Source: Pseudolactococcus reticulitermitis (GTDB lineage: Bacteria; Bacillota; Bacilli; Lactobacillales; Streptococcaceae). From it: a stretch of 64,000 nt of DNA. This document shows, piece after piece, positions 1 through 64,000 of the stretch (positions are counted from its first letter, which is position 1; each line of letters begins with the position of its first letter). The translations under genes and the position numbers were made by a program. The notes beneath the pieces are model-generated. The model saw only the letters and a list, made by a program, of their open reading frames with translations, was not told the DNA's origin and did not search any database. Location: NCBI RefSeq assembly GCF_002260845.1, contig NZ_BEDT01000006.1, forward strand, positions 1 through 64,000, read 5' to 3'.

Positions 1-8
1 AGACCTAA

Positions 9-81
9 TGGGAGTTGAGGGGTTCGAACCCCCGACCCTCTGCTTGTAAGGCAGATGCTCTCCCAGCTGAGCTAAACTCCC
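9..81 (-). tRNA. tRNA-Val (UAC)
   Basis: On the minus strand the sequence folds into a full 73-base cloverleaf. The acceptor stem is GGGAGUU paired with AACUCCC, the T loop reads UUCGAAC, and the seven-base anticodon loop CUUACAA gives anticodon UAC for valine. The 3' CCA is not encoded, because the base after the discriminator A is T. It is the last gene of the rRNA operon. Confidence 0.95.
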
Positions 82-89
82 AAGGGATA

Positions 90-173
90 GGAGTTCAGCC
101 CAACTGCCCTGTTTCTACGGTTGCGATGCAATCCTCGAAACAAATGCTGACGCATTAGCTGAGCTAAACTCCC
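90..173 (-). ncRNA. Structured tRNA-like element between 5S and tRNA-Val
   Basis: The first 18 bases of this element (plus-strand 157-174) are identical to the 5' end of the adjacent tRNA-Val (65-82). The rest does not match the tRNA, yet it folds. Bases 172-161 pair with 90-101 over 12 base pairs (two G-U). Inside are a 5-bp hairpin (156-152 with 147-143) and a 6-bp stem (142-137 with 115-110) capped by a further short hairpin. The result is a three-way junction rather than a cloverleaf. It may be a rearranged tRNA remnant or a processing signal; the function is unknown. Confidence 0.5.
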
Positions 174-204
174 AATAAAAGCGGCTTTGCAGTCGCTTCT
201 CTTC

Positions 205-321
205 GCTTGGCACCGACCATATCTCACAGGGGGCAACCCCCAACTACTTCCGGCGTAATGAGACTTAACTACTGTGTTCGACATGGGAACAGGTGTATCT
301 CTCATGCAATTAGCACCAAAC
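205..321 (-). rRNA. rrf: 5S ribosomal RNA
   Basis: The minus strand contains the conserved 5S core (ACCUGUUCCCAUGUCGAACA, around 270-295). The two ends, UUUGGUGC and GGUGCCAA, pair as helix I. The gene lies between 23S and tRNA-Val as usual for this operon type. The ends are set from the terminal helix and may be off by a few bases. Confidence 0.93.
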
Positions 322-356
322 TGGTTTGAATATCTTATCTTGCGATTAGAACACTC

Positions 357-385
357 AAAACTGAATAACTTTTCTCTAAAATAAC
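357..385 (-). other. 3' strand of the 23S processing stem
   Basis: This 29-base stretch is complementary, with only a few mismatches, to 3547-3574 on the other side of the 23S gene. Both carry the core AAAACTGAATAAC. The two together would bracket pre-23S RNA in a long helix, the usual RNase III substrate in bacterial rRNA maturation. The pairing is seen in sequence; cleavage is inferred. Confidence 0.65.
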
Positions 386-417
386 TCCTTAAACCAAAAC
401 GCTCTTACTTTAATTTT

Positions 418-535
418 GAACTTCAGACTAACTTCCTAGGAAAAAAGATAAATTGTCCGCACAAGCTACGCTTGCTTACGGCAATTTCCTATTTTTCTAC
501 GAAGTTTGGCTACGCCAACGTCTTCAGTATCACTA
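418..535 (-). repeat. Spacer hairpin repeat, copy 1 (23S-5S spacer)
   Basis: This is one of two related elements of about 115 bases, the other being at 3626-3740. Both begin with CTTCAG, TAACTTCCTAGG and end in CTTCAGTATC, and each folds into a long imperfect hairpin around CAAGC-TAC/TAT-GCTTG. The stem arms differ between copies in a compensatory way (AAATTG in both arms here, GATTTG in both arms of copy 2), which supports a conserved RNA structure. Confidence 0.6.
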
Positions 536-540
536 CTTAG

Positions 541-3444
<2,904 letters not shown>

Positions 3445-3625
3445 TTAAATCGATACATTTAAGTATCTGGTAATAAGTATTGAGTTTTTCAACTCACGCT
3501 TTTTTTGAGGTGACATATCTCTATGCCACTTCTCGGTTTATTTCTTGTTATTTTAGAAATTGTTATTCAGTTTTCAATGATCAAATCACCTATTTTTATG
3601 TCTTCGTTGACAATAAGATAACTGA

Positions 3626-3740
3626 ACTTCAGGCTAACTTCCTAGGAAAATAGATGATTTGTCCGCACAAGCTATGCTTGCTTACGGCAAATCCCTAATT
3701 TTCTACGGAAGTTTGCGTTTCGCGCACCGCCTTCAGTATC
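3626..3740 (-). repeat. Spacer hairpin repeat, copy 2 (tRNA-Ala-23S spacer)
   Basis: Second copy of the element at 418-535, in the same orientation. The long stem is preserved although its sequence has changed on both sides. The partner strand of the 23S processing helix (3547-3574) lies between this element and the 23S gene, so copy 2 is outside that helix whereas copy 1 is inside it. Confidence 0.6.
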
Positions 3741-3744
3741 TTAA

Positions 3745-3817
3745 TGGAGCCTAGCGGGATCGAACCGCTGACCTCCTGCGTGCAAAGCAGGCGCTCTCCC
3801 AGCTGAGCTAAGGCCCC
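3745..3817 (-). tRNA. tRNA-Ala (UGC)
   Basis: A 73-base cloverleaf on the minus strand has acceptor stem GGGGCCU/AGGCUCC and T loop UUCGAUC. The anticodon loop UUUGCAC inside the CCUGC/GCAGG stem gives UGC for alanine. CCA is not encoded. Its position between 16S and 23S is the standard spacer tRNA of lactococcal and streptococcal rRNA operons. Confidence 0.96.
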
Positions 3818-3861
3818 TATCTTCAATTAGAGAAGATTATTATACAGTTTTAGGTATAAAC

Positions 3862-3887
3862 CTCTCAAAACTAAATAAAACAGAAAT
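3862..3887 (-). other. 3' strand of the 16S processing stem
   Basis: The segment carrying AAAACTAAATAAAACAGAAA is complementary to 5612-5638 upstream of 16S, apart from one G-U pair and the ends. Together they would enclose pre-16S RNA in a helix of about 20 base pairs. The same AAAACTGAATAA core is used in the 23S stem. Confidence 0.6.
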
Positions 3888-3933
3888 TTCTACCAAACAC
3901 AGTTATCCATGATTTGCCTAAGCAACCATTTTT

Positions 3934-5496
<1,563 letters not shown>

Positions 5497-5678
5497 ATGA
5501 GAACATATCAATATGCTCTAGCTTTTGTTTTGTCCGTTCGATTTCTCAAACGATTTATTGTCGAATTGACAGTTTGTTATCTATTGCTAGACAACGTCTG
5601 TACTTGGTTTGTTTTCTGTTTTATTCAGTTTTCAAAGGTCTATTTCAGATCTCCCGCTTCTTGCGAGACAACTATTTA

Positions 5679-5707
5679 ATTCTACCAAAACTTCATTGCT
5701 TTGTCAA
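5679..5707 (-). promoter_or_regulatory. rRNA operon promoter, proximal
   Basis: On the minus strand a perfect -35 TTGACA (5702-5707) is followed after 17 bases by -10 TAGAAT (5679-5684). It lies about 180 bases upstream of 16S. The leader between it and 16S carries the CTTTGAAAACTGAATAA block used in processing. Confidence 0.7.
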
Positions 5708-5773
5708 CGCTTTTTCGAAAAGTTTTTTTATTTTCTTTTCTATCATTCGTGACCTCGTTTTGAGTACTTTATT

Positions 5774-5802
5774 ATCTTATCAAATCTATACCCCCGTGTC
5801 AA
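5774..5802 (-). promoter_or_regulatory. rRNA operon promoter, distal candidate
   Basis: A second TTGACA (5797-5802) is followed after 17 bases by TAAGAT (5774-5779) on the minus strand. Tandem promoters are usual for rRNA operons. The -10 is weaker than that of the proximal site. The 5497-5909 gap therefore holds rRNA promoters and the ung promoter and no further gene that I can see. Confidence 0.5.
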
Positions 5803-5846
5803 CTCTTTTTTTGATTTTATTTCACAACAAACACATGAAGCTATTT

Positions 5847-5874
5847 TTGAAATTCGGGAGTTTAGGGGTATAAT
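5847..5874 (+). promoter_or_regulatory. ung promoter
   Basis: TTGAAA (5847-5852), a 16-base spacer and a perfect TATAAT (5869-5874) lie 35 bases before the ung start. They point away from the rRNA promoters. Confidence 0.7.
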
Positions 5875-5909
5875 AGTCAATAGAGATACAAAAAAACAAG
5901 GAGCGTTAC

Positions 5910-6587
5910 ATGAAAGCAACGATTCAAGGAAAATGGGGCGAGCTATTAAAGACCGAGCTCCAGAATGACTATATGCGAAAGCTAAGTAAATTCATTGCCC
6001 TAGAAAGTCAGACAAAACATATTTTTCCACCAAAGCCGTTAATTTTCAATGCCTTAAATCTGACAGATTACCATGATGTAAAAGTTGTGTTGTTAGGGCA
6101 AGATCCTTATCACGGAAAGGGGCAGGCAATGGGATTGAGTTTTTCTGTGCCTGAAAATTTCCCGCTGCCGCCATCCTTACGCAATATTTACAAGGAAATT
6201 GGTGAGGAATTTGCGACGCCGATGCAAGCAAATGGTGATTTAACCTCTTGGGCTAAACAGGGCGTGCTACTTTTGAATACGGCGCTCACAGTCGAAGAGA
6301 GCAAAGCGAATTCCCACGCTCAAAAAGGATGGGAGATTTTCACAGATAAAATCATTTCTCTCTTAAATGAGCGGGAACAGCCAGTCGTCTTTCTGCTATT
6401 AGGTCGGCCTGCGCAATCAAAAACGAAGCTCATTACAAATCAACAGCATAAAATCGTCACGGCACCTCACCCCTCACCGCTTTCTGCCTATCGTGGTTTC
6501 TTCGGAAGCAATGTGTTTATCAAGGTCAATCAAGCACTCGAATCATTTGATGAAACGCCGATTGATTGGTTAAGCGTCATACGCTAA
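5910..6587 (+). CDS. ung: Uracil-DNA glycosylase
   Basis: Family 1 uracil-DNA glycosylase of 225 residues, the usual length. It removes uracil from DNA as the first step of base-excision repair in the cytoplasm. The catalytic water-activating motif GQDPYH (Asp at about residue 65), the LLLNTALTV block and the C-terminal HPSPLSAYRG motif with the uracil-pocket His are all present. The ATG at 5910 is preceded by AAGGAG at a good distance. The gene is monocistronic, with its own promoter and the terminator at 6599-6632. It reads opposite to the rRNA operon and to purR. Confidence 0.96.
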   Translation: MKATIQGKWGELLKTELQNDYMRKLSKFIALESQTKHIFPPKPLIFNALNLTDYHDVKVVLLGQDPYHGKGQAMGLSFSVPENFPLPPSLRNIYKEIGEEFATPMQANGDLTSWAKQGVLLLNTALTVEESKANSHAQKGWEIFTDKIISLLNEREQPVVFLLLGRPAQSKTKLITNQQHKIVTAPHPSPLSAYRGFFGSNVFIKVNQALESFDETPIDWLSVIR

Positions 6588-6598
6588 CCTAAAAAACA

Positions 6599-6632
6599 AG
6601 CCCTCCGCTTTTATTGTATTAAGCGGAGGGCT
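6599..6632. terminator. Bidirectional terminator between ung and purR
   Basis: A 12-bp perfect stem (AGCCCTCCGCTT with its complement) encloses a ten-base loop. It has T-rich sequence on the plus side and an A run on the other, so it can serve both convergent genes. Confidence 0.85.
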
Positions 6633-6661
6633 TTATTTTCAATGCTTCAATTTATTTACGC

Positions 6662-7471
6662 TCATTCATAGATATTGCCTAGCGCAACCTCAATGCTCCG
6701 ATTTTCAACATTGATGTCATCAATTTTCAAAATAGACTTATAGTCAGAAATCAGGCGTTCGCCCTTAAATGGCCCTTCTGCAAAGACAGCAACCCCCGCA
6801 AGGAGACAGTCGAACTCATGCACCAGAGACTTCATGCCATTTAGCGTACCGCCACCTTTCATGAAATCATCGACGATCAGCACGCGTTGCCCCGGCGCAA
6901 GAGAGCGCTTAGACAGGGTCATATTCTCGACCTTAGAGCTTGAACCAGACATATAGTTGACATTGAGGGTTGCCCCTTCCGTAACCTTAGGGTCGCGTCT
7001 GACGATGACAAAGGGCACATCTAGGATACTACTGACCGCTTGGGCAATGGGAATGCCCTTTGTGGCAATGGTCATAATCGCATCAATTTGCGTGCCGACA
7101 TATTCGTGGGCAATGATTTTGCCGATTTTATCCAGGTTTTTAGGGCTGCCCAAGATGTCTGAGAGGTAAATATAGCCCCCAGGCAAAATGCGGTTACTTT
7201 CCGTCATGAGGTCAGCAATTTCCGAAGCAATCTCACGAGAATTAGCATCTGAAATCGCTGGCGTGAAGATGACCCCACCAGAAACACCCGCAAAAGTTTC
7301 AACTATGCCGACTTCTGTTTCCTCAAAAATGCGCTTGATAATCACTAAATCTTCAGAAATGGATGACTTGGCTGCGTCATATCGCGCGCTAAAAAAAGAT
7401 AGCGTCGTGAGTTTTCTGGGATGATTTAACAAATAGTTGGTAAAATCCACCAATCGTTCACTTCTTTTCAT
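6662..7471 (-). CDS. purR: Purine operon regulator PurR
   Basis: PurR of the Gram-positive type, 269 residues from the start chosen here: an N-terminal winged-helix DNA-binding domain followed by a phosphoribosyltransferase-like domain. The PRPP-binding loop VLIVDDFMKGGGT is intact at about residues 197-209. In Bacillus it represses, and in Lactococcus it activates, purine genes in response to PRPP. A start 13 codons upstream is open, but the ATG at 7471 follows AGAGGTT at good spacing and gives the family's usual N-terminus (MKRSERLVDF). It lies downstream of the fusA terminator, whose palindrome contains a PurBox-like core. Confidence 0.93.
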   Translation of the reverse strand: MKRSERLVDFTNYLLNHPRKLTTLSFFSARYDAAKSSISEDLVIIKRIFEETEVGIVETFAGVSGGVIFTPAISDANSREIASEIADLMTESNRILPGGYIYLSDILGSPKNLDKIGKIIAHEYVGTQIDAIMTIATKGIPIAQAVSSILDVPFVIVRRDPKVTEGATLNVNYMSGSSSKVENMTLSKRSLAPGQRVLIVDDFMKGGGTLNGMKSLVHEFDCLLAGVAVFAEGPFKGERLISDYKSILKIDDINVENRSIEVALGNIYE

Positions 7472-7526
7472 AGGATAACCTCTTTCACTAGACGTATTAT
7501 ATCGCTTCATCTTCCATTATATCAAA

Positions 7527-7558
7527 AAAACACGAACAATTAAAATTGTTCGTGTTTT
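7527..7558. terminator. fusA terminator with PurBox-like arms
   Basis: Two perfect 14-bp arms with a TAAA loop are followed on both sides by T runs, which makes a strong terminator for the str operon on the minus strand. Each arm contains ACGAACAAT, close to the PurBox consensus AWWWCCGAACWWT (11 of 13 positions). It sits 56 bases upstream of the purR start. Confidence 0.8.
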
Positions 7559-7568
7559 CTGGTTCAGA

Positions 7569-9644
7569 TTAACCTTGATTTTTCTTGATGATTGCTTCTT
7601 GAACTGATTTAGGCACATCTTCATAGTGGTCAAATACCATCATGAACGTACCGCGTCCTTGTGTAGATGAACGCAATGTTGTGGCATAACCAAACATTTC
7701 AGCAAGTGGGACAAAGGCATGAACGATTTGGCTGTTACCATGCGCTTCCATCCCCTCAACACGCCCACGACGAGCTGTCACGTGACCCATGATATCCCCA
7801 AGGTTTTCTTCAGGAACCGTTACGGTTACTTTCATCATTGGTTCAAGGATAACTGGGTTGGCTTTTGGTGCAGCTGCTTTCAAAGCGTATGATGCTGCCA
7901 CACGGAAGGCCGTTTCATTTGAATCGACATCATGGTATGATCCATCGTAAAGTTTTGCTTTCACATCTACAAGTGGGTAGCCAGCAAGGACACCGTTTTG
8001 CATCGCTTCTTCCAAACCTTTTTCAACGGCTGGAATGTATTCACGTGGCACGACACCACCGACGATGGCGTTTTCAAACTCGAAGCCTTTACCTTCTTCG
8101 TTTGGTGTGAATTCAACCCAAACGTGACCGTATTGACCTTTACCACCTGATTGACGGACGAATTTACCTTCGGCTTGTGTCACAGGGGCACGGAATGTTT
8201 CACGGTATGAGACTTGTGGTGCACCAACATTGGCATCAACGTTGAACTCACGACGCATCCGGTCAACAAGGATATCCAAGTGAAGCTCACCCATACCAGC
8301 GATGAGGGTTTCACCCGTTTCGATGTTTGTCTCAACGCGGAATGACGGATCTTCTTCAGCCAATTTTTGAAGGGCAACACCCATTTTATCTTGGTCAGCT
8401 TTCGATTTAGGCTCAACCATGACTTGGATAACAGGTTCTGGGAATTCGATAGACTCAAGAATCACTGGGTTCTTTTCGTCTGTCAATGAGTCACCAGTCG
8501 TTGTGTCTTTCAAACCAACAGCGGCAGCGATGTCACCTGAGTAAACATCGTTGATTTCGTTACGTGTGTTGGCGTGCATTTGCAGGATCCGTCCGATACG
8601 TTCGCGTTTGCCTTTTGAGGCATTCAAAACGTATGAACCCGCTGACAAGACACCTGAGTAAACACGGAAGAATGTCAAACGACCTACGAATGGGTCAGTC
8701 ATTACTTTAAAGGCAAGGGCTGCAAATGGTGCAGAATCGTCAGCTGGACGTTCTGTTTCTTCACCGTCAGGTGTGACACCTTTGATGGCTGGTACGTCAA
8801 CTGGGCTTGGCAAGTAGTCAACAACCGCATCAAGCATCATTTGAACACCTTTGTTCTTGAAGGCAGAACCTGCAAGCATTGGGTAGAATTCAACGTTGAT
8901 TGTTGCTTTACGGATAGCAGCTTTAAGCTCAGCTTCGCCGATTTCTTCACCCTCAAGATATTTCATCATGATGTCTTCATCAGTATCCGCAACGGCTTCA
9001 ATCAATTTAGCACGCCATTCTTCAGCTTGCTCACGGTATTCTTCTGGAATTTCTTCGTCAAGAATATCTGTACCAAGGTCATTTGTATAAACTTCGGCAC
9101 GCATTGTAACCAAGTCGATGATCCCTTCGAAGTCTTCTTCAGCTCCGATTGGAATTTGGATTGGGTGAGCGTTTGCGTTCAAACGGTCATGAAGTGTCGA
9201 CAATGAGTAGAAGAAGTCTGCACCGATTTTATCCATTTTGTTAGCAAATACGATACGTGGAACGCCGTATTCAGTTGCTTGACGCCAAACTGTTTCAGTT
9301 TGGGGCTCAACACCTGATTGGGCATCCAATACCGTTACCGCACCGTCGAGTACACGGAGTGAACGTTGCACTTCGATTGTGAAGTCCACGTGACCTGGTG
9401 TGTCAATGATGTTGATACGTGTGTCATGCCATGCAGCTGTTGTCGCAGCTGATGTGATGGTAATCCCACGTTCTTGTTCTTGGGCCATCCAGTCCATTTG
9501 TGAAGCCCCTTCGTGGGTTTCACCAATTTTGTGGATTTTACCAGTATAGTAAAGTACACGCTCAGTCGTTGTTGTTTTACCAGCGTCGACGTGAGCCATG
9601 ATACCGATGTTACGAGTGTTTTCGAGTGAAAATTCGCGTGCCAT
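7569..9644 (-). CDS. fusA: Translation elongation factor G
   Basis: Full-length EF-G (691 residues), the GTPase that drives ribosomal translocation and, with RRF, ribosome recycling. The G1 motif [12 protein letters not shown], the G3 DTPGHVDF and the G4 NKMD motifs lie in the first 140 residues; domains II-V follow to the C-terminus. An AGGAGA ribosome-binding site precedes the ATG. It is the last gene of an rpsL-rpsG-fusA cluster, and tuf is not adjacent. A strong hairpin lies just upstream (9676-9716), so its expression may be set separately from the ribosomal proteins. Confidence 0.98.
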
Positions 9645-9675
9645 TGTATAGGTCTCCTAATATATATGTTTGAGT

Positions 9676-9716
9676 GAAAAATACTAGGAAGGCAGGTCGC
9701 CCACCTAGTATTTTTC
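9676..9716 (-). promoter_or_regulatory. Hairpin in the rpsG-fusA spacer (attenuator candidate)
   Basis: A perfect 13-bp stem (GAAAAATACTAGG and complement) with a 15-base loop ends on the minus strand in a run of five T. Only about 30 bases separate it from fusA, leaving no room for a new promoter. It therefore looks like a partial terminator or processing site rather than the end of the operon. The rest of the 252-base spacer holds further short hairpins. Confidence 0.55.
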
Positions 9717-9896
9717 TTGAGTTACTTTGTTTAATTTATCCCGTTTGGGTGCTCACAATGATGTCATGGTTAGATGATGTTATGTGAGCGCATTGATTTT
9801 GCTGGTGCGCCTTGGCTGTTCTACGAACAGATCGCTATGCGACGTTTGCTTACGCAAATTCAAGACTTACCGCGGGGCAAATGCTGTGACATTTTC

Positions 9897-10364
9897 TTAC
9901 CAACGGAAGTGAGCGAAGGCACGGTTAGCCTCTGCCATTTTGTGTGTGTCTTCACGTTTTTTAACTGCAGCACCCGTGTTGTTAGCTGCGTCCATGATTT
10001 CTTTAGCTAAACGGTCTTGCATCGTATGTTCACCACGTTTGCGGGCGATTGTCACCAACCAACGCAAACCAAGGGTGACACGACGTTCTGGACGTACTTC
10101 AACTGGGACTTGGTAGTTTGACCCACCAACACGGCGAGCGCGAACTTCAAGAACTGGCATGATGTTTTCCATTGCTTGTTCAAATACTTCGATAGCTTCT
10201 GTGCCAGTCGCTTCTTTGATTTGTTCGAAAGCGCCGTAAACGATGCTCGCTGAAGTCCCACGTTTACCATCAAGCATCACGCGGTTGATAAGGCGAGTCA
10301 CGACGACTGAGTTATAAAGTGGATCTGCCAAAACTTCACGTTTTGGTGCACGATTTTTACGCAT
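9897..10364 (-). CDS. rpsG: 30S ribosomal protein S7
   Basis: S7 of 155 residues, the normal size, opening with the typical [19 protein letters not shown]. It binds the 3' major domain of 16S rRNA and nucleates assembly of the small-subunit head; in E. coli it is also the translational repressor of the str operon. It follows rpsL after 20 bases and precedes fusA. Confidence 0.98.
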
Positions 10365-10384
10365 TTATCTTATCTCCTTTCAGA

Positions 10385-10798
10385 TTATGCTTTTGGTTTT
10401 TTAGTACCGTATTTAGAACGGCCTTGTTTACGATCTGTTACACCTGCAGTATCAAGTGCACCACGAACGATATGGTAACGTACCCCTGGCAGGTCTTTTA
10501 CACGTCCACCACGTAGTAACACCACGCTGTGTTCTTGTAAGTTATGGCCGATACCTGGGATATAAGCTGTTACTTCGATCAGGTTTGACAAACGCACACG
10601 TGCGAATTTACGCAAAGCTGAGTTGGGTTTTTTCGGTGTCATTGTGCCAACACGAGTCGCAACCCCACGTTTTTGTGGTGAGTTTGTTTTCGTTTGCACT
10701 TTTTTACGGCTGTTGAAGCCAACGTTCAAGGCTGGTGCTGTTGATTTAACAACTTTTGATTGACGCGGTTTGCGAACCAATTGGTTAATAGTAGGCAT
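10385..10798 (-). CDS. rpsL: 30S ribosomal protein S12
   Basis: S12 of 137 residues with the invariant [11 protein letters not shown] segment and the [17 protein letters not shown] block near the decoding site. These are the regions where streptomycin-resistance substitutions occur in other species; here they read as wild type. It is the first gene of the operon. The region before the ATG has no good ribosome-binding site, and a long RNA stem (10808-10861) lies directly upstream, which suggests control at initiation. Confidence 0.97.
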
Positions 10799-10807
10799 TT
10801 CTTGCTT

Positions 10808-10861
10808 GCTTTCAAAGGTTTATTTTGACTGACGTCAACAAGCGATAATAAACTTGAAAGC
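10808..10861 (-). promoter_or_regulatory. Long stem immediately upstream of rpsL
   Basis: GCTTTCAA-GTTTATT on the 5' side pairs with AATAAAC-TTGAAAGC on the 3' side, 15 base pairs with one small bulge. The loop holds the palindrome TTGACGTCAGTCAA. The 3' arm ends about ten bases from the rpsL start, in the place where a ribosome would bind. Two more hairpins occur at about 10900-10966 in the same leader. Confidence 0.5.
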
Positions 10862-11005
10862 ATTCCTTTCGTTTTTTCGTTTTGGGTGTGTCGGTATATG
10901 GTCGCTTATCCCAAGTTCCGACAAGAAGTTTGGATACTACATGAAATTGAGCGCGCTCAACTTCATGCTCCTTTTGTTTGACCAAATGAAAAAGTACCGT
11001 CTATC

Positions 11006-11034
11006 AGTTTAGCATACGTTTGCGAGGATGTCAA
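11006..11034 (-). promoter_or_regulatory. str operon promoter
   Basis: A perfect TTGACA (11029-11034), a 17-base spacer and TAAACT (11006-11011) lie on the minus strand. They give a leader of about 200 bases before rpsL. The 331-base gap before rpsL is thus promoter plus structured leader, with a terminator of the upstream locus at its far end. Confidence 0.75.
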
Positions 11035-11096
11035 TGGTTTTGATACAATATCTTCTTTGTCGGGCTGTCGGTATGTCATCCTGTTCGTCAGCATTG

Positions 11097-11123
11097 AAAA
11101 AACACGACTTTTGTCATGTTTTT
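11097..11123 (-). terminator. Terminator of the SipW-like export locus
   Basis: Stem AAACATGAC/GTCGTGTTT with a four-base loop and a run of T on the minus strand, just after the stop codon of the glycine-rich protein gene. Confidence 0.65.
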
Positions 11124-11129
11124 GCTGTC

Positions 11130-12152
11130 TTATTTGTAGATGTTTTCAATTGCTTGATGGTCTGCTTCGGTATCTGTCCATAGGAAAGCAATCCGAATTT
11201 GACCACCTTGTTGTTGACTACCACCTCGGCCTGTTGTTAGGGCAAAGCCAGCTGGTCTACCAATAATATCTTTCCAGTGGTCCGTCAAGTTTAAGGCATA
11301 TTTTCCGTTGAGTGACCCAGCAAGCCAAGAGCTACCACCTGAACCACTACCATAATTTCCTCCTGAAGTACCTTTAGCCCCACCAATACCGGATGTTTTT
11401 CCGCCACCGCCACCACCACCAGCATGATAATCTGCTGGAAACGCAGTGCCACTCTGACCATTTTTATTTGTCCCATTTCGGTTACCCAGACCATCCGTAC
11501 CTGCCACCTCACGATCGAGACCCGTATTATCAGAACCCACACCAGCGCCGCCAATCCCACCTTGTCTAGGTGTTTGTGCTGCAGCTACTGCACCATATTG
11601 TTGGCCACCACCAGCGCCGCCACCACCGCCGCCGGCAATCATGATATCAGTTCCTGTCGAGCTGCCTAGGCGAACAATGGAAGCGCCGCCACCACCGCCA
11701 CCTTGGCGAGATGATGCGTTACTTCCTATAAGTCCAGAATCCCCACCTGTACCACCTGCGCTATAGTCAGAGGCACCTGACGTTCGGTTATCCGAATTCG
11801 CTTGGTAGTAACCACCTCGGCCACCAAGCGAGTACCAGACTGTCTGGCCTTTTTCTAAGTAATAAACTTCTTCAACAACGCCACCTTTACCACCGGTTCC
11901 GCCGTTATTGGTCCCGCCATCACCGCCTTTGAGTTGAATGGCGTAGTATCCCGTCTTTTTTACCGTATATGAACCTTGACTTGCCGTGTTTTTGACATCT
12001 GGATTTACACCCTCACGCATGGCAACATCCGCTTCATTCGTCACATCCATCTCAATCGTCGCGTTGCGGACGTATTTAGACTGTGTCAAGCCGCCGAGAG
12101 CGAGGAGTGACAACAAGCCTAGAGTTAATGCTACTTTTGTTTTTGTTTTCAT
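11130..12152 (-). CDS. Secreted glycine-rich protein
   Basis: 340-residue protein with a positively charged, hydrophobic N-terminus ending in LTQSKYVRN. This resembles the AKY tail of the neighbouring signal peptides but has Ser instead of Ala. After a short spacer, residues of about 70-290 are dominated by Gly (runs such as GGGGGGAS and AGGGGGGAGGG) with regularly spaced aromatic residues, like the glycine-rich domain found in bacterial surface proteins and in the ALK receptor. A compact C-terminus (about 290-340) follows. There is no sortase motif or C-terminal anchor. GAGGAGG precedes the ATG. It is the last gene of the locus. A structural role in a surface layer or matrix is inference. 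Confidence 0.75.
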   Translation of the reverse strand: MKTKTKVALTLGLLSLLALGGLTQSKYVRNATIEMDVTNEADVAMREGVNPDVKNTASQGSYTVKKTGYYAIQLKGGDGGTNNGGTGGKGGVVEEVYYLEKGQTVWYSLGGRGGYYQANSDNRTSGASDYSAGGTGGDSGLIGSNASSRQGGGGGGASIVRLGSSTGTDIMIAGGGGGGAGGGQQYGAVAAAQTPRQGGIGGAGVGSDNTGLDREVAGTDGLGNRNGTNKNGQSGTAFPADYHAGGGGGGGKTSGIGGAKGTSGGNYGSGSGGSSWLAGSLNGKYALNLTDHWKDIIGRPAGFALTTGRGGSQQQGGQIRIAFLWTDTEADHQAIENIYK

Positions 12153-12165
12153 AAGTTCCTCCTCT

Positions 12166-12624
12166 CTATTCCATGACTTGGGTTGCTGTGAAAATGAGAT
12201 TTTTATCTGCTAACCCATAGGTTGACGAGATGTTAAAGGTATAACTTCCCGTTTCGCCTTGTTTGATAACCGTGAATGGCTCTAGCTCCGTTACTCTGGC
12301 GGTTGCACCGCCACTCATCGCTGGTTTGACCCAGACCTTACTGTTATTGGTAAAGGTGACGGTCATTTCTTGCGTTGCTTCAGTATTTTTGATTTCAAAT
12401 TTAAACCTGCCTGTATTATCACCCGTATCTGTCGCTACATTTTCAGTCATATTTTTATCGCCAGTTGTTTCTAACTTCGCTGTCACATTAAACCCTGCGA
12501 CTTTTGCTGATTCTCTTGCTGAGCCGACTTGGCTGACGTATTTGGCATAGGTCGCGCCTGTGCCGACGGCTCCCAAGATGGCTAGGTAGACTAGCACTCG
12601 GTAAACTTTCTTATGATGTGTCAT
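12166..12624 (-). CDS. Small exported protein with SipW-type signal
   Basis: 152 residues. The N-terminus has a basic start, a hydrophobic core and then GATYAKYVSQV, followed by SAKVAGF. This matches the AKY...AR[LV]AK[FYW] pattern of the three longer paralogues in the locus. The rest is a beta-rich domain with alternating hydrophobic residues (for example EMTVTFTNNSKVW and GSYTFNI), as expected for a TasA- or camelysin-like fold. It ends without an anchor. AGGTGA precedes the ATG. It sits between the second signal peptidase and the glycine-rich protein, with gaps of 8 and 13 bases, so it is very probably co-transcribed. Confidence 0.72.
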   Translation of the reverse strand: MTHHKKVYRVLVYLAILGAVGTGATYAKYVSQVGSARESAKVAGFNVTAKLETTGDKNMTENVATDTGDNTGRFKFEIKNTEATQEMTVTFTNNSKVWVKPAMSGGATARVTELEPFTVIKQGETGSYTFNISSTYGLADKNLIFTATQVME

Positions 12625-12632
12625 ATTTTCAC

Positions 12633-13136
12633 CTACTTTTTATCTTTTTCCCGTGATGCGGTCAACCATTTGTCGCCCTCCCAGATGGCGATTAAGCCTG
12701 CCGCTAAGACCACTAAGCCTAGTGGTTCTTGCAACCAACGCAGGAGGTAGCCGAGTTTAGGAATGGTCAGGACGACTTTGCCGTAAATATCGCTGGTCTT
12801 GATTGGCTGGTCGGCACCGTCATTGGCGTCGCCTTTGGTGATGACGGTATCGCCATCTATCGACTGTATCCGATGGGTAACGGGATAGCTGGGCGATTTG
12901 TAGGTAACGATGTCGCCTTTTTTGTAAGTTGCCTGTGGCACCTGATGGACGATGACGATGTCGTTCACTTGAATCGCTGGCGCCATGCTCCCACTGACGA
13001 CGATGGCTTTGCCAACTCCCAAAAACATGGGAAAGGCTGTTTGACCGGTCTTGCGTTGCACGAGTTCATAAACATTGCCGATCAAGATGAGACCTAGCAG
13101 GGTCGCTACGACCACACTGATTGTTTTTTTGATCAT
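12633..13136 (-). CDS. SipW-like (ER-type) signal peptidase I, second copy
   Basis: 167-residue membrane signal peptidase. The catalytic Ser is in VSGSM (about residue 50). The general base position is His (PVTHRI, about residue 88) instead of the Lys of ordinary bacterial LepB, and the conserved Asp is in KGDAND. Ser-His chemistry is the mark of the SipW/Sec11 class. One membrane helix lies at each end (about 5-25 and 133-153). An upstream start 19 codons earlier is open, but the ATG at 13136 follows AAAGGGGG. SipW in Bacillus cleaves TasA and TapA; here the likely substrates are the AKY proteins on both sides. Confidence 0.85.
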   Translation of the reverse strand: MIKKTISVVVATLLGLILIGNVYELVQRKTGQTAFPMFLGVGKAIVVSGSMAPAIQVNDIVIVHQVPQATYKKGDIVTYKSPSYPVTHRIQSIDGDTVITKGDANDGADQPIKTSDIYGKVVLTIPKLGYLLRWLQEPLGLVVLAAGLIAIWEGDKWLTASREKDKK

Positions 13137-13155
13137 AGCTCCCCCTTTGCTACGT

Positions 13156-13881
13156 TTAATCGATTTGCACTGCCTGATAGGCAAGTCTGACAACTAGGCG
13201 TAAATCAACACCGCTATCAACCAAATCAGCGAACGCTGTATCCTGTGTATCATTCCCGACGTAAGGCCATTCCCATGTCACGATAACTTTGTCTCTTGCT
13301 GGAACAGTCAAGGTTTTAAGCTTTGTCTCAAAGTCCACTAAAGTACCCGTTACTTTCTGGTTTGTACCTTTAACGGTTGCTGTAAAATTGATGGCACTTT
13401 TTACGTTTGCTAATTCCGAAGTGAAGCCATTGCCATCTGCGCCGCCATAGGTGCCACTTGTGACATAGTTTGTAATCCCATCTGTTCCCGGGACGATGTC
13501 GACAAACTTAATCTGATAGGCAACTTCTGTGTTGCTATCAGGGTCAAGCCCTGAAAAATCAACTACCGTGCTACCTTTAGCACCTGGTGCCAGCAAGTTA
13601 TCGCTGTCAAAGCCAATAGGATTTGCTGTTACTGCTTGACTTGAGCCTAAATCTCCGCCAGAAGCATCGTCATTCTCCCCTGCCGGCGTATTCGTATAAC
13701 TACCCGAAAACAAATCTAGGCTACCTGACAAGGCTGTCGGATTGACCGTCCATTTGGCGAGGCGAGCTGTCTGTTCTGATGGAATTTCGCGTCTATATTT
13801 GGCGTAGCTGTAACCTATCGAGCCAGCAGATAAGGCAGCGACACCAATGACTAGAAGGACTAGTCGTCTAGTTTTCTTCAT
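13156..13881 (-). CDS. Exported TasA/camelysin-like protein, paralogue 3
   Basis: 241 residues. A signal region ends in YSYAKYRRE, then TARLAKWTV, then a LDLFSGSY segment and LLAPG. These four blocks appear in the same order in the two upstream paralogues (14619-15254 and 15328-15945). The body is beta-rich and acidic with many Thr, Asn and Gly, and ends without a membrane anchor. The start overlaps the end of the LPTT-protein gene by 14 bases, which suggests coupled translation; AAAAGGAG lies inside that gene. Probable substrate of the adjacent SipW-like peptidases. The fibre-subunit role is inferred from the fold class. Confidence 0.75.
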   Translation of the reverse strand: MKKTRRLVLLVIGVAALSAGSIGYSYAKYRREIPSEQTARLAKWTVNPTALSGSLDLFSGSYTNTPAGENDDASGGDLGSSQAVTANPIGFDSDNLLAPGAKGSTVVDFSGLDPDSNTEVAYQIKFVDIVPGTDGITNYVTSGTYGGADGNGFTSELANVKSAINFTATVKGTNQKVTGTLVDFETKLKTLTVPARDKVIVTWEWPYVGNDTQDTAFADLVDSGVDLRLVVRLAYQAVQID

Positions 13882-14599
13882 CTGCTTTTCTCCTTTTCCA
13901 TAGTATTAGCCCGATAATCAGGATGACCATGCCACCTAAGGCGCTTGCCAAAACGGGATTTTTTTCGCCAAATTTCCCGAGTGTTGTTGGTAAACTTCCG
14001 AGTGTTGTCGGCAAGGTTTGACCGATGGCTTGGGTATTGCCGTTTGAGGTTGTCGGTAGATGGGTTTCTTTTTTCGCATCGTCTTTTTCAAAGTAGAAAT
14101 TAACCGATGTGACTTTGTCCTTGTCCATCGCTGCTAAGCCGTGTGCGGTGTCTTCTGCATCTGTCAGAGACGCATCGTTCCAATCTAAGTGAAAATGGTA
14201 GCTATAGGTTGTACCTGCTGGAATTTTCAAAACGTCACTTTCGATGGTTTCCTCAACCACATTATTTTTCGTTTGATGGTTAAAGAGCACCTCTTGGTCA
14301 CGACTGACTTTGATGTTCAAGGGCACGCCGGATTGGTCGTCTAAGTCAAATACCATCTTGTAGTCAATTTCATGTGAATTGGTATTTTTGATGGTAAACC
14401 AGTAGTCTTCCTTGTAGCCTGGGTAAAAGACTGAATTTGAGAAAATGGGTACTTTGTTATCAGCCGTCCAAGCGATACCATTGTGATCCGACACGGTCAC
14501 TGTCGCACCCGATGTCGCATCTGCGGCATTTACCTTTTCAACACTCCCAGATAAGCACACCGACAAAGCAAGGAGACCCATGAGTAATATTTTTTTCAT
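13868..14599 (-). CDS. Membrane-anchored surface protein with LPTT repeats
   Basis: 243 residues. It has a conventional Sec signal (ending in VNA-AD near residue 26), unlike its neighbours. An extracellular beta-rich domain spans about 30-180. A stalk carries LPTTS and then LPTTLGS-LPTTLGK, encoded by a 21-bp tandem repeat. The end is GEKNP, a hydrophobic helix (about 212-234) and KRRK. The layout is that of a sortase substrate, but Leu follows LPTT, so no exact LPXTG remains. It may be cell-wall linked by a tolerant sortase or simply membrane held. It is a good candidate for the base that tethers the exported paralogues. Confidence 0.72.
   Translation of the reverse strand: MKKILLMGLLALSVCLSGSVEKVNAADATSGATVTVSDHNGIAWTADNKVPIFSNSVFYPGYKEDYWFTIKNTNSHEIDYKMVFDLDDQSGVPLNIKVSRDQEVLFNHQTKNNVVEETIESDVLKIPAGTTYSYHFHLDWNDASLTDAEDTAHGLAAMDKDKVTSVNFYFEKDDAKKETHLPTTSNGNTQAIGQTLPTTLGSLPTTLGKFGEKNPVLASALGGMVILIIGLILWKRRKADEEN
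13977..14018 (-). repeat. 21-bp tandem repeat encoding LPTTLG
   Basis: Two adjacent 21-base units, both starting CCGAGTGTTGT on the plus strand and differing at four to five positions, encode two consecutive LPTTLG motifs in the surface protein. The duplication moved the motif relative to the following GEKNP sequence. Confidence 0.8.
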
Positions 14600-14618
14600 T
14601 TGCTTGCTCCTATCGCTT

Positions 14619-15254
14619 TTAATTGGCTTGTGTCAAGACTGCTGCTGCAGAGAGCGTTAAAGTATAACCACCTGTTGGGTCATCTGCATATTGCTCACGT
14701 GCCAAAGCCGTCTCAACATCATCTTTACCATTTTCCAAAGCCCATGAAACTGTGACTGGAACTGTGACGACATCGCCGATGGTATGGGCGGGGACGTCTT
14801 TGATTTTGGCAAAAGATAAGCCACCATGACTTAAGTCATAGACCGTGCCAGTGTAGACAATCCCTGTAGATGTATCGCCAATGACAACTTTTAAGTCTTC
14901 TTGGATGTCGTCTGGTAGATTGGTTTCAACTTTTGTTCTGTTATCAAATCCCAATGTCGCTTTGACTTCAGATGTCACATCAAACGTTAAGGTGCCTGTT
15001 GCTTCAAAGTTGGGCGCAATGAGGTTGTCTATAGTCGTTGCAATGTCTGCACCAGCTTCGCCGTCACCATTATCATAAGTGTTGGCAAAGAGGTCTAAGT
15101 CGGATGCACCTAGGTAAAACTTAGCGACGCGCGCCGAGTCATCCTTTGTGTCGACTTGCAAAACATATTTTGCAAAGGTGCCACCAAAGACGCCAGCTGT
15201 TAGAAAGGCTGCAATCGCTGCTGTGGTGACAACGCGTTTTCTTGTCATCTTCAT
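14619..15254 (-). CDS. Exported TasA/camelysin-like protein, paralogue 2
   Basis: 211 residues. Signal GGTFAKYVLQV, then SARVAKFYL, LDLFANTY and LIAPN, in the same order and spacing as paralogues 1 and 3. The C-terminal half is a beta-rich domain with regular Val/Thr alternation and ends in LTQAN without an anchor. The first ATG at 15254 has AAGGAG eight bases upstream; a second ATG two codons later is possible. Located between paralogue 1 and the anchored protein. Predicted SipW-type export; the polymerising role is inferred. Confidence 0.75.
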   Translation of the reverse strand: MKMTRKRVVTTAAIAAFLTAGVFGGTFAKYVLQVDTKDDSARVAKFYLGASDLDLFANTYDNGDGEAGADIATTIDNLIAPNFEATGTLTFDVTSEVKATLGFDNRTKVETNLPDDIQEDLKVVIGDTSTGIVYTGTVYDLSHGGLSFAKIKDVPAHTIGDVVTVPVTVSWALENGKDDVETALAREQYADDPTGGYTLTLSAAAVLTQAN

Positions 15255-15327
15255 ATCGTGTTCTCCTTCGTATATCTTGACCTTTCATCTCGCGCTATCT
15301 TTGGCAAGTGTCTCAGTACTAGCTTGC

Positions 15328-15945
15328 TTAGTCGATTTGTGTGTTGATACCTACGAATGTGAGAGTCACTTCTTGATTTGCTGTTTTACTAGCTTCTCTT
15401 GTATCATCTTCATCGTAAGTGGCATCAGCTCCTTCCTCAAAGACATACGTCCAAGTCACAGGGACTTCGATTGTATTTGTTGCATTTGCCTCCCTTGTCG
15501 TCGTATCGCCAATCTGAACCGTCTTATCCGCTTCAAGTGCTGCTTTAATGTCTGCAAGTGTCGCAGGAGTTGAGTCAGCGCTGTCAATCTTAACATTATT
15601 AATTTTAATCCGGCTCAACAAGTGCTCTGTCGCAGTAACGCCTGTCAACTGCACAACGGTTTCTGTTTTCACTTCTGAATCTGATACAAATTTGATGCTG
15701 GCTTCATTGGTCGTGCCAGGTGCAATCACTTTAGCACCATCACTTGCCAGAACCGTACCGTCATAGCTGTCTGCAAATAAATCTAATTCATTTGTTTTAT
15801 TAAACGAATATTTTGCCAAACGTGCCGTATTAGGTAGCGTTTCTACTGATTTCGTGTACTTGGCAAATGTGCCTGCCCCGCCTGCTACGACGCCGATGGT
15901 GATGAGTGCGATTGCACTAACTACTTTTTTATTTAATTTAATCAT
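15328..15945 (-). CDS. Exported TasA/camelysin-like protein, paralogue 1
   Basis: 205 residues. Signal GAGTFAKYTKSV, then TARLAKYSF, LDLFADSY and VIAPG. A beta-rich acidic domain with many Thr and Glu follows, ending in the VTWTYVFEEG and EVTLTFVGINTQID strands. No anchor. AAAGGAG precedes the ATG. It is the first substrate-type gene after the leading signal peptidase, 75 bases downstream. In Bacillus, TasA with SipW forms biofilm fibres; similarity here is at the level of signal type, size and composition, not a clear sequence match. Confidence 0.76.
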   Translation of the reverse strand: MIKLNKKVVSAIALITIGVVAGGAGTFAKYTKSVETLPNTARLAKYSFNKTNELDLFADSYDGTVLASDGAKVIAPGTTNEASIKFVSDSEVKTETVVQLTGVTATEHLLSRIKINNVKIDSADSTPATLADIKAALEADKTVQIGDTTTREANATNTIEVPVTWTYVFEEGADATYDEDDTREASKTANQEVTLTFVGINTQID

Positions 15946-16020
15946 GATATGTCTCCTTTTAATGTTGTGACCCTCAGATGCTCTGACGGTTTAAGTTCGA
16001 TGTGTGCCATGTTGTTTGTT

Positions 16021-16623
16021 TTAATCAGTAATCGAATTTGTCACCACCCCACTTTCATGTTTAGATGCTTTAGGCTTAAAGGCCTGCATGATGTGATCGC
16101 TCCCAAATAAAAGGATGAGTGGTAACACGATAAACAAGAGCATGCCTTTCGGCGATTGCAAGAACATCAGTTTTGAACCGAAGCCCTTGAGATGCGTCTG
16201 ATACACCCCGACGATTTGCGATGGGTTAATCACACCCTTGTCGCTGGTGTTATTGGCATCGCCTTTCGTCTCATAAACGTGATCCTCGCCATGCGTCACC
16301 ACGCGGTTAATCCGGTGGGTAACCAAGGCTTTGCTTTCCGAATGGGGATCGACGAAAGTGATGATGGTGCCTTTTTTAAGATTTAACGTTTTTTTCGTTT
16401 TGTGAATAATCACTAAATCTCCTGCATTAAAATCATCCGCCTTGTCGCCCGCCATCGAGCCTGTGTTCACAATCAAGGGGCTATACCCCAAAATGCTAGG
16501 TGCTTTTGACTGCTGAACGGTTGACTGGAACATCATCCAGAGGTTACCGATTAACACAACCGCAAAGCCGATTGTCAGCACCCACATCACGATATTCCCA
16601 ACATGTCGTGCCAATTTCTTCAT
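16021..16623 (-). CDS. SipW-like (ER-type) signal peptidase I, first copy
   Basis: 200 residues from the start used here. One N-terminal membrane helix (about 9-30), catalytic Ser in NTGSM (about 56), His in LVTHRI (about 103) in place of Lys, Asp in KGDANN (about 122), and a second helix near 150-170. The Ser-His arrangement places it with SipW/Sec11. An ATG two codons upstream is also in frame, but AAGGGGG is correctly spaced only for the second ATG. It leads the eight-gene locus. The two peptidases are clearly different in sequence, so they may divide the substrates between them. Confidence 0.85.
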   Translation of the reverse strand: MKKLARHVGNIVMWVLTIGFAVVLIGNLWMMFQSTVQQSKAPSILGYSPLIVNTGSMAGDKADDFNAGDLVIIHKTKKTLNLKKGTIITFVDPHSESKALVTHRINRVVTHGEDHVYETKGDANNTSDKGVINPSQIVGVYQTHLKGFGSKLMFLQSPKGMLLFIVLPLILLFGSDHIMQAFKPKASKHESGVVTNSITD

Positions 16624-16771
16624 CCACATCCCCCTTACTTTCTATCTTAATCCATAAAACCGAGTGCCATGTTCAATAATCAGTTTTTTACATCTTTTTC
16701 ATGATTTACTAATTATCTATACTCCGATTCTAACAAAAAGAAAACAAATAAACAAACGATATGTGAACTTT

Positions 16772-16939
16772 TTATAAGAATTTTATTTTAAAACGCTGCT
16801 TTTTCGCTTCTGATAAACTCGACGATGTTATTCCTAATTCTGTTAAATACCAATGGTCTAGACCTATTTCAGCCATTAAAAAACGAGCTAACCAACGCTC
16901 GTTCAAACACGTTACCCAGTCAATCAACGCTGTCACCAT
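16772..16939 (-). CDS. Possible small protein (55 residues), unrecognised
   Basis: An open frame on the minus strand begins at ATG 16939 and encodes a Leu- and Trp-rich N-terminal half and a basic C-terminus. The composition looks protein-like, but the ribosome-binding site is weak (GAGAGA, close to the ATG). A terminator-like hairpin (AACGAGC/GCTCGTT followed by T6 on the minus strand, 16878-16908) lies inside it. It could be a gene remnant or chance. The rest of the 16624-17158 gap is AT-rich with no gene that I can see beyond the dacA promoter. Confidence 0.25.
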   Translation of the reverse strand: MVTALIDWVTCLNERWLARFLMAEIGLDHWYLTELGITSSSLSEAKKQRFKIKFL

Positions 16940-17123
16940 TCTCTCATCTTGTTATTAACCAATAAAATTTAATCCCTTAGTCGCTACTAACATTTTTTGA
17001 TCTTGCTTTTCTTTTGGCTACGCGTTATCTCATTTTTGGGCATTTAAATTTTTTATGTCCAGATTTTTTTATCACATCTCCACTAAAATCACAAGATAAG
17101 TAGCCGATCATTGTCGACTTGAG

Positions 17124-17151
17124 TTGAGAATATCTGAAATTTTGATATAAT
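17124..17151 (+). promoter_or_regulatory. dacA promoter, predicted leaderless
   Basis: TTGAGA, a 16-base spacer and TATAAT (17146-17151) end only seven bases before the first ATG. Transcription would start at or next to the start codon. Confidence 0.65.
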
Positions 17152-17158
17152 TTGACTT

Positions 17159-18481
17159 ATGATGAATAGAATAAATAGTATGACTAGAATCAAGCAACTA
17201 ATATTAGGACTGACGCTCGGTTTAGCCTTTCTCTTGCCTGTGGTGCAGGCAAGGCAAGTCTGGGCTGATAGTGCCTATGACGCCCCTGCAAAGGCTGCCA
17301 TTGCCATTGATCCCGACAGTGGAAAAATTCTTTATGCTAAGAATGCTGATGAGGCGATGGGCATCGCCTCGACGACGAAACTTCTCACAGCCTACATGAC
17401 CCTAGATGCCATCAAAAAAGGGACATTGCACTGGGAAGACAAGGTCGAGATGAGTGAATACGCCTATGCCCTGACGCAGGATCCGCAGGCGTCCAACATC
17501 GCCGTCATGGATCCGAAAGAGGCGTTTACCATCCGCGATTTGTTCAATGCAGCGATGATTCAGTCGGCCAATTCGGCGGCGATTACACTGGCTGAGAAAA
17601 TCGGCGGTTCTGAACCGAAATTCGTCGACATGATGAAAACACAGCTGGCTTACTGGGGCATCACAGATGCTAAGCTAGTCAACGCTTCTGGTCTGAATAA
17701 CAGTGTCCTCGGCAATAACATCTATCCCGGTTCATCCGAAACCGACGAAAATATGCTGTCGGCTAAAGACCTCGCGATTATTTCTCAGCATTTAATCCGT
17801 GATTTTCCGGAAGTTTTGGACGTGACTAAGCAGACTATCGCGACTTTCGATAAGGGCGGTGCTTCTGAGCAGACCTTAGCGACCTATAACTACATGCTGA
17901 TGGGACTGCCCGCCGCGCGTGGTGGCGTGGATGGCTTGAAAACTGGTACGACTGAATTTGCCGGCGCTTGTTTTGTCGGCACAACCGTGCAAAATGACTT
18001 TCGGATTATCACCGTCGTCCTCAATGCTGATAATGCCGATACTGACGAGTATGCCCGCTTTACAGCAACGGGTAGTCTGATGAATGAAGTCTACGGCAAC
18101 TGGCAAGCTCAGAAAATTGCGACCAAGGGGATTAAGATGGACAATGCCGAAGCGCCGACCAAGCTAACGGTGGTTGATGGGCAAAAAACCAGTGTCAACG
18201 TCCTACCCGCCGATGATTTTTCAACCGTCGTGCCGATGAGTGATACAGATGCAACGACAAGCATCTCTTTTAATAAGAAACAAGCTGCACCCGTCACGGC
18301 TGCCATCAAGAAAAATCAGAAACTGGTCAAAGTGAGCTTCCAAATCAAGGACAAGCTCGGCTACTTGCCAGGCTCTGATGGCAATACGTTCTATCTGACA
18401 GCGACTCAACCTGTCCCGCGTAGTAATGCGGTTAAGGTCATGTGGAACCATTTTGTTAAGTTCGTGAATGACAAATTATAA
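17159..18481 (+). CDS. dacA: D-alanyl-D-alanine carboxypeptidase (PBP, DacA type)
   Basis: 440-residue low-molecular-weight penicillin-binding protein that trims the terminal D-Ala from peptidoglycan stem peptides outside the membrane. A signal peptide covers about 1-37 (cleavage after VWA). The catalytic motifs are complete: STTK (Ser71, Lys74), SAN (136-138) and KTGT (262-265). A C-terminal beta domain follows, and the last 15 residues form an amphipathic helix for membrane attachment. Three ATGs (17159, 17162, 17180) are possible and none has a ribosome-binding site. The -10 box seven bases upstream suggests a leaderless message. It is followed by its own terminator. Confidence 0.95.
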   Translation: MMNRINSMTRIKQLILGLTLGLAFLLPVVQARQVWADSAYDAPAKAAIAIDPDSGKILYAKNADEAMGIASTTKLLTAYMTLDAIKKGTLHWEDKVEMSEYAYALTQDPQASNIAVMDPKEAFTIRDLFNAAMIQSANSAAITLAEKIGGSEPKFVDMMKTQLAYWGITDAKLVNASGLNNSVLGNNIYPGSSETDENMLSAKDLAIISQHLIRDFPEVLDVTKQTIATFDKGGASEQTLATYNYMLMGLPAARGGVDGLKTGTTEFAGACFVGTTVQNDFRIITVVLNADNADTDEYARFTATGSLMNEVYGNWQAQKIATKGIKMDNAEAPTKLTVVDGQKTSVNVLPADDFSTVVPMSDTDATTSISFNKKQAAPVTAAIKKNQKLVKVSFQIKDKLGYLPGSDGNTFYLTATQPVPRSNAVKVMWNHFVKFVNDKL

Positions 18482-18483
18482 AG

Positions 18484-18524
18484 AAACCCTCCCTAGATAT
18501 CGCGAAACATCTGGGGAGGGTTTT
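18484..18524 (+). terminator. dacA terminator
   Basis: AAACCCTCCCTAGAT pairs with ATCTGGGGAGGGTTTT around a ten-base loop, starting three bases after the stop codon. Confidence 0.85.
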
Positions 18525-18535
18525 GAACTGTTGTC

Positions 18536-18748
18536 TTATCTATTTTGATAGTAATTTTGAACCCATTTCCGCACAACGGCATCATAGAGCTTGCCAATTT
18601 TAGGATTTTTGGAAATCACGTCAACTGCCCGCTCTAAATGATTTCTAAATTCTTGGACTGTGTTTGGCACACTGTAATGTTTGTTGATGTAACCTTCAAT
18701 ATCCTCGATATTTTCCTGTGCTTCTAGCGTTAAAATCATTTCTTTCAC
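18536..18748 (-). pseudogene. Truncated RelE/ParE-type toxin
   Basis: 70 codons from a GTG start (18746-18748) that overlaps the expected antitoxin stop as GTGA. The N-terminal part looks like a RelE/ParE toxin (ILTLEAQENIEDIEGYI, then SKNPKIGKLYD). Family members run to about 90-100 residues and need the C-terminal strands for activity. This frame stops after VQNYYQNR, and the dacA terminator begins a few bases on. It is probably inactive. An alternative ATG lies three codons inside. Confidence 0.6.
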
Positions 18749-19030
18749 TCATCCCAACCCTTCTGCTTTTGATAATCAGAAAAGCTCACTGATTTTTCAT
18801 CGTTTCCTTCTACTTGCTGATGGGCATCATCAAATGCTTTTTTATAAACTGATGCTTTTTTCACGATAATCATTTAACTCATTGACCAGAGATTCTAAAA
18901 ATTCTAGCTCAACAACAGCATATTTGCCATAGCCATTCTTAGTTAAAATAACGGCAGAGTCACTTGAAACTTTATTAATCACTTTCGTATAATTGGATAA
19001 TTCTGAAATAGGCACGATTGATTGCTTCAT
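18747..19030 (-). pseudogene. Antitoxin (Phd/RelB-like) with frameshift in an A run
   Basis: The first 57 codons give a Phd/YefM-like N-terminus (MKQSIVPISELSNYTKVIN) that binds DNA in this family. The frame then closes at 18842 with SISL-stop. If one A is removed from the A6 run near 18852-18860, the frame continues for about 32 codons (ASVYKKAFDDAHQQVEG... to WDE-stop) and ends exactly at the toxin start, as in intact operons. The lost tail is the toxin-neutralising part. The frame is either decayed, read by slippage, or a sequencing error. AGAGGTG precedes the ATG. Confidence 0.65.
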
Positions 19031-19054
19031 AGGACACCTCTTTTCTATGAATTT

Positions 19055-19083
19055 ATGATATAATTTATCGATAATTGTGTCAA
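19055..19083 (-). promoter_or_regulatory. Toxin-antitoxin promoter
   Basis: TTGACA (19078-19083), 17 bases, TATCAT (19055-19060) on the minus strand, 25 bases before the antitoxin start. Confidence 0.65.
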
Positions 19084-19089
19084 AAAACC

Positions 19090-19137
19090 AAAAACTTAGG
19101 ATAATATGAAATCAAGTGACTATTATCCTAAGTTTTT
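19090..19137. terminator. Bidirectional terminator after the ABC permease gene
   Basis: A perfect 17-bp stem (AAAAACTTAGGATAATA and complement) with a 14-base loop and T runs at both ends, immediately beyond the permease stop codon. Confidence 0.85.
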
Positions 19138-19139
19138 CT

Positions 19140-20735
19140 TTAAATATCTCGTTTGCGATAAATCAAGCTACTGAACGCCAGTAAAGCCAGAGCTACGACG
19201 CCCATGACAATCACGTAGTGCCAGTCCATCAAATCGACTGGCAACCTTGGCACCCAGTAAAAAGGCGTGACTTGGTGCCAGGTTTTGCCGAGTTTCATCA
19301 GGCTACCGAGATAATCGATGATAAAGCTGGCTATCAAATAAACCCAGGCGATGTCTAGTAATTTTCGGTTAATGGCGATTAAAACTGTCGCGAGACTGGC
19401 AAAAACGAGGAGAGTGGGGAGATAGGCCGAAGCGGCTGTCAACACGGTGGCGAGCGGTATGGGTTTGCTCATCACGGTAGCCGAAGCCAAGTACAGCCCC
19501 AAGCCGCCAAGTTCTGCGATGACTGTGCCCACCAGAACCGCAAGTCCCCATGTGCTCAAAAGGAGTTTGGTGCGTGACGTTTTCAGAAATAACAAGTCCA
19601 AGCGTCCTAAGCGTTCGTCCTTGGCAAGGCGACCAACCAGACTGATAACTGGCACGACTGATAAAACGACCAGCACCATTAAAATCGTCCCCATGAATTG
19701 CTCTGCTAGATTAAACTTAGGATTTTCGACAAACATGGCTTTAATCGTCGCATTGGTCTTGACAAACTTATCAATGTCACCAAAAATCGAGCCGTAGGTC
19801 GCGCCCATGATAAACAGGCCGATGCCCCAAATCATCAGCTGGCCTTGCGCATTTTTGGCAACGAAACCGAGGGTGCTGCTGTAAAGCCAGCTGGCGCGGT
19901 GGGGCTTTTCTTTCTCGCTGAAAATGCTACCTGAGATGTCACGATGGTGCTGCAAATACAGCGCCATCAGGCTTAGACACCCTGCCAAAAACAGCGGTGC
20001 TAGAAGATAGAGACCATGGTTCCCGACGGAGGAGCTGGTTAGATAGACCCAGGCAAGCGGGTTAAGGCGAGAGAACATGAGCGTTGCGCTGGACAAATCG
20101 GTGAAAGCACGGGCGATGTAGAGGGCGCCGAGGAGCCCGAAAGTCACGTTTCGAGCGGTGCTTGCGGTATCGAAAAGTTGTGCGATTAGCAAGGCGAGCG
20201 CTGAAAATAGGAGACCGGTCATGCCTAAACCAAAGCCGTATAGCAAGTTTGCGGTCAGGCTAAAGCCATCGGATGCGTGGGTTAAGGCGGTCATGCCAGC
20301 TGTGATGAGGAGACCGCTCGCCAGATAAAAGCCTGTCAGCTCCAGTAAAACGGCGCCGGCTTGCGTCAATTTGCCGACGGGAAAACTAAGGATAAGTTCG
20401 CTCAAGCCTTCCTCTTCCTCCGCGCGTGTGCGAGATAGGACGTGCAAGATGCCCACGATAATGAAAATCAGCGCTGTAAATAAGGTCATTTCCTGAAAAT
20501 AGAAACTGGCGAGGGTAACGGTTTGCGCTGTCGCCTCGGTCGGGCCGACCAAGGCAATCATAGCTGGATTTTTCAGCGTCTCAAACATGGCTAAAAGGTC
20601 AGCCTTGGTGCTGTAAATATCTTTCATCATCGGTGCATAAAAGACGGCAAAATAAACCAAGCCAACCAAGTTAAGGCTTAATTTTTTCCAATCTTTTTTC
20701 ACTAAATTTCTGAAAATGAGCGCAAAATTTGTCAT
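19140..20735 (-). CDS. ABC-2 type exporter permease
   Basis: 531 residues with about twelve hydrophobic segments in two halves, each opening with a cytoplasmic stretch. The size and pattern match the large ABC-2 permeases of the drug and antibiotic exporter class (tetronasin or SpyB type) that work with one separate ATPase. Its start overlaps the ATPase gene by four bases (ATGA type). The substrate cannot be told from sequence. The divergent TetR gene probably controls it. Confidence 0.82.
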   Translation of the reverse strand: MTNFALIFRNLVKKDWKKLSLNLVGLVYFAVFYAPMMKDIYSTKADLLAMFETLKNPAMIALVGPTEATAQTVTLASFYFQEMTLFTALIFIIVGILHVLSRTRAEEEEGLSELILSFPVGKLTQAGAVLLELTGFYLASGLLITAGMTALTHASDGFSLTANLLYGFGLGMTGLLFSALALLIAQLFDTASTARNVTFGLLGALYIARAFTDLSSATLMFSRLNPLAWVYLTSSSVGNHGLYLLAPLFLAGCLSLMALYLQHHRDISGSIFSEKEKPHRASWLYSSTLGFVAKNAQGQLMIWGIGLFIMGATYGSIFGDIDKFVKTNATIKAMFVENPKFNLAEQFMGTILMVLVVLSVVPVISLVGRLAKDERLGRLDLLFLKTSRTKLLLSTWGLAVLVGTVIAELGGLGLYLASATVMSKPIPLATVLTAASAYLPTLLVFASLATVLIAINRKLLDIAWVYLIASFIIDYLGSLMKLGKTWHQVTPFYWVPRLPVDLMDWHYVIVMGVVALALLAFSSLIYRKRDI

Positions 20736-21628
20736 AAGGCATCACCGCTTTCAGCGTATTTATCCATGAACAATTCGTCAAGTGTCGGTTTTTGCGTGTC
20801 AATTTTGAGAATTTCTTGCCCTGCCAGATAGGTCATGACCGCTGATACACCCGCATCATCTAGTAAAAACGTCGCTGTGTTACCTGAGATTTGAAGCTGG
20901 CTCACGCTCGGAAAATCACGTAGCTCCGATAAGTCAGACGCCGTTGTCACCGTCATCTTCGACTGGGTAATCGACTTCAACTCCTGCAAACTGCCCCGCT
21001 CGATAATTTCGCCATTTTTGATGATGACAATGGTATCAGCGAGTTTTTCAACTTCTGACAAGATGTGCGAGGAGAGCAAAATCGCCTTGCCGGCTTGTTT
21101 CAGGCGTTTGACTTCATTTTGAAAGACATTTTCCATCAGCGGATCAAGCCCGCTCGTCGGTTCATCAAAGATATAGAGGTCAGCCTCAGTCGCCAGTGCT
21201 GAAATCAGGGCGATTTTCTGCTTATTACCCTTGGAATAGGCTTTGGCTTTTTTGTTGATGTCAAACTCAAAGGCTTTGATCAGTTCAGCCTGCTTGTCGA
21301 GGTTGACATTTTGACGCAGTTTGGCAAAGAGTGCCAAAATATCGCCACCGCGCATGTTAGCCCAGACATTGGTTTCCCCGGGAACATAGGCGATTTTTTC
21401 GTGAATACTGTCTGCCGCGGCGAAGACGTCCTGTCCAAAAATGGTGACGGTGCCGCCATCTCTTTTCAGCAGACCCAGCAGCGTTCTGATCGTCGTGGAC
21501 TTGCCTGCACCGTTCGGCCCCAGAAACCCAACGACTTCACCCGCATTGACGGTAAAAGTCACATCTTTCAAGGCTTGAAACTTGCCAAATGACTTTTTTA
21601 GATGTTCTATTTTAATCATTTCTTTCAT
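20732..21628 (-). CDS. ABC transporter ATP-binding protein
   Basis: 298 residues. Walker A GPNGAGKST (about 41-49), signature YSKGNKQK (about 134-141, a variant of LSGGQ), Walker B LYIFDEP and the H-loop His in LLSSHIL are present. A C-terminal regulatory extension follows. The family drives efflux through the adjacent ABC-2 permease. Upstream in-frame codons exist, but GAGGAG is correctly placed only for the ATG at 21628. The TAAAAT promoter at 21658-21685 faces the tetR promoter. Confidence 0.9.
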   Translation of the reverse strand: MKEMIKIEHLKKSFGKFQALKDVTFTVNAGEVVGFLGPNGAGKSTTIRTLLGLLKRDGGTVTIFGQDVFAAADSIHEKIAYVPGETNVWANMRGGDILALFAKLRQNVNLDKQAELIKAFEFDINKKAKAYSKGNKQKIALISALATEADLYIFDEPTSGLDPLMENVFQNEVKRLKQAGKAILLSSHILSEVEKLADTIVIIKNGEIIERGSLQELKSITQSKMTVTTASDLSELRDFPSVSQLQISGNTATFLLDDAGVSAVMTYLAGQEILKIDTQKPTLDELFMDKYAESGDAL

Positions 21629-21657
21629 TTTGAACTCTCCTCTGATATATAGTTCAT

Positions 21658-21731
21658 ATTTTACACTTTTAATGGCATTTGTCAACTCGTTTTGTACTCA
21701 TATTGACAAATCAGTTCAAAAGTTTTATCAT
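21658..21731. promoter_or_regulatory. Divergent promoters of the ABC exporter and tetR
   Basis: Minus strand: TTGACA (21680-21685), 16 bases, TAAAAT (21658-21663). Plus strand: TTGACA (21703-21708), 17 bases, TATCAT (21726-21731). The two -35 boxes form a 9-base inverted repeat, ATTTGTCAA and TTGACAAAT, with 17 bases between. This is a natural place for the TetR operator. The tetR -10 ends six bases before its ATG. Confidence 0.7.
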
Positions 21732-21737
21732 AAGACT

Positions 21738-22313
21738 ATGAATGGTTATACCAAAAACAAATTAGAGAAGATGGCGAAAATTGAGCGGGTGACGCTTGAT
21801 TTGCTGAATCAATTTCCGATTAAAACTATTGCAATGACTGATATTGCACAGGCTGCTGGCGTTTCCAAGGTCACGATTTTCAACTATTATGACAGCAAAC
21901 AAATGTTGATTAAAAAAGTCATTTTTGACCATTTTCAGATGATTTATGATCAGTACGACAGGATTGTTAGCTCAGATTTATCTTTCGAGGCAGCTTACCG
22001 TGCCATCACGCAGTTTCAACTGGCGGCGATGCAGCAAAATACTGCCTGTCTCAACCAAAATATCATGACGCTCTACGCCACTGATCCGACTTTTTACGAC
22101 CAAGCTGCACGTGACCAGTCTCAGCAACTCATGCTCGCCTTGATTGGAAAAGGGCGGACAGACGGTTTCATCAATCCTCGCTATTCTGATGATACGATTT
22201 TGAGTCTTTTTCAAATTTACAGCGAGGGCATGAAAATTTTTGGCGAGACGCCCGACAAACTCCTTGCCATGACCGATGATTTGACTGCGATTTTTTTGAA
22301 TGGTTTGAGATGA
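21738..22313 (+). CDS. TetR family transcriptional regulator
   Basis: 191 residues from the ATG chosen here. The N-terminal helix-turn-helix is clear (IAMTDIAQAAGVSKVTIFNYY, about residues 35-55). The C-terminal ligand domain is not assignable. An open frame continues 52 codons upstream, but that part overlaps the promoter and the ABC gene and has unlikely composition. There is no ribosome-binding site, and the promoter predicts a leaderless message. Divergent orientation points to repression of the ABC exporter. Confidence 0.85.
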   Translation: MNGYTKNKLEKMAKIERVTLDLLNQFPIKTIAMTDIAQAAGVSKVTIFNYYDSKQMLIKKVIFDHFQMIYDQYDRIVSSDLSFEAAYRAITQFQLAAMQQNTACLNQNIMTLYATDPTFYDQAARDQSQQLMLALIGKGRTDGFINPRYSDDTILSLFQIYSEGMKIFGETPDKLLAMTDDLTAIFLNGLR

Positions 22314-22322
22314 CTTATCAAC

Positions 22323-22351
22323 TAAAGCTTTAGCCTGTATGCTAAGGCTTT
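22323..22351 (+). terminator. tetR terminator
   Basis: AAGCTTTAGC pairs with GCTAAGGCTT around a short loop, followed by T5 on the plus strand. Confidence 0.65.
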
Positions 22352-22358
22352 TTGAGTA

Positions 22359-22386
22359 CCAAAAAAGCCAACCGAGGTCGACTTTT
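22359..22386 (-). terminator. Terminator of the beta-glucoside operon
   Basis: On the minus strand AAGTCGACC pairs with GGTTGGCTT (some G-U) and a T6 run follows, 13 bases after the last bgl gene. Confidence 0.6.
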
Positions 22387-22398
22387 CTATTATATCAA

Positions 22399-23862
<1,464 letters not shown>

Positions 23863-23892
23863 TTAATCCAGTTTATAACGAGCAACACCTTT

Positions 23893-26197
<2,305 letters not shown>

Positions 26198-26209
26198 CTA
26201 TTTTCTAGC

Positions 26210-27664
<1,455 letters not shown>

Positions 27665-27697
27665 TTAATTTAATAGATTATTTACACTTACTTGTGC

Positions 27698-27723
27698 AAA
27701 TAGTACGCCTAGGCGTACTATTT
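27698..27723. other. Perfect palindrome between bglF and the first hydrolase gene
   Basis: Arms AAATAGTACGCC and GGCGTACTATTT are separated by only TA. Without a strong T run it is a poor terminator. It may be an RNA-processing or stabilising hairpin, or a protein-binding site. Confidence 0.5.
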
Positions 27724-27766
27724 GATTTGACAGTTTGATCCCCGTTATTCACATGTACAGTCTGAC

Positions 27767-29779
<2,013 letters not shown>

Positions 29780-29808
29780 TCAAGGGCAAGACGCCCGAAT
29801 GAACATAG

Positions 29809-30654
29809 TTAAGTAGTTTGTGGCACAATCCGCGCCAGATGAATCGTGAGATAGGTCTGTTCATCTTTTGAAACCTGATAGCCACGCGTTTTATTTAAGA
29901 AACCAACGATTTTAAGCGTTGTTTCATAACTCTCAGGAAATCTTTCAACAATCATCTCAAAGAGACTGTCATCGCTATTAGGCAAGGTCGTCCCATCATC
30001 AAGCAAGACGCGTTCGCTGAAAAATTTGAGATGGGTCACAAACCGCTGGAAGAAAATATCTTCTTCATTAATCGCAACTTTTAAGCTATATTTGACAATC
30101 GTCAGCATTTCTTCCATCAGTTTCGTCAGTTCTGACGCGCTAGAGTTGCCTCGACCAAGCTCACTATTGACGATATGCATGGCAATGAAACCCGCCTCAT
30201 CATCCGTATCAAGCAAGTGTGGCAGGTCAAACTTCTTTGCGATGTCAGCGACTGCTTTTTTCCCGATGCTAAATTCCGTCGGAAAGAAACGTTTGATATC
30301 CCAAAGCAAGAAATTCTTGATGACAAAACCATCTGACGCACGGAGTTGTGTGGCGTTAATGTGATCCGCTAGGGACAGAAAAAGGGAATCATTGATTTTG
30401 CCAGGAATTTTTTCCTTGGCCAAAGTAATGACTTTATCGGTAATCACAAAAATCTCATCAGGAATACCAGCGAGTAGCTCATCAATACGACTACTCTCAT
30501 CACCTTGCAGTGTATAACATTTTTCAATCTTATCCACCGCGATATCATCACCAATCTTCTTACCAAATGCTAGACCACGCCCCATAGCAACGACTTCTGC
30601 TTGATCTTTTTCGGTAATAACAACATTGTTATTCAGAATTTTACTGATTTGCAT
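29809..30654 (-). CDS. Transcription antiterminator, BglG/LicT family
   Basis: 281 residues. The N-terminal co-antiterminator RNA-binding domain (about 1-55, MQISKILNNNVVI) is followed by two PRD domains. Their phosphorylatable His residues are visible as DHINA, HIVNSELG, THLKFF and TIHLARI. In the family, EIIB-type phosphorylation at PRD1 inactivates and HPr phosphorylation at PRD2 activates, so the protein opens the operon when beta-glucosides are present. It is the first gene of the operon. Its own leader carries a RAT-like site, a terminator and a cre box. Confidence 0.93.
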   Translation of the reverse strand: MQISKILNNNVVITEKDQAEVVAMGRGLAFGKKIGDDIAVDKIEKCYTLQGDESSRIDELLAGIPDEIFVITDKVITLAKEKIPGKINDSLFLSLADHINATQLRASDGFVIKNFLLWDIKRFFPTEFSIGKKAVADIAKKFDLPHLLDTDDEAGFIAMHIVNSELGRGNSSASELTKLMEEMLTIVKYSLKVAINEEDIFFQRFVTHLKFFSERVLLDDGTTLPNSDDSLFEMIVERFPESYETTLKIVGFLNKTRGYQVSKDEQTYLTIHLARIVPQTT

Positions 30655-30681
30655 AACTTAACCCCATCTTTTTAAACAGAT

Positions 30682-30728
30682 AAAAAATAGACCAAAAACG
30701 ATAGGCATTCCTATCTGTCCTTGGTCTA
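30682..30728 (-). terminator. Leader terminator before licT
   Basis: TAGACCAA pairs with TTGGTCTA, with an inner stem GATAGG/CCTATC, followed by T6 on the minus strand. It lies between the promoter and licT, so it must be bypassed for operon expression. Confidence 0.75.
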
Positions 30729-30751
30729 GCTTAACTTAATAATAACTACCC
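30723..30751 (-). promoter_or_regulatory. RAT-like antiterminator site of licT
   Basis: GGGTAGTTAT, then TATTAAGTTA, then AGCTAGACC follows the order of the second RAT at 29693-29720 with several changes. Its last six bases are the first arm of the leader terminator, the overlap required for antitermination. Confidence 0.5.
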
Positions 30752-30768
30752 TCGTTCTGCTTAAATCC

Positions 30769-30798
30769 ATCTTATCACTTTTATGTAAGCGTTGTCAA
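30769..30798 (-). promoter_or_regulatory. Operon promoter overlapped by a cre site
   Basis: TTGACA (30793-30798), 18 bases, TAAGAT (30769-30774) on the minus strand. The plus-strand 14-mer TGTAAGCGTTGTCA (30784-30797) fits the cre consensus TGWAANCGNTNWCA at every position and covers the -35 box. CcpA repression in the presence of glucose is expected. Confidence 0.75.
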
Positions 30799-30810
30799 TA
30801 GCTAAATAAC

Positions 30811-30844
30811 AAAAAATCTCCTAATTCCCGAAGGACTAGAAGAT
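30811..30844 (-). terminator. guaB terminator
   Basis: ATCTTCTAGTCC pairs with GGAATTAGGAGAT around TTCG and is followed by T6 on the minus strand. Confidence 0.8.
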
Positions 30845-30852
30845 GTTTAGGC

Positions 30853-32385
<1,533 letters not shown>

Positions 32386-32400
32386 TTAGATATTGTTACT

Positions 32401-32428
32401 ATTTTATCACGCTATCTGACTTTGTCAA
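32401..32428 (-). promoter_or_regulatory. guaB promoter
   Basis: TTGACA (32423-32428), 16 bases, TAAAAT (32401-32406) on the minus strand. Confidence 0.7.
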
Positions 32429-32470
32429 TACATTTGCTTTAACTGATGTTTGAAACATGATGGAACGTTC

Positions 32471-32508
32471 AAAAATAAGCCTAGCCCCCAATGCACCCTG
32501 CTTATTTT
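32471..32508 (-). terminator. Terminator of the DUF1275 gene cluster
   Basis: AATAAGC pairs with GCTTATT across a G-rich loop, with T5 following on the minus strand, two bases beyond the stop codon. Confidence 0.6.
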
Positions 32509-32509
32509 C

Positions 32510-33187
32510 CTATTCAAAACTATCCACTTTTTCCAAATACAGCACCAAATTAAAGCCGAAGATAACAGGCAACAAGGCATAAAGGGCATTTTCATCAAAC
32601 TGATGGGCTAAAACCGTCGAGATGAAGACACCCAGACAGAAACCTGCGATAATCAGAAAAGTATAACCACCACGCTTTAAAATCTCAGGCTTTCGCTCAA
32701 CCAATCCCTGCACGATGAAAACCGACATATTTTTCAGATTACCTGTCATCATCGTATTGGTATAAGGCACTCCCCGCATGCGTTTGAAAGATTCCAGCTG
32801 AACCGCAGCGATGAAAGAAAGCGACAGCACCGTCCATTCTGAGGCAACAAATTTTGCCATGATAGCAGTGATCAGCACCCCCATAAAAATAATTAACCCA
32901 GCTAAGGCATGCCAACGCAAATGTCTGTTTTGCACAGCAAATTGCCGCGCAAAATAAGTAAACACAGCGCCTAACATAAAGGCAAAAATCGGCAGTAAAT
33001 AATTGCCCGCTACCTTAAAATCGCCCTCTGCCAGACTTTTCATTAAATAAATGAAATTCCCCGTTTGTAAGCCAGCAAACCGTTTCCCCTGCGTCACAAA
33101 GGTATAGGCGTCCAGAAAACCACTCATAAAAGTAATCAGAACTGCCACACGCACCCGTTCAAAAATCCGATAGTTTTTAGTCGTCAA
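32510..33187 (-). CDS. DUF1275 (YoaK-type) membrane protein
   Basis: 225 residues with six hydrophobic segments. The opening GFLDAYTFVTQGKRFAGLQTGNFI and the MMTGNLKN segment are the DUF1275 hallmarks. Function is unknown in the family. It overlaps the end of the DNA alkylation-repair gene by 11 bases, so the two are co-translated. No signal for a partner or substrate. Confidence 0.82.
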   Translation of the reverse strand: MTTKNYRIFERVRVAVLITFMSGFLDAYTFVTQGKRFAGLQTGNFIYLMKSLAEGDFKVAGNYLLPIFAFMLGAVFTYFARQFAVQNRHLRWHALAGLIIFMGVLITAIMAKFVASEWTVLSLSFIAAVQLESFKRMRGVPYTNTMMTGNLKNMSVFIVQGLVERKPEILKRGGYTFLIIAGFCLGVFISTVLAHQFDENALYALLPVIFGFNLVLYLEKVDSFE

Positions 33188-33830
33188 GATGCTTACTTCC
33201 CTCTCGTATAGCTAATTTTGCCATGTTGGCTTGATTGTCGCTAATAAACGCACGCACCCAATCTGGTGCAACTTTCGAATATTCACGCAAACTCCAACCA
33301 ATCGCCTTGTTAATGAAAAATTCGTCTGACCCAACATTATTTTTGATGATTGCCGCTAATAAATCAGCATCTGTTTCAAGCTTAAAGCCTAGCTGATGGT
33401 CAATCGCAAGTCTGCGAATCCAAAAATTATCGTCTTGTGACCAGTCTAGCATGATTGCCTTGGCTTGTGGAAAACGCTGCACAATACTGCCCACGTCTTC
33501 ATCCAGAAAATCAATCGAATCCCACCACGATTTTTGGATGGCTAGTGCATAAAGTCTATCCAAATCAGCCAAGGTCAGCCATTTCTGAACTTTTTTCAGA
33601 TAATCACCAGCCAGATACTGAAATTCACGATAGTCTAAAGCCCATAACTTCTCCACAAGCGCCCAATCAACACACCCTGCTTTGGCTTTTTCCCGCAGAA
33701 AATCTTTGGACAACGCCCTACGTTCGGGTGTTTTAATCCCCAGAAATTCAAAGTGATTTTTCATGTAGCGCTTCATGCCTGACGCATTGTCCGAATTTTG
33801 ATGCGCTAAAAAAGTCTCAATGATGGTCAT
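33177..33830 (-). CDS. DNA alkylation repair protein (AlkD-like)
   Basis: 217 residues of HEAT-like alpha helices. WWDSIDFL and DNFWIRRLAIDHQLGF match the AlkD/AlkC-like family (PF08713), glycosylases that remove positively charged alkylated bases. The WW-D pair and the conserved Asp/Arg of the active cleft are present. It overlaps its neighbours on both sides (11 and 14 bases). Substrate range is not inferable. Confidence 0.85.
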   Translation of the reverse strand: MTIIETFLAHQNSDNASGMKRYMKNHFEFLGIKTPERRALSKDFLREKAKAGCVDWALVEKLWALDYREFQYLAGDYLKKVQKWLTLADLDRLYALAIQKSWWDSIDFLDEDVGSIVQRFPQAKAIMLDWSQDDNFWIRRLAIDHQLGFKLETDADLLAAIIKNNVGSDEFFINKAIGWSLREYSKVAPDWVRAFISDNQANMAKLAIREGSKHLDD

Positions 33831-34260
33831 TTTTCACCTGCTTAAACTGTTTTTCCCTCGAGTTAAATTCATACTGATAGGTTTTATTAGCCCCACCGTT
33901 TGTAGTGATAAGCGCATGATCATCGCTTGACCAAATTATCGAGAGCTGAGCCACACCGTCGTTATTATAGGTCGTCCCAATCTTGATTTTAGCCCTAGTC
34001 CTTGCTTCTTTTAAGGTAACACTAGAATAGACATCACCACCCCAATACGTCATGTCGCCATAGCGAACCGCCGTCACCCGATAAGTACCATTGGGCGACT
34101 TATCAACCCGCAGGACATGCTTTTCAACAAACAACTTATAAACAGGATACCCCACAAATAATGTCAGCAAACTCGCAGCAAGCGCTAAAAAGATGATAAA
34201 AGTTAGACCACAGCCCTTAGCACGTTCAGCGGCAACATCCGCTTCAAGTAAGTCTGTCAT
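33817..34260 (-). CDS. Membrane-anchored protein of unknown function
   Basis: 147 residues. A short cytoplasmic N-terminus with a lone Cys (KGCGL) precedes one membrane helix (about 19-44). An extracellular domain of about 100 residues follows, with [20 protein letters not shown] and repeated short beta strands. I do not recognise the family with confidence; the outer domain looks like the small beta proteins found next to rlmH in other Firmicutes. It overlaps rlmH by four bases and the AlkD gene by 14. Confidence 0.65.
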
Positions 34261-34733
34261 TTATGGTAAGGGCTCCCTTCGCGAATCATAAACGCACGAT
34301 AGATTTGTTCGACTAGCACGAGCCGCATCAATTGATGTGGTAAGGTAATCCGACCAAAACTAATCAGGGCATTGGCCCGTTTTTTAACCCGAGGATCCAA
34401 TCCCAAACTGCCACCAATGATAAAGACAAGTGTTGAAGATTGTTGCATGGCTTGCTCCAGACTGGTAGATAAGTCCTCTGATGAGATGAGCTTCCCCTCA
34501 ATCGCCAGCGAATAGACAAAATCACGATCTGTGAGTTTTGCCAGAATGCGATCGCCTTCTTTAGCCAAAATCTGGGCATTTTCTTTAGCCGACGCCTTAT
34601 CAGGCGTTTTTTCATCCGCCAGTTCAACGATTTCGACCTGACCAAAACGCGACAGCCGCTTGACATATTCTGCAATCCCCGCTGTCAGGTACTTTTCTTT
34701 CAATTTGCCAACACTAATAATCTTTATTCTCAT
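34257..34733 (-). CDS. rlmH: 23S rRNA pseudouridine-1915 N3-methyltransferase
   Basis: 158 residues of the SPOUT class, the normal length. It methylates pseudouridine 1915 in helix 69 of 23S r[14 protein letters not shown] is the SAM-binding knot motif, and [17 protein letters not shown] forms the C-terminal knot. The in-frame extension of 15 codons upstream is rejected, because the ATG at 34733 lies six bases after an extended -10 box (TGGTATAAT) and gives the standard N-terminus [12 protein letters not shown]. No ribosome-binding site, so probably leaderless. Confidence 0.94.
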
Positions 34734-34739
34734 GAGTTT

Positions 34740-34748
34740 ATTATACCA
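34740..34748 (-). promoter_or_regulatory. rlmH extended -10 promoter
   Basis: TGGTATAAT on the minus strand, ending six bases before the ATG. No clear -35 box. Confidence 0.6.
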
Positions 34749-34765
34749 AAAAACCAAGCGCATTT

Positions 34766-34911
34766 TTATCCACAGCATAAAAGAAATGTAAGGCTGTGAA
34801 AACTTGATTTATCCACATTTTCACAAAAGTTTCCACATATTTGTGGAAAAGTCATGGATTTTTACACACTTGTTCACAAAACAAAGACTTTCTCCACAAA
34901 AATGTGCATAA
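34766..34911. promoter_or_regulatory. Cluster of DnaA boxes
   Basis: Three perfect TTATNCACA boxes lie at 34766-34774, 34809-34817 (both plus, TTATCCACA) and 34903-34911 (minus, TTATGCACA). One-mismatch boxes lie at 34842-34850 (minus), 34870-34878 and 34890-34898. All are within 146 bases of AT-rich sequence between divergent rlmH and htrA. No gene in this stretch. Confidence 0.75.
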
Positions 34912-34963
34912 CTTTCTAACTATGAGGCAAATCACTTCACTAAATACTTAACAAATGCTTAAT

Positions 34964-34996
34964 TTTAAGGTATGATTAAGTGGTATAAGATAAACT
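34964..34996 (+). promoter_or_regulatory. CiaR-type site and htrA promoter
   Basis: TTTAAG (34964-34969), five bases, ATTAAG (34975-34980) matches the direct repeat bound by CiaR in streptococci (NTTAAG-N5-WTTAAG). A candidate -10 TAAACT follows ten bases later (34991-34996). htrA is a classic CiaR target in streptococci. Confidence 0.55.
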
Positions 34997-35032
34997 TAAC
35001 CTATCAACAATAAAAAACAAAGGAAGTGACAC

Positions 35033-36286
35033 ATGAAAAATAGTAAAAAAACTGCTGCAAAATTAATCGCTGCTGGCATTATCGGTGGTGCCGTTTCACT
35101 AGGTGGTAATATCGCCTACGACCATTTTACAGGTAAGGTGCCAGCACCGAGCAACCAAACTAGTACCAACAAGGTGTCCAATGTCTCCTATAAGGTATCA
35201 AGTGGTACAACCAAAGCAATCGCTAAGGTCTCTGACGCAGTTGTCTCAGTGATTAATTATCAAAAAACAACAGCAAGTAGCAGTTCATTAGACGAGCTTT
35301 TCGGCAATGATTCATCATCTGCTAGTAAAGATGGTGCTAAAGAGCAACCCGCAGGTGAAGGGTCTGGTGTCATCTACAAAAAGGATGGCGACGACGCCTA
35401 TGTCGTGACCAACAACCATGTCGTAGACGGCGCAAGTTCGCTCGAAATCTTGCTCTCAAATGGCAATAAGGTCAAAGGTACCCTCGTCGGAAAAGATGTT
35501 TACAGCGATTTAGCAGTCATCAAAATCCCAGCAAAAGAAGTCACAAAAGTCGCTGAATTTGGCGATTCTGCTAAACTCACGGTCGGCGAACCTGCGATTG
35601 CCATCGGCTCTCCTCTTGGCAGTGAATATGCCAACTCAGCTACTGAGGGCATCATCTCTAGCTTGTCACGCAAGGTCATCATGCAAAACGAAAGCAAGGA
35701 AACCGTCAATGTCAATGCCATCCAAACAGATGCGGCGATTAACCCCGGCAACTCAGGCGGTGCCTTGCTCAATGTTGAAGGCCAAGTCATCGGCATCAAC
35801 TCAAGCAAAATCTCTGCGACCGGCTCATCTTCACAAGATGTCTCTGTTGAAGGCATGGGCTTTGCCATTCCGTCCAATGACGTTGTTGCCATCATCGACA
35901 AGCTCGAAAAAGACGGCGAAATCAAACGACCAGCCCTCGGGGTGCAAATGGTTGATCTGACAGGACTCAACTCACGCTATACCGAAGAGCTCAAACTTCC
36001 TGACGATGTCACAGCAGGTGTCGTCATCGCCAAAGTTCAAAAAGGCCTCCCAGCCGATACTGCTGGTCTTAAAAAATACGATGTGATCACGAAAATCGGT
36101 GATACTAAAGTAGCAACAAGTACAGAACTTCAAAGCGCCCTTTACAAATACAGTATTGGCGACGAGATGAAAGTGACTTACTATCGTGAGGGCAAAGAAA
36201 AAACAGCAACTGTGAAACTCGCTGCTTCCTCTGATAAGTTAGATTTTAAAGATACTGAGTCAGCCAAAGCTGAACAAGATAAATAA
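35033..36286 (+). CDS. htrA: Surface serine protease HtrA/DegP
   Basis: 417 residues. A short cytoplasmic N-terminus and a signal anchor (about 10-28) are followed by a Ser-rich linker. The trypsin-like domain has the triad His129 (NNHVV), Asp159 (YSDLAV) and Ser241 (NPGNSGGAL). One PDZ domain (about 290-395) completes it. It degrades misfolded exported proteins at the cell surface and processes secreted proteins. AAAGGAAG precedes the ATG. It is transcribed away from rlmH with the DnaA-box cluster between, and ends at its own terminator. Confidence 0.96.
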   Translation: MKNSKKTAAKLIAAGIIGGAVSLGGNIAYDHFTGKVPAPSNQTSTNKVSNVSYKVSSGTTKAIAKVSDAVVSVINYQKTTASSSSLDELFGNDSSSASKDGAKEQPAGEGSGVIYKKDGDDAYVVTNNHVVDGASSLEILLSNGNKVKGTLVGKDVYSDLAVIKIPAKEVTKVAEFGDSAKLTVGEPAIAIGSPLGSEYANSATEGIISSLSRKVIMQNESKETVNVNAIQTDAAINPGNSGGALLNVEGQVIGINSSKISATGSSSQDVSVEGMGFAIPSNDVVAIIDKLEKDGEIKRPALGVQMVDLTGLNSRYTEELKLPDDVTAGVVIAKVQKGLPADTAGLKKYDVITKIGDTKVATSTELQSALYKYSIGDEMKVTYYREGKEKTATVKLAASSDKLDFKDTESAKAEQDK

Positions 36287-36291
36287 ATCAA

Positions 36292-36323
36292 AAATCACGC
36301 CGTTGCAAGCGTGATTTTTTTGG
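36292..36323 (+). terminator. htrA terminator
   Basis: AAATCACGC pairs with GCGTGATTT, followed by a T7 run, five bases after the stop codon. Confidence 0.85.
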
Positions 36324-36347
36324 TTACACTCTCATCTGAAAAAAGTA

Positions 36348-36380
36348 CAAAAAAACTTCCGTCTAGTCTGACGAAAGTTT
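36348..36380 (-). terminator. tRNA-Glu terminator
   Basis: AACTTTCGTC pairs with GACGGAAGTT on the minus strand, followed by T7, just beyond the tRNA 3' end. Confidence 0.75.
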
Positions 36381-36384
36381 GGGA

Positions 36385-36456
36385 TAGTCCGTACGGGATT
36401 CGAACCCGTGATACCGCCGTGAAAAGGCGGTGTCTTAACCCCTTGACCAACGGACC
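36385..36456 (-). tRNA. tRNA-Glu (UUC)
   Basis: A 72-base cloverleaf on the minus strand has acceptor GGUCCGU/ACGGACU (first pair G-U), anticodon loop UUUUCAC in a CCGCC/GGCGG stem giving UUC, and T loop UUCGAAU. CCA is not encoded. It stands alone between htrA and the glycosyltransferases with its own promoter and terminator. Confidence 0.95.
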
Positions 36457-36498
36457 GAGGTGTTGATTTGTTGCCGTTCTTCCTCAGCAACATAAATC

Positions 36499-36527
36499 AT
36501 TATATCGTAAAATTAAAAACAGGTCAA
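36499..36527 (-). promoter_or_regulatory. tRNA-Glu promoter
   Basis: TTGACC (36522-36527), 17 bases, TATAAT (36499-36504) on the minus strand, about 43 bases before the tRNA. Confidence 0.75.
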
Positions 36528-36616
36528 GCCTTTTTTGAAAAAAAAATGATATTTTTTCATGAATATCTGCTTTTCTTGAATTTACGCCATTAGTCTGATG
36601 TTTCCTATTGATTTTC

Positions 36617-36625
36617 TGCTATAAT
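36617..36625 (+). promoter_or_regulatory. Glycosyltransferase operon promoter
   Basis: Extended -10 TGCTATAAT ends 11 bases before the ATG at 36637. No clear -35 and no ribosome-binding site, so the leader would be only a few bases. Confidence 0.55.
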
Positions 36626-36636
36626 AGACATAAGTT

Positions 36637-37635
36637 ATGAAAATTTTACTCTATTTAGAAGCCGAAAAATTCTTACGTAAATCTGGCATTGGCCGTGCCA
36701 TCCACCATCAAAAGCGAGCATTAGACATTGCTGGCGTTGACTATACGACAAATCCTCACGAGGATTTTGATATTGCGCATATTAACACTTACGGCATCAA
36801 AAGCGTCATGCTGCTTTTTCGTGCGAAGCGCATGGGTAAAAAAGTCATCTACCACGGTCATTCGACAAAAGAAGATTTCAGAAATTCATTTATCGGTTCC
36901 AATTTATTCGCACCGATTGTCAAGAAATACCTGACCTTTTTATACCGCCATGCTGATTTGGTGATCACGCCAACTGACTACTCAAAACAGCTCATCACCT
37001 CCTATGGAGTGAACGTTCCTGTCGTTGCCATTTCAAACGGCATTGACTTGAATAAATATCGCCACTCTCCTGAAAAAGAGCAGGCTTTTAAAGATCACTT
37101 CCACGTCTTGCCCGACCAAAAGATCGTCATGTGTGCAGGGCTGTATTTTAAACGCAAGGGCATCGATGATTTCGTCAAGGTCGCGGAAATGATGCCAGAT
37201 GTTCGGTTTATCTGGTTTGGCGAGACCAACCTTTGGACGATTCCTGGTTGGGTGCGGCGCTTGGTCAAGAAAAATCACCCCGCAAATGTCGAGTTTCCGG
37301 GTTATATCAAGGGCGATATTTATGAGGGCGCGATGACCGCTAGCGACGTTTTCTTCTTCCCATCTCGTGAGGAGACTGAGGGGATTGTCGTTCTAGAGGC
37401 GCTCGCGTCTGATCAAAATGTTGTCGCCCGCGATATTCCGGTCTATGGTGGCTGGCTTGACCATCACGCAGCTACCCTTGTTTCAACGAATGATGACTTT
37501 GTCTCTGCCCTCAGGGGTGTGCTAGATGGCGAGATAGACAAACGGGAAGCCGGTCGTCGTGTCGCTGAGAGCCGATCGATTGAGAGTATCTCAAGTCAAC
37601 TCGTCGCAGCTTACCGACAGGTTTTAGACAATTAA
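36637..37635 (+). CDS. GT4 glycosyltransferase, CpoA-like
   Basis: 332 residues of the GT-B fold, family GT4. The C-terminal half has GLYFKRKGIDDFV and the donor-binding EX7E motif in EETEGIVVLEAL. In streptococci, CpoA-type enzymes add the second sugar to monoglucosyl-diacylglycerol, making the glycolipid that anchors lipoteichoic acid. The order (this gene, a second GT4, then DUF1797) is the streptococcal glycolipid operon order. Acceptor and sugar are inferred from that context. Confidence 0.8.
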   Translation: MKILLYLEAEKFLRKSGIGRAIHHQKRALDIAGVDYTTNPHEDFDIAHINTYGIKSVMLLFRAKRMGKKVIYHGHSTKEDFRNSFIGSNLFAPIVKKYLTFLYRHADLVITPTDYSKQLITSYGVNVPVVAISNGIDLNKYRHSPEKEQAFKDHFHVLPDQKIVMCAGLYFKRKGIDDFVKVAEMMPDVRFIWFGETNLWTIPGWVRRLVKKNHPANVEFPGYIKGDIYEGAMTASDVFFFPSREETEGIVVLEALASDQNVVARDIPVYGGWLDHHAATLVSTNDDFVSALRGVLDGEIDKREAGRRVAESRSIESISSQLVAAYRQVLDN

Positions 37636-37688
37636 TTTAAGACAGCTGTTAACGACCCAAGTCGTTTTCAATCTCTAAAGGAGTTTTT

Positions 37689-39020
37689 ATGAGAATTGGT
37701 CTTTTTACTGACTCTTACTTACCACAGGTTTCAGGTGTCGCCACGTCAATTGAAACCTTAGCCAACCAGCTCACCCAAATGGGCCATCAGGTCTTTATTT
37801 TTACGACAACAGATCCCCACGCTGACCCAAATGATGATCAAGACAACGTCATTCGTTTGCGTAGTATTCCTTTGATTTCCCTAGCTGAGCGTCGGATTGT
37901 CCTCAAAGGTGTGGTCGCTGCTTATCAAGTTGCCAAAAGGTATCATCTCGATATTATTCATACCCAAACCGAGTTTGGGGTTGGCATATTAGGAAAACTG
38001 GTAGCGAGACAGCTTAAAATTCCTGTGATTCATACCTTGCACACGAAATACGAAGATTATGTCCATTATATTGCCAAGGGCAAAATTCTGCGACCTGGCA
38101 TGGTCAAATATGTGATCAAAAGCTATCTCTTTGGTGTAGACGGGATTATTGTCCCTAGTGCAATCGTTCTTGACATTGTCAATGGGTATGGTGTCAATCT
38201 TGAAAAACGGGTCATTCCGACTGGTATTGAGCTGGATAAGTTTGTCCGTCCTGAAATTACAGCAGACGCTTGTGCTGATTTGCGTTCAAGCCTTGGCATC
38301 CAACCTGATGAAACGATGTTATTATCATTATCCCGCATTGCCGAAGAAAAAAATATCCAATCTGTCGTTAAAAGTTTAGTAACCGTTCGCGAGCAAGCCA
38401 AGGTTAAACTTGTGATTGTCGGGAGTGGTCCTTATGCCGATAAGCTGAAAAAACTGGTTAAGTCGTTAGACTTAGATGACATCGTGATTTTCACAGGTCT
38501 TGTCGATAATGATCAGACGGCTTATTACTATAAGGCGGCGGATTTCTTCATCTCTGCTTCGACGAGTGAGACACAGGGGCTGACTTATATCGAGGCGCTC
38601 GCCTCTGGCACACCTGTTTTAGCTACGGACAATGCCTACCTCCAAACTTTGATTACCGAACCTATCTTTGGTCGCCTCTTTGCGACTGATGATGCCATTG
38701 CAGCAACGATTTTAGCTGCCATCACAGAAACCCCTGACTTTGACCAAGCCCGCTATGATCAAAAACTTTACGAGATTTCGGCGGAAAACTTCGCCCTGCG
38801 TGTCTACGAGTTCTATCTGGATAAAATCATCTCAAATGATCAATATCTGGCGCAAAAAGGCGAGTCTATCCCGCGGCGAACAGCTCGACTGGTGCGTCAA
38901 GCACCAGTTAAAACGGCGAGAACCGTTGTTCGAACGCCAAAAAAAGTCGCCTATTTTGCGAAAAAAGCGATCAAACACGCCAAAATTCTCGATAAGTATG
39001 GTAAAATAAAGTTAAAATAA
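37689..39020 (+). CDS. Diacylglycerol glucosyltransferase (GT4)
   Basis: 443 residues. The N-terminus MRIGLFTDSYLPQVSGVATS is typical of alpha-monoglucosyldiacylglycerol synthases. The donor EX7E motif is in SETQGLTYIEALASG. The last 60 residues are strongly basic (RTARLVRQAPVKTARTVVR), suited to the membrane surface. It transfers glucose to diacylglycerol in the first step of glycolipid synthesis. AAAGGAG precedes the ATG, 53 bases after the first GT gene. Probably one operon with both neighbours. Confidence 0.85.
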   Translation: MRIGLFTDSYLPQVSGVATSIETLANQLTQMGHQVFIFTTTDPHADPNDDQDNVIRLRSIPLISLAERRIVLKGVVAAYQVAKRYHLDIIHTQTEFGVGILGKLVARQLKIPVIHTLHTKYEDYVHYIAKGKILRPGMVKYVIKSYLFGVDGIIVPSAIVLDIVNGYGVNLEKRVIPTGIELDKFVRPEITADACADLRSSLGIQPDETMLLSLSRIAEEKNIQSVVKSLVTVREQAKVKLVIVGSGPYADKLKKLVKSLDLDDIVIFTGLVDNDQTAYYYKAADFFISASTSETQGLTYIEALASGTPVLATDNAYLQTLITEPIFGRLFATDDAIAATILAAITETPDFDQARYDQKLYEISAENFALRVYEFYLDKIISNDQYLAQKGESIPRRTARLVRQAPVKTARTVVRTPKKVAYFAKKAIKHAKILDKYGKIKLK

Positions 39021-39079
39021 TAAAACTTAAAACGATTAATAGGTTGTTTTAACATCTTACATAAAGGAATCTGTATAAA

Positions 39080-39304
39080 ATGAAATCTCATCTCTCTGCT
39101 ATCCTCAACCGATTGGAAAAACTTGTCGCATCAGGCGATCCAAAAGACACTTTCAATTTTGAAAAAGATGAACAAGTTCAAATCACTGTCAGCTTTGACG
39201 GCGAAAACCAAGTTTTCATCGTCAAATATCCAAAAATCAAAGAAACATCTGATTTTGATAGCATCGACCTTGTGGCGATGGAAATCTTTGACTTGATTTA
39301 TTAA
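39080..39304 (+). CDS. DUF1797 (YkuJ-like) protein
   Basis: 74 residues, cytoplasmic, alpha/beta, with no catalytic residues evident. MKSHLSAILNRLEKL and VQITVSFDGE are typical of the YkuJ family (PF08796). Role unknown. It follows the two glycosyltransferases after 59 bases with AAAGGAA before the ATG, and ends at a strong terminator. Confidence 0.8.
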   Translation: MKSHLSAILNRLEKLVASGDPKDTFNFEKDEQVQITVSFDGENQVFIVKYPKIKETSDFDSIDLVAMEIFDLIY

Positions 39305-39310
39305 TAGACG

Positions 39311-39349
39311 AAAACCAGCCAAATCGTTGTGACTTGGCTGGTTTTTTTG
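39311..39349 (+). terminator. Glycolipid operon terminator
   Basis: AAAACCAGCCAA pairs with TTGGCTGGTTTT, followed by further T. Confidence 0.85.
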
Positions 39350-39377
39350 TTTATCTGGATGCGGAGGAAAAATGATT

Positions 39378-39752
39378 TTATTTAGAAGATAGTATTTCTT
39401 TTATTATCTTTTGATATTGTTCAGCTTGAAGTACGACTGTTCTTATTTCATCATTTGTACCTACATAGCCTTTCATCATTTTATCTAAACTTTCAAAGAA
39501 AACATTTGAGTTATGCCCGCCACTAATACCATTTCTACCAACTCCCTCCACATTCTTCAAATGATTTCCCGCATTTTCTCCTACTGGAATATTATTAATC
39601 TGTTTAGTCCCACTAGCAGTCGTAATCTTATAACTCGCATAAGTAAAGCCCAACATCTGAATAGCTTGACCAACTTCGGTTTCGTTCAACCACGTCGCAA
39701 CATCTTCTACATGCTGAGATGTTGATATAATGGTACCAAGTGCGCCATTATA
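39378..39752 (-). pseudogene. Remnant of a polymorphic toxin C-terminal domain
   Basis: The frame is open from a stop at 39753-39755 to 39378 (124 codons) with no convincing start; the first usable codon is TTG at 39689 and it has no ribosome-binding site. The encoded stretch TSQHVEDVATWLNETEVGQ, then NIPVGENAGNHLKN, then GISGGHNSNVFF looks like the nuclease tail of an LXG toxin. The G-GHN-F segment resembles the catalytic block of several toxin RNase families. The N-terminal LXG part and linker are missing. It is best read as the oldest discarded toxin cassette of this locus. Confidence 0.55.
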
Positions 39753-39846
39753 CTATTGAAGATTATTCAAAAAAGACAAAGCGCAATGACTTCTTACACC
39801 TTGCCAATATTACGAACAAATAATTTTATGATTATCTGACTTTATT

Positions 39847-40038
39847 TTACAAACCTAAAGCTGTTTTCACTTCTGATAAAAGTTGTTCATATTCTACTTT
39901 ATCGCTAGGGGTTTCGGCAATTCTTTCATTGACGACTTCTACCAAATAGTCATAAAATTCATCAAAATTTAGATAAACATTTTGTAATCATTTTTATCCT
40001 TCTTCATGACAAAAAGTAAAAATTAATACTTCTTTCAT
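39847..40038 (-). pseudogene. Decayed small gene, immunity-like position
   Basis: The ATG (40036-40038) overlaps the stop of the upstream gene as TAATG. The frame reads MKEVLIFTFCHEEG, then two stops, then continues in the same frame as LQNVYLNFDEFYDYLVEVV and on to VKTALGL-stop. The second part looks like a genuine acidic helical protein. Total about 63 codons. Its place after a toxin and an immunity remnant suggests another immunity protein, but I do not recognise the family. Confidence 0.45.
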
Positions 40039-40456
40039 TATAAATTTTTTATCTCTATACTCACTTGCTCTTTTAAACCTTCATCAATCGCCTTATTTAG
40101 TCTATCAATTAAATTATTACCATCACTTGTTATAAAATATTCTGCTAAATTTGTTATATCTGAACTTATATTTCTCCCCCCCATGGTAGTGTTTTTCCTA
40201 AATCCTCAGCATCCCAGACAATTTTATCAGGAGAAAGTTTACTAAACTCTTGTTTTATCTCTTCCAATTCATTTTTAGCATCTTTTAGTTTATCTAAAGA
40301 CAAACTTCCTGAATATAATTCATTCATTATTATCGGAAATTTACTTCCCCACTCTCCCTCTTCTAAATCAATACATATTGTTGAGAAAAATGAATGAAAG
40401 AAATCATCCGTTCCAACAGAAAACTATAAAAAATCTACTTTTATACCAACTACCAT
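40038..40456 (-). pseudogene. Broken immunity protein gene (Imm70-like)
   Basis: GAGGTGAG precedes the ATG five bases after the orphan toxin cassette. The frame reads MVVGIKVDFL, then TAG, then FSVGTDDFFHSFFSTICID and on to AEDLGKTLPWGG. At a run of seven G (about 40184-40190 on the plus strand) it must shift by one to continue as ISSDITNLAEYFITSDGNN to IEIKNL-stop. The repaired product, about 138 residues, resembles the Imm70 group of small immunity proteins; that match is from memory. Two lesions make it inactive as read. Confidence 0.6.
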
Positions 40457-40461
40457 TTTTC

Positions 40462-40944
40462 TCACCTCTTAAATATGATCTCTACATCAACTTTAGTTTT
40501 TTCTAAAATTCTTTGCCTAATTTCTTTTAAAACATCATTCGTAACATTTTGACCTCTAATATCTACCAAAATAGTTTGATTAGTTCCTAAAGGCAAATTA
40601 TCAACTCTATTCTTTATTTGCCCACTAACATTATTGACTAAGTTATTCCTTCCAGAGTTAGTCTGAACATCATAGTTTTTAACTTCTATGCTATGTCCAT
40701 CTTTGTATAATTCTGGACGTGTGCTTCCTTTTGTTCCATAAGGCACTTTCCCCGTCGCTTTTATAGCCTTAGCTGTCGTTACTCCCGCAACAACACCTGC
40801 AATGGCACTCTCTGCTGGTCTGAAATAATACTCAAATCTCGCAATTCTGCCCTCAACACCATTCATACTATCCACAGTCATCTTCTCTGCCTGATTATAT
40901 GAAACAGTCTTGTACTGGTCTTTTTTGAGCTTAACACCCTTCAC
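40462..40944 (-). CDS. Orphan LXG toxin C-terminal cassette (REase-like)
   Basis: 160 residues. The first 68 repeat the linker of the full LXG toxin next door (GVKLKKDQYKTVSYNQ to ATGKVPYG), encoded by a 197-bp direct repeat. The remaining 90 are a different toxin tail: GHSIEVKNYD with a D...E-x-K pattern of PD-(D/E)XK nucleases, then NVSGQIKNRV and TILVDIRGQ. There is no LXG domain, and the only start is a GTG without a ribosome-binding site. This is the expected form of a silent replacement tail that becomes active after recombination through the shared linker. Confidence 0.7.
   Translation of the reverse strand: MKGVKLKKDQYKTVSYNQAEKMTVDSMNGVEGRIARFEYYFRPAESAIAGVVAGVTTAKAIKATGKVPYGTKGSTRPELYKDGHSIEVKNYDVQTNSGRNNLVNNVSGQIKNRVDNLPLGTNQTILVDIRGQNVTNDVLKEIRQRILEKTKVDVEIIFKR
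40736..40932 (-). repeat. Linker direct repeat, copy A (orphan cassette)
   Basis: 197 bases matching 41825-42021 with 11 mismatches and no gaps, in the same orientation. It encodes the linker before the toxin tail, so recombination between the copies would swap tails and delete the intervening immunity gene. Confidence 0.9.
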
Positions 40945-40956
40945 ATTTTAAACAAA

Positions 40957-41355
40957 TTATTCTTTAGGGTGATTTTTATAATAAACATTTATGCTACTAA
41001 TATTACTACGAGAATCATATTCTGACTCAATCATTCCCCAACTGCATTTTTCTCCTGAAACAATTTGGTAAGATGATAAAATTTTATCATGAATTTTTTT
41101 TCGTTCATTTTCTGTTTCTACTGTAAAATCAAAATCAACATTTAAAAGAGATAAATAATAAATTATTCCATCTCTAAAGAATAAACTTACAATGTATTTT
41201 TTAGCATCAATTATTTGTGGCTCTGCTAGATAAATAATTTTATCAGGATCTTGATTATTATAAAAAGAAGTTTTCTTAAAATCTAAAAATGTCAGATTAG
41301 AGTTAATTTTTAAATCTGGGTAAATCATCATATTGCCTGTTTGTAAATCTATCAT
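40957..41355 (-). CDS. Probable immunity protein for the LXG toxin
   Basis: 132 residues, cytoplasmic, alpha/beta, with no signal or membrane segment. I do not recognise the family. It lies 15 bases after the full-length toxin, before the orphan cassette, which is where the cognate immunity gene always lies in LXG loci. The base composition is more AT-rich than the flanking housekeeping genes, as is the whole toxin-tail region. Function inferred only from position. Confidence 0.6.
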   Translation of the reverse strand: MIDLQTGNMMIYPDLKINSNLTFLDFKKTSFYNNQDPDKIIYLAEPQIIDAKKYIVSLFFRDGIIYYLSLLNVDFDFTVETENERKKIHDKILSSYQIVSGEKCSWGMIESEYDSRSNISSINVYYKNHPKE

Positions 41356-41370
41356 ATTACTAAAACTCCT

Positions 41371-42909
41371 TTATTCTAAAGTTATACTTGAAGTTGGTTT
41401 TAAACTTCCTGATTTTATCAAGTCGTCAATATCTGGTATAAACAGTTGCGTACTTCCACCATTTCCAAACTGTTTATTAGCTATAGTTCTACTAATTCCT
41501 CCCCTTATATCACTAGTTATTTCATATCCTTGCATAGTATTTCTATAGCCAAATATAGGGTGTTTTTCAACTTGTAAACCATTAAATAGATTATCAGCAA
41601 AACCACTTGCTTCCTCTATCGCACTCGTAGTTGTAAAATATTCAGTACCATTTGGCTCTCCTCTATAAACTATACTCCCTTTTTTAATGACAACATCTTG
41701 GTAGTTATCAATCCCTGGGTATTTTCCTTTCCCTTGCCATTTTTTTGCAGTTACACTTGGGCTAGTTTCTGCTGAAAAATGAGTACCACTAAATTCCAAT
41801 TCTTTGGATTGCAATCCATTATCCCCATAAGGTACTTTCCCCGTCGCTTTTATAGCCTTAGCAGTCGTTACTCCCGCAACAACACCCGCAAGCGCACTCT
41901 CTGCTGGTCTGAAATAATACTCAAATCTCGCAATTCTGCCCTCAATGCCATCCATACTATCCACAGTCATTTTCTCTGCTTGATTATATGAAACGGTCTT
42001 GTACTGGTCTTTTTTGAGCTTGTCGCCTTTTTTCTGTAGATATTTGTACAAGTCCTTAAATTCTGGATGTTCTGCAAGATTAATCACAACGCCGTCTTTG
42101 ACAATGTACCAAATCACCACATCCGCATCCTCAAAAGAGACATCTGATGCAAACTCATTCTGACTAGCCAACTTAGCTTTCGCCCTATCCTTATAGACCA
42201 TGAGCTGACCGCCGTCTTTAAGGAACCTCTCTATTTCATCACTAAATTTTCGTTCATTTGCGACTTTACTAGCTTTTTCTATTGTCGCTACCCACGACAA
42301 ATCTTGTGGCACCATAAAAGTACCACTAGACGCATTCCAAGAACTTTTGACTTGTGCCAAACCTTGTTTAATCGAAGATTCTAAAGCATCAATTTCTGAA
42401 AAGATTTCAGGAGATGACGCATTAAATTCTCGAAGTCTATCCAACTTTTCAGAAAAAACATTATGCATATCTTGATATAACTGAATTTGTTCTTCATTGG
42501 CATAGAGTAATGTTGTCTTAATCAGGTCTGGCATTGGATAATACTCAATATTTGAACGAATATCATAAAGGGTTCTGATTTGTTGGTCGATTTGCGTAAG
42601 ATTTTCTATCAGCTCCGATTCTTTCCAATCACACGTGTCAACCCTAGCCGTATATTCTTCTGGAAACCTTTTGACCGCCTCTTTCGTTGCCTCTGAAAGC
42701 AATGCGCCACCTTGCGCTAAAGGATATAAAACGCTCATGAAATATTCTTTTGCCGAATCGTAAGTTTTTCCGCTCAATCCCTGACTATTGAAATAAAAAT
42801 CACTAATTGCTTTTTGTAAATTTTCATACCCTTTTACTCGACTATCACACCGTGTCGCAACACTATCAGCCTGCGTTCTGGCTTCAGATACATACATATC
42901 AATGCCCAT
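41371..42909 (-). CDS. LXG-domain type VII secreted toxin
   Basis: 512 residues. The N-terminal LXG domain (about 1-220) is helical and opens MGIDMYVSEARTQADSV; it is the export module recognised by the type VIIb (Esx/Yuk) system. A middle region and a repeat-encoded linker (KLKKDQYKTV to KVPYG, about 300-368) follow. The toxic tail is 369-512. The tail has KKGSIVYRGEPNGTEYFTT and GGISRTIANKQFGNGG; the YRG and FTTTS segments faintly recall ADP-ribosyltransferases, but the family is not assigned. The start overlaps the adaptor gene as TAATG. No secretion machinery genes are in the window. Confidence 0.82.
   Translation of the reverse strand: MGIDMYVSEARTQADSVATRCDSRVKGYENLQKAISDFYFNSQGLSGKTYDSAKEYFMSVLYPLAQGGALLSEATKEAVKRFPEEYTARVDTCDWKESELIENLTQIDQQIRTLYDIRSNIEYYPMPDLIKTTLLYANEEQIQLYQDMHNVFSEKLDRLREFNASSPEIFSEIDALESSIKQGLAQVKSSWNASSGTFMVPQDLSWVATIEKASKVANERKFSDEIERFLKDGGQLMVYKDRAKAKLASQNEFASDVSFEDADVVIWYIVKDGVVINLAEHPEFKDLYKYLQKKGDKLKKDQYKTVSYNQAEKMTVDSMDGIEGRIARFEYYFRPAESALAGVVAGVTTAKAIKATGKVPYGDNGLQSKELEFSGTHFSAETSPSVTAKKWQGKGKYPGIDNYQDVVIKKGSIVYRGEPNGTEYFTTTSAIEEASGFADNLFNGLQVEKHPIFGYRNTMQGYEITSDIRGGISRTIANKQFGNGGSTQLFIPDIDDLIKSGSLKPTSSITLE
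41825..42021 (-). repeat. Linker direct repeat, copy B (full-length toxin)
   Basis: Partner of 40736-40932, 186 of 197 bases identical. The junction with the variable tail falls just after the codons for KVPYG in both copies. Confidence 0.9.
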
Positions 42910-43265
42910 TATCTTCCCTCACTTTCTTCAAAAGCCAGTTTTTGTCTGTCATAACCAAGTTCTTCAAGGTCATAAATGATTTGTCGTCTATTGCCCTGTA
43001 ATTCTTCTGAGGCTTGGTCTAAATCGGACAATATTCGCTTTGTTTTAAAGTCAAGTTCTCCCATTTTTTGATTCAAAAAACTGGTTAATTCGCTTTCAGT
43101 ATGATAAAATTTTTCACTCAAATCATAGAAAAAACGTTGTTCTTGTTGTGAAAAATTTCGATAATACTCAGTCACTGATTCAACTTGCTGAGTTTCAGCC
43201 ATGATTCTGTCTTCTTGCTCTTGTAGTTCTCGTTCTCTAAAGTTCAATTCTTCCCAAGTAGCCAT
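42909..43265 (-). CDS. LXG adaptor, DUF3958-like (Lap2 type)
   Basis: 118 residues, almost entirely charged helix (REREL, QEQEDRI and similar heptads), forming a helical hairpin. It matches by size, composition and position the DUF3958 adaptors (Lap2) that bind the LXG domain and target the toxin to the type VII secretion system in Streptococcus intermedius. It overlaps the genes on both sides by one base (TAATG). Cytoplasmic chaperone-like role expected. Confidence 0.72.
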   Translation of the reverse strand: MATWEELNFRERELQEQEDRIMAETQQVESVTEYYRNFSQQEQRFFYDLSEKFYHTESELTSFLNQKMGELDFKTKRILSDLDQASEELQGNRRQIIYDLEELGYDRQKLAFEESEGR

Positions 43266-43573
43266 TAGCGTAAGTCCCCCAATAAATCAAAATTTGGTTT
43301 AAAAAGTGTTTGACCGAGTTTTTTATCCAGTGCTTCAAATTCTACTGCGACAGACTGTAAATTTTTTGACGCACTTTTGACAGCTAAGGCAATTTCTTTA
43401 CCTAGACTATCTTCTTTTTCAATAACTTCATGCGCTTTGACATTACCTTGAACAGTTGTTTGAGTGTCTTTCGTAACAGACTGAAATGCCAACACATTAG
43501 AAACAGCAGTTTGTAAAGCCGTCGCTTTAGCGTGAGCAAGATTGACATCATTTTTTATGACAGTATTTACCAT
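43265..43573 (-). CDS. LXG adaptor, DUF3130-like (Lap1 type)
   Basis: 102 residues, helical, of the WXG100-like size class (TIGR04197/DUF3130). A central KAHEVIEKED turn separates two helices, and FDLLGD ends the chain. Lap1-type proteins pair with the LXG domain and carry the type VII export signal. First gene of the toxin operon; AGGAGAG precedes the ATG, and a TATAAT lies about 30 bases upstream with a poor -35. Confidence 0.75.
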   Translation of the reverse strand: MVNTVIKNDVNLAHAKATALQTAVSNVLAFQSVTKDTQTTVQGNVKAHEVIEKEDSLGKEIALAVKSASKNLQSVAVEFEALDKKLGQTLFKPNFDLLGDLR

Positions 43574-43656
43574 TATACTCTCCTATACATTTAATAGTTC
43601 AATTATATCAAAATATTTTCCTTATTAATCCGAAAAATATTATATGTTTTAATTTA

Positions 43657-43947
43657 TCATAGATGCGTCACCTGACCATCTATAATCACGATGCCTTTTT
43701 CACGGAGAAAGGCATCTTTTTTAGGACGTGTTCTCAAGGTTTTCTTGAACCAATATTCCCGTTTTAAAGCTTGTGATTTATCCGAAAAAGTTTCAGAATA
43801 GACCAGCTCGACTGGTCGTCTGACTTTGGTGTATTTAGCGCCTTGCCCCAAGCTATGAGCTTTGATGCGTTTTTCTAAATCATTGGTATAGCCTGCATAG
43901 AGGGATTGATCCGCGCACAGGAGGACATAAAAATAATAGTTAGCCAT
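43657..43947 (-). CDS. GIY-YIG domain protein (UPF0213)
   Basis: 96 residues. [17 protein letters not shown] contains the GIY-YIG-like pair (YVL and AGYT), and the catalytic Arg and Glu are in KRIKAH and [13 protein letters not shown]0213/YazA proteins of this size are single-domain; the function is unproven. The start at 43947 overlaps the methyltransferase stop by eight bases, so the pair is translationally coupled, as in many Bacilli (YabB-YazA order). Confidence 0.88.
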
Positions 43948-44686
43948 AATAAATCTGATATACCTCGTCTGTGTAGCTGCCATCTGGTTTGTGTAAAATC
44001 AAGGGCGGCAGGAATTTCTCGCCACCCGGCTTACCATCTTTAATCGCATCTATCAGTAAAATATTGGCATCACGGTCTGATTTGGGATAGACAAACTGAA
44101 TACGCTTAGGGACTAAATTGTATTGGGTCATGGTTTGGATAATCTCAAAAAAGCGGTCTGGTCGGTGTACCATGGCAATATGACCGTTTGTTTTCAGCAG
44201 TTGTTGACTGATACGACAGATGGCATCGAGATTGGTTGCGAGTTCATGACGCGCTAACAGGTAATGCTCGCTTTCGTTGATTCGTGACTGCTCATCTAGT
44301 TTAAAATAAGGCGGATTGCAGAAAATCAGGTCTGTACTGGACGGCTTGAGATGATTCAGCGTATTAGCCAAATCATCATTAATCACGCGCACTTGCTGCT
44401 CTAGCTTGTTCAACTGCACACTTCGATTTGCCATATCTGCCAAGCGTTCTTGGATTTCAATTGCAACGATGCTGGCGGTTGTGCTGTTGCTGGCAAACAG
44501 GCCGACTGCACCATTTCCCGCGCACAAATCGACGATTTGCCCGCGTTTGGGAATGTTGGGGAAACGGCTGAGGAGGACGGCATCGACTGAATAGGAAAAA
44601 ACATCGCGAGACTGGATGATTTTCACGTCATTCGTCGCCAGCTGGTCAATTCTTTCCTTGGGTTTGAGTAAAGATTGTGAGGTCAT
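43940..44686 (-). CDS. tRNA1(Val) A37 N6-methyltransferase-like protein
   Basis: 248 residues. SAM-binding motif [15 protein letters not shown] (about 51-65) and the adenine N6-methyltransferase motif FCNPPYFK (about 123-130) identify the TrmN6/YabB family. A frame of 85 more codons lies upstream but overlaps the divergent promoter region and has an unnatural composition. The ATG at 44686 is six bases after an extended -10 box, so the message is probably leaderless. The next gene (GIY-YIG) overlaps its end. Confidence 0.87.
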
Positions 44687-44692
44687 CTTTTT

Positions 44693-44701
44693 ATTATAAC
44701 A
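44693..44701 (-). promoter_or_regulatory. Extended -10 promoter of the methyltransferase gene
   Basis: TGTTATAAT on the minus strand ends six bases before the ATG. No good -35. Confidence 0.55.
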
Positions 44702-44757
44702 AAATAGTAAAAGTTTATGATAAGATTTAGTTATCAAAAGCTTAAAGGACATTAGAC

Positions 44758-45258
44758 ATGACGGAAAAAAATTACATTGCAGAGATGCGGGCGCTGGTGG
44801 GACATCAGGGAATGATTTTCGTGACGGCTTTTGGTGTGCTGTGGAATGCTGACCGCACGGAGATTTTATTGGAGCGTCGGGCAGATTCGCCTGATAGCGG
44901 CTGGGGCTTTCCGGGTGGTTTCTTGGACTACGGCGAATCACCCATGCAGGCGGTCGTCCGTGAATTCAAGGAAGAAACGGGTCTTGATGTCGAAGTGGTC
45001 CGAGTTCTAGGCCTTTCCACCCATATCACGGATAAAAATACTTGGGGCGATGCCCAAGAAAATATCGCCGTTGGCTTTGAAGTTCAGCTCGTCGGAGGTC
45101 ACGTTCAGGCTGATGGCGATGAGACGCTCGAAGTCAAGTGGTTACCCGTTTCGCCAGAGCCTCGGATGTTTGTACCTCAAGCGCAACGCACCATGCACAA
45201 GGTTTTAACCGAAAATGAAACCAGCAATAAGGCTTGGTTTCGAGAAAATGGCGAGTGA
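44758..45258 (+). CDS. Nudix hydrolase
   Basis: 166 residues with a complete Nudix box, GGFLDYGESPMQAVVREF then KEETGLDV, at about 58-82. FPGG and the RRADSPDSGWGF segment precede it. The family hydrolyses nucleoside diphosphates linked to another group; the substrate is not predictable. AAAGGA precedes the ATG. The stop lies eight bases before the nnrD start chosen here, and the two may be one operon. Confidence 0.9.
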   Translation: MTEKNYIAEMRALVGHQGMIFVTAFGVLWNADRTEILLERRADSPDSGWGFPGGFLDYGESPMQAVVREFKEETGLDVEVVRVLGLSTHITDKNTWGDAQENIAVGFEVQLVGGHVQADGDETLEVKWLPVSPEPRMFVPQAQRTMHKVLTENETSNKAWFRENGE

Positions 45259-45265
45259 TGTGCTG

Positions 45266-46102
45266 ATGAAAAAACTGACACAAGCCATTCTCGAACAGAC
45301 GATTACCAAGCGCGCTAACGCCACACACAAGGGTGATTATGGGCGCATTCTAATTATCGGCGGCACGGAGCAATACGGCGGCGCCGTCATCATGAACGCC
45401 CTCGCTGCGGTTCATAGCGGTGCTGGGCTCGTCACCGTCGCGACCCACCCCAGTAATTTCACAGCCCTCCATAGCCATTTGCCTGAGGCAATGGTCACAG
45501 ACTATACGCAAGATTTGACATCTTTTATCAGGTCAGCTGACGTTATCCTCATCGGATCAGGTCTGGGGGAGCAGTTGACTATTTTGACTACAACTTTAAG
45601 CAGCGTCACCCCTGAACAGATTTTGATTTTGGACGGCTCAGCCTTGACTTTACTGGCTGAACATCAGCTAAATCTGCCAGATGCGCGAGTTGTTTTGACC
45701 CCACATCAAATGGAATGGCAACGTTTGAGTCGGCTTGAAATTGCTGAACAGACGCCAGAGAATAATCTGACTGCACTTGCGACATTTCCAGCGCAAACAA
45801 TCCTTGTCCTTAAAAAATGTCATACTCAGATTTATACTGAAAACGATAGCTTTGAATTGACTATCGGCGGGCCTTACCAAGCAACAGGTGGCATGGGGGA
45901 CACACTTGCTGGGATGATTGCAGGCTTTGTCGGTCAATTCCATGTTTCTCTTGAAAATGCTGTACTCGCTGCCGTTTATGCCCATTCAGCGATTGCTGAC
46001 GACTTGGCACGCGAGCGCTATGTTGTCCTACCGACACAGATTTCTGCTGAACTTCCGAAATTGATGCACCGGTATGCCGAGAAAAAAACTGACAAGCTTT
46101 AA
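45266..46102 (+). CDS. nnrD: ADP-dependent NAD(P)H-hydrate dehydratase
   Basis: 278 residues from the ATG at 45266. It repairs hydrated NAD(P)H using ADP. GDYGRILIIGG and the nucleotide motif ATGGMGDTLAGMIAGF with the catalytic Asp are clear. Earlier in-frame ATGs at 45215 and 45248 overlap the Nudix gene; none has a strong ribosome-binding site, so the start is uncertain. The epimerase partner NnrE is not fused here, unlike in many bacteria. It ends in a strong terminator. Confidence 0.88.
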   Translation: MKKLTQAILEQTITKRANATHKGDYGRILIIGGTEQYGGAVIMNALAAVHSGAGLVTVATHPSNFTALHSHLPEAMVTDYTQDLTSFIRSADVILIGSGLGEQLTILTTTLSSVTPEQILILDGSALTLLAEHQLNLPDARVVLTPHQMEWQRLSRLEIAEQTPENNLTALATFPAQTILVLKKCHTQIYTENDSFELTIGGPYQATGGMGDTLAGMIAGFVGQFHVSLENAVLAAVYAHSAIADDLARERYVVLPTQISAELPKLMHRYAEKKTDKL

Positions 46103-46120
46103 AAGGCTTGTCAGTTTTTT
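46086..46120. terminator. Bidirectional terminator, nnrD and GNAT gene
   Basis: AAACTGACAAGC pairs with GCTTGTCAGTTT, with T/A runs on both sides, between convergent genes. Confidence 0.85.
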
Positions 46121-46123
46121 AAA

Positions 46124-46618
46124 TTAGTTTGATAAGACTAACTCATAACATGCCCAGGTCTCACCATAGGAAAAGCAGTCACCAACCTGTTTAAAGCCAA
46201 GTTTTTGATACAAGGCTAAGGCAGACCAATTATCAGGAGAAACGAGTAACCGTAGGCCTGCACTATCTATTCCCTTTAAGTCATCAATGATAGCAGAAAT
46301 CAACTTTTGGGCAAGCCCTCGTCCTTGAACGGATTGGCGCACAGCAACTCTTGATAGACTGCGCCAATTGGTCACTTGCTGATGCCAGCACTCAAAAGCA
46401 TCTAAATCTGCTTCCTCTACTGCGGTTGCAACCGCTAAAATCTTCCCAGACGCATTTTCATCTTCGATAAGGTAGAGTGAATTGCCCCTTATATCTGCTT
46501 GGGCATTTTCGAGTGTTGGATAATCTTCATGCCAGGTGCAGCCTGGTACGCCTATCAAAGACTGATAAAGTGCAACGATTGCTTGGGCGTCCGCTAACTT
46601 GCCTTGTCTTATTTTCAT
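46124..46618 (-). CDS. GNAT family acetyltransferase
   Basis: 164 residues. The acetyl-CoA-binding loop is QSVQGRGLAQKL (about 96-107), and the C-terminal NWSALALYQKLGF is typical of GNAT. Acceptor unknown. Monocistronic, convergent with nnrD. The 46619-46801 gap on its far side holds only promoter-like AT-rich sequence. Confidence 0.88.
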   Translation of the reverse strand: MKIRQGKLADAQAIVALYQSLIGVPGCTWHEDYPTLENAQADIRGNSLYLIEDENASGKILAVATAVEEADLDAFECWHQQVTNWRSLSRVAVRQSVQGRGLAQKLISAIIDDLKGIDSAGLRLLVSPDNWSALALYQKLGFKQVGDCFSYGETWACYELVLSN

Positions 46619-46801
46619 TCTCTCTTATCTCCTGTTATGTTTGGGCCTGACATCAGCTCTGACTAAAGGCATTTTTTGCTGTCTCCTTAGTTTACCATAA
46701 ACTTTTTCTAGCACGCAATTTTCAGGACAATGTGCTAAGATAAAGACAAAGCCTATCAAGCGTCTCACGATTCAGCTAAATAAAAAAACAAAGGAGCAGT
46801 C

Positions 46802-47611
46802 ATGCTATCTGAACATATCGTGCTAACTTTTTTGACCTATTTCCCAGCCTATGCCTTTCTTGGCTGGTGTCTCGAGGTCGTTTATGCCTCGGTCAATACT
46901 GGTAAATTTGTCAATCGCGGTTTTCTAAATGGTTCTGTTTGCCCCATTTATGGGTTCGGGGCGGTGCTCTTTATCCTATTTTTAAACCCGATTGCAGATA
47001 ATCTCCCCCTCCTTTTCTTGGCATCGGTCATCATCGCAAGCTTGCTTGAATTAGTCGGTGGCTATATTTTGGAAAAATTGTTCCATATGAGGTGGTGGGA
47101 TTATTCCCAAGAACCGTTTAATATCGGTGGCTACATTTGCCTGAAATTTTCCTTGATGTGGGGGCTGGCGGGTGTCTTTCTGATTAAAATCATTCAGCCG
47201 ATGATCGCTAAGATTTTGGAACACCTGCCGACCCTGCCGGTCACCATTATCATCAGCATTTTTTACCTCATTTTACTCACAGATGTCCTCATCACAGTGA
47301 TCGCCATCGCGCACCTCAACCGCGATTTACAGCAGGTGCACGAACTCTCACGCATGATTCGGCGGGGTAGTGATACCTTAGCCGAAAATCTCGGCAATTT
47401 CGCTGTGGACGCCTCTGAGAAATTTGACAGCCATAAAGATGAGCTGACGGAAACGCTGTCGACAGAGATTGAGACTCTTATGGCGCATCAAAAAAGGATA
47501 CGGGCACGGATACTCAAGGCCTTTCCAAATGCGAAACACCAGACTGAAAAGAAAGCCTTGGAAAATTTACGCAAACGCTATGAAACTTACAAAACCTTCA
47601 AAAAGAAATGA
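46802..47611 (+). CDS. Putative ABC transporter permease (CmpB family)
   Basis: 269 residues. Five or so membrane helices (about 1-170) contain the family marks GWCLEVVYASV, NRGFLNGSVCPIYGFGA and MRWWDYS. A long charged helical tail follows (175-269), probably cytoplasmic coiled coil. PF06541 members are annotated as possible permeases, but no ATPase partner is adjacent and transport is unproven. AAAGGAG precedes the ATG. Confidence 0.8.
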   Translation: MLSEHIVLTFLTYFPAYAFLGWCLEVVYASVNTGKFVNRGFLNGSVCPIYGFGAVLFILFLNPIADNLPLLFLASVIIASLLELVGGYILEKLFHMRWWDYSQEPFNIGGYICLKFSLMWGLAGVFLIKIIQPMIAKILEHLPTLPVTIIISIFYLILLTDVLITVIAIAHLNRDLQQVHELSRMIRRGSDTLAENLGNFAVDASEKFDSHKDELTETLSTEIETLMAHQKRIRARILKAFPNAKHQTEKKALENLRKRYETYKTFKKK

Positions 47612-47638
47612 CCGAAAGTCTTTCTTTTTTCTATGTCA

Positions 47639-47647
47639 TGGTATAAT
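47639..47647 (+). promoter_or_regulatory. Extended -10 promoter upstream of the oxidoreductase gene
   Basis: TGGTATAAT, about 50 bases before the ATG at 47699. No clear -35. Confidence 0.5.
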
Positions 47648-47698
47648 GAAACATGAAAACACTTACAAAAAAATGATAAGATGAAAAGGAAAATGACG

Positions 47699-48670
47699 AT
47701 GAAAACAATTCATTGGGCAATGATTGGCACGGGTGATGTAACGGAAAAGAAAAGTGGACCGGGGTTTTACAAGGCGAAAAATTCTGTTTTATATGGCGTG
47801 ACCAATCGGACGCTGGCTAAGGCAGAAGATTACGCCAAACGCCACCATGTCGAAAAAGTCTTTACTTCCGTTGACGACTTGCTCGCCGATCCTAAGGTTG
47901 ATGCGGTCTATATCGCTACGCCACCTAGTTCACACAAGGACTATGCGCTACGTTGTGCGGCAGCTGGTAAGATCTGCTATATTGAAAAGCCGATTGCCCT
48001 GACTTATAACGAGGCCTTGGCAATTTCAGAGGCATTTAAAAAAGCACACGTTAAAGCCTTTGTCGCCTATTATCGCCGAACTTTACCACGGTTTGTTAAA
48101 GTGAAAGAACTGCTGGATGCGGGCACGATTGGCGATGTGCGGTTTGTCAATGTTGCCTACTATCGACCAGCTGCAAAAGACGAAATCACCGGCACGCATT
48201 GGCACGTCCAACCTGAGATTTCGGGCGGTGGCATTTTTATGGATATGGCGGTGCACACACTCGATATTCTGGACTTTTTCTTTGGCGCGATTGAAAAAGT
48301 CGCAGCCTTTAGCGCCAATCAGGCGGGCTATTATGCGCCAGAGGATAATGTCGCACTGGCTTTTGCCTTTGACAATCACATCACAGGGACTGGAAATTGG
48401 TGCTTTACGACCGATACGACTGCGGATAATATCCAAATCGTAGGCTCAAAAGGTGAGCTTAATTTCGGCTGCTTTAGCAACGATCCCATTCAGCTTAAGA
48501 CTGCTGAACAGGAAACAGCCATTCCAGTTGGGACGATTGAACACGTCCACCAAAATTTGATTCAGACGATTGTTGATGAGTTAAATGGGCAAGGTAGCTG
48601 TCCGTCTACGATTGACTCTGCCTTACGCACTGCTTGGGTTTGTGAGCAGGTTTATCAGCAACAAAACTAA
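47699..48670 (+). CDS. Gfo/Idh/MocA family oxidoreductase
   Basis: 323 residues. The N-terminal Rossmann motif is MIGTGDV, followed by the conserved VYIATPPSSH and YIEKPIAL (the Lys of EKP is catalytic). A C-terminal alpha/beta domain has GGGIFMDMAVHTLDIL with the catalytic His. It is a NAD(P)-dependent dehydrogenase acting on a sugar or polyol; the substrate is unknown. Two upstream in-frame ATGs exist, but AAAGGA is best placed for 47699. Confidence 0.9.
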   Translation: MKTIHWAMIGTGDVTEKKSGPGFYKAKNSVLYGVTNRTLAKAEDYAKRHHVEKVFTSVDDLLADPKVDAVYIATPPSSHKDYALRCAAAGKICYIEKPIALTYNEALAISEAFKKAHVKAFVAYYRRTLPRFVKVKELLDAGTIGDVRFVNVAYYRPAAKDEITGTHWHVQPEISGGGIFMDMAVHTLDILDFFFGAIEKVAAFSANQAGYYAPEDNVALAFAFDNHITGTGNWCFTTDTTADNIQIVGSKGELNFGCFSNDPIQLKTAEQETAIPVGTIEHVHQNLIQTIVDELNGQGSCPSTIDSALRTAWVCEQVYQQQN

Positions 48671-48688
48671 CAAACGAAAGACCTTAAC

Positions 48689-50035
48689 ATGACTATTTTT
48701 CTTAGAAGACTTTTTAGTGACAGTTTACTGACGATTTTGGCAAATCTTATCATCCTTTCAAACCTGTTTGATTTGCCACTTTTGATACATATCGTTATCA
48801 CGCTATTGCTCATCTTCTTTTTTAGCTACTTCAATATTCGACCTCAGCTAAAGAAGAAAGGACAGCAGAGAAGACGGCTTGACATTTTAGAGGGTGGCTA
48901 TGAATTAATACTTGCGAGCAGTATGTGTTTTGTGGCAACGCTTATTTTAAATGGAGTTGTTAGTCGATTGTCATCTGCTGAGCTAACGGCACTCACTTAC
49001 ATACTAAACGGCTTGTTAGCAACCATTTGCCTTGGCATTTTATTACTCAATGGTTTGGTTCGAATTTTCACGACATCAACGCAGACAGGGATTACGCTTC
49101 GGCTCCTGCTCATCTTGCTGTGGTGGGTCCCGCTTATCAACCTCTTTTTACTGAGAAAACTTTGCGGAATTGCTGCCAAAGAGTATGCTTACGAGACGAC
49201 CAAACATCAGCGAAATGCCAATCGGGCAGCGGAAAAAATTTGCCAGACCCAATATCCGATTTTACTCGTGCATGGCATCTTTTTCCGAGATTGGAAAGCG
49301 TTCAACTACTGGGGGCGTATTCCCAAAGAGCTTATCGCCAATGGCGCGACCATTTTCTATGGTAAGCAACAATCCACGGCAGCTGTACCTATTTCTGCAG
49401 CTGAAATTCGCGATAGTATTTTGCAGGTCATTGAGGAAACAGGTGCTGAGAAAGTCAATATTATCGCCCACTCTAAGGGCGGTATCGACTCCCGTTATGC
49501 CATCAGCAAGCTCGGCATGGCTAACTATGTCGCCTCACTCACGACGATTAACACGCCCCACTTCGGCTGTAATTACGCGCGCAAACTGATGGCTAAACTA
49601 CCTGATAAAGCAATCCAATCCGTCGGTGGGCAATACGAAAAATTATTTACAAAATTAGGCGATACAGAACCTGATTTTATGAGTGGTCTGGTCGATTTAA
49701 CCGACCACGCCTGCGCTGAATTAAATAAAATAGCACCTGATGTTACCGGCGTGCTCTACCAAAGTGTCGGGTCTCGCATGACATCAGCGACTTCCGCAGC
49801 TTTTCCGCTCAATCTGGGCTATCTGATTATCAAGCCCATGGCAGGTGAAAATGATGGCTTAGTCTCAACAAGCGCCATGGTCTGGGGAAATTATCTCGGC
49901 TTGTTGACTTCCAAGGGTAAGCAAGGTATTTCTCATGGTGATATGATTGACCTCACGCGCAAAAACATCGACGGCTTTGATGTGTGCGAATTCTATGTTG
50001 ATTTGGTTGCCCAACTCAAAAATAAGGGCTATTAA
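48689..50035 (+). CDS. Membrane-anchored alpha/beta-hydrolase (lipase-like)
   Basis: 448 residues. The first 160 contain four hydrophobic helices (about 12-50, 73-90, 100-122, 130-150), and the hydrolase domain follows. LVHGIFFRDW forms the oxyanion-hole region, AHSKGGID carries the nucleophile Ser, GENDGLVS the probable Asp and SHGDMID the probable His. This matches triacylglycerol-lipase-type enzymes, with Ala instead of Gly before HS. Membrane fusion is uncommon for this class and suggests action on membrane or cell-envelope lipids. It follows the oxidoreductase after 18 bases. Confidence 0.8.
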   Translation: MTIFLRRLFSDSLLTILANLIILSNLFDLPLLIHIVITLLLIFFFSYFNIRPQLKKKGQQRRRLDILEGGYELILASSMCFVATLILNGVVSRLSSAELTALTYILNGLLATICLGILLLNGLVRIFTTSTQTGITLRLLLILLWWVPLINLFLLRKLCGIAAKEYAYETTKHQRNANRAAEKICQTQYPILLVHGIFFRDWKAFNYWGRIPKELIANGATIFYGKQQSTAAVPISAAEIRDSILQVIEETGAEKVNIIAHSKGGIDSRYAISKLGMANYVASLTTINTPHFGCNYARKLMAKLPDKAIQSVGGQYEKLFTKLGDTEPDFMSGLVDLTDHACAELNKIAPDVTGVLYQSVGSRMTSATSAAFPLNLGYLIIKPMAGENDGLVSTSAMVWGNYLGLLTSKGKQGISHGDMIDLTRKNIDGFDVCEFYVDLVAQLKNKGY

Positions 50036-50036
50036 A

Positions 50037-50080
50037 ACAAAAATTGACCGACTGTTTTGCGACTGTCGGTCAATTTTTTG
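50037..50080 (+). terminator. Lipase gene terminator
   Basis: AAATTGACCGAC pairs with GTCGGTCAATTT around a 12-base loop, followed by T run. It also marks the point where the HAD pseudogene is cut. Confidence 0.85.
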
Positions 50081-50568
50081 GCGATTAATTTGCATCTGTT
50101 CTGGAGAATTGAAAGCCATTTTGACAATTGTATCTTGTTCAAACATTGTCGAAAAGCCTGGCACTCTTGCCAAGCGGTAATAATACTGGTAGGTGTAGTT
50201 GTAAAATGTCTCGGGTGCGGTCTCCAAAATATAGGCAGATTTTTTCCCACAGATGATGCCCTCTCCTTGATAATCTGCTACTAAAATCGCTAACGCTTTC
50301 TCAAAGACATAGTGTGGCATCTCAACTACAAATAATACTTTGCCTTGACTCTTCAAATAAGCACCATTTTCACTCGCAAAAGTCAGCTCCTCTGCAATAT
50401 CTGAGAAAATGATGTTAATTGATATAATTGATTGCCACTGGCAACAACACATTTGATGTCACGTTTTTTTAACTCCGCATATAAGTCAGCAAAATGTGCA
50501 CGATTGTAGCCTTTTTGGCTGTTTAAAAAGTTGCCATCCATATCTGTGGCGATTAATTTGATTGACAT
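50081..50568 (-). pseudogene. Cof-type HAD phosphatase, truncated and frameshifted
   Basis: From the ATG at 50568 the frame reads [21 protein letters not shown] (motif I, with Asn for the usual Thr) to [14 protein letters not shown]. Restoring one T in the run near 50406-50409 continues it as [21 protein letters not shown] and on to VKMAFNSPEQMQINRQK. It stops at the lipase terminator, so about 160 of roughly 270 residues remain and the C-terminal motifs III and IV are gone. Non-functional as read. Confidence 0.75.
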
Positions 50569-51013
50569 TTTTCGCATTTGAGTTTTCAACCGCAGCATTC
50601 CCCCAGCGTTCACGTGCCTCTTGTTCATAAGGATTTACCTTTGTAAAATCAAAGCCCTAAATTTTTCTGCTTGTGTCATCGTTAAATTTCCTTTCATGTC
50701 TTGCATCGAGCGCTCTAAGGTGTCTAAAAGCGTTGTGATACGTTCTTTTTCGTGCAATAAATAGCTTTGCTGCAACTCAAATACCTGATGTCTATCAAAC
50801 AGTTGAGCTTCCAAGTAGATGCTGGATTTCGGTCAAAGGAAAGCCACAAGCCTTGAAGAAACAAATTTGCTGGAGTTTATCCAAATCATCGTCTGAATAA
50901 TCGCGGTAGTCATTCCACGCATTCCGAGTCGGTACCAGTAGGCCAATTTTATCATAATGATGTAAAGTACGGACACTGATGCCCGCTAGTTTAGCGACTT
51001 CTTTGACGTTCAT
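50569..51013 (-). pseudogene. TipA-like MerR regulator, frameshifted and truncated
   Basis: The ATG at 51013 starts an intact MerR helix-turn-helix ([24 protein letters not shown] is spread over residues 1-24). The frame breaks after IQHLL by one extra G near 50817. In the next frame it reads [19 protein letters not shown] to MTQAEKF, then loses one G and continues as [19 protein letters not shown], the start of a TipAS ligand domain. It ends at NSNAK against the HAD remnant. Two single-base lesions and loss of the C-terminus. Confidence 0.75.
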
Positions 51014-51036
51014 GTGTTCCTCCTGACTATAGCTCT

Positions 51037-51067
51037 ATTATAAACCTTAACCTTGCGTTAGGGTCAA
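51037..51067 (-). promoter_or_regulatory. MerR-type promoter with 19-base spacer
   Basis: TTGACC (51062-51067) and TATAAT (51037-51042) are separated by 19 bases. The spacer holds the dyad ACCCTAAC/GTTAAGGT, the classic layout of MerR-activated promoters. Confidence 0.7.
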
Positions 51068-51075
51068 GGGGTAAA

Positions 51076-51116
51076 AAAACTATTTTTGAAAAATCATGCT
51101 TTTCAAAAATAGTTTT
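51076..51116. terminator. Terminator of the sigma/anti-sigma operon
   Basis: A perfect 17-bp stem (AAAACTATTTTTGAAAA and complement) with a seven-base loop and T run on the minus strand. Confidence 0.8.
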
Positions 51117-51171
51117 CCTGTTTCATTTATTAAAGTGGAACATTTCCTAGCCATTAAAGATGCTGCTACTA

Positions 51172-52272
51172 TTATTTGGTTGGCTTGATATAAGGGATAG
51201 TCTCTGCACTTGCACCGGCTGAGGCAGCTCGTATCCAAGATTTGCCTTCTAACTGTTTAAAGTTTTCACTTCTGCCAGTCAAGACAATGCCATTGAGCGA
51301 CATATCTTTTTTATTTTTCAAGTGATTATTTTTCAAAATGTCGTCTAATATTTTTCGTTCGTCCTTGTCCATTTCACTTGAGTAATCTGTTTTCAGCATC
51401 TCAAAAGCAGTCTTGAGACCGTTGTCTCCTTCCCAATAGTTACCTAAACGTAGGTCCCCAAATTTAATATCACCATTTTCTGAATAACCAAAGGTCACTG
51501 TTCGTGCAAAAACATCCTCATCTGTCTCATTCACATAGATATTTTTTTGGGCCTTATTACTCGCTTGCTCGCCTTCGCTCACCCAATACCAAGCTTGTAC
51601 TAGATTTTCGGGCATCATCTTTTGGACTTCTTCATAGGTGTAGGGTTTGTCAAAAGAAATCCCAACTTCAACCACACGATTTTCTGTTTTAACAATGTTT
51701 GCGATATCATTTGGATATTTGACTTCTTCATACAGATCATCTGGAAATACTAACCACGATGAACCATTCTTTCCTGTTTTTCTAATATAATTCCCTTCTT
51801 CTTTGGCTTTCTCTGTGATATCAGCCGTCATAAATTTGTAAGTGATATTCGGATTGAAAAAGTTCATTCTGCGACCTTCAGGATAGGATTTGCCACCCAC
51901 ACTATAGCTGTCTACCTTTCCTAACTTACTGAAAATATTAAAAGTCCCTGATATATTTCCCCACTCTAGTGGATAACCATCGACATCTTTTTGGACTTCT
52001 ACTGTATTTTTACCGTTAAATAATCCAATATCTGATTGAGGTAAGTGACGTGTCTGCACGTTTGGTGTCATGAACCGAGTCCTAACTTCAAGATACTTCG
52101 CATTTTCAAAGAAACGTCGGTCATTAATAGAGAAAATACCGAGTAATATCGCAAAAACAAGGATAATTGATAAAACAACAGAAATCACCACCATCAAAAT
52201 ACTTTTCTTCCGATTTTTCTGCTTACTTTTTTTCACCACTTCTTCAAATTTATTCGCATCAAATTTCGTCAT
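51172..52272 (-). CDS. Anti-sigma factor (sigma regulator N/C domains)
   Basis: 366 residues. A cytoplasmic basic N-terminus (1-24) precedes one membrane helix (about 25-48) and a large extracellular domain. The outer part looks like the Sigma_reg_N/Sigma_reg_C pair (PF13800/PF13791), including MPENLVQAWYWVSEGE. It overlaps the ECF sigma gene by 14 bases. It probably holds the sigma factor at the membrane until a surface signal arrives. The signal is unknown. Confidence 0.8.
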   Translation of the reverse strand: MTKFDANKFEEVVKKSKQKNRKKSILMVVISVVLSIILVFAILLGIFSINDRRFFENAKYLEVRTRFMTPNVQTRHLPQSDIGLFNGKNTVEVQKDVDGYPLEWGNISGTFNIFSKLGKVDSYSVGGKSYPEGRRMNFFNPNITYKFMTADITEKAKEEGNYIRKTGKNGSSWLVFPDDLYEEVKYPNDIANIVKTENRVVEVGISFDKPYTYEEVQKMMPENLVQAWYWVSEGEQASNKAQKNIYVNETDEDVFARTVTFGYSENGDIKFGDLRLGNYWEGDNGLKTAFEMLKTDYSSEMDKDERKILDDILKNNHLKNKKDMSLNGIVLTGRSENFKQLEGKSWIRAASAGASAETIPYIKPTK

Positions 52273-52762
52273 TTTCTTTTACCTCCAAATAGATTTTCTT
52301 AAACGCTTTTCTGGCACGGTATAGTGTCGTATTGACCGTGTCTAATTTCATCTCCAAAAGGAAACCAATCTCCTCATGACTCAATGTCTTATCATATCGT
52401 AAAAGTAACAGTTCCGTATAGCTTGGTTTGAGTAAATGCAAGGCTCGACTCACGTAAGCATCTTCCAGATTTTCCATCTCAAATGCTGTCACATGTGCAT
52501 CAAAGGTCGCAAACTGTACTTCTAGAATCTCAGTATAGCGTTGTTTTCGCCGATATAAATCTCGAAACTGATTAATCGCCACCTTATAAAGCCAAGCCCT
52601 GATTGTATCCGGTGGCAACACATGACTCGTCTCAAAAATTTTAACCAAAGCATCCTGCGCAATATCTTCCGCATCTTCATAACTGGCGCCATTTTTGCGC
52701 AGATAGTAGGAAACTTCGCGCGCAAGTTCTACTAACATCTGCTCAAATCCATCTAATTTCAA
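52259..52762 (-). CDS. ECF-type RNA polymerase sigma factor
   Basis: 167 residues with region 2 (YEDAEDIAQDALVKIFE, then TIRAWLYKVAINQFRDLYRR) and region 4 (KPSYTELLLLRYDKTLSHEEIG) separated by a short linker; regions 1 and 3 are absent, as in ECF sigma factors. The start is TTG (52760-52762), chosen because AAGGAGG lies nine bases upstream and it gives the natural N-terminus. Partner of the overlapping anti-sigma gene. Target promoters unknown. Confidence 0.88.
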   Translation of the reverse strand: MKLDGFEQMLVELAREVSYYLRKNGASYEDAEDIAQDALVKIFETSHVLPPDTIRAWLYKVAINQFRDLYRRKQRYTEILEVQFATFDAHVTAFEMENLEDAYVSRALHLLKPSYTELLLLRYDKTLSHEEIGFLLEMKLDTVNTTLYRARKAFKKIYLEVKENDEI

Positions 52763-52894
52763 GTGCTACCACCTCCTTACCAGTTTTTCATCGGCTTCAT
52801 AAATATAACGAATAGGATTACCAAATCTATACAGTGTTTTTAAAAATATTTTGACCCTATCTTTTATGGTAATAAAATTTTCCGGAAATTTAAT

Positions 52895-52923
52895 AAAAAA
52901 ACATCTCGCAAAATGCGAGATGT
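52895..52923 (-). terminator. rplM-rpsI terminator
   Basis: ACATCTCGC pairs with GCGAGATGT around a short loop, followed by T7 on the minus strand. Confidence 0.85.
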
Positions 52924-52947
52924 CCAAATTGTAAATATCGATAGATA

Positions 52948-53340
52948 TTAACGTTTAGAGAATTGACTTGCTTTACGGGCTTTTTTAAGACCTGCTTTTT
53001 TACGTTCAACCATACGAGCATCACGTGTCAACAAGCCAGCGCGTTTCAATGACGCACGGAAGTCAGGATCAACGTTCAAAAGCGCACGTGAGATACCGTG
53101 ACGGATTGCGCCAGCTTGACCAGCGTAACCCCCACCATTAACGTTAACAAGAACGTCGTAAGCACCAACTGTTTCAGTTGCGCCAAATGGTTGGTTGATG
53201 ACCAAACGCAAGTCTGCGTGTGGGATGTATTCTTCAACATCTTTGTTGTTGACTGTGATTTTACCAGTGCCGGGTACCAAACGTACACGAGCTACTGAAT
53301 TTTTACGGCGTCCAGTGCCGAGGTATTGTACTTGTGCCAA
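52948..53340 (-). CDS. rpsI: 30S ribosomal protein S9
   Basis: 130 residues, full length, with the conserved [16 protein letters not shown] start and the C-terminal tail [12 protein letters not shown] that reaches the P-site tRNA. It follows rplM by 13 bases in the universal rplM-rpsI order. Confidence 0.98.
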
Positions 53341-53353
53341 TGTCTAGTCCTCC

Positions 53354-53800
53354 TTAGATTAATCCTGTAATGTCAAGCACTTCTGGGTTTTGAGCTTGAT
53401 GTGTGTGCTCAGCGCCAACAAATACTTTAAGTTTCATGCCTTGTGCACGACCAAGCGTGTTATGTGGCAACATCCCTTTTACAGAAGTTTCGATAAGACG
53501 AACTGCATTTTTCTCACGCAATTCACCAGCAGTGATTGATTTCAATCCGCCTGGATACATTGAGTGTTTGTAGTAAATCTTGTCAGATGCTTTTTTACCC
53601 GTCAATTTCACTTTTTCAGCGTTGACAACAATCACGAAATCGCCAGTGTCAGTGTGTTGTGTGAATTGTGGTTTGTTTTTACCGCGAAGGATGCTTGCAA
53701 CAACTGCTGACAAACGTCCCAAAGGAATATCTGTCGCATCAACAACGTGCCATTTACGTTCAACTTCGCCTGGTTTAGCGAAATATGTAGTTTTGTTCAT
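53354..53800 (-). CDS. rplM: 50S ribosomal protein L13
   Basis: 148 residues with the family marks [17 protein letters not shown] and HSMYPGGLK. It is an early assembly protein of the large subunit. Its leader carries a stem (53863-53911) typical of L13 leaders in low-GC Gram-positives, which suggests autogenous control. Confidence 0.98.
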
Positions 53801-53862
53801 GATTTCTCCAATTTTTTATCTGTAGTTTACATAGGTGTAGCTGAATCGTTCCTTATCCATCT

Positions 53863-53911
53863 ACGGTATTTTCAAGTTTCCGGGACCTAAAAATGGGGTA
53901 AACAATACCGT
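53863..53911 (-). promoter_or_regulatory. rplM leader stem (L13-leader type)
   Basis: ACGGTATT (53904-53911) pairs with AATACCGT (53863-53870) on the minus strand and encloses CCCC and GGTCCCGG segments that can pair further. It lies just downstream of the promoter and about 60 bases before the gene. Assignment to the Rfam L13 leader is by position and size only. Confidence 0.55.
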
Positions 53912-53916
53912 TTAAT

Positions 53917-53962
53917 ATAATATCACATTTTTACAGGTTTTGTCAAGTTTTTTTGCTATAAT
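53917..53962. promoter_or_regulatory. Divergent promoters of rplM and rnhC
   Basis: Minus strand: TTGACA (53941-53946), 18 bases, TATTAT (53917-53922) for rplM. Plus strand: extended -10 TGCTATAAT (53954-53962) for rnhC, seven bases before its ATG. The rnhC polymerase footprint would cover the rplM -35. Confidence 0.65.
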
Positions 53963-53969
53963 AGTTCTT

Positions 53970-54848
53970 ATGAACATTGTTTTGAAAATGTCTGCAGCTG
54001 ACATTGCCCGCCTGGTTGACACCTTTCAACCGTGGGCACAAGCCTCAGCCAATCCATATATCCAGTTTTTAGCGAAACCGACAGGCTGTGTGGTGACGGT
54101 CTATACCTCGGGCAAGGTCATGTTTCAAGGTGAGCAAGCCGAGACCTACGCCGCAAAATTTGGCTACCAAGCAACGACAGCCACACCTGTCCAACAAACC
54201 AATATCATTGGTACTGATGAAGTGGGCAACGGCTCGTATTTCGGTGGCTTAGCCGTCGTCGCCACTTATCTGAGTGAAGCTGATTTACCGCTCATCAAGA
54301 AATTAGGTGTTGATGATTCTAAAAAATTAACCGATGTCAAAATTCGCCAGATTGCACCGATTCTGAAAGAAAAAATTCAACATCAGGCATTGTTGCTCTC
54401 TCCGAAAAAATATAATGAAGTCATCAGCTCTGGTTACAATGCTGTTTCTGTCAAAGTCGCCCTCCATAATCAAGCGATTTTCCTATTAGAGCAGGCTTTG
54501 TCTACTACACCTGATCATATCATCATCGATGCCTTCACGACTGAGAAAAATTATACCAAGTATCTTAAAAAAGAAAAGAACCAAATCAAAGGTCAGATTA
54601 CATTGCGCCAAAAGGCGGAAAGTCAGTTCTATGCAGTCGCTGTGTCGTCTGTCATCGCACGACAAATGTTCTTAAACAATCTAGAAGACCTCTCTCAAGA
54701 TGTTCAGCTCGCGCTCCCAAGCGGGGCGGGACACAAATCTGACGTGGTCGCAGCACAACTCATCCAGAAGTACGGTGAAACGGCATTAAGTCAAGTCGCC
54801 AAACTGCACTTCGCCAATACAGAAAAAGCAAGGAAATTAATCAAATGA
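53970..54848 (+). CDS. rnhC: Ribonuclease HIII
   Basis: 292 residues. It cleaves RNA in RNA-DNA hybrids. An N-terminal TBP-like substrate-binding domain (about 1-80) is followed by the RNase H fold with [14 protein letters not shown] (catalytic Asp-Glu), VDDSKKLTD and the later Asp residues. The ATG at 53970 gives the usual N-terminus; ten upstream codons are open but fall in the promoter. No ribosome-binding site, so the message is predicted leaderless. The stop overlaps lepB by four bases. Confidence 0.94.
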
Positions 54849-55441
54849 AACTATTAAAAGAATGGGGACCTTTTGCCCTCCTAATCATCGCTATGCTCCT
54901 TTTACGCGCCTATGTGTGGAGTCCTGTGCTTGTCGAGGGGCATTCTATGGATCCGACGCTAGCCGATAAGGAGCGCTTAATCATCATTAAAACAGCATCT
55001 ATCAAGCGTCAGGATATTGTCGTCGCAAAGGAATACAACAAAGAAACTCAAACAACTAAAAATATCGTCAAACGTGTGATTGGCATGCCCGGAGATACCA
55101 TTACCTTTAAAAATGATGTGCTGACGGTCAATGGTAAAGTGGTGAAAGAACCTTATCTGGCCAACTATCGAAAACAGCTCAGCATAAACCAACTCCAACA
55201 AACCTACCAGTACAATAGCTTTTTCCAAACCCTAGCCAAGAACGCTAAGGCCTTTACAATCTCAGCGACAGGTCAGACAGACTTCACCGTTAAAGTCCCT
55301 GAAGGACAATACTTCCTCATGGGCGATAACCGTTTGGTCTCACAAGATTCCCGCCAAGTCGGCACTTTCCCTAAAAAAGATATCGTTGGTGAAGCGAAAC
55401 TGCGTATCTGGCCGTTGAAAAAGATTGGCTTTATGAAATAA
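54845..55441 (+). CDS. lepB: Signal peptidase I (LepB type)
   Basis: 198 residues. One N-terminal membrane helix (about 8-26), then the catalytic dyad Ser34 (EGHSMDPT) and Lys76 (VKRVIG), and the later boxes [11 protein letters not shown]. This is the ordinary bacterial Ser-Lys type, unlike the two SipW-like enzymes at 12.6 and 16 kb. It removes signal peptides of Sec- and Tat-exported proteins at the outer face. Coupled to rnhC by an ATGA overlap and followed by a degenerate second copy. Confidence 0.95.
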
Positions 55442-55451
55442 AGAGGCTAAC

Positions 55452-56062
55452 ATGAAAATTTTCAAAACGCGTTGGCAAATGTTCTTCGTGTCTAGCCTTG
55501 TAACTATCATTATTATTTTTATCGCTCTCTTTCTTTCACGACCTTACATCTGGCAATCTGTTGTTGTTGACGGACATGCGATGGATCCAAACTTTGTTGC
55601 TGGTCAACGCTTGATTATCATTAAGACATCAAAAATCGAGCGTTTTGATATTGTCGTTGCTAAAGAACAAGGTACTAAACATATTTTGAAACGTGTTATT
55701 GGCTTGCCTGGTGATACCATCTCCTATGACAAGGACGCACTGACTATCAACGGTCAAGTCGTAGCCGAACCTTATCTCAAAAATTATCAAAACAAATTTG
55801 CGACGGATAAACTTCAAAGCACCTACCACTATAATGGCTTTTTCAAAGCCTAGCTGAGCATGCGCAAGCCTTTACCCTTTCCGCAACTGGTGAGACAACC
55901 TTTACCATTCAGGTGCCTAAGGGACAGTACTTTTTACTTGGCGATAATCGTCTAGTCTCACAAGATTCCCGTCAAATCGGAACCTTTAGTCAAAAAGAAT
56001 TAATCGGTAAAGTCAAATTTAGAGCCCCTAGCTACTTTAGCCCTTGGAAAAGTATTGATTAA
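55452..56062 (+). pseudogene. Second lepB copy: nucleophile lost and frameshifted
   Basis: It is a tandem paralogue of lepB starting ten bases downstream. The box that holds the nucleophile reads DGHAMDPN, with Ala at residue 43 in place of Ser; Lys80 (LKRVIG) is kept. The frame stops at 55851-55853 after NGFFKA. With one A restored near 55846-55849 it continues as LAEHAQAFTLSATGETTF to [14 protein letters not shown] and ends at 56062. Even if the frameshift were a reading error, the protein could not cleave by the normal mechanism. Confidence 0.8.
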
Positions 56063-56108
56063 AAAATATCTAAACGCAGTTATTGAACTGATTGTTCAGA
56101 TGTTTTTT
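56061..56108. terminator. Convergent terminator between the lepB copy and hisE
   Basis: AACATCTGAAC and GTTTAGATATT can pair with two mismatches around an inner CAGTT/AACTG hairpin, with T runs on both sides. Confidence 0.45.
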
Positions 56109-56113
56109 TGCTA

Positions 56114-56428
56114 TCAATATGCCTCAATCTCAGGCCGATCATGGACATTGGACTGCTTACCATTGCGCTCGTCTAAAACTGCCTGAACATCAGCAGGTGT
56201 CACACCAGTTTCGGCTAACATGACTGCGATATGATAGAAAATATCTGCTGTTTCATTGGCAATCTCTGCCTTGTCCGCATTTTTCGCTGCAATCACGACT
56301 TCTGTTGCTTCTTCGCCTACTTTTTTAAGAATTTTATCCAAACCTTTGTCAAAAAGATAATTGGTATAAGAACCTGCTTTAGGCTCTTTTTGACGTGCCA
56401 CGGCTTGGGTGTATAACTCATCAATCAT
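56114..56428 (-). CDS. hisE: Phosphoribosyl-ATP pyrophosphatase
   Basis: 104 residues of the MazG-like fold: [25 protein letters not shown] with the metal-binding EExxE-type motif, then [13 protein letters not shown]. Step 2 of histidine synthesis. It is separate from hisI here and overlaps it by four bases. Last gene of the operon. Confidence 0.94.
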
Positions 56429-56790
56429 GCTTCATCTCCTTCTACCTCTAAAACGTCATTAAAGAAACAGCTTCTAGCGCCTGTATGGCAGGCTGGGCCA
56501 ATCTGTTCGACTGCAATCAACAAGGTATCCAAATCACAGTCTGCTGTGATTTTTTTGACATGTTGATAATGACCAGATGTCTCGCCCTTGTGCCACAGTT
56601 CTTGACGTGAGCGTGACCAATACCAGGTTTCTTGCGTTTCTAGGGTCAGCTGATAACTTTCTTCATTCATATAAGCCAACATCAAGACCTGACCGTCAGC
56701 CACATCTGTGACGATGACAGGCACCAGACCGTCTGGACTTTTGGCAAAGTCAATCTTGAGCGACGCATCTTTCAAAATCGTTTTGTTCAT
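56425..56790 (-). CDS. hisI: Phosphoribosyl-AMP cyclohydrolase
   Basis: 121 residues. [16 protein letters not shown] and the zinc-binding set Asp-Cys-Asp (DCDLDTL) and [10 protein letters not shown] are intact. Step 3 of the pathway. It follows hisF after one base. Confidence 0.95.
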
Positions 56791-56791
56791 C

Positions 56792-57550
56792 TTACAAACG
56801 CACCTCGATCTGATTTTCTTTCATTTTGACTTTCACATCATGAATATCAATTTCACCATAATGGAAGACACTGGCAGCTAAAGCCGCTGTGACGGGTGTT
56901 TGCTCAAAGACTTCGACGATATCGTCAGCCGTCCCCGCACCACCACTTGCAATCACAGGCACATTGACTGCAGAAGCAATTGCTGTATTCAACTCTAAAT
57001 CATAACCAGACTTGGTACCATCCTTATCCATACTGGTCAGAAGAATCTCGCCAGCACCCAGAGAAACGGCCTTTTTCGCCCATTCAATGGCATCCAGTCC
57101 GGTGTCCTTACGCCCACCATTGACATAGACATGAAAACTGCCATCGTCTTGTTTTTTAGCGTCGATGGCGACCACGATACATTGGTTCCCAAACTTCTCG
57201 GCACCCTGCCGAATCAGATCGGGATTGGCGACTGCGCTGGAGTTGATGCCAACCTTATCAGCGCCGGCTTTGAGCATCTTGTGCATATCCTCGACCGAGC
57301 GAATGCCACCACCGACCGTAAAGGGGATGAAAACCTGATCCGCGACCGTCCGCACGACGTCCACCATGGTATCACGCGCCTCATGCGTCGCCGTAATATC
57401 CAGAAAAACAAGCTCATCGCAGCCCTGCTCATAATAAATTTTCGCCGTCTCAGCCGGGTCGCCGACATCCGTCAGATTGACGAAATTAACGCCCTTAACC
57501 ACGCGCCCATCCTTAACATCCAAACACGGCACAATCCGTTTTGCTAACAT
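56792..57550 (-). CDS. hisF: Imidazole glycerol phosphate synthase, cyclase subunit
   Basis: 252-residue (beta/alpha)8 barrel. The catalytic Asp pair is in [12 protein letters not shown] and [12 protein letters not shown]. It works with HisH to make imidazole glycerol phosphate and AICAR. Opens [12 protein letters not shown] as usual. One base separates it from hisA. Confidence 0.97.
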
Positions 57551-57551
57551 C

Positions 57552-58271
57552 TCAAAACTCCTTCAGTTCATCTAAACTCACATTACCGTTATAGTAGGCC
57601 TTGCCGACAATGGTGCCAGCAACACCGATATCGGCTAATTTTGTTAAGTCGGAAAGCTGAGCAATCCCACCACTTGCGATAACAGAAGCGCTCGTTAAGG
57701 TAGCCTGCAATTTTTCGTAATGTTCAAAGTTCGGCCCAGTTAAAGTACCATCGCGGTCAACATCTGTATAAACGAATAGGCGGACACCGATTTTTTCCAT
57801 TTCAAGTGCCAAGGTAATAAAATCCACGTCAGACGTTTCTAGCCAGCCTTCTGTTGCGACCAAGCCTTTTTTGGCATCAATCCCAACGACAATCTTATCT
57901 GCCCCGAATTGGGCAAGCGCAGCTTTCACGAAGTCAGGATTTTTAACCGCCATCGACCCAATAATTACACGGTCAACACCTTTAGCCAGATAGTCAGAAA
58001 TCTGCTCTAAGGTCCGAATGCCGCCACCGACTTCAATTTTCAACCCTGTTTTAGAGACAATTTCTTCGATAATCGGTGCGCTAGTTGCTCGACCATCTAG
58101 CGCGCCATCTAAATCGACAACGTGCAGATACCTGATGCCTGCTGCCGCAAAAATTTCAGCCTGTGCCAATGGACTGGCATTGACGACTGTTTCCTGGGCA
58201 AAATCTCCTTTAAACAACCGAACGGCACGACCATTCTTAATATCAATTGCTGGTAGAATCTGCATAGACAA
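57552..58271 (-). CDS. hisA: ProFAR isomerase
   Basis: 239-residue barrel homologous to his[15 protein letters not shown] with the catalytic Asp and [14 protein letters not shown] with the second. It isomerises ProFAR to PRFAR. It overlaps hisH by 29 bases. Confidence 0.96.
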
Positions 58272-58869
58272 CCTCCTTAAATTTTGCTAAGATACCAAGT
58301 CCAACGTCTCCTGATTTTTCAGGATGAAATTGCGCCCCATAGACGTGGCCATGAGAAATCATGGCTGGCACTTTGATCCCGTAATCTGCAGTGACATCTA
58401 AGTAATCAGGGGCAACATCTGTGAAATAGGAATGAACAAAGTAAACGGCGCTATCTTGTAAGTTCGCGGTTAGCGCTGTCGACTTGACCACATCCAAGCG
58501 ATTCCAGCCCATATGTGGGACTTTCAGATTGTCACCTGCTGGAATGGCACGACAGATGCCCGGAATCAAGCCCAGACCATCTGTTAAGACGTGTTCTTCT
58601 GATGCATCCAGTAGCAACTGCATCCCCAGACAAATGCCCAAGAGCGGTGTACCAGTCGCAACTGCTGATTTGATTGTCGCAACCAAATCACGCTCTTCAA
58701 GCTCGGCCATAGCCGTTGGAAAGGCACCGACACCAGGGAGAATCAATCCGTCCGCTGATTGGATGACAGCTTGGTCTGCTGTCAAGACAGCGTCGACACC
58801 GATTTTATTTAAGGCACGCAAGACATTGGCTGTGTTGCCTGCATCGTAATCAATCACTGCAATGGTCAT
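58243..58869 (-). CDS. hisH: Imidazole glycerol phosphate synthase, glutaminase subunit
   Basis: 208 residues, class I glutamine amidotransferase: nucleophile Cys in GICLGMQLL, His in [10 protein letters not shown] and Glu next to it. It supplies ammonia to HisF. One base after hisB. Confidence 0.96.
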
Positions 58870-58870
58870 C

Positions 58871-59455
58871 TTACAGTACTCCTTTAGTCGAATTCACCCC
58901 ATGAATCTCTGGATTCAAAGTCACTGCTTCACGTAAGGCACGGCCGGTTGCCTTGAAAAGGGATTCTGATTTATGGTGATTATTTTTACCATGTAAAATT
59001 TTCAGGTGCAGATTCATTTGCACATTGAAAGCCAAGGCTTGGAAAAATTCTTCGACTAATTCAGTATCGAAATTACCCAAGGCTGGATTGGTAAACTCAG
59101 CATCGAAAACGAGGTAGGACCGACCTGATAAATCAAGGCTCGCCATGCCTAAAGTCTCATCCATTGGCACAAAAGACGTGCCGTAACGATTAATCCCCGC
59201 CTTATCACCTAGTGCCTCACGGAGCGCTGTGCCAAGAGCAATGCCGACATCTTCGACTGTGTGGTGGCTATCCACGTGCAGATCGCCATTGGCCTTAACG
59301 ACTAGGCTCATGCGACCGTGACTGGCGAAAAGCGTCAGCATGTGGTCGAAAAAGCCAACACCGGTTTGAATATCCACAGGCGCTTGGGCATCTAAGTTGA
59401 CCGCTAGTGTGATTTGCGTTTCTGCTGTATTGCGTGTGATTTCTGCTTGTCTCAT
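58871..59455 (-). CDS. hisB: Imidazoleglycerol-phosphate dehydratase
   Basis: 194 residues, only the dehydratase domain, with the two metal-binding repeats ([13 protein letters not shown] and [10 protein letters not shown]; then HKSESLFKA). The histidinol-phosphatase half of the enterobacterial HisB is absent. It overlaps the serB-like gene by four bases. Confidence 0.96.
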
Positions 59456-60108
59456 AAGTTACCTTTCACTTCTTTGATGATATCAAGAGCTAATGCTAAA
59501 TTGGGTGTGTTGATTTGGTAAGGTGCTTGTTCGCGCACGACTGGCTTGGCATGGAAAGCAATCCCAATGCCACTTGCCAAAATCATGGGTAAATCGTTGG
59601 CACCGTCGCCCATAGCGACTGTTTGAGATAGGTCAAGACCTAGTTCAGCTGCCCATTTTTTTAGGCTGGCTAACTTCACTTCTTTTGTGACAATGTCTCC
59701 TCTTGTCTTGCCGGTGAGCTGACCGTCTACAATTTCTAGGTGATTCGCACGAACATAATCAAGCCCGAGTTCATGGGCTAGGTCATCAACAGTTTCGTGA
59801 AAACCACCCGATACCACGCCAACTTTCCAACCATTGGCCTGCAAGGTTTCGACCAAGTCACGCGCCCCTTCAGTAAAATGAATTTGCTTGCGCACCTCTG
59901 CGAAAACTGTCTCAGGCAAGTCCTTGAGCAATGCGACACGTGCCTCTAGCGCCTCTGAAAAATCTAGCTCGCCATTCATGGCGCGACTGGTAATGGCCGC
60001 AATCTCAGCACCACTTCCCGCGATTTCTCCCAGTAAATCGATGCCTTCCTCCTGAATCAAGGTACTGTCCACATCCATGACCAGAAGACCTTTTGTTTTT
60101 GTCATCAT
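59452..60108 (-). CDS. serB: Phosphoserine phosphatase-like HAD enzyme in the his operon
   Basis: 218 residues. HAD motif I is [12 protein letters not shown] (DxDST, as in SerB), motif II VVSGGF, motif [12 protein letters not shown]. Sequence type says phosphoserine phosphatase. Its place between hisD and hisB, overlapping both by four bases, together with the lack of a histidinol-phosphatase gene among the his genes seen here, makes histidinol phosphate a possible substrate. A serB-like gene in this place is also known from the Lactococcus lactis his operon. Confidence 0.88.
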
Positions 60109-61400
60109 TTGTCAACTTCCCCACGAATCTCAATCGCCCGTGCATGCCCCTGTAAGCCCTCCGAATAAGCCAAAGTCGTAATATCTTTTGTTGCTGCCGC
60201 AACAGCATCTTGGCTGTAATAGGTAAACTGACTTCTCTTAACAAAGTCGTAAACACCCAAGGCACTGTAAAATCGAGCTGTGCCAGACGTTGGCAGTACG
60301 TGATTCGTTCCCGCATAGTAGTCGCCAATCGGCTCAGACGTAAAATGTCCTAAGAAAATACTCCCCGCATGCTTAATCTTAGGCAAATAGCTCATGGCAT
60401 CATCCAAGGCAATTTCCAAATGTTCCGGCGCCACCTCATTCATCAAGTCAAACATCTCATCAACCGAATTGGCAATAATCGTCCGACCATTGTCTGTGAT
60501 TGATGCCCGCGCAATTTCCTCACGTGGTAAGGTTTGCAGTTGTTTTTCCAATTCAAGGTCAACCGCATCAGCTAACTTGACCGAATCAGTCACCAGCACC
60601 GCCCGCGCTAATTTATCATGTTCAGCTTGTGACAATAAATCAGCCGCCACATAGGCTGGATTGGCTGAGCTGTCCGCAATCACACCGATTTCAGACGGCC
60701 CTGCAATCATATCAATCCCAACTTGACCAAAGACCTGTTTTTTAGCGGTCGCCACAAAGACATTACCTGGACCCGTAATCTTATCCACTTTTGAAATTGT
60801 CTCCGTGCCATAGGCCAAAGCTGCAATCGCTTGCGCGCCACCGACTTGGAAAATCTGCGTCACACCAGCCAATTCCGCTGCGACCAAAATTGCAGGATTG
60901 AACTGGGTTTGCGGTGGTGTGACCATATAAATCTCAGGCACACCCGCGATTTTCGCAGGTAAGACATTCATCAACACACTAGACGGATAGGCTGCCGTCC
61001 CACCCGGTACATAAACACCGACTTTCTCAATCGGTAGCACAAGCTGCCCGCGAATGACACCCTCAGTTTTTGCGTCAACAAAGTCTGGCTCAATTTGATG
61101 TTTGTGATAAGACTCGATATTTGCCTTAGCATTTTGTAAGGCCAATAAAACATCAGGGTCAATGGCATCAAAAGCTTGCTTGATGGTTTCACGTGAAACT
61201 TCAAAATCTGAAATCACCACCCCATCAAATTTTTCCGAATATGCCCGTAAAGCCGCATCCCCATTGGCACGGACATTCGCAATAATTTCTGCAACAATAC
61301 CATCAAAATTATCTTGAGATTTGGCATAGGCTGCATATTCTGCGTCTAAAATCGCTGAGATTTCCTTAGCCGAACCCGTCAATCGTTTCATTTTAACCAT
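60105..61400 (-). CDS. hisD: Histidinol dehydrogenase
   Basis: 431 residues from the ATG at 61400. It performs the last two oxidations to histidine. [15 protein letters not shown], the [12 protein letters not shown] block and AGPSEIGV with the zinc- and substrate-binding His residues (AEHDKLA, APEHLEI) are present. The start overlaps hisG; GAGGTGG inside hisG is six bases before 61400. An alternative ATG is at 61391. Confidence 0.96.
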
Positions 61401-62034
61401 TAAAAGCCACCTCTTCATTTCCCACAACCGCTTGTAATCGGTCGATAAGCGTCATAATTTCTGGATTCTGCTTAATACTCGCGCTATTGGCAATCAAGCG
61501 CGACGACACCCGAACAATATCCTCAAACACAACCAAACCGTTCGCCACCAGCGTATTTCCCGTTTCGACAATGTCGACAATGGCATCCGTCAAGCCGATA
61601 ACCGGTGCGATTTCCACAGAGCCTTGAATGGCTACAATCTCGACATCCTCATCCTTGCTATTGAAGAAATCAGTGGCAATCTTGGGATACTTGGTCGCAA
61701 TCTTCTTGCGCTTATGGTCGTAAGGATTATAAGACGGAATACTCGCCACCGAAAACTTACACAGACCGATATTCAAATCCAACATTTCCAGATAAGACCC
61801 CGGATGTTCGTAGAGCACATCAGAGCCCACAACCCCCAAATCAGCAATGCCATGCTCGACATAAGTCGCCACATCAGGTGCTTTCACTAATAAAAAGCGT
61901 AAATCTTGTTTGTCATCGACAAAAATCAGATTGCGACCCTTGTCAGCCATGAAACTCATATCAAAACCAGCTTTAGCAAGAATTTTAACCGTATCTTTTT
62001 CAATTCGCCCCTTGGTCAAAGCTATCGTAATCAT
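61393..62034 (-). CDS. hisG: ATP phosphoribosyltransferase, short form
   Basis: 213 residues, the short HisG lacking the C-terminal regulatory domain, which needs HisZ to work. [10 protein letters not shown] at the start and the PRPP loop [13 protein letters not shown] are clear. First step of histidine synthesis and site of feedback control. It overlaps hisZ by four bases. Confidence 0.96.
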
Positions 62035-62990
62035 GTGTCACCTCCGTCAAAGACAATATCCTGACGTATTTCTTCATAAACCGCATCAACATCTAGCGCC
62101 CAACCGACCGCACTGACAGCCCCCGCATCAAACCGCTCAAATAATTTATCATAGCGACCGCCACTGAGAAAAGCATAAGGCACTTTATCACTAAAAACAC
62201 GGAACATCACACCAGTATAGTAATCTTTTTTTGCCAACATTCCTAAGTCAACCGTTGCATGTGACAAATCACGACTTAGAGTTTCAATCTCTACTAAAGC
62301 AGCTAAAATATCAGGATTGGTCACCAATTTTTCAGCCTCAGCCAAGACGTTTTCAGCTGCCCCAAACAAACGCGGTAAATGAATTAAAAACGCATCAAAC
62401 TCACTCGGGTTTTGCTTAACAAACTCCGTCAAACCAGTGATTGACTTATGCTTAATCAAATTTGCCAGTAGCGCAACCTGTCCCACATCAAAGCCAGCAA
62501 AAATCGTCTGTAAAATCCCCGCATGGCTCAGCTCAATCCGATAAGCCTTAACCCCTGCCAATGTCAAACTTGACTTGGCCAAATCCAAGGCTTCCGCAAT
62601 TGCAACCGCCGCATCAAACCCAATAATTTCAATCCCAGCCTGCATTCTTTCATTCTGCAAACCTTTCAGCTCATCATGATGTCTAAAGACCTTCCCACTA
62701 TAAGAAAATTTAGTCGGCAAGTTTACCTTAGTCGTCGCCACCACACGCGCAATCGACTGCGTCACATCTGGTCGCACCACAAGCAAATCACCATGCTTGT
62801 CAAACAAATGATAATTATGATTATCTAACTCATCCTCGAAAACCCCTGCATACTCAATCATCGGCGTATCAATCCGATTAAACCCACTCGCCATCAGAAA
62901 ATTTGAAACCCTCATCTCAATCTGATACACACTCTGCGCGCGCTTGAACAGCTTGTCATGCATACCAGGTGCTAATTGCTTATTTTTCAT
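62031..62990 (-). CDS. hisZ: ATP phosphoribosyltransferase regulatory subunit
   Basis: 319 residues, a histidyl-tRNA-synthetase-like protein without the anticodon domain. [17 protein letters not shown] is the class II motif 2 region, and [13 protein letters not shown] motif 3. It forms the octameric HisG-HisZ enzyme and binds histidine. It overlaps hisC and hisG by four bases each. Confidence 0.93.
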
Positions 62991-64000
62991 CCAAACAATT
63001 CTCCTATCACTTGTATCACCTTAGCCATCTCAGCCTGCGTCCCGATTGACATCCTTAAATAATTCGACAAACGTCCCTTATCACTAAAATAACGCACATA
63101 AATCTGTTTACTTTGCAGAAATTCAAACAAACTTTCTGCGGCAATGCCAGCAGGCTTCGTTAAGACGAAATTTGTAAGCGACGGAAGGACTTCAAAGCCC
63201 AGCGCGCGTAACTCTGCTGAAAACCAATCTCGCGTCTCTGATATTTCAGCGTTAACCCGCTCATAATAGTGAATATCTTCAACCGCCGCAGTCGCCAAAG
63301 CCTCCGCAATCAGATCAACCGAATACGGATTGTAGGCATTTTTTACCGCATTGATAACTGAGATTAATTTCGGAGACCCAATCCCATAACCGACCCGCAA
63401 CCCAGCCAAAGCTGCATCTTTAGAGAAAGTCCGAGTGATAAAAACATTGTCATATTGTTCGAGTAAAGGCAAGGCAGATTCACCACCAAAAGCGATATAG
63501 GCCTCATCAATGATGACCACCACATCTTGATTTGCCGCAACAATCGCTTCAACCTCAGACAAGTCCTTAAAAATCCCCGTTGGCGCATTCGGATTAGCAA
63601 TCACAATCCCACCATTAACTCGATTTTTATAGTCAGTCGTCACAATCTCAAACTCATCTGAAAGTGGCACTTCCTCGAATGGAATTCGAAATAAATCCGC
63701 CCAAACTTTGTAGAAACCATAAGTGATGTCAGGAAAAAGCACCGCGTCATCTGAATTAAAAAAACTCACAAAAGCTAAGGCTAAAATATCATCTGACCCA
63801 TTGCCGACAATGAGTTGATTTCGCTTAACACCCAAATTTTCCGCTAGTTTGTCACGTAAGATATTATTTTCTAGTGAAGAATATTGCCGTAAAGACTGCC
63901 CATCAAATGCTGCCAAAGCCTGTAACACACCTGGACTTGGTGGAAAAGCATTTTCATTGGTATTAATTTTAATCATCTTTTTTTCTTGTGGTTGTGCCCC
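62987..64000 (-). CDS. hisC: Histidinol-phosphate aminotransferase (5' end outside the window)
   Basis: 337 codons are visible. PLP enzyme of fold type I: the PLP Lys is in [12 protein letters not shown], with NPNAPTG and DEAYIAFGG. An ATG at 63976 is in frame, but family members have about 20-30 residues before the [12 protein letters not shown] motif. The frame stays open upstream to the window edge as GAQPQEKK, which fits the family's PGxQP segment. So the true start lies beyond 64000 and the gene is partial here. First his gene seen. Confidence 0.92.

Follow-up and report, generated by a model that had tools for sequence, protein, structure and literature searches.

The tapA-sipW-tasA operon of Bacillus encodes one signal peptidase, and the TasA-CalY-CapP locus of B. 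cereus carries one SipW. In B. subtilis the subunit and its cell-associated partner protein have features in common (PMC9674648, PMC10151520), and TapA reportedly supplies its N-terminus to TasA (PMC10151520). The B. cereus TasA-CalY-CapP system has been described as having co-assembling subunits with a chaperone-like helper, independent of sortase (PMC13082335), and a small exported protein of the C. perfringens sipW-bsaABCRSD operon has been reported to need SipW for its secretion and polymerisation (PMC7395162).

Here we analysed an eight-gene cassette in a window, by which we mean the whole stretch of 64,000 nucleotides studied (C6:1-64000, part of a 2.17-Mb genome in 20 contigs). Like B. 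subtilis tapA-sipW-tasA, the cassette combines a SipW-class peptidase with exported proteins predicted to be sandwich subunits, of which one has the TasA-fibre fold in its model, and with a candidate partner at the cell. It differs from that operon in its two peptidases, its three to four long subunits accompanied by the protein E and a glycine-rich protein, and its AKY signal end, and the subunits show no detectable sequence homology to those of B. subtilis. Moreover, TapA is reported to give a donor strand whereas the candidate anchor, LPTT, apparently has none, a contrast drawn from the alignment. Co-assembling subunits with a chaperone-like helper, independent of sortase, would be the likeness to TasA-CalY-CapP; the camelysin-type sequences of that system, in contrast, have no match here. 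Several secreted genes in one operon are shared with C. perfringens sipW-bsaABCRSD, and polymerisation of an exported protein that depends on SipW would be a further likeness; unlike the present locus, that operon has one peptidase and a two-component system. The bundling pilus of Pyrobaculum calidifontis (7UEG) is archaeal and showed 9-11% identity in alignments. In its working principle the cassette would follow SipW/TasA fibres; what these systems lack is the protein family, a second peptidase and an exchangeable end module. The earlier note on this DNA had put the locus forward as a candidate new system: the literature that we searched, mostly open-access, contained no description of a two-SipW locus, of this protein family or of a system with the same gene set, but the locus is not a one-off, since the same two-peptidase order occurs in other, distantly related Bacillota.

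Results

Layout and genomic setting of the locus

The genes sip1, A, C, LPTT, D, sip2, E and Gly lie in this order on the minus strand, separated by 75, 73 and 19 bases, an overlap of 14 bases, and then 19, 8 and 13 bases, which confirms the single-strand block with short gaps (8-75 bases) and an overlap that the earlier note had described. The terminator placed there at the end of the block corresponds to a terminator-like hairpin with a T run 3' of Gly (11080..11132, minus strand; -16.1 kcal/mol), which none of 200 shuffles equalled and which is absent from the list of a consensus terminator scan. The note was also right about the two different Ser-His-class peptidases, the related signals of the exported proteins, the paralogues and the glycine-rich component.

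Among the 80 of 242 sip1 relatives retained from a wide search, the nearest named holders were Lactococcus chungangensis CAU 28 (L018) and L. raffinolactis NBRC 100932 (L017), which assigns the window to a lactococcus of this group. Both have the full gene set of the window and, in addition, a further long paralogue (B) inserted after A and before C, where the window has its 73-base gap; their identity to the window is 79-87% for sip1, 81-87% for sip2, 63-82% for LPTT and 50-55% for Gly. The subunit search found the locus in two of the 11 other genomes of the genus, and the peptidase search recovered both peptidases in the same two; in G005 and G008 it returned a peptidase from a different, TasA-type locus.

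The eight genes are flanked by rpsL (10385-10798, minus strand; identified by eye) and dacA (17159-18481, plus strand; Pfam). Across the genus, where 11 dacA loci were compared (the window's among them), these two genes are adjacent in 7 (L223-L229), at a distance of 258-304 bases; in this survey the sites of G005 and G008 were unplaced and G002 had no dacA match. The block stands between rpsL and dacA in the window and in L. raffinolactis, and between hslO/dus-like and murE-like genes (named by eye) in L. chungangensis. The locus is an insertion that occupies more than one site within the genus. Base composition gave no clear sign of foreign origin (G+C mostly 0.44-0.49 within the locus, with 0.40-0.41 at the upstream edge and 0.42-0.49 in the flanks), no insertion-marking repeats of at least 16 bases were found in 10780-17160, and tblastn with C and LPTT gave no match among 72,556 plasmid records. 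Substitutions are biased to synonymous sites, with dN/dS of 0.07-0.35 in 23 of 25 locus gene comparisons and saturation in the remaining two, both of C.

Two signal peptidases

The first gene, sip1 (16021..16629, minus strand; 202 aa), encodes the position-1 peptidase of the SipW/ER type and starts at the ATG at 16629 or that at 16623, the latter being preferred from the two relatives. The position-2 peptidase, sip2 (12633..13136, minus strand), has 167 aa counted from its ATG; the ORF list starts it at an upstream TTG at 13193. Ser, His and Asp are kept in both, and S58, H105 and D124 of sip1 are invariant in a five-row alignment. Both exceeded the TIGR02228 cut-off of 51.85 (sip2 94.8 bits, sip1 70.8 bits), and both fell below the cut-off of 190 for the Bacillus SipW equivalog NF046067 (84.6 bits for sip1, 66.6 for sip2). 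They are just 33-36% identical to each other, and the dN/dS of sip2 is 0.09-0.12.

In a tree of 53 peptidases, hand-picked from gene maps and labelled by gene position, a branch with support of 100/99 set apart 15 of 16 position-2 peptidases, sip2 of the window included. The position-2 peptidase of L206 groups outside it with the position-1 peptidases, and a row from an adjacent pair with a long branch (L055) sits among the position-2 peptidases. Three label changes were needed for position 2 and four (at least three) for position 1, compared with about 14 for shuffled labels, so that the positions are grouped strongly, if not perfectly. This implies that the pair did not originate in a recent lactococcal duplication; sip1 and sip2 are well predicted to be two old, distinct SipW-class peptidases in fixed positions.

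The subunit family

Paralogues A (15328..15945, minus strand; 205 aa, with an AKY signal end), C (14619..15254, minus strand; 211 aa, a candidate shaft subunit) and D (13156..13881, minus strand; 241 aa, with the signature WxW...DxxDT...QID) form one family together with B of the relatives. Directly after sip2 lies E (12166..12624, minus strand; 152 aa), a short relative and candidate minor or terminal subunit, which was matched by the paralogue profile at 8.0e-6 and appears, weakly, to belong to the same domain family; the three long paralogues first noticed are thus refined by a weak fourth member. No family in Pfam or NCBIfam exceeded its cut-off for A, C, D or E. A profile seeded with the mature part collected relatives from other Bacillota as well as LPTT proteins. 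The motifs of the wider family, which are majority features with few invariant columns, are [AS][KR][YF], then ARVAK[FWY], LF, APG, EV, WxW, DxxDT and a C-terminal Q[ILV][DN]. In profile comparisons LPTT reached 97.6-97.8% with the wider family but 5.2% when just the lactococcal paralogues were used, E gave 50.9% in one direction and 13.9% in the other, and TasA/CalY remained at 0.8% or less throughout (mature-domain profiles, those of the TasA/CalY type built from nine proteins of Bacillus and related loci). Thus, A, C and D, and weakly E, are well predicted to be exported proteins of one domain family.

The SipW/TasA logic suggested by the earlier note held for the fold and failed for the sequence. 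In the locus's own genome PF12389 (TasA/camelysin) had no match at E<=0.001, a threshold at which one of 14 control genomes, B. subtilis, gave one; the search with a model of SipW-dependent signals that the note had recommended (TIGR04088) was likewise without a match there at E<=10, at which 8 of 14 control genomes matched, two over the cut-off. Together with the TasA/CalY profiles, these results place the family outside the TasA family by sequence. An iterative search that included the signal peptide had linked it to TasA/CalY; the link was lost with the mature-part seed, and we therefore ascribe it to the shared signal.

Structure prediction of the paralogues, also recommended there, was informative for A, the only subunit that modelled well. 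The AlphaFold2 model of C (11 rows, pLDDT 52.1) had no Foldseek match at E<=0.001 and was judged uninformative, and mature A was modelled instead from 40 rows. The best match of this model was the TasA fibre, and it has the TasA fold in its fibre form; against 8AUR the TM-scores were moderate (0.48/0.39), with rmsd of 7.9 and 5.8. Alternatively, the TasA-like fold could be a common Ig-like sandwich, with the products exported and staying separate as wall- or membrane-associated adhesins that form no fibre, which we consider unlikely. From the fold of A, the family and the gene order, we consider it probable that the cassette builds a surface fibre whose subunits join through donor-strand exchange.

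The signal end and the Gly protein

The [AS][KR][YF] signal end was present in all 17 subunit, E and Gly proteins of the three lactococcal species, in none of their three LPTT proteins and six peptidases, and in none of the 17 ORFs with a hydrophobic N-terminus elsewhere in the window. Slot 1 was defined as the first gene after peptidase 2, or after the anchor in L147-L149, and Gly is the slot-2 protein of the window. Among genes hand-picked from the maps, with the contig-end loci L151/L218 and L204 left out, a script rule found this end in 14 of 15 slot-1 and 11 of 13 slot-2 genes, the exceptions being both slots of L149 and slot 2 of L206. The background was 1 in 116 hydrophobic-N-terminus ORFs from 25 loci, ORFs matched by the locus profiles being omitted.

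Gly (11130..12152, minus strand; 340 aa) has an SKY signal end followed by a glycine-rich domain of the ALK/LTK type (PF12810, 44 bits against a cut-off of 24.5). Elsewhere in the phylum this domain was found in at least 1 of 398 genomes (G516), a lower bound since the search missed the window's own copy; the Gly-like protein of L152 scored 24.2 bits, slightly below the cut-off, in one search and 24.9 bits in another.

The candidate anchor

LPTT (13868..14599, minus strand; 243 aa) consists of an ordinary signal peptide, a subunit-like domain, LPTT repeats, a C-terminal membrane segment and a KRRK tail. Its alignment with the subunit profile begins at column 20, past the donor stretch, and the anchor-slot proteins of L147 and L148 open directly with the first core strand (by eye); the domain therefore apparently lacks an N-terminal donor extension. 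The LPTT repeats named by the note were found, but a firm sortase signal was not: TIGR01167 gave 17.2 bits over its cut-off of 15.9 with a degenerate motif, LPTTL, and no match in the LPTT proteins of the two relatives. The profile also passes its cut-off in L147, L148 and L150. These scores would suit a sortase-built pilus in which a housekeeping sortase covalently links LPTT and its partners; yet, besides the degenerate motif and the missing relatives, the eight locus products contain no sortase match in Pfam or NCBIfam, and the C-termini of A, C and D (TQID, TQAN and VQID) carry no sorting signal, so that we regard this pilus as very improbable. In other loci the anchor slot ends in LPKTG, LPETG or LPDTG (L147, L148, L150, L215) or carries an N-terminal membrane segment (L153, L154, L206, L218), both by eye; the means seem to differ and the purpose to be alike.

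Gene order in other Bacillota

Within the window's taxonomic order the subunit-family search matched 3 genomes out of 394 others. In the phylum it matched 5 of 397 other genomes and, in the class of G713, 15 of 391 with G713 itself counted, which indicates that the family is sparse at this sensitivity; the context maps omit the hits in G996 and G1216. Ten non-lactococcal loci have the order peptidase 1, exported [AS][KR][YF] protein, anchor-like protein, peptidase 2 and exported [AS][KR][YF] protein. Seven come from seven genomes of five families (L150, L154, L205, L206, L207, L208, L215) and three from metagenome contigs titled as Clostridia (L071, L073, L082); L071 and L073 have a divergent protein with no profile match in the subunit slot, and L082 has an additional ORF ahead of the subunit. 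Profiles connected slot-1 proteins to E or the subunits in L150 (E, 2e-5), L152 (3e-10), L205 (7e-10) and L215 (5e-6), the last two with a profile trained on hand-picked slot-1 proteins from other loci. In L206, L207 and L208 the likeness to E lies in place, size and signal, together with motifs seen by eye; the slot-1 proteins of L071 and L073 are much larger (545 and 342 aa).

Other arrangements lie outside the count of ten. In L152 peptidase 2, an E-slot protein and a Gly-like protein precede peptidase 1 and two subunits; L153 (which has no peptidase 1 beside the subunit), L204 and L151/L218 are partial or interrupted; the G516 set is split over two contigs, one with intervening genes; L209-L214 and L216/L217 are arranged differently, and L155 (G800) has the anchor-like protein only. 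L147, L148 and L149, from the window's taxonomic order, keep the gene order without peptidase 2, which is thus dispensable in some lineages. This, and the [AS]KY end that E and Gly share with A, C and D, would be expected if a fibre forms and peptidase 2 is a redundant enzyme that lacks dedicated substrates. The separate, old branch of peptidase 2, the low dN/dS of sip2 and the position of peptidase 2 directly before the slot-1 gene in ten of the mapped loci argue against redundancy, which we hold to be rather unlikely.

Discussion

In the donor-strand fibre that we favour, the peptidases would cut the exported proteins immediately before K-Y, and the N-terminal strand freed in this way would complete the open sheet of the next subunit. 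The shaft would consist of C, A and D, with B added in the relatives. LPTT has the same domain and apparently no strand to give, and would therefore accept the last strand, while its C-terminal segment would tether the fibre to the membrane or wall. Peptidase 2 would serve the module behind it, that is, E and the slot-2 protein, here Gly. E may be a minor or end subunit of the fibre, and Gly would join through its K-Y strand; as this strand precedes the glycine-rich domain, the domain would be displayed on the fibre.

More tentatively, and with less than even confidence, we suggest an old class of Bacillota surface fibres, not described before, with a division of labour in which peptidase 1 matures the shaft and peptidase 2 the terminal module. 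This module would comprise E and an exchangeable display protein, for which a K-Y donor strand would be the sole requirement for joining the fibre. Under such a division the order of processing would set the order of assembly, and lineages could swap the displayed domain.

If the proposal is true, TasA-type fibre building extends to a family for which our sequence searches gave no link to TasA, in lactococci and in Clostridia. It also raises the testable question why one fibre would have two signal peptidases. Should the K-Y strand by itself be enough for entry into the fibre, it would provide a simple handle for the display of proteins on harmless lactococci.

Surroundings of the locus and SipW-type loci in other genomes

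A near-perfect palindrome of 28 bases lies between rpsL and the eight-gene locus of the window (10940-10967), and beside dacA we observed a pair of small ORFs on the minus strand (18536-19030) which by eye resemble a RelE/YefM toxin-antitoxin system. Genomes of the same genus carried a separate SipW-type locus (L045, G005:C12; L046, G008:C5), encoding a protein judged TasA-like by eye (AFFSD...TITAGTLDL), an exported protein with a membrane tail and a large protein.

In a Streptococcaceae MAG (L042/L055, G032:C27), two adjacent and overlapping peptidase genes were accompanied by one subunit-like protein. The first of these peptidases grouped in the peptidase tree with the position-2 branch, its own branch being very long. 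Two-peptidase clusters unlike the window's locus were found in Lachnospiraceae and Oscillospiraceae (L063, L087, L124), in the order AWF-type exported proteins, peptidase, a protein of ~520-607 aa, another of ~690-880 aa and the second peptidase; L216 and L217 were akin to these but less regularly arranged.

The slot-2 proteins, encoded by the second gene after peptidase 2 (L205, L215) or after the anchor (L147, L148, L149), had in common a [FM]YF[TV]S[ND].L.E-like stretch downstream of the signal. The proteins sharing it may represent a family of exchangeable display proteins.
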